Assembly (NCBI RefSeq): GCF_002215035.1
Contig: NZ_NKFP01000006.1
Span: 1,624,530-1,688,529, forward strand
From: Leptolyngbya ohadii IS1
Lineage (GTDB): Bacteria; Cyanobacteriota; Cyanobacteriia; Elainellales; Elainellaceae
Length of the DNA: 64,000 nt
Direction of reading: 5' to 3'
The notes under the pieces are model-generated. The model had not been told where the DNA came from. It searched no databases and saw only the letters and a list, made by a program, of their open reading frames with translations. How positions within the stretch are numbered: the stretch's first letter is position 1; the number at the start of each line of letters is the position of its first letter. Both the position numbers and the translations under genes were made by a program. Below are positions 1 to 64,000 of the stretch, one piece after another.

Positions 1-92
1 CAGACTATTTACGCTTCTTCAGCTCATCGAAAGGCAGAGAGAAACTTGCTAAGCTTCAGAGTAGGACTGCATCAGTGATAAGGAAAAAATGA

Positions 93-2204
93 ATGGAAAG
101 CCGCGCTAATCTATCGGCAAACCTGTATGCCCTTCTAATTGGCATTGATTATTACAAGCCAAATCAGCTATACAAAAGTCTTAAAGGATGTGTGCGCGAT
201 ATTAATCTGGTAGATACCTATATTAGACAAACGCTTCAGGTTTCACCCGATCAAATTTATCGATTAACTTCGCCTAATTTAGAGGATTCGGCGTCAAAGC
301 GTGGGGCAGCACAGGAACCCGATCGCTTGTCCACCAAAGACATTTTGCCAACCTACGAAAATATCGTTAGAGCATTCCAGCAAATTACCGACAGGGCAAA
401 ACCCGGAGAACAGGTTTATATCCACTACTCCGGTCATGGGGGACGGGCAAGAACCGTTTATCCTAACCTGAAGGGAAACAACCAGTTGGATGAAGGACTG
501 GTGCCAATGGATATTGGAGATACTCCGGAAGGACGTTATCTGCGGGATGTGGAGATGACCACGCTGCTCAGGCGGATGACGGATAAGGGATTGATTGTCA
601 CGCTCGTTTTGGATAGCTGCCATTCCGGTGGCGCAACCCGTGGAGACTTGGAAATTCGCAGCGGTGCCGACCTGGATACTCTGGAACGGACGGATGAGAG
701 CCTGGTTGCAAGTCGGGAAGAACTGGAACGCAACTGGTCGGAAGTGACGGGCAACAGCAGTATCCGAGTTGCAGGACTGCCCGAAACCCGTGAATATGTA
801 TTAATCGCAGCCTGCCGTCCTACAGAATATGCCTATGAGTATGCAGTCAACGGACAGGAACGAAACGGGGCACTGACCTACTGGATGATGGATACGCTCA
901 AGACGCTGTCTGGACGGTTGAACTATAAAACGCTACACAGCCGCATCAGCGCCAAAGTACAGAGCAAGTTTGCACAGCAGGTTCCCATGCTTCTGGGGGA
1001 GAGCGATCGCGCCGTTTTTGAAGCAGAAATGCTGCCTACCCAACATGCGGTGACTGTTATGAAAGTAGATGCGAATCAGCAGACCCTTCAGCTAAACGCA
1101 GGACAGGCACAGGGACTAACCAGCAGAACGCTGTTTGCAATCTATCCCCTCAACACAACCGACTTTACCAATAAAGAAGCACAAATTGCGATCGCCGAAA
1201 TTACAGAAGTTGAAGCGACCAGTTCCTTCGCCCGAATTTTAGCTGAAACAGAAGGCGGCATTGGCATCAAAGGCAAAGTTGAGCAGGGCGCGCCTGCCAC
1301 GATGCTTTCTGCCCCAACCGATCTGGTACGTCGGGTGCGGTTATTCGATCAAAAAACCCTGGGCGATGCGGAGCATGAGTTACCCACTCAAGCACTGGTT
1401 GAGCAGCAAACGGAAGCACTGAATAAGGTGCGGCAATCCCTGGCAGGATGCGGCTGGGTGGTTGAAGTACAGGAGGGCGAGGAGTCGCACTTTCAAGTGG
1501 CGATCGATCGGGACGGCAACTATGAGATCTGTGCGGGAATGCCGATTTCTAACCTCAGACCTGCCCTGACAATTCAGGATTCCAGAGCGGCAGAGGGAGT
1601 CGTCAATCGTTTAGTTCACCTGGCAAAATATCAGTCGATTCAAGAGCTGGACAATCCAGAGTCAGAATTAAGAGATGCGATCGAGTTTGAATTGCTGAAT
1701 AAGAGCTTACAGGCTTTTTCTGATCCCGCAAACCCCTGTCTGGAGCCGGGAACCTTGGTGATCATGCGAATCAAAAATAACTCCTCCACTCCCTTAAACA
1801 TCGCTGTTCTCGACCTGGAACCCACCTGGGAGATTTCTCAGATTCCACTGCGGGGCATTGAGGCACCATTCTACCAGATCGCACCCGACGAAGAAGTATC
1901 GGCAAGGCTGCGCTTTGCAATTCCTGATGGGGAGAGCTACAAACAGGTTAGAGAAACGCTGAAGCTATTTGCGACACGCGGACCGGCGGATTTTCGCTGG
2001 CTGACCTTACCCTCACTGGACAATGAACTAACAAGGGTAAAAACCAGAGGCACAGGAAGCAGCGCCACCCCGCTCGGAAAGCTGCTGGAGGAAATTGGGG
2101 AAGATGCCGATGTGCCGCCCCCCCTTACACGAGCCATTTACGAGCCGGATGCCAGTGCCGAATGGTTAACAAAACAGATTCAAATTAGTATTCGTGCCCA
2201 TTGA
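93..2204 (+). CDS. Caspase-like (C14, orthocaspase/metacaspase-type) peptidase
   Basis: The N-terminal ~270 residues form a caspase-like p20 fold. The catalytic His lies in HYSGHGG (His115) and the Cys in LDSCHSGG (Cys176), so the dyad looks intact. In this family cleavage is usually after basic residues. The remaining ~430 residues contain a segment (about 540-690: MRIKNNSSTPLNIAVLDLEP, then a strand-rich stretch) resembling the DUF4384-like C-termini of other bacterial caspase-like proteins. The ATG at 93 follows AAGGAAAA; the ATG four bases earlier stops after six codons. The next gene begins 25 bp downstream on the same strand, and the stop codon lies inside a 13-bp tandem repeat. No signal peptide is visible, so it is probably cytoplasmic. 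It likely starts a four-gene protease operon. The family call is firm; substrate and trigger are unknown. Confidence 0.9.
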   Translation: MESRANLSANLYALLIGIDYYKPNQLYKSLKGCVRDINLVDTYIRQTLQVSPDQIYRLTSPNLEDSASKRGAAQEPDRLSTKDILPTYENIVRAFQQITDRAKPGEQVYIHYSGHGGRARTVYPNLKGNNQLDEGLVPMDIGDTPEGRYLRDVEMTTLLRRMTDKGLIVTLVLDSCHSGGATRGDLEIRSGADLDTLERTDESLVASREELERNWSEVTGNSSIRVAGLPETREYVLIAACRPTEYAYEYAVNGQERNGALTYWMMDTLKTLSGRLNYKTLHSRISAKVQSKFAQQVPMLLGESDRAVFEAEMLPTQHAVTVMKVDANQQTLQLNAGQAQGLTSRTLFAIYPLNTTDFTNKEAQIAIAEITEVEATSSFARILAETEGGIGIKGKVEQGAPATMLSAPTDLVRRVRLFDQKTLGDAEHELPTQALVEQQTEALNKVRQSLAGCGWVVEVQEGEESHFQVAIDRDGNYEICAGMPISNLRPALTIQDSRAAEGVVNRLVHLAKYQSIQELDNPESELRDAIEFELLNKSLQAFSDPANPCLEPGTLVIMRIKNNSSTPLNIAVLDLEPTWEISQIPLRGIEAPFYQIAPDEEVSARLRFAIPDGESYKQVRETLKLFATRGPADFRWLTLPSLDNELTRVKTRGTGSSATPLGKLLEEIGEDADVPPPLTRAIYEPDASAEWLTKQIQISIRAH

Positions 2205-2226
2205 TGAGTTGGATTGATGAGCTGGA
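2201..2226. repeat. Tandem 13-bp repeat, two copies
   Basis: TTGATGAGTTGGA is followed directly by TTGATGAGCTGGA, and a third partial copy begins TTAATGGG. The array spans the stop codon of the first caspase gene and the short gap to the next gene. Confidence 0.75.
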
Positions 2227-2229
2227 TTA

Positions 2230-5200
2230 ATGGGCTTTCAAGCAAGCCCACGATCGGCATTTAAAATTCTTCATTCATCGGTTTACACTATGCCTGACCC
2301 AAACGATGTAACTGCTTTGAAGCCGGAATCCGATCAGGAGACGCATCGCCGTGCGGTATGGGAAGGAGAGCAGTCCACCGCCGATGAGATGGGCGATCGA
2401 TGGGCGATCGTAGTCGGTATCTCGAAATATAAACATAAGCGGCTAAATTTAAAGTACGCGACGCGGGACGCGCAGGAATTTTATAATCTGCTAATTACAC
2501 CTAGTGGGGGACAGTTCAAACCAGAAAATATCGAACTGTTGCTCGACAAAGAAGCTACTACTACCAAAATTACCCGCGCCCTCCGCAGTTTTCTGAAAAA
2601 GCCTGCCCCTGAAGATCTTGTCCTAATTTACTTTGCCTGTCATGGCTCACCCGATCTTGGGCTTCAAGATAAAGCGGTTTTTATCCTGACGCATGATACC
2701 GATCCAGACGATATCGCAGGAACTGCCCTGCCAATGGATGACATTAACTGGTCTTTAATCAACATTCTGAAATCGCAAAAAGTCGTCATTCTGGCGGATA
2801 CCTGCCACAGTGCAGAGATTGGTGGAAAGGGACTGAGAGCCGTTAACGACTCCAATATCACAAACGCCTATTTGAAAAAGCTGAGTGAGTCTAAGGAAGG
2901 GACTGTTCTCATCGCATCGACCAGAGCAGGAGAATTGGCGCAGGAAGGCGCTAAATGGGGTGGAGGACATGGCGTTTTTACCCATTTTTTATTGAGGGGA
3001 ATGGGGGGAGCCGCCGACGCAGATGGAGACGGAATGGTTGGCATTGAGGAGCTATACGATTACGTCCAGAGAAACGTGAGTGACGCAACTCATGGAGCGC
3101 AGAAGCCTACCATTAGCGCTACAAAATATGATCCGACGTTGCCTATTTCCTTTCCAGCCTGGGTTCGATCGCAGCAGCATTATCAACTGGGGTGCCAGCT
3201 CTTTCGGATTGGCGCAAGATTCACCGAGCCACACTGTTTGACCTCAGCGCACCAACACCTGCAAGAAGCGATCGATCTCGCCAGCCTCACTCAAAACGAT
3301 TTGCCCCAGGCGCATTTGCAGCAAGGCTTAGTTTTAATGGCAGATGCAAGATTAAACGCAGCGATTGATGCGCTGAAATCGGCAGTGAAGGCGAACGTTG
3401 CGGAGGCAAAATATTATCTAGGTGTTGCCTACTTGAAACAAGGGAACCGAGACAAAGCAATCCAAGAGTTAGCGGCGTTTTTGCAGGAGCAGCCAGACAG
3501 CGATAAAGCAAACTGGGCAGAAGCATTGCTCTCGCTATTACAACCCTCCGAACCCTCCGATCGCCATGCTCTCCTTATTGGAATTAACTACCCAGAACGA
3601 ATCGACCTGGAAAATAATGCTGGATTTAAACAACTTCATTCTTGCGTGAATGATATTGAGCTGCTTGGTGATTACCTATCAAAGTGTGGCAATTTTAATG
3701 TTAAAAAACTGCCCGATGCCGAAGCAACTTACCTGAATATTAGACAAGCCTTTCATGAGTTGAGTCAGCAGGTCAAGCCCAACGATGTCGTTGTGATCCA
3801 CTACAGCGGGCACGAAAGCTCCGGACGCTGGATTGCCTACGATGCAGGACTCGATGAAAACGGAGCGGTACATAATACGATCGGTTACAAAGAAATTTAT
3901 CAAATGCTGACTGCCATCCCTTGCTTTCACAAGTACCTTGTGATGGATTCGGTGGTGAGCCGTGAGTTTGAAGATTTCCTCAGAATGCTTCAGAAGCATA
4001 AAGATTGTACGCTGTTGTTGGCAGTTTCACCGGGTCAGTACAGCTACGAATTTTCAATTGACGGCAAAAGATTTGGAGCACTGACCTACTGGCTGGTCAA
4101 CACACTGCACAACATAGATAATCTTCTGGAGATGGGGCAAGGAGAGATTTTTCAGCAAGTTGCACAAGCCGTTAACACAAAATTTCCACAGCAGATTCCC
4201 TTCTTTCAGGGCGATCGTCAGAAGAAGCTTTTTTCTGCTGAATTGAATTACTGCCCCATACTATTTGAGCTAACGACAAATCATTGGGAAATTTCTATCC
4301 ACACTTTAGTCGAACTGTATAATCAATTTCTTGTTCAACTGTCCCACTCCTTTCCGCAAATTTATTATCAGTTTGGCATCGCTTTTGCTGAGCAGGGCAG
4401 CTACCCACAGGCTACTCATGCTCTGCAAATTTATCTTGAGCAGGTTCAACAACAGCACTCAAAAGAAATTTTCTTTACGCTAGGAACTGCCCAGTTTAGA
4501 AGTCAGCTTTATCCCGATGCCATTCAAAACTTTCAAAAGTATCTCGAACTGGCTCAATTGGAGTCTGATCCTACTCAATCCATCCTAGATCTGATCGCTC
4601 AAGCGCAAGTATTAGAGAAACCGTTTCATGTATTGCTGGTAGGCATAGGCGAGTATTTATACGATTCAAACCCGCAATATGATCCGAATTTACTCAACGA
4701 TATCGTTTCCTTCAGAGGCACTTTAATTGAGAAGTTTCAATTCAAGGAAAAGGAGCAGATCAGAGACGGGCATGGGCAGGAGCAGTCGCATATTTATATC
4801 GAAAGTGTATTGGATGAAGATGCCACAGCAACAGCAATCGTAGATAAATTCAAAGCGCTGGTCGAGCATTCTCCCGGTCCGACTCTGTTCTACTTTGCAG
4901 GGCGGGGATCGGTTGATGCCGAGGGCAACCCCGTGATTCTCGCGACAGACAGCAGACAACAGAATGTTCCCGATATTAGGATTGAGCAGCTTGCCCAAGT
5001 TGCCCGTGCAGCAGACTGTAATTTAATTGCAATTATCGATGCCTGCTGGACAGACAGTAAAGCCCGAAATACTCGCTATACTCCCCCTGAAGGAGCAAAA
5101 TCCCAAGCAGTGCAAATTCCGGGACGAGTGGAACGCGATGCCAAACAAATTCCTCAAGTTGGCTACATCACTCTCTATCCAGAATCTATCAAGTACAAGC

Positions 5201-5901
5201 AGAAGGAGCGAGTTAAACAAAACTTTACTTCTGAATTAATTGAAATTTTGAAGAAATCAGAGGTCGATCGCTTCTCCTATTGGAAGCTGCGTCAGGCGTT
5301 TGCGCGTAATCTGACGGCTGTAGACTTCGACGATTACGATGGCAATATCTACATTGCAAGTGATAGTAATGCCCTGGATGAACCGATTTTTAGCAATCCA
5401 TTACGCTCCAAGCTGCAATTAAAACTTCAGAAAATTGAGCAGGCTCCCATTAAGCAATCCGTTTCTATTCTTAGAGAGTTTATTGGGCAACAAAATAATT
5501 TATCTCCTGCCGAGTATCTGAATCTGGGACTTACAAACTATCTGCTCGGAGACTATGGCGATAGCATTGCCGCCCTGCAAACCGCTATTAATCAGCTGTC
5601 CGAACAGTCATCAGGAATACTCAGCCAGCGGTTCCTCCTGATTTACGCTCAAGCGCACTACTGGTTAGGGCGAGTGCTGCACGAAAGGCGACTTGACCCT
5701 GCTCGCGCGGTCAGTGAGCTTCGCCTGGCCACACAATACAATCCTTCCAATATCTGCGCACACTATTACTTGGGGCAGGCGCTACGAATACTAGGGGGAC
5801 CAGAAACCCTGATGGAGGCAAAGAGAGCCTTAAGAAACTATCTCAAGCAAGGGGCGCCGCTGGGGCAGGAGGAGGAGATACAGAAGTTTCTAAAGATGTA
5901 G
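2230..5901 (+). CDS. Triple caspase-like domain protein with TPRs (one intact dyad, two degenerate)
   Basis: Numbering is from 2230. Three caspase-like folds alternate with TPR-like helices. Domain 1 (about 55-300) has His138 (FACHGS) and Cys192 (ADTCHSA), plus an EF-hand-like loop DADGDGMVGIEE at 263-274. Domain 2 (about 445-670) keeps His528 (HYSGHES) but has Val575 where Cys is expected (MDSVVS). Domain 3 (about 798-1010) has Arg892 where His is expected (FAGRGS) and keeps Cys939 (IDACWT). TPR-like repeats lie near 340-430, 700-780 and from ~1080 to the C-terminus. A start at 2290 (MPDPNDV) is equally plausible, since neither site has a clear Shine-Dalgarno. Domain 1 is probably the only active unit; domains 2 and 3 may be regulatory or scaffolding pseudoproteases. 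It sits between an active caspase and an unknown protein, so regulation of the neighbouring proteases is a reasonable guess. Confidence 0.85.
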   Translation: MGFQASPRSAFKILHSSVYTMPDPNDVTALKPESDQETHRRAVWEGEQSTADEMGDRWAIVVGISKYKHKRLNLKYATRDAQEFYNLLITPSGGQFKPENIELLLDKEATTTKITRALRSFLKKPAPEDLVLIYFACHGSPDLGLQDKAVFILTHDTDPDDIAGTALPMDDINWSLINILKSQKVVILADTCHSAEIGGKGLRAVNDSNITNAYLKKLSESKEGTVLIASTRAGELAQEGAKWGGGHGVFTHFLLRGMGGAADADGDGMVGIEELYDYVQRNVSDATHGAQKPTISATKYDPTLPISFPAWVRSQQHYQLGCQLFRIGARFTEPHCLTSAHQHLQEAIDLASLTQNDLPQAHLQQGLVLMADARLNAAIDALKSAVKANVAEAKYYLGVAYLKQGNRDKAIQELAAFLQEQPDSDKANWAEALLSLLQPSEPSDRHALLIGINYPERIDLENNAGFKQLHSCVNDIELLGDYLSKCGNFNVKKLPDAEATYLNIRQAFHELSQQVKPNDVVVIHYSGHESSGRWIAYDAGLDENGAVHNTIGYKEIYQMLTAIPCFHKYLVMDSVVSREFEDFLRMLQKHKDCTLLLAVSPGQYSYEFSIDGKRFGALTYWLVNTLHNIDNLLEMGQGEIFQQVAQAVNTKFPQQIPFFQGDRQKKLFSAELNYCPILFELTTNHWEISIHTLVELYNQFLVQLSHSFPQIYYQFGIAFAEQGSYPQATHALQIYLEQVQQQHSKEIFFTLGTAQFRSQLYPDAIQNFQKYLELAQLESDPTQSILDLIAQAQVLEKPFHVLLVGIGEYLYDSNPQYDPNLLNDIVSFRGTLIEKFQFKEKEQIRDGHGQEQSHIYIESVLDEDATATAIVDKFKALVEHSPGPTLFYFAGRGSVDAEGNPVILATDSRQQNVPDIRIEQLAQVARAADCNLIAIIDACWTDSKARNTRYTPPEGAKSQAVQIPGRVERDAKQIPQVGYITLYPESIKYKQKERVKQNFTSELIEILKKSEVDRFSYWKLRQAFARNLTAVDFDDYDGNIYIASDSNALDEPIFSNPLRSKLQLKLQKIEQAPIKQSVSILREFIGQQNNLSPAEYLNLGLTNYLLGDYGDSIAALQTAINQLSEQSSGILSQRFLLIYAQAHYWLGRVLHERRLDPARAVSELRLATQYNPSNICAHYYLGQALRILGGPETLMEAKRALRNYLKQGAPLGQEEEIQKFLKM

Positions 5902-5988
5902 CTTTCCCGTGAATGCCAGCGTTAATGCAGACTGCGATCGAATTCAAAATCAAAAGGCTGATAGCGGTGTACGCAAAGGAGAATTGCC

Positions 5989-6750
5989 ATGTCATCTTCA
6001 GACTACTACTGGTCACGCCACCTGATTCAGGGCTTCGGCAAAATGTGGTTTTTGATTATTCCTCAAGAAGCTGACAGCAGCGGCGGCGGCGCCAGTTTGC
6101 TCGGTTCAGTAGTGAATGAGATTTCTGGCAATCTGTTTCCGGACGGCATCGGCTTCAAAATCGTCGGCAGAGACTTCCCCGAACCCAATCATCTGACAAC
6201 GCCCCAACTGCTGCTGAAGGCGATCGAATCGAATCGCAAAGCAATGGGAATTGCCGACAACGAACAGATTGTGGCAGAGGTGAAATATCCGGATCTCAGC
6301 GTGGTATTTGAGCGATCGGATCTGTTGAAATCGGGTGTGGGAAACTTTCCCAGCCTGCCCGTCTCCCTCAGCGTAGACTACTCCCGTATGGAGAAAATCT
6401 CGATTCAGTTTGGAGCCAATACGCGCAAGCTGTTTATTCCCACCGGATATCTCAGTCAGTTAAAAAACTTTGTTGACGGAGACGACAGCAAAATCACCAC
6501 TTCCATCAGCATCGATAAAGAAACGATCGTTCATCAAATTTTATTAACCGATCGCTACAGCATCACCTTTGAATCTATTTCAGCTTTTGACACGAATTTT
6601 GAAGCGGCGATGAATCTAGCGAATACTCTGAATACAGGCAGAGTGGCATTTAACTTAGAACAAACTGCCAAAAAGCAAGTCACCGTCAGCGTGAATGACG
6701 GCAATGAATATTTGATTGCTCTGAAAGACATCGACTGGGACGACCTTTAG
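5989..6750 (+). CDS. Unknown 253-aa protein in a caspase/CHAT operon; gasdermin-like candidate
   Basis: No family is recognised with certainty. It has a strong ribosome site (AAAGGAG, 7 nt spacing) and lies 87 bp after the triple-caspase gene and 33 bp before the CHAT-WD40 gene. It contains no Cys. An N-terminal hydrophobic stretch (MWFLIIPQ, 19-26) and a Gly/Ser-rich loop (30-40) precede alternating beta segments: SVDYSRMEKISIQFG (128-142), then a short helix-like stretch (PTGYLSQLKNFV), then ETIVHQILLTDRYSITFE (178-195), then RVAFNLEQTAKKQVTVSV (218-235). The length, the order of segments and the position beside caspase-like and CHAT proteases recall bacterial gasdermins (247-272 aa), which are pore-formers released by cleavage of a short C-terminal peptide. 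A basic pair (K228-K229) precedes the last 24 residues. Against this, the palmitoylated N-terminal Cys of characterised bacterial gasdermins is absent. It could equally be an unrelated beta-rich adaptor. Confidence 0.75.
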   Translation: MSSSDYYWSRHLIQGFGKMWFLIIPQEADSSGGGASLLGSVVNEISGNLFPDGIGFKIVGRDFPEPNHLTTPQLLLKAIESNRKAMGIADNEQIVAEVKYPDLSVVFERSDLLKSGVGNFPSLPVSLSVDYSRMEKISIQFGANTRKLFIPTGYLSQLKNFVDGDDSKITTSISIDKETIVHQILLTDRYSITFESISAFDTNFEAAMNLANTLNTGRVAFNLEQTAKKQVTVSVNDGNEYLIALKDIDWDDL

Positions 6751-6783
6751 CCAACTCGATCGTTTAGACAGACGTGAACCATC

Positions 6784-8397
6784 ATGAAAACTATCCTCAT
6801 CCTGTCCTCCAATCCCAAAGGCACTTCTGTTCTTGACCTCGATCGTGAAATTCGGGACATTCGAGAAGGACTGCGGCGATCGAAACACCGCGATCAGTTT
6901 CGGATTGAAGTGCGGGGAGCCGTGCGACCGAGTGATTTACGGCGATCGCTGCTGGATGAGGAACCCCAAATTGTTCACTTTTGCGGGCATGGAAGCGGTG
7001 AAGGTGGACTGGTGCTGGAGACCGATACCGGAGAAGCAAAACCGATCGAAAATGAGGCGCTAGCAGAGCTGTTTGCCCAGTTTGCAGCACAGGTAGAATG
7101 TATTTTGCTGAATGCCTGCTACTCGGAAGTACAAGCCAACACGCTGACTCAGCATATCAACTATGTCGTCGGCATGAATCAAGCCATTCCCGATGCAGCC
7201 GCGATCGCTTTCTCGATTGGCTTCTACGATGCGATCGGAGCCGGAAAATCGATCGCAGATGCCTATGATTTCGGGTGTAACGCAATCAGAACCGATCTGG
7301 CAAACCCTTCTACCGATCGCCGCAAACTAATCCCAATCGACTCTCCCAACAACGCCCCTCCCCCCATCCTGCCAGAACACCTGATCCCGGTGCTGAAGCA
7401 AAAGGAAAAGCTGAATTCGATCGTTCTTCCGTCTCGTACGCCTTCCATGCCAGAATCCCAGTTTGAACCGCTGATTGGTCATTCTGATTGGATTCGAGCG
7501 CTGGCATTTAACTCCAACGATAATACCGTGCTGAGCAGCAGCAACGATCGCACCGTTCGCATCTGGGATGTAGAAGCTGGACGACTCCTGCACCTGCTAA
7601 CCGGACACCGCGATCGAGTCAAGTGTGTGGGCATGAGTCCAGAGGGTCGCTTGATGTTGAGCTGTAGCGTTGATGGGCAGGTCAGAGCATGGGACAGGAG
7701 TCTGCTGACGAACAAGAAGACAGGAGACTGCCGCTATATCGTGAAGGCAACCTCTAGAACGATTACGCTGGTCAACACTTTGCCCGTCAGCCCCGATCCT
7801 CAGCGTCCGATCTTTGCCACCGGAGCAGAACACGGCAAGATTTCGATCTGGAATTTAGAATCTGGACAGTGGCAGCGATCGATTTCGGCTCATAGTAGCC
7901 CGGTGCTATCGCTGGCGTTCAGTGAAGATGGCAGGTGGTTGGCAAGCGGGAGCCAAAACAAAACGATTAAGCTCTGGGATCTGGACAATCCAGTAGAACA
8001 ACCTCACTACGTTATTGGCGATGCTCACCTGAGCCAGGTTTTATCTTTGGCGATTAGCAATCAGCAGCAAATTCTGGTCAGTGGCGGAGCCGATCGCACC
8101 ATCAAACTTTGGGACTTAAGAACAGGAGGAAAGCGATCGCCCAAACACATCCTTGAAGGTCATGCAGGTCAGGTGTGGTGTGTGGCAGTCAGCCCAGACG
8201 GGTCGAAAATAGCCAGTGCCAGCGGAGATTTTACGGTGAAACTGTGGGATATCCAAACGGGAGAACTGCTGCAAACTTTTACAGGACATTTAGGAGAGGT
8301 GCGATCGGTTGCCTTTAGCACCGATGGAAAGCTCCTTGCCAGTGCCGGGGATGATTTGGAGATCAAGCTGTGGCAAGGAAAACCTTTGGAGGAATAA
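6784..8397 (+). CDS. CHAT-domain peptidase fused to seven WD40 repeats
   Basis: Residues 1-215 are a CHAT (caspase HetF-associated with TPRs) peptidase domain with His69 (HFCGHGSGEGG) and Cys112 (LLNACYSEVQ), so the caspase-like dyad is intact. A short Pro-rich linker leads to seven WD40 repeats (about 228-537). Most have GH near the start and IWD/LWD at the end, for example VRIWDV, IKLWDL and VKLWDI. Seven blades would make one complete beta-propeller. The architecture suggests a protease controlled by, or targeted through, its own propeller. It starts 33 bp after the unknown 253-aa gene and ends the co-directional run, facing the amylase gene. No membrane segment is visible. The domain calls are firm; the biological role is inferred from the protease-rich context. 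Confidence 0.9.
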   Translation: MKTILILSSNPKGTSVLDLDREIRDIREGLRRSKHRDQFRIEVRGAVRPSDLRRSLLDEEPQIVHFCGHGSGEGGLVLETDTGEAKPIENEALAELFAQFAAQVECILLNACYSEVQANTLTQHINYVVGMNQAIPDAAAIAFSIGFYDAIGAGKSIADAYDFGCNAIRTDLANPSTDRRKLIPIDSPNNAPPPILPEHLIPVLKQKEKLNSIVLPSRTPSMPESQFEPLIGHSDWIRALAFNSNDNTVLSSSNDRTVRIWDVEAGRLLHLLTGHRDRVKCVGMSPEGRLMLSCSVDGQVRAWDRSLLTNKKTGDCRYIVKATSRTITLVNTLPVSPDPQRPIFATGAEHGKISIWNLESGQWQRSISAHSSPVLSLAFSEDGRWLASGSQNKTIKLWDLDNPVEQPHYVIGDAHLSQVLSLAISNQQQILVSGGADRTIKLWDLRTGGKRSPKHILEGHAGQVWCVAVSPDGSKIASASGDFTVKLWDIQTGELLQTFTGHLGEVRSVAFSTDGKLLASAGDDLEIKLWQGKPLEE

Positions 8398-8425
8398 TGG
8401 AATAACAGTAGGGTTGTGGGGCTTG

Positions 8426-10198
8426 TTAACCCAATACCTGCACTTCCATCGGCTTTAGAGTAATCTGTACTGTATGAAACGTACCGTGAGTTTTACTGGT
8501 AGAGGGTGCGGTAGGGGTAAGCTGAGTTGAGAATAAAATTTTCCAGGATTTACCGACCGGATTGAGATTAGCGTCCACCACTACATAAACCGAGTTTGAC
8601 TGCTGGGTGCTGGTATTGGCAACAATTAACAGTTCTTTGTCGTTCAGAATCCGAGAGTAGGCGATGACGCCACCTTTGTAGGGGGAATAGCTAAAGTTCA
8701 TACCATCACCGCTGCACTTGCGGAAATATTGGCGACCGTAGCGTAAAGCAGGCTGTTCGTCGCGTAATTTGCTGAGTTCCTGAATATGTTTGTAGAGTTC
8801 GTGATTGGGTGAGAAGGCATTCTGTCTACCCCAAAGTGCTTCCCGCACATACTCGCGGCGATCGCCATGACCATCTAAACCCTGCTCAGTCCCATAGTAA
8901 ATACAGGGGATGCCTTGAAGAGTCATCAAGCAGGTTAATGCCAATTTGGTTTGATCGGGGAAGGCTTTATTGTGGAAACGCTCATTCAGATCGTGGTTGT
9001 CCAGAAAGGTGATGTAATGACCACTTGCATCCCCGTGGGAACTGGCGTATTTCCTGAGAATTTGACGGCGATAATCGAGGTGATTCGCTAGGTCACTGGG
9101 GGGCGCAAATCCCTTGACTGCGTTCACTAAACGTTTTCGCACCGGAAAATCAATGGCTGCATCGACCCCAATTAGCTCATCATCCTTGTGGGTATTACGA
9201 CCAACAAATTCAGCGATTTTTTCTTCGTTGTCATCCTGCCAAACTTCCCCAAAAGTAAAGAAATTCTTCTTACCAATAGAGAGGGCAAATTCCCGCATAG
9301 CATTACCGAAAACGCGGGCAAAGTCGGCTTCCACATATTGCAGAGTATCGATCCGGAAACCGTCAAGATCAAATTTCGCAATCAAATATTGATAGGCACG
9401 AATGAGATGATTTCGCACAGGGTAAAGGTTGGTGCCAGGAATCAGGTATTCAGTGACCAGTTCTTTAAGGCGATAGAAGTCTCCCTGCGTAGAATCGTTG
9501 GGATTGTTGTCCCCTCTGCGGCGGAAGTAATCGTTCCGTTGAAATTCTGTTGGCCAGACCCCTGCTCCAGGAGCTAAATTCTGGATTTTCTCAATCGCAG
9601 TCCAGTTGCCTTGAGGGATACCGTCCTCATTGCGCCAGTAAACGGTGTATTCCCTGTTAGGATTCCACGGAGCAGCATCCCGCATCCCCTCATAGTTGAA
9701 GGCATCGTAGACATGGTTGAGAACGATATCGAGGATGACATAAATCCCCTGAGCATGGGCAGCATCCACTAAATCACGAAATTCCTGGTCGGCGATCGCT
9801 GGATCTTGTCTTGCTCCTGCCTCATCCGTACAAAAACGAGGCTCAATGCGGAGAAAATCGAGGATGCCATAGCCACCCCAATAATCTTTAAACCACTGGG
9901 GATTCATCAGGACAGGCGATAGCCAGATGGCACCAACACCCAGATCCTTCAGATAGGGTAGCTGTTGCTTGATCCCGGCTAATTTACCCCCTTGATAAAC
10001 ATTGCAGGGATAGTCGTTGGGATTGGGGGGAGCAGAGGGATGATTGAAGCGATCGACTAAAAGAAAATAGATCCAGAGATCGCGCCAATCCGCAGGCGAT
10101 GGATGGAACGATGTTGATGGCGGAAAATTGGAACCAGGTACCTGAGTTGGCGGATTCAGTACATCATCCACAGCCGGATCATAAAGGGATTTAACCAT
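8426..10198 (-). CDS. Alpha-amylase family (GH13) glycoside hydrolase
   Basis: A (beta/alpha)8 GH13 enzyme acting on alpha-glucans. Visible family motifs are DIVLNHVYD (about 157-165), nucleophile Asp284 in FRIDTLQYVE, acid/base Glu318 in FGEVW, and Asp403 in FLDNHD, so the catalytic triad is complete. The N-terminus (WIYFLLVDRFN) and the C-terminal beta-domain (about 490-590) match usual amylase length (590 aa). No signal peptide is visible, which suggests a cytoplasmic enzyme working on glycogen or maltodextrins. It is monocistronic and convergent with the CHAT-WD40 gene, with only 28 bp between stops. Exact specificity (amylase, neopullulanase or transglycosylase) cannot be read from the sequence. 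Confidence 0.93.
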   Translation of the reverse strand: MVKSLYDPAVDDVLNPPTQVPGSNFPPSTSFHPSPADWRDLWIYFLLVDRFNHPSAPPNPNDYPCNVYQGGKLAGIKQQLPYLKDLGVGAIWLSPVLMNPQWFKDYWGGYGILDFLRIEPRFCTDEAGARQDPAIADQEFRDLVDAAHAQGIYVILDIVLNHVYDAFNYEGMRDAAPWNPNREYTVYWRNEDGIPQGNWTAIEKIQNLAPGAGVWPTEFQRNDYFRRRGDNNPNDSTQGDFYRLKELVTEYLIPGTNLYPVRNHLIRAYQYLIAKFDLDGFRIDTLQYVEADFARVFGNAMREFALSIGKKNFFTFGEVWQDDNEEKIAEFVGRNTHKDDELIGVDAAIDFPVRKRLVNAVKGFAPPSDLANHLDYRRQILRKYASSHGDASGHYITFLDNHDLNERFHNKAFPDQTKLALTCLMTLQGIPCIYYGTEQGLDGHGDRREYVREALWGRQNAFSPNHELYKHIQELSKLRDEQPALRYGRQYFRKCSGDGMNFSYSPYKGGVIAYSRILNDKELLIVANTSTQQSNSVYVVVDANLNPVGKSWKILFSTQLTPTAPSTSKTHGTFHTVQITLKPMEVQVLG

Positions 10199-10848
10199 AG
10201 TAAAACTCCCTGTACGGCACTAATACAGATTTTGCCTTTGGAGCTGTCTACCGGAATTGCGCGAAACTGAAATATGGCTTAGCTGATCTAAAGACAGCCC
10301 ATTTATTATTCAGTTAAAGCTTAGTTGATCCCCAGTAGAACTACTCATTCCGCCACAAAAAATTACCAAGAGGTTAAGCGATCGCAATATCCCTCTATTC
10401 CCTACTGAAATTAGGCTTTAGCTCACCGGGACACTTTGCGGGCGATCGCGCCTCCGTTCTGGAATTAGATAGACTTAAGCTCAGTTTATAGGTCTTCATT
10501 TCTACCGGGACAATCCGCCGCTGGGTCTCCATCAACGTAGACTTGAAGGGAAACAGTCGCACTAATAACCGCTATCCGCAACACAGATTCCCTGGCACTT
10601 TATTCCGTTTGTTGCGGTTCTCAGGCAGTGAGGACACAGAATCTTATCGTCCTTTGACTCTGGAGGACTCGCGCCTTCTGCATTGGTCTGCAATGTCTCT
10701 GGTTCAACTTGAGGGTTGCGGGTCATAGAAGTAACACTTTGTTAAGCGGTCTGCTTTTTTATTCTACAGCCCCGCCCAGAACCGTCATTTTTGTGAAGGC
10801 TCACAAGCCTGCCATTTCTCGTAAAGACGTACAGCAAGGAAACCTGTT
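10199..10848. other. Intergenic region without a recognisable gene
   Basis: About 650 bp between the amylase start and the stop of a small membrane protein gene. It contains HIP1-type GCGATCGC sites, and short ORFs in it have no recognisable motifs. It presumably holds the amylase promoter. Confidence 0.6.
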
Positions 10849-11067
10849 CTATTCCGGGTCTTGTTTCTGTTTGAGTTGTCGAATCGCTTCCTGACTCACC
10901 CCCATCAAGAAACCGATCGTTGCGCCGATCGCCATAAAACCATACTTCTGCTCCCGGTACAGTCCCCCCACGTAGGGCGTGGCAAATAGGGTCGCGAAAA
11001 TGATGCCTAAGCCGATGCCGATCGCCATTGTCACGATTCCGGAAAAAAGCAGCATTCTGTAGTTCAT
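10849..11067 (-). CDS. Small two-helix membrane protein
   Basis: 72 residues with two hydrophobic stretches: LFSGIVTMAIGIGLGIIFATLF near the start and a Gly-rich segment GFMAIGATIGFLMGV in the middle. They are joined by a charged turn (YREQKYG) and followed by a Lys/Gln-rich C-terminus. It starts inside the stop region of the antiporter gene (about 4-bp overlap), so the two are probably translated together and it may associate with the transporter in the membrane. Function unknown. Confidence 0.75.
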   Translation of the reverse strand: MNYRMLLFSGIVTMAIGIGLGIIFATLFATPYVGGLYREQKYGFMAIGATIGFLMGVSQEAIRQLKQKQDPE

Positions 11068-12683
11068 GCCGTCTCCTGGGGCTTGAGGTCTGAGGGTTTA
11101 CTCTGTGTCTCATCCGCAATGTGGGCGTGAATCGGATCGAGCAGACCCGGTAATTCCTGATTTAATCGACCCGATCGCACAAACTCGGTGTAGGTCGTCA
11201 TTTCGATCGCAAACAAATCCCGCTGGAGCTGCTGCTCCCCAATTTCGAGCAGATCCGGATCTTGCTGACAGAGTTTGCTGCTTTCGTCCTGGAGCAGGGC
11301 TAGCTGATGCCGGACTTCTGCTTCCTTTGCCTGATGGATTTCAGGTTCCACTCCAGCTTTAGAGGCAGGCTGCTGCAAGTATTCCAAAACTCGGCTCAGG
11401 GCTGCCTGACGGGAAATGAGTTCCAGATAGCGATCGCGCAGCGGGCTGGGTTCAATTAGTTTGAGTGCTTCTAGGACGGGCTTTGCGGTAGACCCCTGGA
11501 GCAGCGTAGTGAGAAAGACCACGCCGAAGACGGCAACCAGTACCGCACGACGCTCCGGTAGACTTTCGGGCACACTTAGTGCCAGTGCCAGGGCAACGCC
11601 ACCCCGCAATCCGCTCCACCAGAGCATCGTTTGAGTCGGCAAATCAATATCGGATTGGGTCAACCAGTTATTCAAAAAGGTGAGACCGTAGATTACGATC
11701 GCCCGCATCACCAGAACGGCGGCAAAGGCAAGCCCCAGCAGCAGTAGGTCTGAGCCAAACAAATCGAGACGGAACTGAGCACCAATCAGCAAAAACAAAA
11801 TGGAATTGGCAAAGAAAGCGACAAATTCCCAGAACTCGCTGACGGCAACACGGGTACGCGGATTCATGCCGATGCGGGAGCCAAAATTTCCCAAAATTAA
11901 GCCTGTAGCAACGGTGGCAATCACGCCAGAGCCGCCCAGCTTTTCCGCGACGAGGTAGGCAGAATAGGCAGATACCAGCGTTAAGGACTGCTCGACTAAA
12001 GGCAGATCAAACCGCTGCGTCAGATAGGAAATACCGAAGCCCATCAGCAATCCCACCAGCAGCCCCACGCTCACCACCGTCAGAAAGTTGACCAGCAGAT
12101 CTTGTGCGTCAAAGCGATCGGTTCCCAGGGCAATGCCGAGCATCAGGCTAAAGGCAACGACCGCAGTTCCGTCATTGAACATACTTTCCCCTTCCACCAG
12201 TGCCTTGAGTCGGGGCGGTGCTCCCAGCTCCTTCAGCAGGGCACTCACGGAAACGGGATCGGTTGCAGCTAAACAGGCTCCAATCAGCAGGGCAACCGGC
12301 AAAGTAATTCCGCTCCACTGCATCAGCGGCAGAGCAATTCCCACGATCGTAATTCCAACGCCTATCGTGACGTAGAAGGCGATCGGCACCAGGTCTCGCC
12401 GCAAATCCTTCCAGTTAAGATTCCATGCCGCTTCAAACAGGAGGGGCGGCAGAAAGATCCACAGAATCAGTGCTGGGGAGGGGGTAAAAAAGCGAATATC
12501 TAGCACAGCTAGTCCCATTCCTGTCAGCACCAGCATCAGCGTATAGGGAAACTGCCGCAGCCAGGGGACAATCTGCGAGAGGGTGGCAACGACCGCAGTT
12601 CCGTCATTGAACATACTTTCCCCTTCCACCAGTGCCTTGAGTCGGGGCGGTGCTCCCAGCTCCTTCAGCAGGGCAACCGGCAA
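11064..12683 (-). CDS. Na+/H+ antiporter (CPA1/NhaP type), N-terminus rearranged
   Basis: Membrane exchanger of the CPA1 family with about ten visible membrane helices. Motifs include FPYTLMLVLTG, LWIFLPPLLFEAAW, the ion-binding GACLAATDPVSV and EGESMFNDGTAVVAF, with a cytosolic C-terminal tail rich in Leu/Gln/Glu. The first ~33 residues of the open frame (from a TTG at 12683) are a copy of the internal segment LLKELGAPPRLKALVEG...GTAVVA. This comes from the 251-bp mosaic at 12585-12835, so the natural first helix and start codon are missing. Authentic-looking sequence begins near ATLSQIVPWLRQFPYTL. Unless translation begins elsewhere the protein is probably impaired. It overlaps the pump's 3' end by 19 bp on the same strand. 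Confidence 0.85.
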   Translation of the reverse strand: MPVALLKELGAPPRLKALVEGESMFNDGTAVVATLSQIVPWLRQFPYTLMLVLTGMGLAVLDIRFFTPSPALILWIFLPPLLFEAAWNLNWKDLRRDLVPIAFYVTIGVGITIVGIALPLMQWSGITLPVALLIGACLAATDPVSVSALLKELGAPPRLKALVEGESMFNDGTAVVAFSLMLGIALGTDRFDAQDLLVNFLTVVSVGLLVGLLMGFGISYLTQRFDLPLVEQSLTLVSAYSAYLVAEKLGGSGVIATVATGLILGNFGSRIGMNPRTRVAVSEFWEFVAFFANSILFLLIGAQFRLDLFGSDLLLLGLAFAAVLVMRAIVIYGLTFLNNWLTQSDIDLPTQTMLWWSGLRGGVALALALSVPESLPERRAVLVAVFGVVFLTTLLQGSTAKPVLEALKLIEPSPLRDRYLELISRQAALSRVLEYLQQPASKAGVEPEIHQAKEAEVRHQLALLQDESSKLCQQDPDLLEIGEQQLQRDLFAIEMTTYTEFVRSGRLNQELPGLLDPIHAHIADETQSKPSDLKPQETA

Positions 12684-12835
12684 AGTAATTCCGCTCCACT
12701 TGCAATCACCAGTGGAAAAAAGCCCACCAGGGAAGAGGCGGCGGTCATGATGATGGGGCGAAATCGCTCTTTGGAGGCTTTGAGGGCGGCATCGGTGAGT
12801 TTTAAGCCTTCCGATCGCGCCTGATTCGCAAATTC
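12585..12835. repeat. 251-bp mosaic made of three copied flanking segments
   Basis: Every base is an exact copy of nearby sequence. 12585-12675 equals 12153-12243 (91 bp, antiporter). 12665-12700 equals 12284-12319 (36 bp, antiporter). 12691-12835 equals 12940-13084 (145 bp, RND pump). Joints overlap by 11 bp (TCAGCAGGGCA) and 10 bp (CCGCTCCACT). It replaces the 3' end of the pump gene and the 5' end of the antiporter gene. Confidence 0.9.
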
Positions 12836-15800
12836 TTTGATCAGGATGTAGAGGACGGGGACGAGTAGCAAACTCAGGATGGTGGAGACGAGCAATCCGC
12901 CGAATAGGGCAGTTCCCAGCGACCAGCGAGCAGCGGCTCCCGCTCCACTTGCAATCACCAGTGGAAAAAAGCCCACCAGGGAAGAGGCGGCGGTCATGAT
13001 GATGGGGCGAAATCGCTCTTTGGAGGCTTTGAGGGCGGCATCGGTGAGTTTTAAGCCTTCCGATCGCGCCTGATTCGCAAATTCCACAATCAGGATGGCG
13101 TTTTTGCTGGCAAGTCCGATCAGCATCACCAGTGCCACGTTGCAGTAGACATCGTTGGTTAAACCGCGCAGGGCGATCGCTCCTAATGCGCCTAAGAGAG
13201 CCAGGGGAACCGTCAGCAGAATAATAATCGGGTCAATATAGCTTTCGTACTGGGCGGACAGGGTGAGGAACACCATAATGATCCCGAAGGCAAAGATCAG
13301 TGCCCCTAATCCTCCGGCGGCAAGCTGTTCGCGGGCAATGCCAATCCAGTCTCGTCCTACGCCTGGGAGAGCGGCTTCCTGGTATGCGGTTTCCATTGCT
13401 TCGATCGACTGTCCGCTGCTGTAGCCGGGGGCTGATCCGCCTCGTAGCAGGATCGATCGATAGCTGTTGTAGCGGCTAATCACCTGGGGTCCGGTGGTAC
13501 GGCTAATGGTGGCAATCTGGGACAGCGGCACTAAAACACCTGTGCGGGAGCGGACGTAGAGCCTGCCAATATCTTCGGGAGAGTCGCGGAAAATGCCGTC
13601 TGCCTGGACAAAGACGCGAAAATTGCGGTTGCCCAGCGTGAAATCGTTGACGAACTGCGAACCCAATGTTGCGCCAATGGTGGCAAGTGCCTGCTGAAAG
13701 TCGATATTGAGCGATTCCACTTTATTGCGATCGATGTCCAGGCGCAATCGCGGCGTTCCGGTAGTGAAGGTGGTGGAAACGGTGCCTGCGGTTGCCGGAA
13801 GTTCGTTCGCTCTAGCGACAATTTGACGGGCATTGGCAGCAAAATCATCGACTGTGAGCTGTCCGCCGCTGCGATCCTGAATCTGCATTTCGCTTCCGCC
13901 CGTGGCACTGAAGCCGGGAATGGGGGAGGGGTTGAGTGCCATCACGATCGCGTCTGTAATGGTCTGGAATTTGCCGTTCAGGGTTCGCAGAATGCTCGTC
14001 ACACTTTGATCTGGATTGGTGCGCTCGCTCCAGGGTTTCAGTCGGGCGAAAAACAAGCCCAGATTTGAACCATTGCCGTCAAAGCCAGCCCCGCTAACCG
14101 TGAAGGTGGACGCAATTTCGGGAATCTGACGCATCTGCTGTTCTGCCTGCGCCAGCACGCGATCGGTATAGCTGAGAGACACGCCATCCGGTCCCTGCAC
14201 AATCCCCACAAACGCCCCCTGATCCTCATCCGGCACAAAGGCAGTTGGCACGGCGGTAAACATATAGACCGTCGCTAGCAGACCCACCACAAACAGACCG
14301 AGAACGATGTACTTAATCCGAATAAAGAACTGCACCAGCCGCAGAAATCGATCGCTTACCCAGGCAAATCCCCGGTTGAATTTCTCAAAAAACCAGTTCA
14401 ATCGACCGAAGCACCAGCCTAACGGACCTGACATCGGCTGCGCTGGACCTAGCAAAAGCGCCGCCATACTGGGGCTAAAGCTGAGGGCATTAAACGTGGA
14501 AACGGCGATCGCAAAGGCAATAATTAGAGCGAACTGCTGATATAACTTTCCGGTCGATCCAGGGAAAAACGCCACCGGGATAAACACTGCCATCAGTACC
14601 AGAGACGTAGCGATCGTCGCGCCGCTCAGTTCTTCCATCGAAGCGGTCGCTGCCTGTTTTGCCGTCATGCCCTGATGCTGAATCTTTTCCGTACAGGACT
14701 CCACAATCACGATCGCATCATCCACCACCAGACCCGTCGCCAGAATTAAGCCAAACAGGGTGAGGTTGTTAATCGAGAAGCCAAACAAAAAGGCAAATGC
14801 CATTGCGCCGATCAGCGCCACCGGGATGGCGATCAGCGGAATGACCGTGGTGCGCCAGTCCTGCAAAAAGATGAAGATGACCAGCACCACCAGCAAAAAG
14901 GCTTGCAGCAGCGTGATCACTACTTCCCGGATCGACACTTCCACAAATTCGGTGGTGTCAAACACCAGTTCCGCTTTGAGTCCGGGAGGGAAGTTTGCCT
15001 CGATCTGCTTCATTTCAGTTGCAATGCGATCGGCGATATCCAGGGCATTGCTGTCGGGAGCTTGATACACGGCAATCCCCACGCCCACCTTGCCATTCAC
15101 TCTGGCATTGCTGACATAGCGTTCTGCGCCCAGTTCCGCCCGTCCCACGTCTCGCAGCCGGGTGAGTCCGCCGTTAGAATCGCGCTGCACCACCAGATTG
15201 CTAAACTCCTGGGCATTGGCAAAGCGTCCCTCGACCTGCACGGGTAGCTCAAAATTCTGTCCTGTGGGAACTGGCTCCTGTCCAATCCCGCCTGCTCCGA
15301 CGACGACGTTTTGCGATCGCAGCGCATTGATCACATCCAGAGCCGTCAAATTGCGGCTGGCAAGGGCATTCGGATCGAGCCAGAGGCGCATCGCATTCGG
15401 CTTATCCCCAAACGACTGCACATCGCCGACACCGGGAACCCGCTGCAACACTTCGACAATATTTTGATCGACATAGTTGCTGATGAAAATATCATCGTAG
15501 GCATTCTCTTCGCTATACACGCCGTAGATTAATAAAATGCTGCTGGAGCTGGCACGAGTCGTGACGCCCAACTGCTGGACTGGAGTCGGTAACTGGGCAA
15601 CTGCCTGCGCTACCCGATTCTGGACGTTCACCTGATTCGTATTTTTGTCCGTATCGGAGCCAAAGAAAACCGAGATCTGGCTATTTCCGGCGAAGGTATT
15701 CGAGGTCATGTACTCCATGCCTTCCACCCCGTTGATCTGCCGTTCGATAACTCCAGTGACGGTATCCTCGACCGTGTTGGCATCCGCACCGCTATAACGG

Positions 15801-15952
15801 GCATTTACACGAATTTGAATTGGCGCGATATCGGGCAGATAGTTAATCGGCAACAGGGGAATACAGACTGCCCCCAACAGCAGAATGACCAGCGTACAGA
15901 CGGTTGTGAGAACGGGGCGTTTAATGAAGGGTGTGGCGATCGAGAAAATCAT
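12665..15952 (-). CDS. RND-family (HAE1-type) multidrug efflux pump, C-terminus rearranged
   Basis: Inner-membrane proton-driven drug exporter of the AcrB type, working with a membrane fusion protein and an outer-membrane channel. The N-terminus MIFSIATPFIKRPVLTTV, the porter repeats, the central helices with GLVVDDAIVIVE and the C-terminal helices with LVMLIGLASKNAILIVEFA are all present. The expected end (VPVLYILIK, close to residue 1035) is followed by ~58 residues that repeat an internal segment starting EFANQARSEGLKLTD and finish with the foreign tail ELLCRLPC. This aberrant end comes from the mosaic at 12585-12835. The core pump is otherwise full length. The ATG at 15952 follows AAGAGA. 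The membrane fusion protein gene lies 203 bp upstream on the same strand. Confidence 0.93.
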   Translation of the reverse strand: MIFSIATPFIKRPVLTTVCTLVILLLGAVCIPLLPINYLPDIAPIQIRVNARYSGADANTVEDTVTGVIERQINGVEGMEYMTSNTFAGNSQISVFFGSDTDKNTNQVNVQNRVAQAVAQLPTPVQQLGVTTRASSSSILLIYGVYSEENAYDDIFISNYVDQNIVEVLQRVPGVGDVQSFGDKPNAMRLWLDPNALASRNLTALDVINALRSQNVVVGAGGIGQEPVPTGQNFELPVQVEGRFANAQEFSNLVVQRDSNGGLTRLRDVGRAELGAERYVSNARVNGKVGVGIAVYQAPDSNALDIADRIATEMKQIEANFPPGLKAELVFDTTEFVEVSIREVVITLLQAFLLVVLVIFIFLQDWRTTVIPLIAIPVALIGAMAFAFLFGFSINNLTLFGLILATGLVVDDAIVIVESCTEKIQHQGMTAKQAATASMEELSGATIATSLVLMAVFIPVAFFPGSTGKLYQQFALIIAFAIAVSTFNALSFSPSMAALLLGPAQPMSGPLGWCFGRLNWFFEKFNRGFAWVSDRFLRLVQFFIRIKYIVLGLFVVGLLATVYMFTAVPTAFVPDEDQGAFVGIVQGPDGVSLSYTDRVLAQAEQQMRQIPEIASTFTVSGAGFDGNGSNLGLFFARLKPWSERTNPDQSVTSILRTLNGKFQTITDAIVMALNPSPIPGFSATGGSEMQIQDRSGGQLTVDDFAANARQIVARANELPATAGTVSTTFTTGTPRLRLDIDRNKVESLNIDFQQALATIGATLGSQFVNDFTLGNRNFRVFVQADGIFRDSPEDIGRLYVRSRTGVLVPLSQIATISRTTGPQVISRYNSYRSILLRGGSAPGYSSGQSIEAMETAYQEAALPGVGRDWIGIAREQLAAGGLGALIFAFGIIMVFLTLSAQYESYIDPIIILLTVPLALLGALGAIALRGLTNDVYCNVALVMLIGLASKNAILIVEFANQARSEGLKLTDAALKASKERFRPIIMTAASSLVGFFPLVIASGAGAAARWSLGTALFGGLLVSTILSLLLVPVLYILIKEFANQARSEGLKLTDAALKASKERFRPIIMTAASSLVGFFPLVIASGAELLCRLPC

Positions 15953-16013
15953 GATTCTCTTGGGTTAAGAGGGTGTTTGGGCAGGTATATGAGCAGTAGC
16001 AAAGATCCTGCAT

Positions 16014-16125
16014 CGCCCCCTAAATCCCCCAAGTTTGGGGGACTTTGAATTGTGAGTCCTTCTAGTTGCAAAAAATCTGCCTGCAACGGCTCGGTTCCCC
16101 TCAGAATTGGGGGGCTAGGGGGGCG
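16014..16125. mobile_element. MITE-like palindromic repeat
   Basis: Imperfect 19-bp terminal inverted repeats (CGCCCCCTAAATCCCCCAA at 16014 and its near-complement at 16107-16125) flank a short spacer with inner hairpins (CCCCCAAGTTTGGGGG). C- and G-rich palindromes of this kind are common in filamentous cyanobacteria. It lies between the pump and fusion-protein genes. Confidence 0.6.
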
Positions 16126-16155
16126 GTTCGCAGCAGTGACTTTATACAGCATGCT

Positions 16156-17454
16156 CTAGGACTCCGGCTGAATCGGCACACCGTCGCGCAGTCGCAGAAT
16201 CCCTGAAACGATCAGATTTTCACCGGGGTTTAAGCCATCAATTACCTGATAGTCCTGCGCCTGGATCTCGCCCAGTGTTACCGGACGCATTCGTGCCACC
16301 TGTCGCGCTTCTCCCTGGGAATTGTCGGTTTCGGCAACGTAGGCAAAACTTTTACCGCTGACCTGCAAAACCGCATTGGTAGGAATCAAAATGCCCGTAT
16401 CCCGATCCCAGATGATCCGTGCCTCCACAGACTGTCCGTTTCGCAGCCGTCCATCGGGGTTCGGAAATCGGGCTTTGACCAGCACCACCTGGGCAGCAGA
16501 ATCTACCGTCGGCGAGATAAAGTTAATCGCTCCCGTGCCAATGCGATCGCGTGTAACCGGATCAATTAACTCCACCGTTAAGCCGCGCCGCAGCTGATTG
16601 AGACGATTGGAGGGCACAGATAAGCGCAAGTCCAGCGCATTGTTTTGCACAATGTTAGTAATGGATTGCCCACCCGACACCACATCGCCCACCTTAAAAA
16701 AGAGCTCGCCCACCGTGCCGCCGATCGGGGCAACGACTTCTTTAAACCCCACATTCACCGCCGCCGCCGAAACCTGGGACTGTGCCTGCCGAATTCCGGC
16801 ATTTGCCTGATTCACTACCGCCCGCGCCTGACTCACGGATGCCTGCGCCGCCGAAACCCGCTTCTGTGCCGCATCAACCCGATCGCCCGCAATATCGAGA
16901 TCCGTTTTAGCCCGATCGTAGTTATAGGTGCCGATCGCCCCCTGGCTCAGCAAAAACGATGCCCGCTCATAGTTCGTCTTCGAGAGATCGCGGCTCGATT
17001 GGGCACTGGCTAACTCCGTCTGAGCCACCTCCAGATTCTTCTCCGCCACCCGGAACTGATCAACCATCGCCTGTTGATTTGCCTGCGCTGCGCTCACTCC
17101 TGCCTGCGCTCCCTGAAGCTGGGGAACCGTTTGACCGGGCTGAATCGTCAGAATTGGCGTTCCCGGATCGACCCGATCGCCCGGCTGTACCAGCACATTT
17201 ACAATTCGTCCCTGGGTCTCCGGTGTGAGGTTTACCTTTGCCGCAGATTCCAGCGTGCCAATAAACTGTGAGCTTTCGATCACCGTGGCAGGCTGCACCA
17301 CCTGTAGCTTAACGGGAACTGCGGGCGGGGCTGATGCCTGAGTAGTGCCATCTCGACAGGAAGCCAGAGGCAGGGTCAACAGAAACAAACTCAAAACGGG
17401 GAACGATCGGAGGAATTGAAAAAAGCCAGTTTGAGTTAAATGGGAATACGGCAT
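16156..17454 (-). CDS. RND membrane fusion protein (periplasmic adaptor, HlyD/AcrA type)
   Basis: Lipoprotein adaptor that bridges an RND pump to an outer-membrane channel. A hydrophobic signal ends in a lipobox (LPLASC), so the mature protein would be lipid-anchored in the periplasm. Next come the lipoyl-like half-motif (GTLESAAKVNLTPETQGRIV), a long Ala/Gln-rich coiled hairpin (about 110-230), the second lipoyl half (VAPIGGTVGELFFKVGDVV), and the beta-barrel and membrane-proximal domains ending GENLIVSGILRLRDGVPI. I chose the ATG at 17454, preceded by GGGGTGAG, over the upstream GTG at 17472. It is encoded directly upstream of the pump and presumably forms its efflux complex. No outer-membrane channel gene is present in the window. 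Confidence 0.92.
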   Translation of the reverse strand: MPYSHLTQTGFFQFLRSFPVLSLFLLTLPLASCRDGTTQASAPPAVPVKLQVVQPATVIESSQFIGTLESAAKVNLTPETQGRIVNVLVQPGDRVDPGTPILTIQPGQTVPQLQGAQAGVSAAQANQQAMVDQFRVAEKNLEVAQTELASAQSSRDLSKTNYERASFLLSQGAIGTYNYDRAKTDLDIAGDRVDAAQKRVSAAQASVSQARAVVNQANAGIRQAQSQVSAAAVNVGFKEVVAPIGGTVGELFFKVGDVVSGGQSITNIVQNNALDLRLSVPSNRLNQLRRGLTVELIDPVTRDRIGTGAINFISPTVDSAAQVVLVKARFPNPDGRLRNGQSVEARIIWDRDTGILIPTNAVLQVSGKSFAYVAETDNSQGEARQVARMRPVTLGEIQAQDYQVIDGLNPGENLIVSGILRLRDGVPIQPES

Positions 17455-17476
17455 AGGATACTCACCCCGCACGTTA

Positions 17477-17529
17477 TCTGATCACTTTTGAAGCGTTTAT
17501 TCTCTGATCACTTATTTTAGGTGTTTATT
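17477..17529 (-). promoter_or_regulatory. Possible operator: direct repeats upstream of the efflux operon
   Basis: Two imperfect direct repeats beginning TCTGATCACTT and ending GTTTATT, 26 bp apart, occupy most of the short gap upstream of the fusion-protein gene. The core TGATCA is itself palindromic. This placement fits a repressor or activator site for the pump genes, but no regulator gene is adjacent. Confidence 0.35.
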
Positions 17530-17531
17530 TC

Positions 17532-17924
17532 TTAAATCGAACAAGTTCCCCGCGACCAGCCCCACTCCTCCACGCCGACAGACACCTGGGAACCCGGCTG
17601 CACATTGCCTTTGCCTAAATCAATCAATGTGACTGCGGTTGCTGCCTGGAATGCCCCCCGATAGATCGGCTGTCCGTAGCCGTTTACGCGATCGAAGGTG
17701 AGTGTAGAAACCTGCGGCGGTTGACCGGAGCGATTCCAGGTGATTTGCGTAAAACGACCGTTGAGAAACTTTGCGTTGTAGCTCCAGCCGTTATTCATGC
17801 GTCCGTTGCAGGACAATTGCTGTGCAGCACGAACGGGTGAGAAAACGGTACTTGCGATCGCAAAACCAGCTCCAATGAGTCCAAAGGTGATTGTCTGTTG
17901 CGTAATCTTTAAGGACTTATTCAT
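17532..17924 (-). CDS. Secreted small protein of unknown function
   Basis: 130 residues with an N-terminal signal peptide (ITFGLIGAGFAIASTVFSPVRA, cleavage probably after ARAA or VRA). The mature part is rich in Gly, Asn and aromatics, with two Cys (LSCNGRMNNGWSYN and the C-terminal RGTCSI) that could form a disulphide, pointing to a periplasmic or exported protein. No family is recognised. It is monocistronic and ends 78 bp before the fusion-protein start. Confidence 0.7.
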   Translation of the reverse strand: MNKSLKITQQTITFGLIGAGFAIASTVFSPVRAAQQLSCNGRMNNGWSYNAKFLNGRFTQITWNRSGQPPQVSTLTFDRVNGYGQPIYRGAFQAATAVTLIDLGKGNVQPGSQVSVGVEEWGWSRGTCSI

Positions 17925-18193
17925 AGTTACTTTCTTGTTCCTGTTCTAGCGTTTTTTGCGTACTTAGAGTCTGAGAAAAGAGAAGTTTTGCCCCTCCGCA
18001 GACCGAGGAGAATACCCAATGGCCTATAATCGCTCGATCCATGAGTGGGCTAATTACAGACGAGTCGATCGCGACAAAGTAATCAACAGGATCAGCAAAT
18101 TAAATCAGAGATGTGACGGGTAGATTACAGCAGAAAGATATGAAACCCATAGGAAAAGGAATCGCAACGCACTTCACACATTGATACAATTAC

Positions 18194-20731
18194 TTATAGA
18201 GACGGGGATTCACAGGGAACAGCATTGGGAAAGTTCAGCATTTCGCCTAACGAGAAACAAACAAAGGGATTTTCAGGAACAGGGGGTGAACCCGCAGCAA
18301 CCCACAGCAGCAGTTTATCTGGGTCATAGACACCCTGGCGTAGCGAACCATTGCCGCCAGGACTGGCATCATCATCGAACAATTCCAAAGGGCTGGGCTG
18401 CATCGTGTTGGGATCGGTGCGATCGCGCCCAATTTTTACCATGCCTGCTGCGTCCAATTTGCCGTACAGCGTACTCACCCCATCCGGCTCCATCAGCTGT
18501 GCAAATCGCTTAAAACGGCTGGTTGTGGATGCATTGAGGGGAAGTCTCTGATGCTCAAAGATTTCGGGTTGCTCCGCGTGATTTGTGACGTAAAGCACTC
18601 CGTTTTCTTGCAGCTCCCGCACTGCCAGATGGTTGCCCACAATTTCAAAAACGTCTGCTTCCTTGGATTTACCATCTGCAATCATGATTAGATTTGCTCT
18701 TGCACTCGGCTCCGATTCCTTCAGTTGGCGGGCTTCGGTAAACGTCGTTGAAGTGCGCAACACCTGCGCCATCATTTGCACATCGCTGCGACCGTCTAAA
18801 TTCATCTCAGCAAACGATCGCGGATGCAGGGAGTCTAACCCCATTGTGATTCCCGCCACATTCAAGCCCCAGTTGGGCCACACCACCGCCGGATAGGTAA
18901 TAAACACATGGGGCAAACCATTCTGCGGCTGACGAACAAACACAACGGGATTGTTCATGATGTAGTCAACCGGACGATCCTGGTTGTCCAGCGTACTGCC
19001 GTGGTACAGGCGACCGTCTACCGTGGCTTCCCCCGTTGCGACCCACTGACTGCATCCATCCCAGAACAGCACATTGGGCAAGGTGTTACCGAATATTTCC
19101 TGAAGCACATCGCCATACGCCAACGCCATGCAGGACTCGAAGGTCATACCAATATCCTGGGTTGCCGCTGTCAGTCCCCGGCATTCCTCAATGACATCGG
19201 GATAGGAACGATTCGCAGCAAATTGTCCCAGCGCTAACCCCCGACCCGCAAGCCGCAGCACTCCCAAAACTTCATTTCCCAGAGAGGCGATTTCTTCGTG
19301 CAGCATTTGCCCATGCTGATAGCCCATTTCATAGGGCGTTCCCTGGAGCCAGATGACGCGAATAATTCCCCGATCGACGCGCCGGGGGGAAACGGGCTGC
19401 CAGTTTGACGGCAAAAACTGAGCGATGCGATCGGCAGAAATCGTGGGCGGAACGGGGGGGACGACGCTGGAAGTGCTGGAAATGGGTTTTCCGTCTTCAC
19501 AAACACAGCGGGTATCAGCCGCCGATGCCTGAAGTGACAGCAGCCAATCCTCCAGCGCCATTCCCGCCGACTGAGCCGCTGCTCTGGGCTGAAAACGGGA
19601 GACTTGCCGACCCAGACGCGCCAACACTCTGGCATCGATCACCGCATCCGGGGTGGGATACCGCTGTAAAATTTCTAGGAGCGAAAGCTGCCCATCCTCT
19701 GCGGCTGAAAGAACGATCGCCGATCGCAACGCCTGAATATTGGCGACATTGGCACGAGTCCGCACGACCTGCCCCACCTGAAACAGCAGATACTCCCCCA
19801 GCAGCGTGTTGAGGGTTCGGTCTAAAAATCTCAAATTCGCAGCGATCGGTTGATTTAACCCATTCTGAACCGCATCTGGATCGATCCCTGCCACTCGAAA
19901 GATCGATCGCCAACCCCTCGAAAGCTCTCCGGTTTCGGCAAAGCGGGTTAAATCTTGAAGGGGAATGGAACGCCCTAGTAACCCAAACTGAATAACCAGA
20001 TTGCGATTTACTAACGCAGGAGAATCGCTGGGCAACTGAGCCGTGAGGATTGCCTTTCCTGAAGGTTCTGCGATCGTGCCAAGCGCAGGCTGTAGCGTTT
20101 TGAAGACAGCACGGGATTGGGGAGTGGCGGGTTCTTGGTCTGCTGATGCGGCACTGCAATCGCACACCAATTCTGGGATCAGGGATTGCGTGACCTGAAG
20201 CACAGGCTCCAGGCGGGTCATCACCCGATCGACATCGTCATAGACACTGGCTAAAAGTCCTAGATCCAGCCGCACAGTGGAAGCAGGATAGTTCTCCGTT
20301 AGCTCCATCAACGTAAACCGATCGTCCTTTTGCAGGCTCTTGCTGAGGGAAGCCTGGAGTGCGTGCAGACTGCCATCCCTGAGCGGATTTCCAACAGCTT
20401 TATTTAGCTGAATCAGCGCAAAATCGCGGGTGCTATTCCGCAGGGATTTAGGTGGAGTAATGGCTGTGGTAAGCCAGCGGCTAATATTTTCCGGAGTCTG
20501 CTCACTTTCCTGCAAAAATTGCAGCAGTTCTGGGGAGGTGGACTCGTTCGCCGCAAGTGCCTGTAATTCCGATCGGGAAATTGGCAGCGTGCGATCGCCA
20601 AACTGCAACACAACCGTTCCCGCCGCAGTTGCCTGCGTTATGAGAACGAACAAGCTGATGGCACAGCCCAATAAAAAGTAGAATAACGATCGTCTAAGGC
20701 GAGAGATAGAATGATAGACAAAAGAATACAT
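18194..20731 (-). CDS. C45-type Ntn hydrolase with two DUF1400-like segments
   Basis: A signal or membrane segment (about 15-37, LLGCAISLFVLITQATAAG) is followed by two DUF1400-like segments (about 38-185 and 240-400). This helical domain normally precedes alpha/beta hydrolases in cyanobacteria. From ~455 to the end lies a C45-like acyltransferase/peptidase domain: GTPYEMGYQHG, then the predicted nucleophile Cys560 in WDGCSQWVATGEAT followed by DGRLYHGSTLDNQD. Such enzymes mature by self-cleavage before the Cys and hydrolyse amide bonds or transfer acyl groups (penicillin acyltransferase relatives, phospholipase-B-like). The pairing of DUF1400 with this fold instead of an alpha/beta hydrolase is unusual. 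It is likely exported. Two short tandem arrays lie upstream. Confidence 0.82.
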   Translation of the reverse strand: MYSFVYHSISRLRRSLFYFLLGCAISLFVLITQATAAGTVVLQFGDRTLPISRSELQALAANESTSPELLQFLQESEQTPENISRWLTTAITPPKSLRNSTRDFALIQLNKAVGNPLRDGSLHALQASLSKSLQKDDRFTLMELTENYPASTVRLDLGLLASVYDDVDRVMTRLEPVLQVTQSLIPELVCDCSAASADQEPATPQSRAVFKTLQPALGTIAEPSGKAILTAQLPSDSPALVNRNLVIQFGLLGRSIPLQDLTRFAETGELSRGWRSIFRVAGIDPDAVQNGLNQPIAANLRFLDRTLNTLLGEYLLFQVGQVVRTRANVANIQALRSAIVLSAAEDGQLSLLEILQRYPTPDAVIDARVLARLGRQVSRFQPRAAAQSAGMALEDWLLSLQASAADTRCVCEDGKPISSTSSVVPPVPPTISADRIAQFLPSNWQPVSPRRVDRGIIRVIWLQGTPYEMGYQHGQMLHEEIASLGNEVLGVLRLAGRGLALGQFAANRSYPDVIEECRGLTAATQDIGMTFESCMALAYGDVLQEIFGNTLPNVLFWDGCSQWVATGEATVDGRLYHGSTLDNQDRPVDYIMNNPVVFVRQPQNGLPHVFITYPAVVWPNWGLNVAGITMGLDSLHPRSFAEMNLDGRSDVQMMAQVLRTSTTFTEARQLKESEPSARANLIMIADGKSKEADVFEIVGNHLAVRELQENGVLYVTNHAEQPEIFEHQRLPLNASTTSRFKRFAQLMEPDGVSTLYGKLDAAGMVKIGRDRTDPNTMQPSPLELFDDDASPGGNGSLRQGVYDPDKLLLWVAAGSPPVPENPFVCFSLGEMLNFPNAVPCESPSL

Positions 20732-20772
20732 AGAATGGCGGATAGGGAGAGATACAGGGAACTATAGCTTAT

Positions 20773-20814
20773 TACTCCGATAATGCTACTCCGGTAATAC
20801 TACTCCGATAATCG
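20773..20814. repeat. Tandem 14-bp repeat, three copies
   Basis: TACTCCGATAATGC, TACTCCGGTAATAC and TACTCCGATAATCG follow each other, with a further degenerate copy (TTATTCCGATAAT). The array starts 42 bp upstream of the C45 hydrolase start. Confidence 0.8.
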
Positions 20815-20910
20815 ATAATCTTATTCCGATAATATTTGTCCTATTCGTCGGCGATCGATCGTCTGTCAATGTAGTGCTGAGTTGCAGCAGATTTACCCTC
20901 CTTGTCATTC

Positions 20911-20947
20911 AAGAAATGTCGTTAAAGAAATGTCGTTAAAGAAATAC
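20911..20947. repeat. Tandem 14-bp repeat, 2.6 copies
   Basis: AAGAAATGTCGTTA occurs twice perfectly, then AAGAAATAC. It is upstream of the C45 gene and unrelated in sequence to the array at 20773. Confidence 0.8.
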
Positions 20948-21329
20948 AGCTTTAGAAGCCGTATCGTGACAGTCTGATCGTCACACCATTTAACACGCCA
21001 TTCAAACTGAGTTTTGGCACTTACTGATACCCCAGCTCAGGGTAACGGCGATACAGGGTCGGACGGGGGGTGTTTGGTTGCAGCCTAGCGAAAAAAGATA
21101 TGAAACTCATAAGAAGGAATTTCTCTACCGCATCTCATCGCTTCACGATAGCTTCGGCAATCAAATAAAATTAAACAGAATGCAGCAGGAATAGGGTAAG
21201 TCAGGTGCAGATCAAAACATCAGAGCGTTGCTAATCCAGTGTTTCGCTTCGCGGATTCATCTCACAGAATGTACATTCATAATGATCAAATTATATTAAA
21301 AATTAAACAAATTAAAGACATAGAAGTTT

Positions 21330-21434
21330 ATATAGCAATCATAAATGATTCGTGAGAAAAGGGATGTGGAGCTTCGTCCCACGCAGGAGTGGAACCCCTC
21401 CACCTCAAATACAAGGCAGAAGGGATTGCTATAT
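21330..21434. mobile_element. MITE-like element with perfect 11-bp terminal inverted repeats
   Basis: ATATAGCAATC at 21330-21340 is exactly complementary to GATTGCTATAT at 21424-21434. The interior contains a GC-rich hairpin (TGGAGCTTCGTCCCACGC). It has no coding capacity. It resembles short palindromic elements that recur in filamentous cyanobacteria. Confidence 0.65.
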
Positions 21435-21751
21435 CGATGCATTATCCGACAGCACCAGTTAATATTGATGGAGGTAGAATATTCATAAAAATGCTCCTTT
21501 GTATCAAGTCCCAGTGTTTTGTTCTTAAGCCTTTAAACAAGATTTTGTAAACACTTCGTCATGATGCCTTACGATGTCCAGCATCTCCTTCCTCCAGCAT
21601 CATTTCCACAACCCTGAAGCAGACAGCTTCCCCTGGAGAAGCCCGCCGTATTGGTCGTGAAGCCTATCCCTGCATTCCACTCTCGCTAACACAGCTCATA
21701 CTTAAAACTTTACGATTTGTCCAATCGAAGATTCAAAATCAGTATAAAGCG

Positions 21752-22437
21752 ATGAATTCCAACCTGTGGACTAAGTGGGCAGAAAATAAGTACAACCGCT
21801 TCCTATTTTTGCTCCTTTGGCTGTTGGTATCTATTGCCTTACCCGAAAGACAATTTCTTGCCACAGGCACGATTTTGATTCTGTTTTTGGTCACAATGCT
21901 ATCGATCGTGCGCCAGCTTAGACCCAACCAATGGTGGCTGAAATACTATGCTGCATTGGTGTTCCTGAATATAGCCCTGTTAGGATTCCAGTGGTAGAAC
22001 TGTTAAATATCTCTACATGGAGCCACAGCTATAGTGTCATCGCAGCTATCCTTTTTATTGTGATTTGCGTACCCATTCTGCTGCTTCAGCAGGAGTTTTT
22101 CTCAACCCCAAAAGTGACAGCAGATACCCTTAAAGGGGGAATTGCCATTTACGTCTTGATGGGAGTCGCCTGGGCGATGGTTTACACCATTTTGTTTGAC
22201 TTTAATCCGAGTTCCTTCGCTGGTGTTCAACCCTCTCAGTTCCGATCCGATCTCCTGCACTTCAGTTTTGTCACTTTAACCACTCTGGGCTACGGCAATA
22301 TTCTGCCGATGGAGACTTCAGCCAGACTTATTTCTGATTTAGAAGCGATCGCCGGCATTATGTATCCAGCCATTCTCATCTCTCGCTTAGTCAGCGAATA
22401 TTCTTCCAAGAACAAGGAGATTCACCATGGAAATTGA
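21752..22437 (+). pseudogene. Potassium channel (two-helix pore type), broken by a frameshift
   Basis: Two overlapping reading frames together encode one ion-channel protein. The first frame (from ATG 21752) gives three hydrophobic helices and stops at 21997 after LLGFQW. The second carries on with VVELLNISTWSHSYSVIAAI, the conserved VTADTLKGGIAIYVLMG, the selectivity filter TLTTLGYGNI and the last helix. Joining them near CAGTGGTAG (about 21988-21999) restores a full-length protein of ~225 residues, so a single-base indel is the simplest explanation. A sequencing error cannot be excluded. The gene overlaps the next small gene by 11 bp. Confidence 0.8.
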
Positions 22438-22669
22438 AAGACCGAACAGCTCACCGTTAACCGAAGATGATTTGCAACATCTTGAAAAATTAGAGGCTCT
22501 ACTGGGGAAATCGATCGCCGATGGCGTGATCACTCGCCAGGAACTAAATGCTATCAAGGTGCAGATCGCGGCAAATGGGAAAGTGATGATTGAAGAATTA
22601 GATCTGGTGCGTAAATTTATCCGAGAGAAGATAGCAAACGGAGAACTTGCAATTAATTTTTTTAGTTAA
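22427..22669 (+). CDS. Small acidic helical protein, unknown function
   Basis: 80 residues, predicted mostly helical and charged (LTEDDLQHLEKLEALLGKSI, then ADGVITRQELNAIKVQIAANG). The ATG at 22427 has a good ribosome site (AAGGAGATTCACC). It overlaps the 3' end of the channel gene, so translation was probably coupled to it. The ADGVITRQEL segment is faintly EF-hand-like, but the acidic loop positions are incomplete. Confidence 0.65.
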   Translation: MEIERPNSSPLTEDDLQHLEKLEALLGKSIADGVITRQELNAIKVQIAANGKVMIEELDLVRKFIREKIANGELAINFFS

Positions 22670-22678
22670 ATCTTACCA

Positions 22679-23189
22679 ACGCTGAAATTAATCATCGAGG
22701 GCACTGAGCGGCGCATGACTCGCCTCAAAAACAAGGAGGAGCGCAAGCAATATTCCAGTGGAAAAAGAAGACCTTCACCGTCAAGAATCTGGTGATGAGC
22801 TAGCGCAAAGGCAAGGTACTGTACTTGAATGTACCTATGAGGGTAAAAAGCATGACAAAGCGATTTGTGACGAGGAGGATTACCGTTTTCCCAAAGGCAT
22901 CCAGTTGTGGAAAGACCCAGGCTTTCAGGGCTATGAACCGGAAGGGGTAAAGACGCATCAACCGAGGAAGAAATCCCGCAAGGGAGAATTGCATGAGACA
23001 GAAAAGCAGCGCAATCAGAAGATATCCAGAGCAAGTAGAGATCGAGCATCACATCGGGGGCATCAAGCGGTGCAACATTGTGGTGCATCCCCTCAGAACT
23101 CGAACGGATTACTTCACTGATACCGTGATGGAGATTGCTTGTGGGCTGCACAACTTTCGATTGAGCCAACGTCAGCAAGCCGTTGCCTA
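22679..23189 (+). pseudogene. Decayed IS5-type DDE transposase (3' half)
   Basis: Fragments in several frames match a cyanobacterial IS5-like transposase: TERRMTRLKNKEERKQYSSGK, then CTYEGKKHDKAICDEEDYRFPKG, then GFQGYEPEGVKTHQPRKK, then VEIEHHIGGIKRCNIVVHP and DTVMEIACGLHNFRLSQRQ. At least two frameshifts separate them, and the 5' half with the first catalytic Asp is missing. No terminal inverted repeats were identified. It is an inactive remnant lying between the channel locus and a pentapeptide gene. Confidence 0.75.
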
Positions 23190-23267
23190 ACAGCAATAGG
23201 CAGGAGGGAAAATGTCCCTGCTTTTCAACTTCTCCTTATTCCCGATGAAGTCTATTTTCTAATACTA

Positions 23268-23552
23268 TTAGTCATGAATCGTTCCATCGGGCATCTTTGT
23301 TCCCCGCAAGTTAGCAGAGTTTAAATTAGCACCTTCCAGGTTTGCCCAGCTCAGATCTGCCCCTCTTAAATCTGCCCACTGCAAGTTTGTATGACGTAAA
23401 TCTGCCCATCGCAAGTTGGCATGACGCAGATCAGCTCTTCTGAGGTTTGCATTTTTCAAGTCTACACAACTAAGGCTGGCTGATCTGAGATCGACGTTTT
23501 GAAAATCCCTCTCGCCTGATGCCAACAGCATTTGAAATTCAGTAACGTCCAT
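23268..23552 (-). CDS. Pentapeptide repeat protein
   Basis: 94 residues. After an N-terminal helix (MDVTEFQMLLASGERDFQNV) come about twelve tandem A(D/N)LXX pentapeptides (ANLRRADLRHANLRWADLRH and onward), forming a right-handed beta-helix, and a tail GTKMPDGTIHD. The head and tail match those of the pentapeptide protein at 24819, so the two are paralogues. The ATG at 23552 is chosen over an upstream ATG at 23576 because it aligns with the paralogue's MDAQE start and has GGAG six bases before it. The role is unknown; some family members bind topoisomerases, but nothing here shows that. Confidence 0.85.
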   Translation of the reverse strand: MDVTEFQMLLASGERDFQNVDLRSASLSCVDLKNANLRRADLRHANLRWADLRHTNLQWADLRGADLSWANLEGANLNSANLRGTKMPDGTIHD

Positions 23553-23680
23553 ATATGCTCCATCATGCCTTAACACTACAATTACTTCACCTCCTCCTTA
23601 TATTCCCCTGATTTTCTCGTCTTGTGCTACTGTTTTAGGTAAGGCTTATTTTCGGGCGTGTAATTCGTTCCACAAGCGTT

Positions 23681-23720
23681 TCTCCGAATCTAATTCTCTA
23701 CACTTTGTATGATTCGGAGA
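23681..23720 (+). promoter_or_regulatory. Hairpin sequestering the rbp ribosome-binding site
   Basis: TCTCCGAATC (23681-23690) is perfectly complementary to GATTCGGAGA (23711-23720), with a 20-nt loop. The 3' arm contains the only Shine-Dalgarno sequence (GGAG, 23716-23719), six bases before the rbp ATG at 23726. The stem would block ribosome entry when folded. Cyanobacterial rbp genes are known to be cold-induced through their leader region, so this could be a temperature or protein-responsive switch (inference). Confidence 0.6.
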
Positions 23721-23725
23721 CTTTT

Positions 23726-24028
23726 ATGTCGATTTATGTTGGCAATTTATCCTACGAAGTTACAGAGGATGGTTTGAATCAGGTTTTTCAGGAATACGGT
23801 ACGGTTAAACGAGTTCAGCTTCCAACCGATCGCGAAACAGGTCGGTTACGTGGATTTGCCTTTGTTGAGCTAGGAACAGATGCAGAAGAGACTGCCGCGA
23901 TCGAAGCACTAGACGGTGCAGAGTGGATGGGACGCGATCTCAAAGTCAATAAGGCAAGACCGCGTGAAGACAGAGGCTCATCGGGCGGCGGTCGGGGGAA
24001 CCAAGGGAATTCCTCACGACGCTACTAA
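23726..24028 (+). CDS. rbp: RRM-type RNA-binding protein (cyanobacterial Rbp)
   Basis: 100 residues with one RNA recognition motif. RNP2 is IYVGNLSY (2-9) and RNP1 is RGFAFVEL (about 43-50), followed by a Gly/Ser/Arg-rich tail (EDRGSSGGGRGNQGNSSRRY). Proteins of this type accumulate in the cold and bind single-stranded RNA or poly(U). The next gene is rpsU, the usual neighbour of rbp genes in cyanobacteria. The start at 23726 is favoured by GGAG and by the protein beginning MSIYVGNL. Confidence 0.93.
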   Translation: MSIYVGNLSYEVTEDGLNQVFQEYGTVKRVQLPTDRETGRLRGFAFVELGTDAEETAAIEALDGAEWMGRDLKVNKARPREDRGSSGGGRGNQGNSSRRY

Positions 24029-24032
24029 ACTA

Positions 24033-24051
24033 AGGGATTGCTGCAATCCCT
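24033..24051 (+). terminator. Hairpin between rbp and rpsU (terminator or attenuator)
   Basis: AGGGATTG (24033-24040) pairs perfectly with CAATCCCT (24044-24051) around a 3-nt loop, starting a few bases after the rbp stop codon. The following sequence (CTTAAAT) has only a weak T-run, so partial termination or mRNA stabilisation is more likely than full termination. Confidence 0.5.
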
Positions 24052-24143
24052 CTTAAATGCCCAGACCTAGGATAGTCAGTGGTTATTGCGATAGAGCGTT
24101 TTTTCTGCGCAGCCTTGATCTATCTAATTAAAAGGAAAATTGA

Positions 24144-24332
24144 ATGACCCAAGTTATTCCTGGTGAGAATGAGGGAATTGAGTCAACGTTGCGCCGATTC
24201 AAGCGGGCAGTTTCAAGAGCAGGAATTTTTCCAGATATGCGAAAGCATCGCCATTTTGAAACTCCAATCGAAAAGCGGAAGCGTAAAGAACTTGCAAAGC
24301 ACAAACAGCGCAAGAGAAAGTTCCGGTATTAA
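24144..24332 (+). CDS. rpsU: 30S ribosomal protein S21
   Basis: 62 residues matching bS21: [22 protein letters not shown] followed by a very basic tail ([20 protein letters not shown]). It binds the small subunit near the 3' end of 16S rRNA and helps initiation. The AAAAGGAAAATTGA before the ATG is a fair ribosome site. It lies 115 bp downstream of rbp on the same strand with a hairpin between. Confidence 0.95.
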
Positions 24333-24399
24333 TTAGACGACGTGCTGAACAAAGTGCTTTAAGTGCGATCAAATTCATCATTTTGGAAATAGCCTAACC

Positions 24400-24765
24400 A
24401 TGAATATCAAGGAACTCTGTAGCCGCTACGCAGCAGGACAACGGGACTTTAGCAACCTAAATCTCATCGCAGCAAATTTGAGAAACATGAACTTTGCGGG
24501 GATCAATCTCAGCGGTGCCAATTTGACAAAAGCAAATCTCACAAGAACAAACTTGAGTCAGGCAAATCTCACAGGCGCAATCCTCACAGGCGCCAACCTA
24601 ACCGAGACAAATCTGACAAGAGCAAACCTGAGGGATGCTAATCTAAGCGATACTATTCTGGCATCTGAAAAACTCAGTCAAGCTCGTCCGCGTGAAGTGA
24701 CGATGGCAGAGAAAACATCTCCTGCTACATCCTCTAATCATCTCAATAATGCTTCCCTGCCCTAG
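24400..24765 (+). CDS. Pentapeptide repeat protein
   Basis: 121 residues. The N-terminal helix MNIKELCSRYAAGQRDFSNL is shared in pattern with the proteins at 23268 and 24819. About thirteen pentapeptides follow (GANLTKANLTRTNLSQANLT), then a non-repeat Ser/Thr-rich tail (EKTSPATSSNHLNNASLP). It lies 67 bp downstream of rpsU on the same strand. Function unknown. Confidence 0.85.
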   Translation: MNIKELCSRYAAGQRDFSNLNLIAANLRNMNFAGINLSGANLTKANLTRTNLSQANLTGAILTGANLTETNLTRANLRDANLSDTILASEKLSQARPREVTMAEKTSPATSSNHLNNASLP

Positions 24766-24818
24766 CATGGTCAAGCCAGAGAAAAGCGATCAATGCCTAC
24801 AATCGGATCGGTTGTTTC

Positions 24819-25373
24819 CTAGCGATGAACAGTTCCGTCAGGCATCGTAGTTTTACTCAGTTCTGCCCGATTGATGGTCGCTCCTTGAATCTCGGCTCCA
24901 GTTAAATCTGCTCCACCGAGATATGCCCCGTCTAAATTTGCGTCAGTCAGATCGGTTTCCCTCAGATTTGCTCCACTCAAATCGGCGCACCGCAGATCAA
25001 CATCGCTCAAGTCTGCTTTAGCCAGGTTTGCTCCACTTAAGTCTGTTCCTCCTAGTTTTGCGCCACTGAGGTCTGCTCCGCTGAGATTTGCCTGGGTTAA
25101 ATCTGCTCCGCTGAGGTCTGCACCACTCAGGTCTGCATGAGTTAGACAGGCTTGCGTCATCTCTGCATCCGCCAAATTTGCTTGATTCAGCTTTGCCTGC
25201 TTGAGATGCGCTTCAGTCAATTCTGCTCCGCTTAAATTAGCTCCCACTAAATCCGCCCCGATTAGCTTTACTCCAATCAGGTTTGCCTTCGTCAGGCAGA
25301 CTTGAACCAGGCTAACGTGACTGAAATCCCGTTGCCCTTCCGCGTATCGCTTCATGATTTCTTGAGCATCCAT
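24819..25373 (-). CDS. Pentapeptide repeat protein
   Basis: 184 residues. The helix MDAQEIMKRYAEGQRDFSHV precedes about 27 pentapeptides with central Leu (ADLSGADLSGADLTQANLSG and similar), giving a long right-handed quadrilateral beta-helix, and the conserved tail KTTMPDGTVHR. The tail matches the protein at 23268, which supports their common origin. It is convergent with the pentapeptide gene at 24400. Function unknown. Confidence 0.87.
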   Translation of the reverse strand: MDAQEIMKRYAEGQRDFSHVSLVQVCLTKANLIGVKLIGADLVGANLSGAELTEAHLKQAKLNQANLADAEMTQACLTHADLSGADLSGADLTQANLSGADLSGAKLGGTDLSGANLAKADLSDVDLRCADLSGANLRETDLTDANLDGAYLGGADLTGAEIQGATINRAELSKTTMPDGTVHR

Positions 25374-26071
25374 ATTTTTATCTCCTAATGTTAATCTTTA
25401 GTTTTATGGCAAATTTAACTGTAATCCTGTTCATCTCCCACCCAATTCTGCATTTAGTAAGGCTTACAGCCTCTACAAACTTGTGTAAAATTTCCCATCA
25501 GCTTACTTAGAAGAAGTGAATGGGAGAGAATTCTCTTTTTACACAAAATTTAAAACAGGAGCTTTACCCCTGAAATCAATTGCTCTATTGACGTTCACCT
25601 TGAGAAATACAAGACTTTTCTGCCCGACTCAAAGCTTCTTAAGGCATCTCATTCGCAAAACTTCTCTTCAACTCTATATATTCATCTACCTTAGGTTAGA
25701 AAAGTAGATAGCTATTTGGCAGACAACTGGTGTCTACAAGCTTGGACTGATCCTGTTATTGCACCTCTGAGATTAAAAGCTCAAAGATTCCATCAAAACT
25801 TTAGCAGGAGAGAGATCTTAAGTTTGAATAATATTTGCACTCCTCAATAGCCCAACCCTAGCACAAGAACTCAGGCTTCGCTTGCGTAAGTTGCAGTAGC
25901 AATTTTTGACTGCATTTTGAAGTCCCCTAAGCAATAAGAAATATCTAATTTATTTTTGGTGGCGAATAGAGTTATGATTTTAATCAAAAAAGAAGAGTGG
26001 TGAGGCACTTTTTCGTCCTAATCGCTGTTAAATTAAAACCAAACAAAATTGGGATTAAGCTAAGTCATATT
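25374..26071. other. Intergenic region, no convincing gene
   Basis: AT-rich stretch of ~700 bp upstream of the radical-SAM gene. A 63-codon frame at 25516 has no recognisable motif or ribosome site. It should contain the promoters of the pentapeptide gene (minus strand) and the radical-SAM gene. Confidence 0.5.
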
Positions 26072-27604
26072 ATGCGAGTTCTATTACTGTATCCTCTCTT
26101 TCCTAAGTCGTTCTGGTCTTTTGATAAAGCGCTGGAACTGATTGGGCGAAAGGTCTCTCTTCCTCCTCTGAGCCTAATTACTGTTGCTGCAATTCTGCCG
26201 CAATCCTGGGAGTTCCGCCTGGTCGATCGCAACGTGGGCTATGAAAATGAAGCCGACTGGTATTGGGCAGACCTCATTATCATTTCTGGCATGATCGTGC
26301 AAAAAGACGACATGCTGTATTTGATTGAGAAGGCAAAGCGTCTCGGAAAGCGGGTTGCAGTCGGTGGACCCTATGTGACTTCTGTTCCCGAAGCGGCTCA
26401 AGAGGCAGGGGCAGATTTTCTAGTGTTGGACGAAGGGGAAATCACCCTGCCGCTCTTTGTTGAAGCACTGGAGCGGGGAGAAACATCAGGTGTTTTTCGA
26501 GCTAACGGTGAAAAACCAGATGTCACCCATACCCCTATCCCCCGGTTTGACTTACTCGATCTCAATGCCTACAGCGATATGTCCGTGCAATTCTCGCGGG
26601 GATGTCCCTATCAGTGTGAATTTTGCGACATCATTGTGCTGTATGGACGGAAGCCCCGGACAAAAACTCCGGCTCAACTGCTGGCAGAACTGCAAGCCCT
26701 GTACGACTTAGGCTGGAGGCGATCGATTTTTGTTGTAGACGACAATTTCATCGGCAATAAGCGCAATGTCAAACTCCTGCTGAGAGAATTGGCACCCTGG
26801 ATGGCGGAGCGGGGCTATCCTTTTAGTCTTTCGACTGAAGCTTCTGTTGATTTGGCGCAGGATCAGGAACTGCTTGATCTGATGATCGCGGCGAATTTTA
26901 CGGCTGTCTTTCTGGGAATTGAAACGCCCGACACCGACAGTCTATCGCTGACTCAAAAGTTTCAGAATACCCGCAACTCACTCGTTGAATCCGTCAAAAC
27001 CATCAATCGGGCGGGACTGCGTGTGATGGCAGGGTTCATTATTGGGTTCGACGGCGAGAAATCCGGGGCGGGCGATCGCATCATTGATTTTGTCGAAGCC
27101 ACAGCCATTCCGCAAGCCCTTTTTAGTATGCTGCAAGCCTTGCCGAATACTGCTCTATCCCAGCGTTTAGAAAAGGAAGGGCGATTGCTGGAAACTGGGA
27201 ACGAAGCAAATATTCACCAGACGACGCTGATTAATTTCGTTCCAACTCGTCCAATCGAAGAGATTGCGCAGGAATACGTTCGATGCTTTTGGGATTTGTA
27301 TGAACCCGATCGCTACTTGGCACGGGTTTATCGCCATTTCATCGACATGACCCCCCAACATCGGCAGAAAAAGTTTAAGCCTCCTGAACCGTCAGACCTC
27401 CGGGCACTATTTCTGATCTGTTGGCGACAGGGGCTAAAGCGCAATACTCGCTGGCAGTTTTGGCAGCAGCTATTCTCGATCATTCGTCGTAACCCAGGCG
27501 TGTTTAAGCATTACCTGACCAATTGCGCGCATTTGGAGCATTTCATAGACTATCGCCAGATTGTACGCAGCGAAATTGAAACCCAGCTCGCTAACTACTC
27601 GTGA
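26072..27604 (+). CDS. B12-binding radical SAM protein
   Basis: 510 residues. An N-terminal cobalamin-binding-like domain (MRVLLLYPLFPKSFWSF, with VAVGGPYVTSVPE) is followed by a radical-SAM core. Its CxxxCxxC cluster is FSRGCPYQCEFCDI, with further core motifs (FVVDDNFIGNKR, GLRVMAGFIIGFDG). The C-terminal ~170 residues resemble the DUF4070 extension seen with this subgroup. Such enzymes carry out radical methylations or rearrangements; the substrate is unknown. The start at 26072 fits the usual MRVLLLYP beginning, whereas the open frame extends upstream to a GTG at 25997. It is followed convergently by the SDR gene. Confidence 0.88.
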   Translation: MRVLLLYPLFPKSFWSFDKALELIGRKVSLPPLSLITVAAILPQSWEFRLVDRNVGYENEADWYWADLIIISGMIVQKDDMLYLIEKAKRLGKRVAVGGPYVTSVPEAAQEAGADFLVLDEGEITLPLFVEALERGETSGVFRANGEKPDVTHTPIPRFDLLDLNAYSDMSVQFSRGCPYQCEFCDIIVLYGRKPRTKTPAQLLAELQALYDLGWRRSIFVVDDNFIGNKRNVKLLLRELAPWMAERGYPFSLSTEASVDLAQDQELLDLMIAANFTAVFLGIETPDTDSLSLTQKFQNTRNSLVESVKTINRAGLRVMAGFIIGFDGEKSGAGDRIIDFVEATAIPQALFSMLQALPNTALSQRLEKEGRLLETGNEANIHQTTLINFVPTRPIEEIAQEYVRCFWDLYEPDRYLARVYRHFIDMTPQHRQKKFKPPEPSDLRALFLICWRQGLKRNTRWQFWQQLFSIIRRNPGVFKHYLTNCAHLEHFIDYRQIVRSEIETQLANYS

Positions 27605-27753
27605 GTCAGGAGTATCTGACACGGCACTACCAATTTGAAGGCTGCGCCATTTCTGGTAAAGATGTACACCTGCCTCAAGTTCTGTAGTGTCGCGTCCGTC
27701 CGTCAAAAGCGATCGCCCTGCCTCAAGTTGCCCCGTGTCTGATCCAGCGGGAA

Positions 27754-28569
27754 CTACGGATGATCAGCAGGTTTAATCCGGGCAGCATAGGCAGCCAGAC
27801 GATCGACAATGCCAGGCGCAATCAGCTTGCCCCAGGGAATAAGTTTGCCTTTGAGCGTCATGATGTGTTCCCGCTTGCGACGTTCCATTGCCCCGATGAT
27901 TTGTCGCACGCATTCATCCACTGACATTGTGCCCTGACTCTCATTGCGTGGACTTTGCCCTAACGCGCTGCCATCGGCTCCCAGTGCCCGTTCTCGGATA
28001 TCAGTGGCGACAAATCCCGGAGAAATAACCAGAACATCGACTCCGCTTCCTTGCAGTTCAATTCGGAGCGTATCGAAAAAGCCCTGCATGGCATGTTTGC
28101 TGGCAACGTAGCCAGAACGGGTGGGAACAGCGGTTTTGCCGCAGAGCGAAGAGATTGACACCAGCAGCCCGCGATTCGCTTTGAGATAAGGCAAGGCAAA
28201 ATGAGTACAGTACACCGCCCCCAGATAATTGACCTGCATGATCTGCTCAAAGATCGAGAGGTCTGTCACCTGCTCGAAATTTGTGATCATCGAAATTCCG
28301 GCGTTATTGACCAGGATGTCAAGCTGTCCGAAGGTCGCGATCGTCTTGTCAATGAGCTGCTGACAGTCCTCTGGCTGTGCCACATTGGTCGCAACGGCAA
28401 TTGCCTTTCCCCCAGCTTTCATGCAAGCCTGTGCAGTTTGTTCCAGCGCCGCCTGATTTCGGGCTGCCAGGACTAGATTTGCACCCTGCTCCGCTAGTCT
28501 GAGGGCAAGGGATTGTCCAATTCCCGCCGATGCTCCGGTTAAAACGATCGTTTTATTAGCAAAGGTCAT
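27754..28569 (-). CDS. Short-chain dehydrogenase/reductase
   Basis: 271-residue classical SDR. The Rossmann motif TGASAGIG is near residue 12, NNAGIS is near 88, and the catalytic Ser and YVASK (Tyr-x-x-x-Lys) are near 140-160. The C-terminal tail is basic (MERRKREHIMTLKGKLIPWG), as in family members acting on lipid-like substrates. It overlaps the upstream methyltransferase gene by 4 bp (ATGA), so the two are coupled and may modify the same compound. Cofactor choice cannot be read securely. Confidence 0.92.
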   Translation of the reverse strand: MTFANKTIVLTGASAGIGQSLALRLAEQGANLVLAARNQAALEQTAQACMKAGGKAIAVATNVAQPEDCQQLIDKTIATFGQLDILVNNAGISMITNFEQVTDLSIFEQIMQVNYLGAVYCTHFALPYLKANRGLLVSISSLCGKTAVPTRSGYVASKHAMQGFFDTLRIELQGSGVDVLVISPGFVATDIRERALGADGSALGQSPRNESQGTMSVDECVRQIIGAMERRKREHIMTLKGKLIPWGKLIAPGIVDRLAAYAARIKPADHP

Positions 28570-29513
28570 GGCTTGCGTCCCACAATAGTCCGGTGGCGAG
28601 GGTCACTGGGAACGGTAATGATCTGCTGAAAGCCGATCGTCTGCATTGTCGCTTCGAGATTAAAGGTGTAGTAATCGTCCGACCAGGGTTCGGTACTCTT
28701 CATCAGGGTAAACAGAACGGGCGGCAGATTCTGGATGACCGGAGATTGCGGGTTATTGTCTACGATCGCCAGATGCCCACCCGCGCGTAGAAGACGGAAG
28801 GCTTCCTGGAAGATTGCGGTCGTGGCATAACCGGGCAACTCGTGAGTGACAAACTGAAGCGTAATCAGGTCAAAGGCGCGATCGGGCAGGTCGGTTGCTT
28901 CAGCGTTGGCATGAATCCACTGGGCAATTTCCTGCTGGGTGTCTCGATGCTGTGCCACCGTTAGCATATAGGGCGAGAGATCCAGACCGATCGTGCGAAC
29001 TGGGGCTTCCTGTCGGCTCTGATAAAAACGATGCAGTGCCAGGGTCGAGATCCCAACGGAGCAGCCGATGTCGAGAATATCCTGCACGGGGTCGGTGATG
29101 TACTGTGCCAGGACTTGATGGAAGCTGCTGCGAAGTCGTTCCTGGGCGGCTTGCCAGGTGAGCGGCTCATCTTTCCAGACTCGTAGCGCCATAGCATGGG
29201 TCGCGGGTTCTGCTTCAAACGCCGCCTGCCAGCAAAGGTTGCCCTGCTCATAGGCATGAAACGGCACCTGATAATAGTCGGGATAGCAGACTGCCGCGTT
29301 CGTTACCCGATCGATTTGCTGTTGAATCCCCGATGCTTCCAGTTCCTCATAGCGTTTGCGCCAGGGAACACCGTTTTTCTCGGCTGTTTTAATCAGCACC
29401 TGCCTCGCCTGCTGTTTCATCAGCGCATAAATAGGCTTTGTCCCAATCAGTAGATTGACACAGTGGGAGAGCAGGTCATCTCCTGCCCAGGCAGGTTTAC
29501 TTTGAAGGGTCAT
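28566..29513 (-). CDS. Class I SAM-dependent methyltransferase
   Basis: 315 residues. The SAM-binding motif ILDIGCSVGISTLALHRFY lies near residue 140-160, preceded by a ~130-residue helical N-terminal region (GTKPIYALMKQQARQVLIKT). Later motifs are GLDLSPYMLTVA, ITLQFVTHELP and LLRAGGHLAIVDNNP. The substrate is unknown. It is the first gene of a two-gene unit with the SDR. Confidence 0.9.
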   Translation of the reverse strand: MTLQSKPAWAGDDLLSHCVNLLIGTKPIYALMKQQARQVLIKTAEKNGVPWRKRYEELEASGIQQQIDRVTNAAVCYPDYYQVPFHAYEQGNLCWQAAFEAEPATHAMALRVWKDEPLTWQAAQERLRSSFHQVLAQYITDPVQDILDIGCSVGISTLALHRFYQSRQEAPVRTIGLDLSPYMLTVAQHRDTQQEIAQWIHANAEATDLPDRAFDLITLQFVTHELPGYATTAIFQEAFRLLRAGGHLAIVDNNPQSPVIQNLPPVLFTLMKSTEPWSDDYYTFNLEATMQTIGFQQIITVPSDPRHRTIVGRKP

Positions 29514-29883
29514 GGCACAAGCGCGAAAACAGAATATTCCCTATTTTAGGTTGTTGATCGCTCAGAGATATCTCCCCAGCAGTTTTTCCCTGCGGCAGGG
29601 ATGTGACGATCGCGATGACCTCCTTGGTGGAAAAGCCCAGTTTTCTAACCGCCCCAAAGCCAGTCGAGGCGGGGCTAAAGCGCAAAGATCCCTGGCTGTG
29701 ACCGTAGTTTATTTTTTACAAGCCAGATTAATATCTTTTAGCAATTAGCAAAGAACCCATTCGCCTATTGATAGAGCAATAAAAGCATAGAGTCCTTTAA
29801 GTTAATAAGCATCTTAAACAAAACTGCCATTTTGGCTTGTCAAATCTACCTGGGAAATATTGAGTAGAGGGACACAACATTCC
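29514..29883. other. Divergent intergenic region
   Basis: About 370 bp between the methyltransferase and isoaspartyl peptidase starts, so it should hold both promoters. No gene or distinct promoter box was identified. Confidence 0.5.
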
Positions 29884-30795
29884 ATGAAACCAGTCATTAT
29901 TGTTCACGGTGGAGCAAAAACAATCTCCCCCGACAAAGTGGCAGCAAATCAGGCGGGATGCTTGGCAGCGGTGGAAGCGGGCTGGGAAGTGCTTCGTACC
30001 GGGGGGAGTGCAGCCGCAGCAGTGGAGGCAGCAATTCGCGTGTTGGAATCCGACCAGACCTTTAATGCCGGTTTTGGTTCGACCATGAATAGCGAAGGCG
30101 AGGTGGAAGTTGATGCCGCCATGATGGAGGGAGAGTCGCTAGCCTGGGGAGCCGTCGCCGCCATTCAGGGAGTCCGCCATCCGATCGCGGTTGCCCGCAG
30201 GATTATGGAAGATAAACCGCGATTGCTGGTCGCTCGGAGCGGGGAGCGATTCGCCCTGGAACACGGATTAGAGATGTGTGCCAAGGACGATTTAATCAGC
30301 GAGGAACAGTATCGGGAGTGGAAGGAAGAAGTCGAAGTCTTAGATCGTCCCAATACGGTGGGCTGTGTCGCACTGGATGCGAATGGAAATTTGGCGGCTG
30401 GCACTTCCACAGGGGGCACAACAGGGCAGCCGCAGGGTCGAGTGGGGGATTCGGCACTCGTGGGCTGTGGGCTGTATGCAGACAACCGCTGGGGGGCTTG
30501 CTCTACGACCGGAGATGGGGAGTCGATTATTCCCGTTGTGCTGGCAAAAATGGCGATCGATGGAATAGCCTCCGGTAAGCATCCTGAAGAAGCTGCACGG
30601 TTTGCGATCGAGACCCTTGTGGATCGTGTGGAGGGGGAAGCAGGCTGTATTTTGCTCGATCGGGAAGGGCGAATTGGCTGGGCACACAATTCCTCTGACA
30701 TGGCAGTTGCCTATAGGTTCGAGGGGCTATCCCGACCTGCCTTTTTTACCCGTCAGGATCAAAAAAATGAACTCGCTCTAAACCTGCTGCCATGA
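29884..30795 (+). CDS. Isoaspartyl peptidase/L-asparaginase (plant-type Ntn hydrolase)
   Basis: 303 residues from ATG 29884. It hydrolyses beta-aspartyl dipeptides and asparagine. The start IIVHGGAKTI, the loop GFGSTMNSEGEVEVDAAMM, and the pair NTVGCVALDANGNLAAGTST plus GRVGDSALVGCGLYAD are family signatures. The predicted autocatalytic nucleophile is Thr158 (PN-TVGC); the residue before it is Asn rather than the common Gly or Asp, which may slow processing. It is the first of four tightly packed genes, and its stop overlaps the ATP-grasp start. Such enzymes also finish cyanophycin breakdown in cyanobacteria, but no cyanophycin genes are nearby. Confidence 0.93.
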   Translation: MKPVIIVHGGAKTISPDKVAANQAGCLAAVEAGWEVLRTGGSAAAAVEAAIRVLESDQTFNAGFGSTMNSEGEVEVDAAMMEGESLAWGAVAAIQGVRHPIAVARRIMEDKPRLLVARSGERFALEHGLEMCAKDDLISEEQYREWKEEVEVLDRPNTVGCVALDANGNLAAGTSTGGTTGQPQGRVGDSALVGCGLYADNRWGACSTTGDGESIIPVVLAKMAIDGIASGKHPEEAARFAIETLVDRVEGEAGCILLDREGRIGWAHNSSDMAVAYRFEGLSRPAFFTRQDQKNELALNLLP

Positions 30796-32060
30796 CTTCC
30801 TCAACCTCCTTTCAGTTCTTCCAGGGCGATACCCTTTCCGACCTGTTTGCTCAGGATACAGATGACGCAAACTATGCGCTCATTTTGAACTATCCGGCAA
30901 CGGCACGCTGGGCAGAGTATCCCAATACGCGGAGGTACTTTTTGCAAGACGGCAGCGAATCAACCAAAACCTCGTTTGACAAAATTTGCCAGAAGGAACC
31001 CTGGAAAAATCTCGCAGTGCTGGGTGGTCGGGTGCCGGGAGTTGTCATCAGTCCTCCCCAGAACTTGCTGATCGACTATTGGCGGGAGCATTTTGGCTTT
31101 CGCGATCGGCAAGCAGAAAGGATGGACTGTTCGACCTATCTGGAGGATTTAAGCCAGGGCAACCGGATCGACCGCCTCATCACCCTGTTTCCCTTTGACC
31201 ACCTGCTGCCCGACAAACACGCCGTTGACCCGGATACCCACTATCGTTTGCTCAGTAAAGCGACGCTTTCCCAGTTGGGTGTGCCCTGCCCGACCTACCA
31301 AACCTACCGTCTGGCGCAAACCGATCTGGAGCAGATTCCGCTTCCTGCTCAGTTTCCCTATCTAATCAAAACATCGCATGGTCTTTCCGGCGAGGGAACC
31401 TATATTATCCGCAGTGCCAGCGACCTGAACTACTGCCTGGAGGAACTGAGAAAGTATCTCAAGATTCATCTACTAGAGACCCTCATCGTTTCAGAATTTG
31501 TCAAACACGAAGTCAATAACTATTGCGTGCAGTTTTACGTGAACAAAGCAGGCGAAATTACTTTAATCGGGGTGACTCAGCAGCTTGTCAGCCCTGAGGG
31601 AAATTACCTGGGTGGCTGGATTGATTACACCCATGATTTGAGCCAATTTCATTCCATGATTGCTGCCGTCGGACAATACGCCCATCAGCAGGGATACTTT
31701 GGAGTCATTGGCTTTGATGTGCTGGAAGATCGGGACGGACAGCTTTATGCGATCGACGCAAACTTCAGAATTAACGGTTCCACCCCTCTTTGCCTCCAGC
31801 GCCACAAATTATTGAAGCTGAATAAGACGATCGCCAAATACTCCAGCGACTACCGCATGGAAGGAACACTCGATGCTATTCTCACCCGCCTCAGACCGCA
31901 CCTTGAGCGGAAGGATTTCCTCATTCTCTCTGCCCTGGAGAAAGTGAAGTATGGCAAAATCTACACCGAAATCTATGGCATTGTGACAGGTGAAACCCTG
32001 GAAGAGATGCAGCAGATTGAGCAGAATTTACATCATCAAGGATTGCAGTTAGCAGGGTAA
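30792..32060 (+). CDS. ATP-grasp domain ligase, substrate unknown
   Basis: 422 residues. An N-terminal ~150-residue domain (FQFFQGDTLSDLFAQD) precedes an ATP-grasp fold: FPYLIKTSHGLSGEGTYII (Lys and Gly-rich loop, about 195-213), ETLIVSEFVKHEVNNYCVQF, and the metal-binding region GFDVLEDRDGQLYAIDANFR (about 312-331). ATP-grasp enzymes join a carboxylate to an amine or thiol through an acyl phosphate. It overlaps the peptidase gene by 4 bp and is followed by a membrane protein 3 bp later. This suggests one pathway building or trimming an amide or peptide product. Confidence 0.85.
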   Translation: MTSSTSFQFFQGDTLSDLFAQDTDDANYALILNYPATARWAEYPNTRRYFLQDGSESTKTSFDKICQKEPWKNLAVLGGRVPGVVISPPQNLLIDYWREHFGFRDRQAERMDCSTYLEDLSQGNRIDRLITLFPFDHLLPDKHAVDPDTHYRLLSKATLSQLGVPCPTYQTYRLAQTDLEQIPLPAQFPYLIKTSHGLSGEGTYIIRSASDLNYCLEELRKYLKIHLLETLIVSEFVKHEVNNYCVQFYVNKAGEITLIGVTQQLVSPEGNYLGGWIDYTHDLSQFHSMIAAVGQYAHQQGYFGVIGFDVLEDRDGQLYAIDANFRINGSTPLCLQRHKLLKLNKTIAKYSSDYRMEGTLDAILTRLRPHLERKDFLILSALEKVKYGKIYTEIYGIVTGETLEEMQQIEQNLHHQGLQLAG

Positions 32061-32062
32061 AT

Positions 32063-32548
32063 ATGAACCAGAACAAACTCGAAGCCATGCCTGACGCGAT
32101 CGATTCTTCTAAGCCACGCCCTGCGGCTGATTTTTACCAGTTGATTCACGAGCAGATTAACAATGAGGATAGCTCTATGAACCAGCGGGTTAACTGGCTT
32201 ATCTTTTCCCAATCCTTCTTTTTTAGCGGCTTTGCCACACTGCTCAGTTCACCTCCAGATCCAGAACAGGGAGTTTATGCAAAACTGCATGAGCTTTTAC
32301 TCTGGCTGATCCCCGGCATTTCTTTAATCACAAGCATTCTGATTTATATCGGTATCCTGGTTTCTCTCATCTACATGGCGAATTTGCGAAACTTGTTTCA
32401 AACCTATCCTCAAGACAGCACAACAGAACATTTTCCGCCGATTCAAGGCACAGCGTTCACTCGTCGTCTGGCACAAATGCCTGCGATCGTCGTGCCCCTG
32501 CTATTTATCTGCACCTGGGCGGTTCTACTGATTCAAGAGATGCGCTAA
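32063..32548 (+). CDS. Membrane protein of unknown function
   Basis: 161 residues with three hydrophobic segments: WLIFSQSFFFSGFATLL, LLLWLIPGISLITSILIYIGILVSLI (two close helices or one long one) and IVVPLLFICTWAVLLI. A cytoplasmic-looking N-terminus (DFYQLIHEQINNEDSSMNQR) precedes them. It is the third gene of the operon, starting 2 bp after the ATP-grasp stop. No family recognised. Confidence 0.8.
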   Translation: MNQNKLEAMPDAIDSSKPRPAADFYQLIHEQINNEDSSMNQRVNWLIFSQSFFFSGFATLLSSPPDPEQGVYAKLHELLLWLIPGISLITSILIYIGILVSLIYMANLRNLFQTYPQDSTTEHFPPIQGTAFTRRLAQMPAIVVPLLFICTWAVLLIQEMR

Positions 32549-32550
32549 AC

Positions 32551-33897
32551 ATGATGCCGCCAGGAACGATCGACGGTTTAGTGAATGCGATTGAACAGGC
32601 TGCCTTTCCTCTCACAGGATCGGCACAAGAGTATGATCCTTTGCTAGCAGCGATCGGGGATGCGCGGTTTGTGCTGATTGGGGAAGCTTCCCATGGAACC
32701 CATGAGTTTTATCAGCAGCGAGCCGAAATTACAAAACGCCTGATCCGGGAGCAGGGCTTTGTCGCAGTCGCGGTAGAAGCAGATTATCCAAATGCCGATC
32801 GAGTCGATCGCTTTGTTCGCAGCATCAGCAAAGACGCATCAGCAAGGGAAGCATTAGATGATTTTGACGACTTTCCGCTATGGATGTGGCGCAACCGGGA
32901 TGTTTTGGACTTCGTGACCTGGCTGCGTCAACACAATGATGCCCTTGAATATCGCGCGAAGGTGGGGTTCTACGGGCTGGATCTTTACAGCATGTATGCG
33001 TCAATGCGGGCAGTGTTGAACTATTTGGAACAGGTGGATACGGAAGCAGCAAAACAAGCCCGTCACCGCTATTCCTGCTTTGACCATGCCGGGAATGATT
33101 CGCAAAGCTATGGCTATGCTACAACTTCTGGATTAACGAATCCCTGCGAGAATGAAGCGGTGAATCAATTGCTGGACTTGCAGCGACGCCGAGGAGAATA
33201 TGCCCAGCGGGACGGCAGCATTGCAGAAGACGATTTTTTTGATGCTGAACAGAATGCCCGATTAGTCAAAAATGCAGAAGCCTATTACCGATCGATGTTT
33301 CACCAGCGGGTCAGCTCCTGGAACGTGCGTGACGCCCATATGGCAGAGACATTAGACCATTTAGCAGCACATCTGGAACGCCAGGGAAAACAGCCCAAAA
33401 TCGTTGTCTGGGCACATAATTCTCACCTAGGGGATGCACGCGCAACGGATATGAAAAAAGCAGGCGAGTGGAATCTAGGACAACTGGTGCGAGAACGTTA
33501 TGGGCAAGAGGCTTTCCTGCTGGGGTTTACCACCTACAGCGGCACGGTTGCAGCAGCTTCTCACTGGGGCGATCCGGCTGAAATTAAGTCGGTGAATCCG
33601 GCTCTACCGGAAAGCTATGAAGCCATTTTGCATCGGGTTGAACTGCCCCAATTCTGGCTTGATCTACGCCAGGAAACCCCAGCAGTGACAGGACTGCGAG
33701 AGCCGCGACTCGAACGGGCGATCGGCGTCATTTATCGACCCCGGACAGAGCGAAGCAGCCACTACTTCCAGGCTCAGCTTCCGGCTCAGTTTGATGCCGT
33801 GATCCATATCGATGAAACCAGCGCAGTCGAACCGATCGACCCACCCCACGACACTGAAACGATAGAACTCCCAGAAACCTTTCCTTCAGGGCTATAA
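32551..33897 (+). CDS. Erythromycin esterase-like hydrolase
   Basis: 448 residues of the erythromycin esterase (EreA/B-like) family. Signatures are RFVLIGEASHGTHEFYQQRA (about 32-51, conserved Glu and His), VAVEADYPNADRVDRFVRS, and VVWAHNSHLGDARATDM (about 287-303). Resistance members hydrolyse macrolide lactones, but most cyanobacterial relatives have no known substrate. It is the last gene of the four-gene operon, 2 bp after the membrane-protein stop. That operon context argues for a biosynthetic or detoxifying role with the ligase rather than a stand-alone resistance gene. Confidence 0.88.
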   Translation: MMPPGTIDGLVNAIEQAAFPLTGSAQEYDPLLAAIGDARFVLIGEASHGTHEFYQQRAEITKRLIREQGFVAVAVEADYPNADRVDRFVRSISKDASAREALDDFDDFPLWMWRNRDVLDFVTWLRQHNDALEYRAKVGFYGLDLYSMYASMRAVLNYLEQVDTEAAKQARHRYSCFDHAGNDSQSYGYATTSGLTNPCENEAVNQLLDLQRRRGEYAQRDGSIAEDDFFDAEQNARLVKNAEAYYRSMFHQRVSSWNVRDAHMAETLDHLAAHLERQGKQPKIVVWAHNSHLGDARATDMKKAGEWNLGQLVRERYGQEAFLLGFTTYSGTVAAASHWGDPAEIKSVNPALPESYEAILHRVELPQFWLDLRQETPAVTGLREPRLERAIGVIYRPRTERSSHYFQAQLPAQFDAVIHIDETSAVEPIDPPHDTETIELPETFPSGL

Positions 33898-34002
33898 TCA
33901 TCCCGGCTCTTATTCCTGATAAACCTGGATGACACTTTAGAGGAATTCCCCAAAGCCATACTTCCAACATCTGCAAGATTAGCAGGCGATCGCAGCGTTG
34001 GT

Positions 34003-34104
34003 TTAAGCATTAATCTCAAAGTCTGGATATTGTGATTCAATCTGCTGAATTTTGGAAAGGGCTTGATCAATTTCCTACTGGGAAGCTAGATCGATCGCAG
34101 TATT
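34003..34104 (-). pseudogene. Decayed 3' extension of the NTPase-WD40 gene
   Basis: Continuing in frame past the TAA at 34105-34107 gives NTAIDLASQ, a TAG at 34075-34077, then EIDQALSKIQQIESQYPDFE and INA before another TAA. This TPR-like sequence follows naturally from the preceding repeat region, so the gene once ran further. The alternative is stop-codon readthrough. Confidence 0.5.
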
Positions 34105-37100
34105 TTATTCTGTTTGTGCTTTGGCTTCCTGAGCAAGTTGATGTGCTCTACTGTCAGGGTCAATGCGGAGGTTAGGATTCCACGCTTGAGCATCTTGGTA
34201 TCCTCGAATCGCGGCTTCCAGACTGCCTCCCTTAGCGAGACGATCGCTGTCCGCAACTAGGTTAGAAGCAGCGGCACGGAGAATATCGGGAGTATGGCAA
34301 GTGGTCAACTCTTCTAAATCCCAAGGTCTAGCAATCAGGTAGCCTCGCAGCCAATTACAACCTCGCACCAGCAACTCGTCCAGGGTGTCAATTTCCCACA
34401 GCTTCACGCTACCATTGTCTCCTGCTGTCGCCAGGGTTTGTCCATCGGCTGCCCAACTCATACTCAAAACAAAGCCTTGCCCAGCATCGAGGGTGTGGAG
34501 CAGTTCCCCGTTACGGCTCCAGAGCCTGACGCTGCCATCCGCTCCTACCGTTGCTAGAATTTGTCCATCGGTTGCCCAGCTCATACTGCTGACCCCGCCC
34601 TGCCCAGCATCAAGGGTGTAGAGCAGTTCCCCCTTGCGGTTCCAGAGTCTGACGCTGCCATCGGTTCCTCCAGTTGCCAGAACTTGTCCATCCGCTGCCC
34701 AGCTCATACTCAAGACCCTACCTTGCCCAGCATTGGAGATAGGGAGCAGTTCTCCCCTACGGTTCCAGAGTTTGACGCTACCACCATCTCCTGCGGTTGC
34801 CAGAATTTCTCCATCGGCTGCCCAGCTTACACTCAAGACCCTACCTTGCCCAGCATCAAGGGTGTGGAGCAATTCCCCGCTACGGCTCCAGAGTTTGACG
34901 CTACCATCGGTTCCTCCAGTTGCCAGAATTTCTCCATCCGCTGCCCAGCTCGTACTCCAGACACTGCCTTTTCCAGCATCCAGGGTATGGAGCAGTTCTC
35001 CACTGAGGTTCCAGAGTTTGACGCTGCCGCTGTCTCCTGTGGTTGCCAGGATGTCTCCATCCGCTGCCCAACTCATACCCCAGACCCCGCCTTGCCCAGT
35101 ATGGAGAGTGCGGAGCAATTCCCCGCTACGGCTCCAGAGTTTGACACTGCCACGGTCTCCTCCAATTGCCAGAATTTCTCCATCCGCTGTCCAGCTCGTA
35201 CTCCAGACACTGCCTTGCCCGGCATCAAGGGTATGGAGCAGTTCTCCGCTGAGGTTCCAAAGTTTAACGCTGCCACTGTCTCCTGCGGTTGCCAGAATTT
35301 CCCCATCCGCTGTCCAACTCGTACTTAGGACAACGCTTTTTCCAGCATTGAGGGTGTGGAGCAGTTCCCCGTTACGGTTCCAAAGTTTAACGCTGCCATC
35401 ACCTCCTCCGGTTACCAGAGTTTGCCCATCGGTTGCCCAACTCATACTGTTGACAAAGCCTTGCTCAGTATTGAGGGTGTGGAGCAATTCCCCGCTGCGG
35501 CTCCAGAGTTTAACGCTGCCATCGCCTCCTCCGGTTGCCAGAATTTCTCCATCCGCTGCCCAACTCATACTGCTGACACTGTCTTGCCCAGCATCAAGGG
35601 TATGGAGCGGTTCCCCGTTACGGTTCCAGAGTTTGACGCTGCCATCATCTCCTGCGGTTGCCAGAATTTCTCCATCCGCTGTCCAACTCGTACTTAGAAC
35701 CCTGCCTTGCTCAGCATCGAGGGTATGGAGCAGTTCCCCACTACGGTTCCAGAGCTTGACGCTGCCATCGTCTCCTACAGTTGTTAGAATTTGCCCATCG
35801 GCTGTCCAACTCATACTCAAGACACCGTCTTGCTGAGTCAAAATAGGGCGATACTGAATATTGCTTAAAGTTTGATTGAGAGAATAGATGGGACTAGAGG
35901 CAGGATATTCAGTCAAAGCCAGAGCTTGCTGGTTCACTATTACCTGAAGTTGCTGAGCTGCCTTCATTGCAGTCACCAGTCCCTGAGCCTGATCATTCTC
36001 AAACTGACGTAGTGCGATGGTACTCAGTCGCTCCATCTGAGTCACTGCCTCGGCTTCGTCCAAATTCGCCCGTGCCTGTTTTGCAGTGTCTTCTGCCCTC
36101 TGAGCTTCTGCCTCTGCGGTCTGCCACTGAACGAGTGCCCTCATCCTATCCTGCTCTGCCAAAGTCCTTGCCCGTTCTACCTCCCCTAGCTTCCCTTCTG
36201 CCTGCTGAACCTCCTGTTGTGCGAGTGCATATTTCTGCTGTGCCTGCTGTTCTCTCTGTCGAGCAACCGTTTCTCGTTGTGTGGCGGCTGCTACCCTCCG
36301 CTCGGCTTCGGCGATCGCCTGCTGTATTTGCTTTTCGAGGCGATCGGTTTCCTGCTGAGCATTCCTTAAATTGCGCTGTGCATCGGCTGCTTCCTTTCTG
36401 GCATCCCTCGCTGTGCTGAGCCGACTTACTGCTACGCTAAACGCGCCTACTGCCAGTACCACTGCACCTACCGCTGCTAGAGAAGTGAGAGTCAGCGTCC
36501 TGCGACTGCGCTTCACCCGCCTTTCCGTTTCTGACAATTGCTGGTTTGCCGTTTTTAGCTCTGCCTCTGCCTGCTGCCGTGCTGCCGTCAGGATTTGATT
36601 TGCTTCTGCCTCTGCCGCAAGCCGCTGCTCCACCTCCCGCTTGGCTGCCTCCTGGCTCGATCGCAAAAAGCGTAAATCCTCATCGCTCAACTGCTTTCCT
36701 TCAGACCATGCGATCGCCTGCTCTAAGGCTTCCCCGCGCAGCAGGTTTGACTCATCTCCCGAATTCAGCCATTCTGCGATCGCCGCCCCATAGTAAGCCG
36801 GACGCAGCTTTGCCAGTTCCGTTTCCACCCAGGCACGATCGAACACCCGCTGATAAATTTGGTTGTACACCCGCAGCCGTTCATCCCGCTTTACCACTAA
36901 GCCCGTCAGCCGCAGCTCCATTTGCTCTGGGACATCATTGGCTGCAATCTCGCCCTGTTTCACAATTTGCTGATACAGCCCTAAAAGCCGTCCGGTTCGC
37001 TTCTCGTTGCTGTGAAGAATGCGGTTGCGAATGGTCTTCAGATGCTCTGGCTCATCCTGCGCTTCCCAGCGATCGATTACGGCAGTTTGCAGCAGATTTG

Positions 37101-37923
37101 CAATCCATTCAGTCTCCGCACCCGCAGCGATCGGAAAGGCAGATTTCATCACGAGCTGACAGACCTTTTGGGTTAGAAATGGCTGTCCCCCAGTCCAGCT
37201 TAGAATCTCGCGCAGCGCTGCCTGCGGGTCTCCCGCTTTGGTTGCCAGTCCGGGCAGTAGGGGCTGTGCCTCCTGCAAGTTAAAACCCGTGAGTTCGATC
37301 GCCTGCCCAATATTAAACGGTGTGCGTCGCTTATCTTGAATCAGATCCGAGGGGGTTGCCACCCCGATGAGCGCAAAGGTGAGACGGCGAAATTCTGGCT
37401 GATCGGCTCGATTGTTGTAGCAGTCGCGAATAACGGCAAAGAAGTCATCAATGTCAAACGACAAACTCAGGATGCTATCAATTTCGTCTACAAAAATTAC
37501 GATCGACTGCTCCACTCGTTGCAGCAGGATCTCCCTGAGGAATTTGCTGAACTTCTGGACTGTGGAAATGAGATGGTTCTCTTCCCACCATTCATAAGAA
37601 TCGAAGTCGTCGTAAAGCTCAAAGCTATTAATCAGCGTCTCAATCACGCCGAAATACCACTGTTCTGGCGTAATGTCCCTGGTGCCGATACTGGTAATGT
37701 CGATCGTGGCACAGGCTATGCCGTCTGCTTTTAAGCGCCTCTCTGTCCGCACCCGCAGACTCGATTTGCCCATCTGCCGCGTATTTAGCACATAGCAGAA
37801 GTCCCCAGCTTTGAGTGCCTGGTAAAAAGTATCGTCCGCCTGCCGTTTCACATAGGTTGGTGCATCGGCGGGTAAACTGCCCCCCACCTGATAGTTATCC
37901 GAAGCGTCAGACAAAAACACCAT
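34105..37923 (-). CDS. AAA-like NTPase with coiled coil, membrane segment and 12 near-identical WD40 units
   Basis: 1,272 residues. The N-terminal AAA-like NTPase (about 10-375) begins [15 protein letters not shown], with Walker [11 protein letters not shown] (Lys53), Walker [11 protein letters not shown] (Asp146-Glu147) and [17 protein letters not shown] charged coiled coil, a membrane helix ([20 protein letters not shown], about 478-500) and more coiled coil follow to ~640. From ~695 come twelve units of exactly 41 residues with the core [19 protein letters not shown], nearly identical to each other. They lack the usual GH dipeptide. After the last unit is the family end motif [14 protein letters not shown], then a TPR-like end cut short by a stop. 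It is probably membrane-anchored with a ligand-binding propeller. The nearest same-strand gene is the erythromycin-esterase operon's neighbour on the opposite strand, so it appears monocistronic. Confidence 0.88.
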
Positions 37924-38067
37924 GCACGTACCCCCCGTTCTTGAAAGTATTGCCGGTACAGATGATCAGTCGGAACCCTATCGCTGCCCTGGAACTTCAC
38001 AATCCCCAGGCGACTGAATTCAATGCCTACCCTTGCACTACAGCGAGCCTGCGACGCTTTTAGAATT

Positions 38068-38097
38068 AACTGCCAGAAACGGAACTGCCAGAAACGG
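38068..38097. repeat. Perfect 15-bp tandem repeat, two copies
   Basis: AACTGCCAGAAACGG occurs twice head to tail upstream of the minus-strand NTPase-WD40 gene. Confidence 0.8.
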
Positions 38098-38209
38098 GAT
38101 AGTCTCCCTCCCTCGTGCCGAACGACTCATCGACTTCACCCCCTCCGGACAAGCGACAGCATCTAAAAGAGATTTTACTCTCCTAACCATTAATATGCAC
38201 AAGTAATAC

Positions 38210-38330
38210 GTAAGTAGGTGGTTGTAATTATTTAGAAGATAGAGGGGGTCTGGGGCTTCGCCCCAGGGTGGGGGCTGTGCCCCCACCACCCCCAAATCCA
38301 TCCGTTGTTTAATTGCGCCCAGCTACTTAC
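38210..38330. mobile_element. MITE-like element with ~21-bp imperfect terminal inverted repeats
   Basis: GTAAGTAGGTGGTTGTAATTA at 38210 pairs with the complement of TAATTGCGCCCAGCTACTTAC ending at 38330 (five mismatches in 21). The interior has two GC-rich hairpins (TGGGGCTTCGCCCCA and a GGTGGGGGC...GCCCCCACC stem). No coding capacity and no clear target duplication. Confidence 0.65.
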
Positions 38331-38600
38331 AAGAGCTGAAACTATTCAGTAACATCCCTATCAAAACTTCAACCTTCTCTACCCTCGTGCTTTCCAAGAA
38401 CAGCGAGAACGGCTTCTTAAAACTTTTGCCGTGCAATTAACTGCATTATCCTCAATGCTTGCGATAGCGATCGTTGGGCAAAAGCGATCGTTAACTCTAT
38501 CAACTACGGGGTGTTTTTGAGGTACCCACGATACTTTGCAGCATAATATCAGCATAATAAGGGTTTAATTTCAAACAGAACTCTCCAGGCTCTAACTTCC

Positions 38601-39884
38601 ATGCGCCGATCGCCCTCCCAAACTCATCTGCATCTCAAAAAGAGCTTCGCCTATTTAATCTGTTTTTTATATACGATCGCGATTGTTGCCCTGCTATCGC
38701 CTTACATGCCGCTCAAGGGCTTCGAGTTGGGCAGCCGGACTTCCGCTCCGGGGGAGTTCCGTGAAATATTTAGTGATACCGGGATTAAAGTTTTTCAGCA
38801 GGATTATCCAGGTCAGCCCTCTGATTTTGTAACCCTGGTTGATTTACAGGCTGCAACAATTCGCAACCTCACAGGAGCGGTGAACGACGAGTTCATTGAA
38901 CGCAGAAATCCCAGGGAATTTTGGCGCAGTGCGGTGGACGATAATTCAAGAAATCTGCGGGCGCGGGTTGTTATTAACGGCACCTTCTTTGGCAATGGTC
39001 AAAGCGATACCACAAACGTCGCTTTCGGCTTGAAAGTGCGTAACCGCCTGATTAGCTACGGCTATGGGCTAAACGAGTATCCCGGCTTGAACAAAACCCT
39101 GGCATTTCACTCCTTTGCAGGCTACGCTCGGCTCGAAAACTATGACGTTCAGACCTTCGATAGCTCAATTCCTGACGTGATCGGTGCCTTAGCAGCCCAA
39201 GCCGATAAATCTGCCGATCGACAGCTAGGACGAACCTTCACCGGAATTATCGATCGGGATCAGGATTCGACCCCGGAAACGGTTCTTTTCTTCTCCAGCA
39301 CCTATTCCACACAAGCTCATGCAGCAAACGTTCTGCGAAGCTTTGGCGCAACCGCAACCGCAATGCTCGACGGTGGAGGCAGTACCAGTTTAATTGTGAA
39401 TGGAATCGATCGCATTAAAACCGATCGAACGCTACCCCATGCCATTGCCATCTATTCCGGTAAACCACAAGATACGATCGTTTCAGAAGCAGAAAACGAC
39501 AGATGCCTGAATAGTGCTGGTTTCTTTGGATTATTTCCTACGCTCAGTCTCGCAAACTGCAATGGAAGCACAGGTCAGCGATGGAGCTTGATCAAAGGGC
39601 ATCTGCGGGCATCAAACAATCAGTGTTTAGAAGCCAGTTTAGAAACCAGCCTAGAAGGCAGCCGTGGCGATGCCAGTGAAGGAGAATCAGGGGAAGGGGG
39701 AAGAGTGCAGCTCCGAAGATGTAGCCAAAGCAGCAATCAGCGCTGGAGCTATGACAACGGTGCGCTGCGAACAGCCAACAATCAGTGTTTGGATGCAGGC
39801 ACATTAACCGTAACGGCTGATCCCGAAGTGCTGCTCCGTCCCTGTAATAGAAGCCTATTCCAGCAGTGGCAGAGGATTGATTGA
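38601..39884 (+). CDS. Phosphodiester glycosidase (NAGPA-like) with ricin-type lectin domain
   Basis: 427 residues. One N-terminal membrane helix or uncleaved signal (FAYLICFLYTIAIVALLSPY, about 14-33) is followed by a phosphodiester glycosidase domain (about 60-290: VINGTFFGNGQSDTTNVAFG, and the signature AMLDGGGSTSLIVNG). This fold is named for the enzyme that uncovers mannose-6-phosphate, and bacterial members act on cell-surface glycans. The C-terminal ~130 residues form a ricin B-like lectin with QxW motifs (GQRWSL, NQRWSY, FQQWQR) and four Cys. It is probably exported or tethered on the periplasmic side. It is monocistronic, divergent from the NTPase-WD40 gene, and lies inside the conflict-gene island without an obvious link to it. 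Confidence 0.87.
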   Translation: MRRSPSQTHLHLKKSFAYLICFLYTIAIVALLSPYMPLKGFELGSRTSAPGEFREIFSDTGIKVFQQDYPGQPSDFVTLVDLQAATIRNLTGAVNDEFIERRNPREFWRSAVDDNSRNLRARVVINGTFFGNGQSDTTNVAFGLKVRNRLISYGYGLNEYPGLNKTLAFHSFAGYARLENYDVQTFDSSIPDVIGALAAQADKSADRQLGRTFTGIIDRDQDSTPETVLFFSSTYSTQAHAANVLRSFGATATAMLDGGGSTSLIVNGIDRIKTDRTLPHAIAIYSGKPQDTIVSEAENDRCLNSAGFFGLFPTLSLANCNGSTGQRWSLIKGHLRASNNQCLEASLETSLEGSRGDASEGESGEGGRVQLRRCSQSSNQRWSYDNGALRTANNQCLDAGTLTVTADPEVLLRPCNRSLFQQWQRID

Positions 39885-40033
39885 AATTGTAAGCCGTCGT
39901 TCTAAATTACAGAACTATAAGAATTGAAACCTAACTTTTCGGATTATTCATTTGTCGATTCATCGCTCTAGAATCGTTTATAAATGCAGTAAGCTGGGAA
40001 CCAACTCCAAGTCATCTACCTACACCCCAAGCA

Positions 40034-43000
40034 ATGAATGCTTACACCTATCAAGTAGGCGGTAGCTTACCCGCTGATGCCTCCAGCTATGTCACAAGGC
40101 AAGCAGACGGAAAATTCTATCAAAAGCTGATTGAAGGTGAGTTTTGCTATGTGCTGAATTCGCGGCAGATGGGCAAATCGAGTTTGCGGGTTCGTGCCGA
40201 AGAACGGCTCAGGGCAGAGGGGGTTGCCTGTGCCACGATCGATATTACCAGTATTGGCACAGCAGGCATTACGCCGGAGCAGTGGTACTTTGGTGTGATT
40301 GAGTTGCTGGTCAATAGTTTCAGTTTGTATGACTGCTTCGATTCCTATGAATGGTGGGAAGAAAACAAGCTGCTTTCCCCGGTGCAAAAATTCAGCAAAT
40401 TCCTGAAGCAAATTCTGCTGCAACAGGTGACGCAGTCGATCGTGATTTTTGTAGACGAAATTGATAGCGTCCTGAGCTTGCCGTTTAACATCGATGACTT
40501 CTTTGCCGTCATTCGCGACTGCTACAACAACCGAGCCGATCAACCGGAATTTCGCCGTCTTACGTTTGCGCTCATCGGGGTGGCAACCCCTTCGGATCTA
40601 ATTCGGGACAAACGGCGCACGCCCTTTAACATCGGACAGGCGATCGAACTTACGGGCTTTAGTGTCCAGGAAGCAAAACCGCTGTTACCCGGACTGGCAT
40701 CCAGGGCAGAGAATCCACCTGCTCTATTGTGTGAAATTATTCACTGGACTGGGGGACAGCCGTTTTTGACGCAGAAGGTCTGTCAGCTTGTGATGAAATT
40801 CGCCTCCCCGATCGCTGCCGGAACCGAATCGGAATCGATCGCAAATTTGCTGCAAAGCGAAGTAATCGATCGCTGGGAAGCGCAGGACGAACCGGAGCAT
40901 TTAAAAACGATTCGCAACCGCATTCTCCAAAGCAGTACGCAGCGAACCGGACGACTTTTGGGGCTGTATCAGCAGGTGTTGCAGCAGGGCGGTATTACAG
41001 CCGATGACACTCCAGAACAAATGGAACTGCGGCTGTCAGGATTGGTAGTGCGGCGAGAGGGAAAACTTCAGGTTTATAACCCAATTTATGCTGCGGTGTT
41101 CAATTTAGCCTGGGTAAGTCAGGCGCTTGCTAATTTGCGCCCCTATGCACAGACCTTCAGCGCCTGGGTGGATTCTGGCTTTACCGATAAGTCACGGCTT
41201 CTGCGAGGACAGGCACTTACCGACGCACAGGCTTGGGCAAAAGGGAAAGGGCTGAGTGAATTAGACGATGAATTCCTGCGAGCCAGCATCGACGAAGAGC
41301 GGCGAATCGAACGGGAAGCCAACGAGATTCTGCGACAGGCACAGCAGCGGGCAGAACAGGAAAAATGGGCGGCAGAACAGGAAAAACGATCCGCAGAACA
41401 AGCAAGACACAAAGCAGAACAGGAAAAACGGGCAGCAGACCAAGCCAGAAGTAAAGCAGAACAGGAGAAACAAAAGGCAAATCGCGCTCAGCAAAAAGCA
41501 GAGCAGGCAAAATACAAAGCAGAACAGGAAAGAGCCGCCGCCAATCGACAAACCGCAATCGCTGAAAGGCGAAAACGCGAAGCCGATCGCAACACCAAAA
41601 GAGCGAAGCTCCTGAACCTCATTGCATTGATTTTACTCATCCTGGCAACTTTAGCAGCGTTTGGAGCTTTCTTTGATAGCAGATTGAATAACGCAGTGGC
41701 TCAGAGTAACGGAGCAGTTACCCAACTGCTATCAAAACGTCCCTTTGCTGCCCTTGAACAGGCACTTGGCGCAGGGCAAAATCTCCGAAACATCCGCTTC
41801 TTTGCGTGGAACCAGCCTCAGAAGCAGGAACAGGTCACGGAAGCGATTCAAAGAGCTACTTTTAATATTGCGGAGCGTAACCGCTTTTCCCACCAATTCC
41901 CGCTGTACCGCATCGGCTTAAGTCCAGATGGACGAACGATCGCCACTGGCAGCACAGGCGGCGCAATTAGCATTCAGTCGATCGATGGGGAGTTTGCACA
42001 GCGATGGAAAGTAAAGCACCCTAACGCAACTATCAATAGCATTCAATTCAACCCCAGATTTCCCCAGTTCGCAACGGCGGCAGACGATGGCAGGATCAAA
42101 CTTTGGAATTTGAAAGGGGAAGAACTTCCTGAATTTAAACAGCAGGAACAGAGCAAGGAAGCCATTTACAGCCTCAGCATCAGTCCAGATGGCTCCCTGA
42201 TTGCATCCGGCGGCACAGATAAAGTTATCAGGATTTGGACAAACAGAGGTCAACTGATTCGATCGATCAACGCAGGCGGAACTTTTCTGATCTATCTTGC
42301 GTTCAGTGCGGACGGTAAGCAACTGCTTTCAGCCGGTGATGGAAACGATGTCAAGCTCTGGAATGTTGCAGACGGCAGCCCGGTCAATTGGTTTGCTCCA
42401 GAGCCAGCTTCAATTACCGCGATTACCCAGAGTCCTAATGGAAAATGGCTTGCTTTTGCGCGATCGGATGATACCGCATCAGATTTTTCAATCACGCTCT
42501 GGAATTTAGAGTGTTATCAGCTCACTCGTCAGGTCTGTCAGTCCAATCCGCTCAGAGGACACCAGGGAACGGTCAATCGCATCAGGTTTAGTCCGGACAG
42601 TCGGAATTTGGTTTCAGTCAGCGCCGATGGAACGGCAAAGCTCTGGAACTTGGATGGTAGCTTACTGGAGACCTTCACCGGACACCAGGGAGCTGTCACC
42701 GATGTTGCCTATAGCCCAGAGGGACAAAGGATTATTACTGTGGGACAGGATAGCAACGTCATTTTCTGGGACTTCAGGGGAAAACAATTAAAAATCATTC
42801 CAGCCCATCAGAAAACCATTCGCAGTTCTAGATTCAGGTTCGATAATCAACGCCTGATTACCGCCAGCGAAGACGGTCAGGTGAAGATCTGGGATACAGC
42901 AGGCAATTTGATTAACACCTTAAAAGGGAATCAAGTTCCAGTTTACAGCGTTGATATCAATGCCCAAAACTTTGTGGTGTCAGGGGGAGCCGACAGAACG

Positions 43001-43786
43001 ATTCAGATGTGGAACCCTCAGGGTGATAAAGTTCGACAGTTCCCCATGCAAGGTGCCGTCTGGAGCGTTCGTTTTAGCCCGGATGGTCAGTCGATCGTCT
43101 CTGGAGATCAAACCGGAGCGGTGCAAATTCAGAGCGTCACAGATTCATCACCGCCTAGAGCGATCGCCAAGCATGATACGCCCATTCGCAGCGTTCGCTT
43201 CAGTCCAGCAGATGGTAATATGGTCGCCTCTGCCAGTGCCGACGGCATCATTAAGCTAAGCAATCTCAAGGGAGACTTGATCGACACGCTTGTTCCCACA
43301 GACGAAGATGGCAACCTGGATGCAGTAAACAACATCAACTTCAGCTCCGACGGAACGCTAATTGCGTCGGCTTCCAGCGGTGGCAGAGTGAGAATCTGGA
43401 ATATTAGAACGAGGAAAGAAATTATTAAACCCCTGAAAGCTTCTGGATTAGGGCTGGAAAGCGTCAACTTTACGCCCGATGGTCAGCTTGTTGTAGCAGG
43501 CGATCGCTTAGGATTACTTACCTTCTGGAATCTGGACGGCAAAAAGCTCACTACCCTGCACGAACATCAGCAAACGATTCACAGTATCAGCTTCAGCTCC
43601 GACGGAAAAACAATGTTGTCTACCGGGGCAGACCGTTCCATTTTTCTGTGGAACCTGGAGCAGTTTCACAACTGGGGTTTGGATGAATCTATGCGAGTCG
43701 GCTGTGACTGGATGCGGGAAGCACGGCAATCCACTTCAGCCGTTGCCAAAAGGCTAGCCAATCAATCCACCTGTCGAGGTTTTTGA
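40034..43786 (+). CDS. AAA-like NTPase with long coiled coil, membrane helix and 14 WD40 repeats
   Basis: 1,250 residues. The NTPase (about 5-375) has [15 protein letters not shown], Walker [11 protein letters not shown] and Walker [13 protein letters not shown] highly regular Ala/Glu/Gln/Lys coiled coil (about 415-526, built on AEQEKxxAEQxxxKAEQEK) leads into a membrane helix (LLNLIALILLILATLAAFGAFF, about 527-549). Fourteen WD40 repeats from ~620 would form two seven-bladed propellers. It ends with the family motif SMRVGCDWMREA. The AAA part is closely similar to the proteins at 34105 and 50580. Monocistronic on the plus strand. In family terms the NTPase probably oligomerises on ligand binding by the propellers, but the output is unknown because no effector domain is attached. 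Confidence 0.88.
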   Translation: MNAYTYQVGGSLPADASSYVTRQADGKFYQKLIEGEFCYVLNSRQMGKSSLRVRAEERLRAEGVACATIDITSIGTAGITPEQWYFGVIELLVNSFSLYDCFDSYEWWEENKLLSPVQKFSKFLKQILLQQVTQSIVIFVDEIDSVLSLPFNIDDFFAVIRDCYNNRADQPEFRRLTFALIGVATPSDLIRDKRRTPFNIGQAIELTGFSVQEAKPLLPGLASRAENPPALLCEIIHWTGGQPFLTQKVCQLVMKFASPIAAGTESESIANLLQSEVIDRWEAQDEPEHLKTIRNRILQSSTQRTGRLLGLYQQVLQQGGITADDTPEQMELRLSGLVVRREGKLQVYNPIYAAVFNLAWVSQALANLRPYAQTFSAWVDSGFTDKSRLLRGQALTDAQAWAKGKGLSELDDEFLRASIDEERRIEREANEILRQAQQRAEQEKWAAEQEKRSAEQARHKAEQEKRAADQARSKAEQEKQKANRAQQKAEQAKYKAEQERAAANRQTAIAERRKREADRNTKRAKLLNLIALILLILATLAAFGAFFDSRLNNAVAQSNGAVTQLLSKRPFAALEQALGAGQNLRNIRFFAWNQPQKQEQVTEAIQRATFNIAERNRFSHQFPLYRIGLSPDGRTIATGSTGGAISIQSIDGEFAQRWKVKHPNATINSIQFNPRFPQFATAADDGRIKLWNLKGEELPEFKQQEQSKEAIYSLSISPDGSLIASGGTDKVIRIWTNRGQLIRSINAGGTFLIYLAFSADGKQLLSAGDGNDVKLWNVADGSPVNWFAPEPASITAITQSPNGKWLAFARSDDTASDFSITLWNLECYQLTRQVCQSNPLRGHQGTVNRIRFSPDSRNLVSVSADGTAKLWNLDGSLLETFTGHQGAVTDVAYSPEGQRIITVGQDSNVIFWDFRGKQLKIIPAHQKTIRSSRFRFDNQRLITASEDGQVKIWDTAGNLINTLKGNQVPVYSVDINAQNFVVSGGADRTIQMWNPQGDKVRQFPMQGAVWSVRFSPDGQSIVSGDQTGAVQIQSVTDSSPPRAIAKHDTPIRSVRFSPADGNMVASASADGIIKLSNLKGDLIDTLVPTDEDGNLDAVNNINFSSDGTLIASASSGGRVRIWNIRTRKEIIKPLKASGLGLESVNFTPDGQLVVAGDRLGLLTFWNLDGKKLTTLHEHQQTIHSISFSSDGKTMLSTGADRSIFLWNLEQFHNWGLDESMRVGCDWMREARQSTSAVAKRLANQSTCRGF

Positions 43787-43928
43787 TCGCTCTAAAACAT
43801 TCCCCTTGTGGGTACTATAAGCCTGCATAGGACTTATCTAATAATTAATCGTATTAATAGCTGATTTATATCTTGTTGAGCGTCCGTTTAGTAGGGCATT
43901 CTTCCGGGTGCTGCTTCAAAAATATATT

Positions 43929-43985
43929 GCGTTAAAGAATCAGTGCTGCATGAAAAAACCAGCACTGCATTAAAGAACCAGTAAA
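43929..43985. repeat. Tandem 19-bp repeat, three copies
   Basis: GCGTTAAAGAATCAGTGCT, GCATGAAAAAACCAGCACT and GCATTAAAGAACCAGTAAA follow each other 55 bp upstream of the VMAP-like gene. Confidence 0.75.
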
Positions 43986-44039
43986 GCTTTGGGAGAACTG
44001 AACGATCTGAGTCAGAGGGCGGGTTAGGATAGGCGGACT

Positions 44040-45365
44040 ATGGATGAAGCAAAACTGGACGCGCGATCGTCTCAAGGATTAGTGAATCGTGCCGAAGCAG
44101 TCGATCAGCAGTTTGGCGATCGGCAGGAGATTGACACGCAGGGCGGCGATGCGGCAGGGCGAGACATTCATAAGTCTACGATCATTAATATCATTGTGCC
44201 GAGCGGGGAGAACGGCTCCTCTCACCAGGTGATTCAGGAACTTCTGCGAATTTTGGGACAGTCGGACAGTGCCGAAAGTGTGGGTAAAGCCTACCGCAGT
44301 TCACTGCCGCCCGATTCTCAGGTTTGGCGTCCCAGGATAGACAATTCCAGGACAGATCATTCCAGGACAGATCATTCCGAGAAAATGGTGGCGCAGATTC
44401 AGGAGTTTGGCAAACTGTCGGAGTTTGTCGGACGGCTGGTGCAGGATCAAAGCTTGCCCCAGTCCAGTCGTGAGCAGCTAGAAAAGCTGATGCCCCAGGG
44501 TAATCTGCCTGATCCCGTACAGACGATTCAGGAACCTCAGCCCTATTTGCTGGTTGTCCTCGATCCCGATCCGGGAACCGATCGCTTTTTTGCGAATGCC
44601 TGGCTCGTTCCAGATGACACCGTTCAAGATCCGCTGACCCGCTTTGTGCAGCTTGATCTGGCAGAAGATCAGAAGGGAAAATCCTGTTCGCTGGATCAAA
44701 TCTCAGAGGTGATCGGGAAATTTCTGATCCAGAGCGAGGACTATTTAATCGATCGAGGGAATGACAACCATCCGACGATCGAGGTGTTCCTGCCGCGCGA
44801 TTACTTAACCACGAAGGTTGAGTTCTGGGAAATTCTTGACGCAGTGGATGGTACGCCACTTCCGATTGGCACCATGTATTCCGTCCTGGTTCGATCGTAT
44901 GAACGCATCCAGCGTAAGTATTTGCGGCTATATCGCAAGCAGTGGCGGACTCACTGGGATCGCGTAAAGCAAAACCTTGCCGTCATTCCAAGCTGTGAAA
45001 TGTTTGAACCCCTTGATCGGCTGGAAACCTGTAACGAGAGAACGCTCACCGCTAGCCTACAAACAAAACTGGGGTTAAAGTTAACCTGCTCACCCACGGC
45101 AAAACACAAAGAATTCTTCACCTCAATTCTCAAAGCAGCCGTCCCGATCGCCATCTGGTCTCGCAGCAGCCTTCCTGACCTGGCAACTGAAATCGATCTG
45201 TTGCTGACCAGCGGTTCATTGATGCAGCTAATCGATCGCATTCGGCAAAAACGTCAGGAGGCTCCTAGCGACTGTGAGCATCATCTCGGACACCATCTCA
45301 CGATCTTATGGGAAGATATCGATCGATTGCCCCCCATTGCAGAGTTGCAGCAGCCAGGACAATAG
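44040..45365 (+). CDS. VMAP-like protein (vWA-MoxR-associated conflict system component)
   Basis: 441 residues. The N-terminal part carries the segment VDQQFGDRQEIDTQGGDAAG followed by RDIHKSTIINII, a motif also found at the C-terminus of the CHAT protein at 45787 (GGDYAGRDLY). A helical middle region contains a short repeat (SRTDHSRTDHS). The C-terminal ~270 residues (QPYLLVVLDPDPGTDRFF, IEVFLPRDYLTTKVEFWEIL, SVLVRSYERIQRKYLRLYRK) look like the conserved C-terminal domain of VMAP proteins. VMAPs act in three-part NTP-dependent conflict systems with a MoxR AAA+ ATPase and a vWA protein. The next gene starts as a MoxR ATPase but is truncated, so the system is broken here. The VMAP call rests on motif memory and needs a profile search. 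Confidence 0.7.
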   Translation: MDEAKLDARSSQGLVNRAEAVDQQFGDRQEIDTQGGDAAGRDIHKSTIINIIVPSGENGSSHQVIQELLRILGQSDSAESVGKAYRSSLPPDSQVWRPRIDNSRTDHSRTDHSEKMVAQIQEFGKLSEFVGRLVQDQSLPQSSREQLEKLMPQGNLPDPVQTIQEPQPYLLVVLDPDPGTDRFFANAWLVPDDTVQDPLTRFVQLDLAEDQKGKSCSLDQISEVIGKFLIQSEDYLIDRGNDNHPTIEVFLPRDYLTTKVEFWEILDAVDGTPLPIGTMYSVLVRSYERIQRKYLRLYRKQWRTHWDRVKQNLAVIPSCEMFEPLDRLETCNERTLTASLQTKLGLKLTCSPTAKHKEFFTSILKAAVPIAIWSRSSLPDLATEIDLLLTSGSLMQLIDRIRQKRQEAPSDCEHHLGHHLTILWEDIDRLPPIAELQQPGQ

Positions 45366-45390
45366 GACTTGTGAGCTTAAAGACTTTAAT

Positions 45391-45429
45391 TTGAACCTGT
45401 GATTTGAACCTGTGATTTGAACCTGTGAT
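45391..45429. repeat. Perfect 13-bp tandem repeat, three copies
   Basis: TTGAACCTGTGAT is repeated three times without mismatch between the VMAP-like gene and the MoxR fragment, 18 bp before the latter's ATG. Confidence 0.85.
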
Positions 45430-45447
45430 TTAAGTTAGGGATAGCGC

Positions 45448-45816
45448 ATGGATTCTGGAAACGATTGGCGGATATTTCAGGGAACGGGGCAACCCCACGA
45501 CGGCATTGATCTATTGCCTGCTCCTCCAAGCTGGCGGCAGTTTGGTCATACGGCTAAAATTCCTGAGGAATCGTTTATTGATGCCCGCTACTATGACGCA
45601 ACCCGAACAACGCTGCGGGGACAATCTTTTCGCATTGCTGCGGATCAGTCCGATCTGGTGAACGTGGTAAACGCTGCTCTCTATCTGAGGCGACCGCTGC
45701 TGATTACGGGCAAACCGGGAACCGGGAAAACTTCGCTGGCGTATGCCGTTGCCCATGAGTTGAAGCTGGGTCCGGTGTTGCTCTGGTCAATTACGGCACG
45801 ATCGACGCGTGTCTGA
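45448..45816 (+). pseudogene. MoxR-type AAA+ ATPase, 5' fragment
   Basis: 122 residues covering only the start of a MoxR ATPase: a leader (DWRIFQGTGQPHDGI), Walker A GKPGTGKTSLAYAV (about 88-101), and the beginning of the next block (GPVLLWSITARST, where intact relatives continue with a SRSTL-type strand and ~200 more residues). The frame ends abruptly at RV-stop. The sequence then runs directly into the 3' end of the oppositely oriented CHAT gene, so the rest of the ATPase and any vWA gene are lost. It would have followed the VMAP-like gene by 82 bp. Confidence 0.8.
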
Positions 45817-46674
45817 ATCAGGGGAGCGATCGCCCTGATACAAATCCCGCCCGGCATAGTCACCGCCCCCCGTGTTAATCGTTGTTTGGTTGCCAAAGTG
45901 CTGCGTGACCGACCTGGCATTATTAATAAAGCCCTGGGAATTTTGGGCATTGGTGATAGGACGATTGGTGACATCAGAACGATCGCTCTTTGGTTGGGAT
46001 TTGGGCTGAACGACTGGAGTTTGAGAATTTGGGGTCGCGGATGGTTCAGACTTGGCGTTTGGTTCAGGCTCCACCGTCAGCTTTCGGCTCACCCATTCTG
46101 CATCGCTGTCGGGCTTGATCTTTAGCTGCGGCTTAGAAGACTCTGGAATACTTCTCAGATCCAGCGAAGCACAGCCGATTTCAAACGCAGCCTCGATCGC
46201 TCGCCCCGCTCCCAATGCAGTATAAAATCCTTTGGCAAATTCGATCGCAGCTCGATCGCCGATCGCCTGATTCATGCCAATCACATAGCGAATGTGTTGA
46301 TTAATTGCCTCAGCCTGAACCTCCGAGTAGCAGGCATTCAGCAGCACGCACTCCACCGTATCCGCAAACAGCTTAAACCAGCGGGCCAGAGCCTCCGTGC
46401 CCACCAGCGATTGCTTGCCCGTGTCATCCTCCAGCACCAGACCTGACTCGCCCGCACCATGCCCCGAAAAATGCACAATCTGCGGCGAAACATGCAGCAT
46501 TTCATCCCGCAAATCGTTAACCCGCACCGCGAACTTAGGAATTAGCTCAAAACGATCGCGATAATTTGCCTGTCTCAGTGCAGCCTCGATTTCCCGGATT
46601 TCTTCTCCCAAACGTAGCGGTTGAGTGTCCTTTGGATTGGCAGCAAGCAGCAGAATTTTAATCGGTTCTGTCAC
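45787..46674 (-). CDS. CHAT-domain peptidase with truncated C-terminus
   Basis: 295 residues. CHAT domain (about 1-185) with His72 (HFSGHGAGES) and Cys115 (LLNACYSEVQ). A Ser/Pro/Lys-rich linker (EPNAKSEPSATPNSQTPVVQ) leads to FINNARSVTQHFGNQTTINT and GGGDYAGRDLYQ, a segment also present at the start of the VMAP-like protein. It normally introduces another domain. Here it is followed by ~14 unrelated residues (DSDTRRSCRN) read from the antisense of the MoxR fragment, overlapping it by ~30 bp. The C-terminal partner domain was therefore lost at the joint near 45808. It lies 51 bp downstream of an NTPase-WD40 gene on the same strand, so it is probably the last gene of that run. Confidence 0.87.
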   Translation of the reverse strand: MTEPIKILLLAANPKDTQPLRLGEEIREIEAALRQANYRDRFELIPKFAVRVNDLRDEMLHVSPQIVHFSGHGAGESGLVLEDDTGKQSLVGTEALARWFKLFADTVECVLLNACYSEVQAEAINQHIRYVIGMNQAIGDRAAIEFAKGFYTALGAGRAIEAAFEIGCASLDLRSIPESSKPQLKIKPDSDAEWVSRKLTVEPEPNAKSEPSATPNSQTPVVQPKSQPKSDRSDVTNRPITNAQNSQGFINNARSVTQHFGNQTTINTGGGDYAGRDLYQGDRSPDSDTRRSCRN

Positions 46675-46725
46675 AGGCTTTTCACTGAATAAAGCGACAC
46701 TTTATTCTAAACCTCAATTTTGAGC

Positions 46726-49700
46726 CTATTCGCAAAATGGCTGTTCCTGATTGAGTTGGAGATTAGCGCTGCGATAGTCCTGAATCTGTTTGCATCCCCG
46801 CTTCGCCAGGTCATCAAAACTCAATATTTCACCGATATTCCAAACCTTTACGGTTTCGTCAAAGCTGGTAGAGGCGATCGTTTTGCCATCCGGATTGAAG
46901 CTAATATCCTTGACCTGATCGGTATGTCCTAATAAAGTTCGGAGGCTGAAGTCTTGCTCTTCTTGGCTACTGCTGTTTGATCGCTGAGATAACTTTTCCA
47001 GTGAAGCTCGATCAACGTTCCACAGCTTTATTGTGCCGTCTTCGCTAACCGAAGCGAGCAATTGACCGTTAGGGCTAAACTGAACTCGCCAAATCGACTG
47101 CCGATGTCCTGTGAGTGTTGCGATCGGCTGATCCTGCTGATCTTTCCATTGCCATACTCGAACGCTGCCATCCTCACTTCCCGTTGCCAGCAGTTCCCCA
47201 TCCGGACTGAACACCACACTCAACACTTCTACAACCTGAGCGGGTGCCTGTTGCGGAAGCGTTGCCAGCGGATCAGGCTTAACTTTCTTACCTTCGATCG
47301 CCCAGAGCTTCACAGTTCCGTCCGTACTCGCCGTTGCCAACACTCGATTATCAGGGCTGAACGCAATGCCCCAGACTCGACCTGAAGGATGGGCGTGAAT
47401 CTCGGAACGAAACGAGCCATCCCCATTCCAGAGCCGCACCCAACCATTAATATCGCCTGCCGCAATGATTTGTCCATTTGGGCTAAACCGGGCTGCTAAA
47501 TAGGCTTGTCCTTTATTGGGTTCAGGGCAATTCTGCCGCTCAAGACATAATATCTGGCTGCTGCCGTCGCTGAGGTTCCATAACCTGACGGTAGAATCGG
47601 CGCTAGCGGAGACCAGTTTTTGATTGTTTGAACTAAAGCTGAGGGAAAAGACTGTATTGCGATGTCCTTTCAGTTCATCCTTCAGGTTGCCCTGGTCATC
47701 CCATAAAAAGATTGAGCTTTTAGGATACTCACCGCCTGCGGCTGCAAACTGTTGTCCATTAGGACTATATTGCCCCGTCCAGAGCAGAGACCGTCCCCAC
47801 ATCGCATCGATCGGGCTACCGCTAAGCGTCCAGAGTCTCACCGTTTTGTCCCAGCTTCCTGAAATCAGCCTTTGGCGATCGGAGCCGATACTGAGGTCTG
47901 AAACGACGCTGGTATGACCTTGCAAAATTTTCATCGGAACGATATCAAACGCCTGAAGCCGAGAACTGACGCCTGCCAGCTTTCTGTCCTGATTAGGGCG
48001 GATACGCCACAGCCTGATGCGATAGTCTTCTCCGGCTGAGATTAGAGTTTTTCCGTCTTGGCTAAACTGAATCGATCGAATGGCACCCTTATGGGCATTC
48101 TCTACGTCAACCAGCGCTAAATAGGGAATTCTGCGGCTATCTTCCGTTCTGTCTCTACCAGCATTCTGCGCTGCATTGCTTCCTTGGGGAGAGATTGTAC
48201 TGATATCCCATAGCTTGATGTGACCAAAGATATCACCGACTGCAATCACAGGATGGGTTTCACTGAAGCGAATTTCGTTGACGGACAGTTCATTATTAAT
48301 TTCTCCTAAAAACTTCCCATCGGCAGTGAAGAAGCGAATTTTTCCATCGTTTCCCCCTGCGGCGATCGTTCTACCGTCAGGGCTAAACCGAACCACTGCC
48401 ACATTGGTTCCACCTCCTGACGAGTTTTGAGACATTGGAAAAATAATTTGAGAGGTTGGGTTTTGCTGCTCTACATCCCACAGCCGCACCTTGCCCCCGG
48501 TTTCACTGCTATTGGTCTCGCCCGAAACCAGGGTTTTGCCATCCGGGCTGATGCTAAGGCTTTTCACGCTGGCGTCGCTACCCGTTAACGTTTTCCGCAG
48601 ACTGCCATCGAGATTCCAGAGTCTAATGGTGTTGTCCGCACTGCCGGAAATAAGGGTTTTGCCATCGGGACTGAAGACAAGACTCAGGATCGTATCCTGA
48701 TGTTGCTGCTGTGGATCATCGAAGACTCGGATTAACCTGCCATCCGGTTGCCAGAGTCGAATCGTTTTATCTGCCCCGGCTGAAGCAATCAGTCCCTCTC
48801 CATTGACACTTACAGCCATGATTCTGGCGGTATGCCCTTTCAGGCGGTTAAACTCCCCCAGGTTATAGACTGCCTGCCCTAACGCCGATCGCACCACATC
48901 CTGACTACTGCGATCGGTTGTGGGAAGGTTCTTGAGCTTTTGGACGGCTTGTAGGGCTTCAACCAGGGCATCTAACCCCTGATTAGAAACAAAGGCACCC
49001 TGCGAAAGGGCTGCAAAGGCACGAGTATCGCTTTGCCTTGCCTGCTTTGAGTATTGCCATGCGATGAAAAATAAAATTAATGAAAGAACCGTTGTTGAAG
49101 CCAGGACAATATTTCCGAATCTGATTCGACGCTGCGCTTTTCGGGCTGCATCTGCCAGGAGCTGGTTGGCTTGCTTTTCGGCTTCCAGTGCCTTACGGTT
49201 CTGTTCCGCTTCAAAGTCCTTTTGCATTTCCCGCTGTTTCAGTTCCTCACTGGCAGCCAGGAAACGATAATCGTCGGTGTCTAGCTTCTTGCCCTTAATC
49301 CAGGTCTGAGCATCCTCTAACGCCTTCCCCCGCAGGAGACGGGATTCATCCTGATCGCCGGACTCTACCCAGGCTTTCAAGGGTTTGCTGTAGGGGCACA
49401 GAACGGCAAATTCGCGATCGAGCCACTCCTGATTAAAAACGGCGGCGTAGATGGGGTTATAGACCTCTAGCGCATCCCCACGTCGAATCACTAAACCCGT
49501 GAGCTGGAGATCGAGCTGTTCGGTGCTGCCGTCTGCTAGAAGTCCTTCAGGGCGGAGTACCTGCTGATAGAGGTCGAGCAGCAGCCCCACTTTCCCGCCG
49601 CTATAGAGCAACAGCCGATCCTGAACCGTTCTGAGGTGGGAGGGTTCGTCCTGCGATGCCCAGTGGTCAATGATCTGGGTTTGTACAAGCTGCTGTAACC

Positions 49701-50514
49701 ATTCGGCTTCCTGCCCGGCTGGAATTTGCGAATCAGCTGTGCTGACCAGCTTGCAGAGCTTCTGGGTGAGAAATGGCTGTCCGCCCGTCCAATGGAGAAT
49801 TTGTCGCAGCAGCTCCTCAGGAGAACTGGTTTTAGCCGTCAGACCGGGAAGAAGAGGTTGGCTTTCTGCAAACTGAAAACTGGTGAGCGCAATCCCACGA
49901 CCAATATTAAAGGGGGTGCGACGTTTATCTTGAATCAGGTTCGCAGGGCTGGCAACACCCAGCAGCGTAAAGGTAATGCGGCGATAGTCGGGTTTGTCGG
50001 CACGGTTGTTATAGCAGTCCCGAATTACCACAAAGAAATCATCGACATTAAAAGGCAGACCTAAGATGCTATCAATTTCGTCGATGAAAATGACGATCGA
50101 GTCAGGAACAAGTTTAAGCAGCACCTCTTCAATGAAGCGGCTAAATCGCTGAACGTGCGACAGAAGGCTAAGACTATTCCACCAGACTTCTAAATCAAAC
50201 TGCTCATCGAGATCCAGGCTACTGGCAATACTGTCGATCATGCCTGCATACCACTGCTCTGGGGTAATGTCTCCGGTGCCAATGCTGGTAATGTCGATCG
50301 ACACACAGGCAACGCCTTCCTCCTGCAATCGCTGCATGGTTTGCACCCGCAAGCTGGATTTTCCCACCTGCCGCGATGAGAGAACATAGCAAAACTCTCC
50401 CGCCTTTAACCCTGCATACAAATCGGCGTCTGCCTGTCGATGAACGTAGGTGGGTGCATCACCGGGCAAACTGCCGCCAACTTGATAGCTATAGGTCGGA
50501 GAAAGAGCTGCCAT
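46726..50514 (-). CDS. AAA-like NTPase with membrane helix and 14 WD40 repeats
   Basis: 1,262 residues. The NTPase (about 5-375) has [15 protein letters not shown], Walker [11 protein letters not shown], Walker [12 protein letters not shown] and [17 protein letters not shown] membrane helix ([20 protein letters not shown], about 465-485) is followed by a helical linker ([13 protein letters not shown]). Fourteen WD40 repeats (from ~558) suggest two propellers, ending in [15 protein letters not shown]. Unlike the protein at 34105 the repeats are divergent, implying long-standing structural selection. The upstream NTPase-WD40 gene ends 65 bp away on the same strand, and a CHAT gene begins 51 bp after its stop. 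It is probably an NTP-dependent sensor working with that CHAT peptidase (inference). Confidence 0.88.
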
Positions 50515-50531
50515 AGAAGTTCAGAACTCAA

Positions 50532-50555
50532 TGGGTAGACATTTGGGTAGACATT
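50532..50555. repeat. Perfect 12-bp tandem repeat, two copies
   Basis: TGGGTAGACATT is present twice head to tail in the 65-bp gap between two NTPase-WD40 genes. Confidence 0.75.
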
Positions 50556-50579
50556 AGCGAGGGGTGCATTGGCAGGAAC

Positions 50580-53500
50580 TCAAGGTTCACAAATCTTACG
50601 ATCCTGCTGGCTCACCGTGAAACTATTTTCCAAATAGGGACGGAGACGGGTACAAGCACGTTCCAACAGGGTTTCTAACGGGTCGATGCGCCATACTGCA
50701 ATGGTACTATTCTGCCCAGATCGGACAGGAGATCGAATCACAACCAGGCGACTCCAGTCAGGATTCAATGCCAGGCGTGTCCAGGCGGGATTACTGATAT
50801 CCGCGCCTTCGTACTGGGCAATCTGACGACCCTGTAAGTCCCAAATGCGGGTTGTGCCATCGGTTGTGCCACTGGTAGCCAGCAGGCTACCGTCCGCGTT
50901 AAACAGAACCTGAGCCACGTTCCCCTGATGTCCTTCCAGGGCATGGACCTGTTTGCCCTGAAAATCCCAAATTCGCACAATGCCGTCCTGCCCACTCGTC
51001 GCCAGCCGATCGCCGCTGGGGTTAAAGGTCATCCAGCTAAAGGAGTTCCGCTCCACCTCCAGTTTGACCGGCTCTTGTCCCTGCAAGTTCCACAGCCGAA
51101 TCATGCCGTCCTCTCCACGGGTTGCAATTAGGTCTCCTTTGGGACTAAACTCGACTGCCAAAATCGGCTTCTGGTGTTCATTAAAAGTGCCCAGTTGATT
51201 GCCCTGTAAGTCCCAGAGTCGAGCCGTTTTATCCATACTGCCCGTCACCAGCCGATCGCCTGCGGCATTAAAAGCCAGGGAAGTCACCGTTCCCCCATGT
51301 CCCTTAAAGGCAACAATCGGCTTTCCTGCCAAATCCCAAAGCTGCGCCGTACCATCCTCCCCCGCCGTTGCAAGGCGATCGCCTGTCGGATTAAATGCGG
51401 CATACTCAACTCGCTGATGCGGCGTCTGAATTTTGGTTAATAGGCTTCCCTGCAAATCCCAGATGCGAACCGTGTTGTTTTCCCCAATCGTGGCAAACCG
51501 ATCGCCCCTGGCATTAAAAATAATCCTGGGAGACTTCCCCTGCTCCGGTCGAATCACCTTCAGCGGTTTTCCCTCCACATCCCAGATGCGAACCGTGCCG
51601 TCTTCCCCGGAACTTACAAGGCGATCGCCGCTGGGGCTAAAGGTAGCCTGCCTCACCTTGCCCTGATGCCCTTTCAATTGGAACAGCTCATTCTTTTGCA
51701 TACTCCATAGACGCACGGTTCTCCGATCGCTGGTTGCCAGCACATTCCCATTAGGGCTAAATGCCAAGCTCTTAATCCGATCGCCGTGCCCTCGCAGGGT
51801 GGACACTTCATTCCCCTGAAGATCCCATAGACGAACCGTATAATCCGTGCCGCTGGCGGCAACCTGATCCTCCGCTGCGTTAAATGCAACTAAACTCACA
51901 ACTCCCTGATGTCCCTTCAGGAAGGTAATTTGATTGCCGCGCCGATCCCAAATTCGAGCCGTGCCATCCTCCGAGCTAGTTACAAGATACTTCCCAGTCG
52001 GGCTGAACGCTACATAGTTGACCTTACGCTGATGTCCGACAAAGGAAGCCAGAAATCTGCCCTGTAAATTCCAGAGCTGCGCTGTATTGTCCTCCGAGCC
52101 AGTGGCAACTTGGGTTTTATCGGAACTAAGTGTCACCCAGGTAATGGGTTTTTCGTGTCCAATAAAGTCGATTAACCGATTGCCCGCAAAATTCCAGCGC
52201 TGCAACAATCCATCTCCACTGCGAGCTAAAAAATGTTCTCCCGGCAGCATTAGCAGTTGGGCAATCGAACTGGAGTAAACCTTCAGCTTCTTGATCGACT
52301 GTCCCTGCAAATTCCAAACGTAGACATTTCCTGTCCTGTCCCCCGTCACCACGCGATCGCCGCTGGATGAGAATGCCACCTGGGTCAGTTGGTTCGGATG
52401 TCCTTTGAGCAGCGCAAGCTGTTTTCCCTGAAGATCCCAAATTCGGGCAGTCCCGTCTTCACCACCCGTCACAATCAACTTGCCATTGGGACTAAATGCC
52501 GCAGCGGTTACGCTTCCTGTATGCCTTGCCAGCGTTGCCAGCAGATTGCCCTTCAAATCCCACAGTTGCGCCGTGCCGTCCTCGCTGCCAAAGACCACGC
52601 GATCGCCCGCCGGATTAAAGGCAAACTGGGTAATGCTGTCTTTCCCCTGTGCTTCTAGCCGGGTTTCCTGGATCGTGTCGAGGCTGCTTTGCAGTGCCAA
52701 CAGCGGACCCGTTGCCGGATAGTCCTGGAGCTTTTGAATTTGGTGGCTCTTCAGTAAAGATTCCAGAGATTGCCCGTCTCGTAGCGCAGCCAGCAGGCTT
52801 TCTGTTTGCTGAAGCGGAAATTGTCTGAGGACTTTACCGCTCGCCTGCTCGAATACCGTTGCACTTTTAGCCAGATCAAGATCTTTTCGGGCGACCTTGA
52901 CTTCTTGCCTGCCCCACCCGACAAATCCAAACGCTGCAAATACGGCTAATCCGGCAACGATATAGCTTTTCGTCCGAATTCGCTGTCCCTCACACACCGC
53001 TTCTTTGAGTTCCTGTTCTGCCTTTTGGCGGGCTGTGTTCAGAATTTCGTTTGCCTGTTCCTGCGCCTGTAATCTCTGCTTAACCTGCTGTCTGTCCAGT
53101 TCCTCGCTGTATCTCAAAAACTGGTAGTCTCGATCGCTCAGACTCTTTCCTGCCGCCCATGCCTGGGCATCTGCGAGTGCCTGTCCCCGCAGCAAGCGCG
53201 AATCATCCTGACAGCCCGATTCGACCCAGGCATTAAAGGTTTCTGCGTAGGGACGCAAAGCGGCAAGCTCCTGCTCCACCCACTTTGAGTCAAAGACGGC
53301 AGCGTAGATCGGATTGTAAACGCGCAGTTTGCCTTCCTGACGCATCACCAATCCCGATAGCCGCAGTTCCATTTGCTCCAGGCTATCATCGGCTGGGATA
53401 CCGCCCTGCTGGAGGATATGCTGATAGATCCCAAGTAATCGCCCGGTTCGCTGCGCGTTGCTGTACAAAATTCGATTGCGAATTGTCTTTAAATGCTCCG

Positions 53501-54365
53501 GTTCATCCTGCACTTCCCAGCGATCGATCAAACCCTGTTGCAGCAGACCGCCGATCCAGCCAATCTCCGCACCCGCTGCCACCGGAAACTTTGAGTTCAG
53601 CACCATCTGGCAAATCTTCTGCGTCAAAAAGGGCTGTCCCCCTGTCCATCCCAGAATTTCTCGCAGCACCGCTTGTGGATTTTCGGCTTTGGTTGCCAGT
53701 CCCGGCAGTAATGGCTCCGCTTCATTTAAGCTAAACCCCGTGAGTTCGATCGCCCGTCCCACATTAAACGGGGTACGTTGCTTGTCCTGAATCAGATCTG
53801 AAGGAGTTGCCACACCCAGCAGCGCAAAGGTTAAACGACGATAGGCTGAATCGCGGGCACGATTGTTATAGCAGTCGCGAATGCCGGCAAAAAAATCATC
53901 AATACTAAATGGCAGACTCAGAACGCTATCAATTTCGTCAACAAAGATGATGATCGGCTGCTGAACGTTTTTAAGTAGAACTTCCCTCAAAAACTTATTG
54001 AACTTTTGCACCGGAGAAAGCAGGGAATGATGATTCCACCAGTCGGAAGAGTCAAACGTATCGTACAGCTCAAAATTGTTAATCAGGGTATCAATTACGC
54101 CAAAGTACCACTGCTCCGGCGTAATGCCCGTTGTGCCAATACTGGTAATGTCGATCGTGGCGCAGGCAGTTCCTTCCCCTCGAAGTCGCTGCTCTGTGCG
54201 AACCCGCAAACTGGATTTACCCATCTGTCGGGCGTTCAGGACGTAGCAAAATTCCCCTTTTTTGAGTTCTGCATACAGGTCATTATCAGCCTGCCGGGGT
54301 ACATAGGTCGGTGCATCGGGTGGAAGACTGCCGCCAACTTGATAAGCCGAGGACGAAAGGAACAC
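50580..54365 (-). CDS. AAA-like NTPase with membrane helix and about 16 WD40 repeats
   Basis: About 1,261 residues from GTG 54365. The open frame extends to 54488, but its first 41 residues are antisense-like remnant sequence. The chosen GTG has GGGAG eight bases upstream and gives [19 protein letters not shown], matching the paralogue at 34105. NTPase motifs are Walker [11 protein letters not shown] and Walker [13 protein letters not shown] membrane helix ([17 protein letters not shown], about 460-478) separates it from ~16 WD40 repeats (from ~575) ending [13 protein letters not shown]. Blades often carry GDRV or GDRL turns and QLWDL or RIWDL ends. It is part of a same-strand series of NTPase-WD40 and CHAT genes. 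Confidence 0.87.
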
Positions 54366-54471
54366 AATGGCACTCCCTGTTGTTCTATTAGTTTTTGTTA
54401 GAAGTAGATGGAGCAGAAACGAAACAATCAGCAAAAACGGAACAATCAGGGCTAAACCCTTCCAGGGCGAT

Positions 54472-54529
54472 CGGCAAACTGCCGCCAACTCGATAAAGGG
54501 TAGGCTGTGGGGCTGAAAGACTCACTCAT
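54472..54529 (-). pseudogene. N-terminal remnant of another NTPase-WD40 gene
   Basis: An ATG at 54529 begins MSESFSPTA and, after a frameshift, LYRVGGSLP, the conserved start of the AAA-like family (YQVGGSLP). Nothing further is preserved. It accounts for the odd upstream extension of the open frame at 50580-54488. Confidence 0.5.
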
Positions 54530-54588
54530 GGGACACACTCACTCGTAGAACACACTCACTTATGGAACACACTTACTTATAGAACACA
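54521..54588. repeat. Tandem 17-bp repeat, four copies
   Basis: CTCACTCATGGGACACA, CTCACTCGTAGAACACA, CTCACTTATGGAACACA and CTTACTTATAGAACACA run head to tail between the lipoprotein stop and the next NTPase-WD40 gene. Confidence 0.85.
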
Positions 54589-54608
54589 AAAAAGGGGTGG
54601 GAAAAATT

Positions 54609-54878
54609 TCAAGACCTTGTTGCAGGCTGGGGGGGAGCGGCGGGCTCGGAGGGCGATCGATCTGGCTGCTCCTCAGTCTCCGGGGTGGGCAGACTTGCTC
54701 CTGGTTTTACCGCAGAAGATGGAACCGGCGATATTGTTGGAGCGGATCGCTGGGTCTGTTGCTCGGTTGACTGTTCAATTGGAGTAGGAGGCGATTTTTG
54801 GTCGCAAGCCACGATCGATCCGGATAGGACAATGGTGGTCATCCAGACCGATGCTCCTCTACGAATTGTCATCCTCAT
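54609..54878 (-). CDS. Small Pro-rich lipoprotein
   Basis: 89 residues. A signal sequence with lipobox (VLSGSIVAC) places a lipid-modified Cys near residue 25. The mature chain is low-complexity and rich in Pro, Ser, Thr, Glu and Gln ([20 protein letters not shown]), so it is probably disordered in the periplasm or on the outer membrane. The ATG overlaps the stop of the upstream NTPase-WD40 gene (ATGA), which implies coupled translation and a functional link. No family recognised. Confidence 0.75.
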
Positions 54879-57800
54879 TGTGATTTCCTCGTGAGCTGTC
54901 GCGTTGAATCATTGCAGTAATTGTTCTGCTGCGGCTGCGTCGCTATGTAATTTTTTAGCCAATTGCACCCTCGATCTAAAAGTTCGTTCAATTGTTCAAC
55001 CCGCCATACTCTAACCATGCCGTCATCTCCGACGATCGCGAGCTGTCTGCTGTCTGAACTGAAGCTGGCACTCCGCACTGCGCCTGTAGACCCTTTGTAT
55101 TCTGCAAGCTGCTGCCCATTTAAGCTCCACAATTTCACCAGGCTATCGTCTCCCGTCGTAGCAATAATCTGTCCGTTTGGGCTAAAGCGAATTCCTCTGA
55201 CCCGCCCCCGATGGCTTTTGATTTGCAATCGCTGCTGTCCATCCAGGCTCCACAGTCTAGCAGTGCCGTCTTCCGATGCGGTTAGAACCTGCTTCCCGTC
55301 TGGACTAAACCGAATGTTGCTGACCGTTCCCTGGTGGCCTTTAAATTCTGCCCGTCGCATTCCAGAACGATCCCAGAGCTGAGCGACACTGTTCTCGCCC
55401 GAAACTGCAATTTGCTGCCCATCAGGGCTAAAGCTGAGGCTCCAGAGGTAGCTACCCTGAGTGATTTGCAGTTTAGCTAATGCCTGCCCGGATAGACTCC
55501 AGAGCCGCACCGTTCCATCACTGCCCGTCGTAGCAATCTGCTGTCCATCGGGACTAAAAATTGCCTGACCAAACCATTGGGTTTTGCCCGCCTGAATTTT
55601 CAGCAGCTGTTCTCCCTGGAGGTTCCACAGCCTTGCAGTGCCATCACTGCCCGCCGTCAAAATTTGCTGCCCGTTCGGGCTGAATCTGACGCTCCAGACG
55701 CGGGGAGCTTTTCCATTAAGGTCTGATTCATGTCCCCTGAAGATGGCTAGCTTCTGTCCTGTCGCAGTCCATAGCACCGCTGTTCCATCGTTACTTGCCG
55801 TCACAAGCTGAGAATTATCAGGGCTGAAATCGATCTGAGTAATGGATTGGCGATGGGCAGGAAACGTTGCCAGCGTGTGGTTCGACAGATTCCAAAACCG
55901 GATCGTTTGGTCTTTTCCAGCGGTGATTAGATGGTGTCCGTCCTGGCTAAAACTAGCGCTACTAACCCAGCCCGTATGCCCGCGCAGTTCAGCTAATTTT
56001 CGCCCCGTACTGCTCCAGATCCGCGTTATACCGATCGCATCCATCGAGACAATCTGTTGCCCGTCGGGACTAAACAAAGCATCTGATGCCCAGCCCACAT
56101 GCTCTTGCAAAATTGCTTTTTGCGTTCCAGACAGATCCCAGAGGCGTACCGTCCCATCCTCACCCGCCGTAATAATCGTTTTGCCGTCCGGTTTAAAGCC
56201 AACGCTGCGAATAAAGCCCTTATGCCCCTTGAACTGGGCAAGATTCTTGCCTGTCCAGTCCCACAGCTTTGCCGTTCCTGCCTCGCCTGCTGTCACGATT
56301 CGCTGTCCGTCAGGACTCACACTCATGCTGTAAATTGGGTCTGTATCTGCCCGGAATGCGGCAAGCTGATTTCCTTGGAGATCCCAAATCCGCACCATGC
56401 CATCCTGTCCGGCAGTCACCACCCGCTCTCCATCCTTACTAAACTCGACGCCAAACAGCGTTCCTCCAGAGGTCTTAAGGGTCGCGATCGTCTCCCCGGC
56501 AAGATTCCAGAGCCGTGCTGTTCCATCCTGGCTGGCGGTGGCAATTTTAGTTCCGTCCCGGCTGAAGGCAATGCCATAAACTGGGCTGCTATGTCCTTTT
56601 AGCTCAACAATGAGCTGTCCTGATGAATCCCACAGGCGCGCCACCCCGTCTTCCCCTGCACCAGCAAACGATCGCCCATCTGGACTGAACGTAATGTGGT
56701 TCACGGGCGCGGGAGACTTCAGGATCATTTGCTCCCGAATTTGATTCAGAATCGTCTGGAGCGCAAACACCGGACTGAGAGCAGGATAGTCTTTCAGCAA
56801 CGTTTTTTTCCCACCAAGCATCTGCTGAAGCTGTTGCCCATTCTCCAGTGTCATCATCAGAGATTCAACTTCGTCTCCGCCCTCAAACCGCTGCCAGGCA
56901 TCGAGTCCGGCTTGCTCCAGTCGGGTTGCTGCCAGAATCCGCTGCTGTTGCTGAAAGGCACGGTAAGCGACGATCGCCGTCAGCACCATCCCGATCGTAG
57001 AGATTGCTAAAAACCAGGAACCAATGCGAATGCGCCGCCTGGCTTTGACCTCTGCTGCCTTTAAAACCTGGTTGGCTTGGCGTTCCGCTTCAAGGGCAGT
57101 TCGCTCTGCTTCAAGGTTGATTTCGGCTTCGAGCTGATCCAGTCGCCTGGCTCGTCTTTCGGCTTCCAGTGCTTTTTCTGCCTCTCGTTTGTCAATTTCC
57201 TGGCTCGCCGTAAGGAACTGATAATCCCGATCGCTCAAACTCTTACTCGCAGCCCAAGCCAGTGCCTCCTGAAGAGCATTGCCACGCAGCAAACGAGACT
57301 CATCCTTTCCCTCAGAGGCAATCCAGGCATTAAAGGATTCGGTGTAAGGGCGAAGTTTAGCAAACTGGCGATCGACCCACTCCTGGTTAAAAATCAAGCG
57401 ATACAGTCGGTTGTACACCCGCAGCCGTTCGTTCCGTTTCACCACCAGACCCGAAAGGCGAAGTTCCACCTGCTCACTGCTGTCGCCTAACGGGATACCT
57501 TCTGGCAGTCCATCATCGGGGGATATGGGAGATTGCAGAATCCGCTGATATAAACCGAGCAGTCGCCCAACTCGCTGTTCATCCCACAGAATGCGATCGG
57601 CAATTGGCTTGAAATGGGGCGGGTCATCCTGAGTTTCCCAGTTGCGAATCACCTTGTCCTGAATGAGGCGATCGATCGCTTCCGCTTCCTGTCCGATGGG
57701 GATGGTAAGGTCAGTGGTGAGAATGAGACGGCAGAGTTTTTGGGTGAGGAAGGGTTGCCCCCCTGTCCAGTGAAAAATCGCCTGCAAAACGGCTTCCGGC

Positions 57801-58498
57801 TGGCTCGTTTTAGAAGCAAGTCCGTCTAGCAGATGCTGACTATGGGCAAGCTCCAGTCCTCCTAATTCAATCCCCTGCCCGATGTTGAATGGGGACTGCT
57901 GGCGATCCTGGATCAGGTCATTCGGTGTTGTAACCCCCACAAGGGCAAACGTGAGGCGACCGTAATCGGGGTTTATCGCTCGTTTGTCATAGCAGTTACG
58001 CAGGACGGCAAAGAAGCTGTCGGTCTCAAAGGTCAGACTGAAAACACTGTCGATCTCTTCCCAAAAAATGACAATCTTACCGTCGATCGATTTGAGCAAA
58101 ACCTCCTCGAAGAAGAGACTAAATCGCTGTACAGGGGAGAGCAGATGATGTTTTTCCCACCAATCCTCTAGATCGAAGCGATCGTACAGCTCAAAGCCGT
58201 TGCTGATTTGATTGAGAATGCCAAAGTACCACTGCTCGGAGGTCGTTTCCCTGTCTCCAATCTCCGTCAGGTCGATCACTGCACAGCAGAATTGCTCGGC
58301 TCTCAGTTGCTGGATTGCCCGAACCCGCAGGCTCGACTTCCCCATCTGGCGGCTGTTAAAGACGTAGCAGAAATCTCCTGCTTTCAGTTTTGTATACAGG
58401 TCTTCATCGGCTTGGCGGCGCACATAGCTCTGGGCATCAGCAGGTAAACTTCCTCCCACGTAGTAGGCATAGGCTGACGAAGAGGATGCGTTCATCAA
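54875..58498 (-). CDS. AAA-like NTPase with membrane helix and 14 WD40 repeats; variant Walker B
   Basis: 1,207 residues. The NTPase (about 10-375) has [15 protein letters not shown] and Walker [11 protein letters not shown]. Its Walker B is [11 protein letters not shown], where the other large paralogues have VDE or IDE, so the metal-binding Asp is replaced by Glu147 and the preceding residue by Trp. The sensor segment [18 protein letters not shown] also departs from the usual DITSIG. Activity may be reduced or altered. A charged coil and membrane helix (about 489-515, [21 protein letters not shown]) precede 14 WD40 repeats (from ~594) ending [16 protein letters not shown]. It overlaps the CHAT-NTPase gene upstream and the lipoprotein gene downstream by 4 bp each, so the three form one unit. 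Confidence 0.88.
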
Positions 58499-60246
58499 CC
58501 AGCTCCTAGTCGATCGCGGAAATAAATCTTGTATAAGTTACACTGCGGTACAACATTGTTTCCAGAGAGTTCGACTAACCCCATACTGCGGAGCTTGAAG
58601 CCTACCGTTTGCTCTAACTGCACGGGTTCATCGGATGCCACCACCTTTCGCATCCCGTCAGCCAGGGTAGGATCATCTCGTAGATTATGCAGATGTCGGC
58701 TCAGGTGATCGCCATACAACCCCTCCTCTGTGTAGGCAACCTGCAAATACTCCGCCAGGGTCAAATTGCCCTTCACAATTTCGTAGAGTGCCTTTCGCAG
58801 CAGGTAGGGATGCCCATCTGCCACACCCATCAGCTGATCCACCTGTTCGGATGACCAGTTCAAACCGTGTAGTTTGACCAGTTCTGCAACCTGCGCTCGA
58901 TCGAGTTCGGGTAAGTCGATCGGCAAGCCAACGTTGAAGGGCGACTGGTTAATGTTGAGCGGAATGTACACCTCTTTGGAGTGGGCAATCACAAGCCGCA
59001 GCTTTTTCCAGGTTTCCTGGTTTTTGCCCTGCTCATGCCAGACGCGCAGCAGACTAAAGAAGCCATCGGCAATTTCAAGATGCTGAAACACCTGATCCAC
59101 TTCGTCTAGCCCCAGAGTCAGCGGATTTGTCATTTCTTTCAGTAGATAGCGCTGAAAGTAGTTGGTACATCTAACTTTGGTACTCAGCATCGGCTTCCAG
59201 TGATCCGCCAGCTTGTCTTCCAATTCCAGTTCATTCGTTACTGTCCGACAAAACCATTGCAGAAATGTATCCAGGTCAGTCAGGCTGTCACTATCGACCA
59301 ACTGAAAGTTAATGTAGGCAGTTCGATGTCCGTTCTCCCTGGCGTGCTGCAATACACGCTGCTGCAATGACGTTTTCCCCATTTGCCGGGGGGCTTTGAT
59401 GCGAATGAGCGCACCCGGTCTCAGAATTGTTTCGTAGCACTCCTGCTCAATCGGAGGACGATCGATATACAAAGGAGAATCGATACTCACCGAGCCTTCC
59501 GGAACGTCCAGAATCAGATTGCTGGAGGGCTTGCTGGAGGGAGGACTGGACGGAGGACTAGACAGCGACGGATCAGGGGTAAAATCACGCTTTGTCTCAT
59601 CAGGAACAGGCTGTGGCTCTTCCTCTTTGGCGATCGCTAAATCAACGGGCGGCTGATCCTGTTGACGCTTCAGGACGGGAACCGGGCTATCGGAAAAGCC
59701 ATCTACTAAAATGCTGCTGCATCCCCATTCATAGGCAGACTCATAGGATTGACCTGACCCCAGCGCATTGTAAAAGCCGAAGGAAAACGCTCTGGCAGCG
59801 CCATCCCCCACTTTCTGGCTGGTGCCCACCACATAGGGAATATGTTGAGCGATCGCATTTGCCTGAACCTCGGAATAGCAGGTGTTCAGCACAACACATT
59901 CGACAAACTCATCCGCCAATCGAAACACGGAGGCTAACGCCGCCCCACTGACGAGTTTGACTTGTCCGCTGGCATCCTCAAACACCAGTCCTGTTTGATC
60001 CTCTGCTCCATGCCCAGCAAAATGAACAATTTGCGGTTTGTATCGCAGTATCGCCGCCTGAATATCCCTGGTCTTCGCGGCAAGGACAATCTTTAGCTCA
60101 AATTTATCCCGCCTTTCTGCCTTTTTGAGTTCCTCCTCAATCTCACTCACTTCCTGTTGCAAATCCAATTCAACGGAGTTAGCGGGATTGGAACCTAAAA
60201 ACAAGATGGTCTTCTTCTTAGAGGGGGGCTTCTTAGATAAAGTCAT
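58495..60246 (-). CDS. CHAT peptidase fused to an AAA-like NTPase
   Basis: 583 residues. The CHAT domain (about 12-195) has His79 ([12 protein letters not shown]) and Cys123 (LNTCYSEVQ). A Pro/Ser linker ([13 protein letters not shown]) leads to an AAA-like NTPase (about 255-580): Walker [13 protein letters not shown] (Lys291) and Walker [12 protein letters not shown], with [20 protein letters not shown] and [13 protein letters not shown]. This NTPase is shorter than in the WD40 giants and ends in a winged-helix-like tail. The protein joins switch and protease in one chain, so NTP-driven control of the peptidase is likely. Its stop overlaps the next NTPase-WD40 start by 4 bp, and a parallel pair occurs at 62016-64000. 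Confidence 0.9.
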
Positions 60247-60652
60247 AGTTGCTAATAAGTTCTACAGGGATACACGATAGATACTCAAATAGATTGCCGG
60301 TTTCCAGTAAAACAGCCAGCAATACAAATCTATTAGAATTGTTATCCTTACTTCATGCCGTTGGACTCAGCGTAACCGTTGGTAGAACTAAACGACTAGG
60401 AAAACTAAACGACTAGTAGAACCAAACGATTAGGAGAACCAAACTGGCTGGAAGGGATAGCATGGTTCACCGACTGATATTCTGAATAGTTCGCCAATTT
60501 TACCGTTAATCCAGGGAAAGCCTGGCTTTTTTAAGAAATATTCCAGCTGAAGCAGCCAACCTGCAAGGAATAAGGCACGGATGCTTTTTAGGACGGTATC
60601 CTCGCAGAAAAATCTCGCAGAAGAACTCACACAAAAGTATAAATTACGACTG
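60247..60652. other. Intergenic region with a tandem array, no gene
   Basis: About 400 bp between the CHAT gene at 60653 and the CHAT-NTPase start. Apart from the 17-bp array no feature is evident, and a 66-codon frame here has no recognisable motif. Confidence 0.55.
60385..60452. repeat. Tandem 17-bp repeat, four copies
   Basis: GAACTAAACGACTAGGA, AAACTAAACGACTAGTA, GAACCAAACGATTAGGA and GAACCAAACTGGCTGGA are contiguous upstream of the CHAT-NTPase gene. It has the same unit length and copy number as the array at 54521 but a different sequence. Confidence 0.85.
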
Positions 60653-61282
60653 TCAGGCGCTCTTCTTCTTCAGGATAGGAATCAGATGATCCGGCAAAAC
60701 GGTAGGAATAGCCCCTTCCACCGGGCTAACTAACACCAGTTTTCGTTCTATTCCGTCACGGGAAAACATCGCCTGGATTTCCTGTTTTCCTTGCTCGAAT
60801 GCTCCCTCAACGGATAAACCCTCTCCCAACCCTGTATAAAATCCCGCAGAGAAGGCGATCGCCGCATCGTCTCGGATTGCCTGCCTCATGCCAATCACAT
60901 AGGAGATGTGCTGAACGATCGCATTTGCCTGAGCTTCTGCGTAACAGGCATTCAGAACAACGCACTCCACGCGATCGGCACAGAGCTTAAACAGACGAGA
61001 CAGCGCTTCTGAACTGACCAGCTTCATTTGTCCTTTTTGATCCTGAAAGACTAACCCTGCTTCGCCTTCCCCATGTCCCGAAAAATGAACAATCTGCGGC
61101 TTGACCTCCAGGATCGCTTCCTGCACATTCCGGGGCTGCACTGCCCAGCGTTGCTCCAGCTTAAACCGATTGCGATAGCGTGATCCCTGGAGTCGTTCCT
61201 GAATTTCCCGCACTTCGCGATCGAGCCGGAGTCGAGCAGCATCCTGGGGATTGGCAGCGAGGATGAGAATCGTTTTTTTCAT
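60653..61282 (-). CDS. Stand-alone CHAT-domain peptidase
   Basis: 209 residues from ATG 61282, where the family start MKKTILILAANPQDAARL lies; the open frame runs upstream to 61375 without family-like sequence. The catalytic pair is His70 (HFSGHGEGEAG) and Cys113 (LNACYAEAQ). There is almost no extra sequence beyond the CHAT fold (tail VLPDHLIPILKKKSA), so it would need a separate partner. The CHAT-NTPase gene is 407 bp downstream on the same strand. It may be a free protease subunit of the neighbouring NTPases (inference). Confidence 0.88.
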   Translation of the reverse strand: MKKTILILAANPQDAARLRLDREVREIQERLQGSRYRNRFKLEQRWAVQPRNVQEAILEVKPQIVHFSGHGEGEAGLVFQDQKGQMKLVSSEALSRLFKLCADRVECVVLNACYAEAQANAIVQHISYVIGMRQAIRDDAAIAFSAGFYTGLGEGLSVEGAFEQGKQEIQAMFSRDGIERKLVLVSPVEGAIPTVLPDHLIPILKKKSA

Positions 61283-62015
61283 GGCATAACGCTGGAAATG
61301 GGCAGGGTAAAGGTCAACATGGGGTTTGCGATCGTCCTGAACTTGTTTTCGGTCAGTTGCCCAACGCAGGCGCAAGCTGTACTGGATTGTAGACCGTTCA
61401 AGGGGCGAGTGCTGTCGCAGCCTTAGAAGTTGCAGAAGCGCCTAGCTTCTATCAAGAATTTTCTATCAGGAATTTTCCATCAGGAATTATTGCAAGCATC
61501 CCTCGATCGCCTATTCGACTTTATAGAATGCATTCTATTCCATTGCCAGAGTAATAATAGGCACAGGAATATAGAAATTTACCTACGCAGAAGCACAGCC
61601 TTTTACCGTATTTTTTGGCTTTCATGAGTTTCGCAAAGACTATCTCTAAACATCTGAAAATGTCAGACGGATGGACTCTTTAAGGAGTGTGCAGCCATAC
61701 AGGATTCGGCAATGTTCGTTTCGACCCAGCCCAACAATTGATACCCAGAGCTGCTGCCACTAGGGCGTTTCAACTTCTAGAACTCAGAACAAGGTAGAAC
61801 AATTCAGATTTGAACTCAGGCATCCTTTCTGTTCAATAAGCGGGAAAGAAGAACTGCGATCGTCCGATTAAAAAGTCGTCGGCTAAAAATTCCGAATACC
61901 CGTATTTTTGCAGTAATTCTTAAATTTTGACCCTGCTTTCTAGGATTTTTACCTTTTTTCAGTAAATTAATGCCTGAGCCATGTTGTTGATATCAGGTAA
62001 GCCCCCTACCTTATC
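61283..62015. other. Divergent intergenic region between two CHAT genes
   Basis: About 730 bp that should carry the promoters of the minus-strand CHAT gene and the plus-strand CHAT-NTPase gene. One 14-bp tandem array is present; otherwise no gene or clear promoter box was found. Confidence 0.55.
61447..61488. repeat. Tandem 14-bp repeat, three copies
   Basis: TTCTATCAAGAATT, TTCTATCAGGAATT and TTCCATCAGGAATT are contiguous upstream of the stand-alone CHAT gene. Confidence 0.8.
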
Positions 62016-63740
62016 ATGAAAAACATTCTCTTTTTAGCCGCCAATCCTAAGGGAACGTCACCCTTACGACTGGATCAGGAATTTCGCGAAATTGGTGAAG
62101 AACTGAGACGCGCCCATCAGGATCATCAATTTCATCTGGATCAACGCCTGGCTGTCCGTCCGAGGGATATTCAGCAAGCCATGCTGGATATTAATCCTCA
62201 AATCGTTCACTTCTCTGGTCATGGACAGGGTACTAAGCTGGTCTTTCCTCCTCAGGAAACGTCCTACCGCTCTTCTGCAACCCTGGAAAGAAAGGCTACT
62301 CCCGTTTCGGAATCCCTGGAACCCGTTGATGAACCAGAACCTGTTGATGAAGAAGGACTGGTATTTGAAGATGATCAGGGACAGGCAAAGCTGGTGAGCG
62401 GCGCAGCCCTGGCAGGGTTATTCGAGCTATTTACAGACGAAGTGGAGTGCGTCCTCCTGAACGGCTGTTACTCGGCAACTCAGGCGATGGTGATTTCTCA
62501 GCATGTTCCTTATGTGATTGGAATGAGCGATGCCATCAGTGATAAAGCGGCGATCGAGTTTGCCATCGGTTTCTACAAAGCGCTGGGAGCGGGTCGCGGA
62601 ATTGAGTTTGCCTATCGGATGGGCTGCAATGCCATCCAGATGCACGGAATTCCTGAACATCTCACCCCCGTTTTAATTTCCAAATCCAACGCATCTCCCG
62701 CCCCCCGCCTGCCGCAAACCAAACTCTCGTCTCCTCCCGAATTTCCATCGGGTCCCGTTGGTTTAGAATCCCAGTTTTATATCGAGCGATTGCCAAACGA
62801 GACTCGTCATTACCGCTCCATCCGGAATCCAGGCTGTCTACTGCGAATTATGGCTCCTGATCTGATGGGCAAAACCTCTTTGATGGCAAGAATTTTACAT
62901 TCTGCGACTGAACAGAATTACCACACCATCTACCTCAACCTGCGGGATGCGGAACAAAGAGTTTTAGTGGATTTGAATAGCTTCCTGTACTGGCTGATTG
63001 AGCGGATTATTGCTGAATTGGGTCTAAAGAATCAGCTCAATGAACATTGGGACGATAAAACGATGGGCTGTATCTCAAACTGCACTCACTACTTTGAAAA
63101 ATTCATTCTCAGGAAGCTAGAGCAGCCGATCGTCCTGGGCGTGGATGAAGTCGATCGCATCTTCCCCTATTCCGACATTGCCACCGATTTTTTTGGCATG
63201 TTACGCAACTGGTTTGAAAAGGGAAGAACTCAAGCGGACTGGAAAGCGCTGAGGTTAGTTCTAGCCTATTCCACCGAAGACTACAGCCAGTTTCGCATCA
63301 ATCAGTCTCCCTTTAATGTGGGAGAACCGCTGCGCCTCCGAGAGCTAACCCGGCAACAGGTGCAGGAACTTGGCAACCGCTATGGCTTGAGCTGGGCTGA
63401 TCAACAAATCGACAGCCTGATGGCAATGGTAGGAGGTCATCCTTACCTGGTGCGCTTAGCCATGTACTACATCAGCGATCAGGAGGTCACGCTGGAGCAG
63501 CTTTTGCAGGAAGCCCCCACGGAGGACGGAATTTACAGCGATCATTTACACCGCTACTGGAAAACGCTATCCAGTAACGCTCAACTCGCAGAAACCATTC
63601 AGATCGTCATGAGTGCTAAAGAGCCAGTCGCAGTAGAGCGATCGCTCGGCTACCAGCTCCGCAGCATGGGATTAGTGCAGTACGAAGGGAACAGTATTCG
63701 ACCGAGCTGTAGTTTGTATCGCCTTTATTTCCGTAAATAG
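62016..63740 (+). CDS. CHAT peptidase fused to an AAA-like NTPase, with an insertion by the active site
   Basis: 574 residues. The CHAT domain has His69 (HFSGHGQG) and Cys151 (LNGCYSATQ). Compared with its relatives, ~40 extra residues (about 73-112, ending [11 protein letters not shown]) are inserted right after the catalytic His loop, before the normal [10 protein letters not shown]. The AAA-like NTPase (about 255-570) has Walker [14 protein letters not shown], losing the usual Arg-Gln of RQMGK, and Walker [12 protein letters not shown], followed by [20 protein letters not shown]. It closely resembles the protein at 58495 and likewise precedes an NTPase gene, here after 29 bp. No ribosome site is obvious before ATG 62016, although the start is fixed by [14 protein letters not shown]. 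Confidence 0.9.
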
Positions 63741-63769
63741 CCCCCTTAGCCAATTATCAGGAGAAATCC

Positions 63770-64000
63770 ATGACAATGAACCCCCCACGGTCTACTTATC
63801 ACTATGAAATTGGCGGTAGTCTATCTAGCGATGCTCCCACCTACGTGGTGCGGCAAGCCGATGAAGATCTCTATGAAACCCTGAAGGCGGGTAAGTTCTG
63901 CTACGTCCTGAATTCGCGTCAGATGGGTAAGTCCAGCTTGCGGGTGCGAACCATGCAGCGGTTAAAGGAAGAGGGCATTGCCTGTGCTGAAGTAGATTTA
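63770..64000 (+). CDS. AAA-like NTPase, N-terminal part (runs off the window)
   Basis: The first 77 residues of another AAA-like family protein: [20 protein letters not shown], then [20 protein letters not shown] (Walker A) and the start of the CAEVDL strand. A good ribosome site (CAGGAGAAATCC) precedes ATG 63770, 29 bp after the CHAT-NTPase stop. By analogy with the 58495/54875 pair it probably continues into a membrane helix and WD40 repeats outside the window. Confidence 0.88.

Follow-up and report, generated by a model that had tools for sequence, protein, structure and literature searches.

The window, a stretch of 64,000 nucleotides from Leptolyngbya ohadii IS1, contains a run of four genes on the forward strand whose coordinates leave gaps of 25, 87 and 33 bp. 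The first, CASP1 (93-2204, +), encodes a 703-residue caspase-like protein matching Pfam Peptidase_C14, in which a motif search places the His motif (YSGHGG) at residue 112 and the Cys motif (LDSCHS) at residue 173. It is followed by CASP3 (2230-5901, +), which also matches Peptidase_C14 and encodes a 1223-residue triple caspase and TPR protein; by motif search, domain 1 keeps both the His and the Cys motifs, domain 2 lacks the Cys motif and domain 3 has Arg instead of His. The third gene (5989-6750, +; 253 codons with an ATG start) is preceded by a Shine-Dalgarno-like AAAGGAG (5975-5981, +), read from the sequence 7 nt 5' of the ATG, and encodes a 253-residue orphan that has been proposed to be a gasdermin-like pore former; we refer to its family as F253. 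The run closes with CHAT-WD40 (6784-8397, +), a 537-residue protein combining a CHAT protease-like domain (PADLOC chat model over the N-terminal part, E 2.5e-23; Cys motif LNACYS at residue 109 by motif search) with WD40 repeats found by Pfam. An earlier note had described this orphan between caspase-like and CHAT genes with gaps of 87 and 33 bp, on which coordinates, Pfam and PADLOC agree, and had counted three caspase folds plus a WD40-CHAT protein; all of these are present, but only the first domain of CASP3 keeps both motifs. The motifs of CASP1, CASP3 domain 1 and CHAT-WD40, together with the sensor and STAND parts, are those of a caspase/STAND conflict system. Elsewhere in the window (11064-15952, -), two adjacent ORFs, which we take to be antiporter-like and RND-efflux-like, each carry, at one end, a repeat of part of their own sequence (ALLKELGAPPRLKALVEGESMFNDGTAVVA; EFANQARSEGLKLTDAALKASKERFRPIIMTAASSLVGFFPLVIASGA), which a duplication or an assembly join could explain.

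The F253 gene looks real at the sequence level because it has a Shine-Dalgarno-like site and relatives and because nonsynonymous differences are far fewer than synonymous ones. The pair formed by the window protein and that of Drouetiella hepatica (G025) gives pN 0.100 and pS 0.771, and the pair with Elainella saxicola (G030) gives pN 0.232 and pS 0.815; we report pN and pS instead of dN/dS because synonymous sites are near saturation. Members are 82, 61, 59 and 52% identical to the window protein. Seven of 388 cyanobacterial genomes, the window's own counted, carry F253, and all seven belong to one family. Five of the copies are whole, that of FACHB-502 (G001) spans about residues 165-253 and that of G019 is a pseudogene. 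The window's genome also holds a second remnant, corresponding to residues 224-251 (L019:7247-7321), which lies upstream of the window and directly 5' of a CHAT-NACHT-HEAT gene.

As the earlier note had stated, the protein falls in no recognized family: searches of Pfam, NCBIfam, PADLOC, PHROGs and PDB sequences gave no significant match to F253. The best sub-threshold matches of the window protein are Pfam Lip_C (E 0.049) and a PHROGs family (E 0.087), with none in PADLOC or NCBIfam, and gasdermins were not found among the PDB matches with either F253 or the F253 profile as query. One PDB profile match, 4rzp (E 1.1e-4), was rejected as an engineered repeat protein in which five tiny repeat matches are summed, none of them significant alone. 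Weak matches of the F253 profile elsewhere (best E 8.6e-4) were rejected after ten loci had been read: those at L023, L027, L029, L032 and L033 span only about 46 to 67 residues each, in what are presumably GGDEF-EAL proteins, those at L028 and L030 fall in other large proteins, that at L025 has no covering ORF, and the two at L024 and L026 are minus-strand matches. Relatives of F253 were not found in plasmids either. The absence of an N-terminal Cys, which the earlier note had remarked on, extends to the whole protein, as there is no Cys anywhere in the 253 residues, nor among the first ten of any of the five aligned members. The peak 19-residue hydropathy is 0.74, with no evident transmembrane segment. 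The C-terminal end is among the best-conserved parts, with nine of the last 13 residues invariant across five members.

Caspase/CHAT genes lie within about 10 kb of F253 at four of the seven loci (the window, G025, G010 and G001), against a baseline in which one of 60 samples of 20 kb, taken from the window's chromosome, contained a relative of these domains; the baseline represents one chromosome, and the stretches read around F253 vary in length from 9.9 to 20 kb, that of G027 being one-sided. Relatives of CASP1 at E<=1e-60 occur in 8 of the 145 genomes of the class sample, the window's own counted, and five of the seven F253 genomes have one, four of them within the 145-genome sample and G010 apart from it. 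G019 and G027 have no CASP1 relative at E<=1e-30. Conversely, the CASP1 loci of G084, G142, G177, G118 and G012 and a second one in Elainella contain neither F253 nor a bacterial gasdermin (bGSDM) in the stretch read.

The gene order at these loci is recurrent. Just upstream of the window, L019 encodes a phage-type lysozyme and a VanY peptidase, each with a PG-binding part, and a second CASP1, and genes for a CHAT-NACHT-HEAT and a caspase-nSTAND1 protein are also found upstream; an identification of two of the upstream genes as EACC1-type components was dropped because Pfam identifies them as lysozyme and VanY. In FACHB-502 the order is lysozyme, VanY, CASP1, CHAT-NACHT, LCAT lipase, SEC450, F253 remnant and CHAT, with SEC450 ahead of the remnant by 44 bp. 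In Drouetiella it is an M74/PG-binding/GH19 protein, CASP1, CHAT-NACHT, LCAT, CHAT, CHAT-WD40, a CASP3 fragment, F253 and CHAT/AAA. The Elainella copy stands behind a GH25 lysozyme, a C39 peptidase and a PG-binding/GH19 protein, which are wall hydrolases, not proteases, and neither proteases nor wall hydrolases lie near the G019 pseudogene or, on the one side read, the G027 gene. SEC450, a protein of about 450 residues with a hydrophobic N terminus, recurs in cassettes (L017:9777-11132, L176:3925-5253, L178:6280-7650 and L181:2497-3846); its G001 copy has no Pfam match. In our judgement F253 is likely to be part of a caspase/CHAT cassette.

Small, soluble-looking and encoded with short gaps between two protease genes, F253 could act as a brake, that is, an inhibitor or antidote keeping the neighboring caspase or CHAT protein inactive until it is cut or removed, and its conserved acidic C-terminal end, KDIDWDDL, might then serve as bait. 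We regard this as improbable. The Elainella and G027 copies have no protease gene in the stretch read, G027 also lacking a CASP1 relative, and F253 has decayed beside unbroken caspase/CHAT ORFs both in FACHB-502 and at the second place in the window's genome, which would be ill tolerated if F253 were a needed antidote.

In Drouetiella, contractile injection genes (L190:1-13000, L185:31-6207) encoding a sheath, a gp19 tube protein, Pvc16 and an AAA ATPase stand directly upstream of the hydrolase-caspase-CHAT-F253 cassette. In G027, Mu-type portal and terminase genes are found near F253 (L016:982-4986), which may place this copy at a prophage border. These two loci would fit an F253 that is a passenger or cargo of phage-like machinery, whether a contractile injection system or a prophage, a reading to which we give very little credence. 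The link to contractile injection genes is seen in one locus; a blastp search for relatives of the Drouetiella injection genes came back empty for the window's first 30 kb, for L189 upstream of it and for the G010 and Elainella stretches, the ORFs at L019 and in the stretch from G001 either belong to the cassette or match something else, and F253 is without a match in 50,697 phage records or in a viral-contig scan with two short patterns.

We also searched the 388 cyanobacterial genomes with the solved bGSDM 7n51, which yielded clear bGSDMs in G258 (276 aa, E 5.1e-38) and G080 (482 aa, E 1.0e-28), and a fragment in G068 (E 3.1e-24) that lies 280 bp from SEC450; a fourth bGSDM is on a Gloeothece plasmid (E 1e-22). 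G258 belongs to a different family from the window's genome, and its cassette is related to the one found there. The G258 bGSDM gene lies 460 bp upstream of, and on the opposite strand from (divergent), a lysozyme gene whose product matches that of the window's genome at 72% over its first part but is shortened; the lysozyme gene is followed by a C39/PG peptidase, CASP1 (58%), a broken CHAT-NACHT gene and LCAT, and the other side of the bGSDM carries SEC450 and another CHAT. Two further ORFs (L176:6723-7858 and 14252-15241) are presumably transposase-like, and one of them splits the CHAT-NACHT gene; with its lysozyme gene shortened as well, the G258 gasdermin cassette may be decaying. F253 thus occupies cassettes of the kind that in G258 carries a gasdermin.

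The bGSDM gene of G080 (L177:8275-9723) is flanked by genes for a YkuD-glucosaminidase (7025-8119) and a subtilase (9765-11216), so that, of the four bGSDM loci seen, two (G258 and G080) have wall-enzyme genes next to the bGSDM. Its product carries a C-terminal extension of about 240 residues with His/Asp motifs, which we take to resemble those of zinc wall peptidases; Pfam gave no match, either for the full protein or for its final 198 residues. On the Gloeothece plasmid no protease or wall hydrolase is listed alongside the bGSDM, in a gene table that is incomplete.

Sequence comparison between F253 and bGSDMs gave mixed results. We built a profile HMM, A3, from five real bGSDMs and ran it unfiltered against 896 proteins, namely the five F253 members and 891 background ORFs. 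The background was drawn from the window, the loci L013-L018 around F253, L019 and the 60 stretches sampled from the window's chromosome, and was cleared of F253 copies. HMMER reported 504 of the 896. The E-values of the G258 and G080 bGSDMs against A3 are circular, as both are rows of it, whereas those to 7n51 are independent. The two top-ranked proteins were F253 members, from G027 (13.5 bits, E 0.002) and Elainella (8.8 bits, E 0.056), while the G010 member ranked 12th, the window's own 20th with 1.1 bits and that of Drouetiella 49th; the family consensus scored 0.9 bits. In an earlier ranking that included loci fetched for matching A3, four of these stood above the best F253 member. Among 20,000 shuffles of each of four members, the real score was reached by none for G027, 6 for Elainella, 312 for G010 and 980 for the window protein. 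The highest shuffles of the Elainella, G010 and window members, however, scored 14.0 to 18.4 bits, above the best real score, which places 13.5 bits within the reach of chance.

A six-row bGSDM profile lowered the best F253 score to 9.2 bits and moved the Elainella member to rank 5 in HMMER. With the same profile in hhalign, the F253 members ranked 7 (G027), 40, 92, 102 and 139 (window) by score among 334 proteins, and the only one of the 334 to align over at least 80 columns was the G027 member. When fit was restricted to the core, the two best members ranked 2 and 6 of 793, and among 265 proteins of similar length the five ranked 1, 2, 17, 21 and 37; fit to the full-length profile was unfavorable (18, 27, 79, 130 and 259 of 793). 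A semi-global score tolerant of very short end overlaps was of no help, placing F253 members 40th to 84th of 144. In the reciprocal direction, with F253 as the profile, six bGSDMs came 9th to 90th of the 187 proteins reported by HMMER, not above background, and 11th to 250th of 335 in hhalign, where two unrelated proteins and no bGSDM aligned over at least 80 columns. Profile-profile comparison by hhalign gave P 0.046 and 0.19, and a bGSDM HMM run against the 388 genomes reported no F253 gene.

The weak alignment nonetheless has an ordered register. Residues 126-250 of F253 (6364-6738, +) align in order with the beta-hairpin core of bGSDM, and by eye SVDYSRMEKISIQF corresponds to EAQYNQARKVRFEF of 7n51 and HQILLTDRYSITFE to TQVIKSNEFTVAAE, with GRVAFNLE and VTVSV opposite GKLKVE and VTYKG. 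We consider this sequence evidence suggestive, not proof. We do not assign F253 to bGSDM, given that it lacks the N-terminal Cys and that its homology to bGSDMs is uncertain.

AlphaFold2 models of F253, built from alignments with no gasdermin rows, are too poor to decide its fold. The full-length model (three rows) has a mean pLDDT of 39.6, at which a Foldseek search is meaningless, and that of the fragment 117-253 (four rows) reaches pLDDT 63.0 and pTM 0.58. At low confidence, the predicted order of strands and helices in the C-terminal half fits the gasdermin core by our reading. Foldseek with the fragment model returned nothing at E<=0.001, gasdermin or otherwise, and 7n51 was 27th (E 0.42, TM 0.24). 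The best VIA-align matches of the fragment model were to Pol II (Z 4.8), which we take to reflect a common arrangement, and gasdermins are absent among the best 50 matches listed.

The earlier note had also pointed to a Lys pair at residues 228-229 followed by 24 residues, both of which we confirm (6670-6675, +; K229 is invariant in the five aligned members), and to activation by removal of a C-terminal peptide at this pair, which our analysis does not support. The pair sits at a turn between two low-confidence predicted strands (219-225 and 229-236), and the C-terminal end is conserved; by the weak bGSDM alignment, moreover, the chain appears to end about where the last core strand ends. If YLIALKDI corresponds to that strand, an assignment that depends on the weak alignment and on the end of 7n51 as read by eye, only DWDDL remains.

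The comparison with bGSDM (7n50, 7n51/8sl0 and 7n52/9v2s) is one of likenesses and differences. F253 resembles these proteins in size (253 residues, against chains of 259-268 residues in 7n50, 7n51 and 7n52), in having protease genes as close neighbors, in the predicted order of strands and helices in its C-terminal half, in its weak colinear profile similarity and in its presence in a cassette of the G258 type. It differs in that the window's own member has no significant similarity, in that a protein free of Cys has no N-terminal Cys to be palmitoylated (for the role of this residue in bGSDM, see the portion of PMC10989679 consulted), in having about 30 additional residues ahead of the core and, by the alignment, in having almost nothing after the last strand. 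Activation by tail removal is ill suited to such a protein, and fungal RCD-1 provides a precedent for a gasdermin-like protein without an inhibitory domain, as described in the part of PMC11760362 available to us. RCD-1 works as a pair of alleles in fungi, and F253 is found alongside proteases.

One explanation of these data is that F253 does not form pores. It would then serve the caspase/CHAT cassette in some other way, as an effector, an adaptor or a structural partner, and would be a lineage-specific orphan that is perhaps a protease substrate or scaffold; its likeness to gasdermin would be a chance one between beta-rich proteins and the G258 bGSDM would have been recruited separately. The lack of a significant match in family libraries or PDB sequences, the negative reciprocal tests, the ranks of 12, 20 and 49 among 896 for three of the five members, and structure searches without a convincing match in Foldseek or VIA-align all favor this explanation. 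It has more difficulty with the two members that, aligned colinearly, head the ranking of 896 proteins by a profile of real bGSDMs and with a genuine bGSDM in a related and uncommon cassette. We regard it as a serious possibility, with a chance clearly below one half and only just behind that of the gasdermin-like reading.

The reading that we tentatively prefer, while judging its own probability to be clearly below one half, is that F253 is a divergent pore former of gasdermin-like type, in a self-lysis (conflict) cassette under protease control. The original gasdermin idea survives, partly supported: the genuine bGSDM in the G258 cassette and the two members that lead the A3 ranking, in the register that the earlier note had proposed, add to it, but the window's own member scores at rank 20, the reciprocal search fails to separate bGSDMs from the background, and the structural check offers poor models. 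We have trimmed the weight of the gasdermin reading and raised that of the non-pore one because shuffled versions of other members outscore the best real one and the full-length comparison goes against it. What we observed are the order of the genes, the protease motifs, the conservation, the recurring cassette, the G258 bGSDM and the lack of a strongly hydrophobic N-terminal segment in the wall hydrolases tested; the fold of F253, pore formation, activation and the export step are inferences.

On the gasdermin-like reading, F253 would be the membrane-permeabilizing part of the cassette, soluble and inactive at rest. WD40, TPR or NACHT sensor parts would trigger the neighboring caspase/CHAT proteases, which in turn would alter the state of F253 and lead to its assembly in the cytoplasmic membrane. 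Since the protein lacks Cys altogether and, as aligned, ends without a C-terminal peptide, activation by internal cleavage or by contact seems more likely than removal of a C-terminal tail. The resulting pore would kill the cell and release the folded, signal-less lysozyme, VanY or C39 peptidases and lipase, an export role like that of a holin for its endolysin.

The wall hydrolases themselves are consistent with such a step. In 16 of them the maximum 17-residue hydropathy near the N terminus is at most 1.42, compared with 1.70 to 2.36 in three SEC450 copies; this is a crude test and not a signal-peptide predictor, and the M74 protein of Drouetiella stands outside the 16. With no strongly hydrophobic N-terminal segment, these enzymes would depend on an opening in the membrane to get to the wall. 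Hydrolases without a signal peptide would need a hole in the membrane, which is the logic of phage holin-endolysin cassettes. F253 cassettes resemble those of phages in encoding wall hydrolases without an evident signal peptide, including a phage-type lysozyme and VanY, and differ from them in that caspase/CHAT proteases are encoded alongside; F253 also differs from holins in its lack of an evident transmembrane segment. In the sections of PMC9950537 consulted, bGSDM pores measure 20-30 nm, a size that could pass folded enzymes.

With its caspase, CHAT, NACHT and nSTAND proteins, the multi-gene island of the window also resembles the caspase/STAND/EAD conflict systems of multicellular bacteria, from whose components F253 differs in belonging to a family without a match in the libraries searched. 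Kaur et al. 2020 (PMC7159879), in the portion consulted, describe a peptidase system whose effectors include lysozyme and papain-like peptidoglycan peptidases, and the term gasdermin is absent from its main text. No title on a link between bGSDM and wall hydrolysis appeared in the literature searched, outside which most subscription papers lie, and this is not proof of novelty.

A second process may be connected with these cassettes. In Anabaena ghost cells, peptidoglycan and outer membrane were missing in 88 of 88 cells seen, according to the part of PMC8894136 consulted, and the text consulted does not name the enzymes behind this loss of the wall. The position of the Drouetiella cassette behind contractile injection genes makes a link to ghost cells worth testing, though one locus is no proof. 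More speculatively, and with odds we rate as rather low, cyanobacteria may possess a gasdermin-type holin, a protease-gated pore made by a genuine bGSDM in some genomes and by the Cys-less and apparently tail-less F253 in others, which would both kill the cell and free cytosolic lysozyme, peptidases and a lipase to dissolve the wall. Such a cassette could furnish the enzyme set missing from ghost-cell formation. If the gasdermin-like reading is true, gasdermins would extend to a family without an N-terminal Cys and, by alignment, without an inhibitory tail. Gasdermin pores would also be tied to wall hydrolysis, a second step of lytic death that the pore alone leaves unexplained, and the enzymes that remove the wall in ghost-cell formation would become a testable question.
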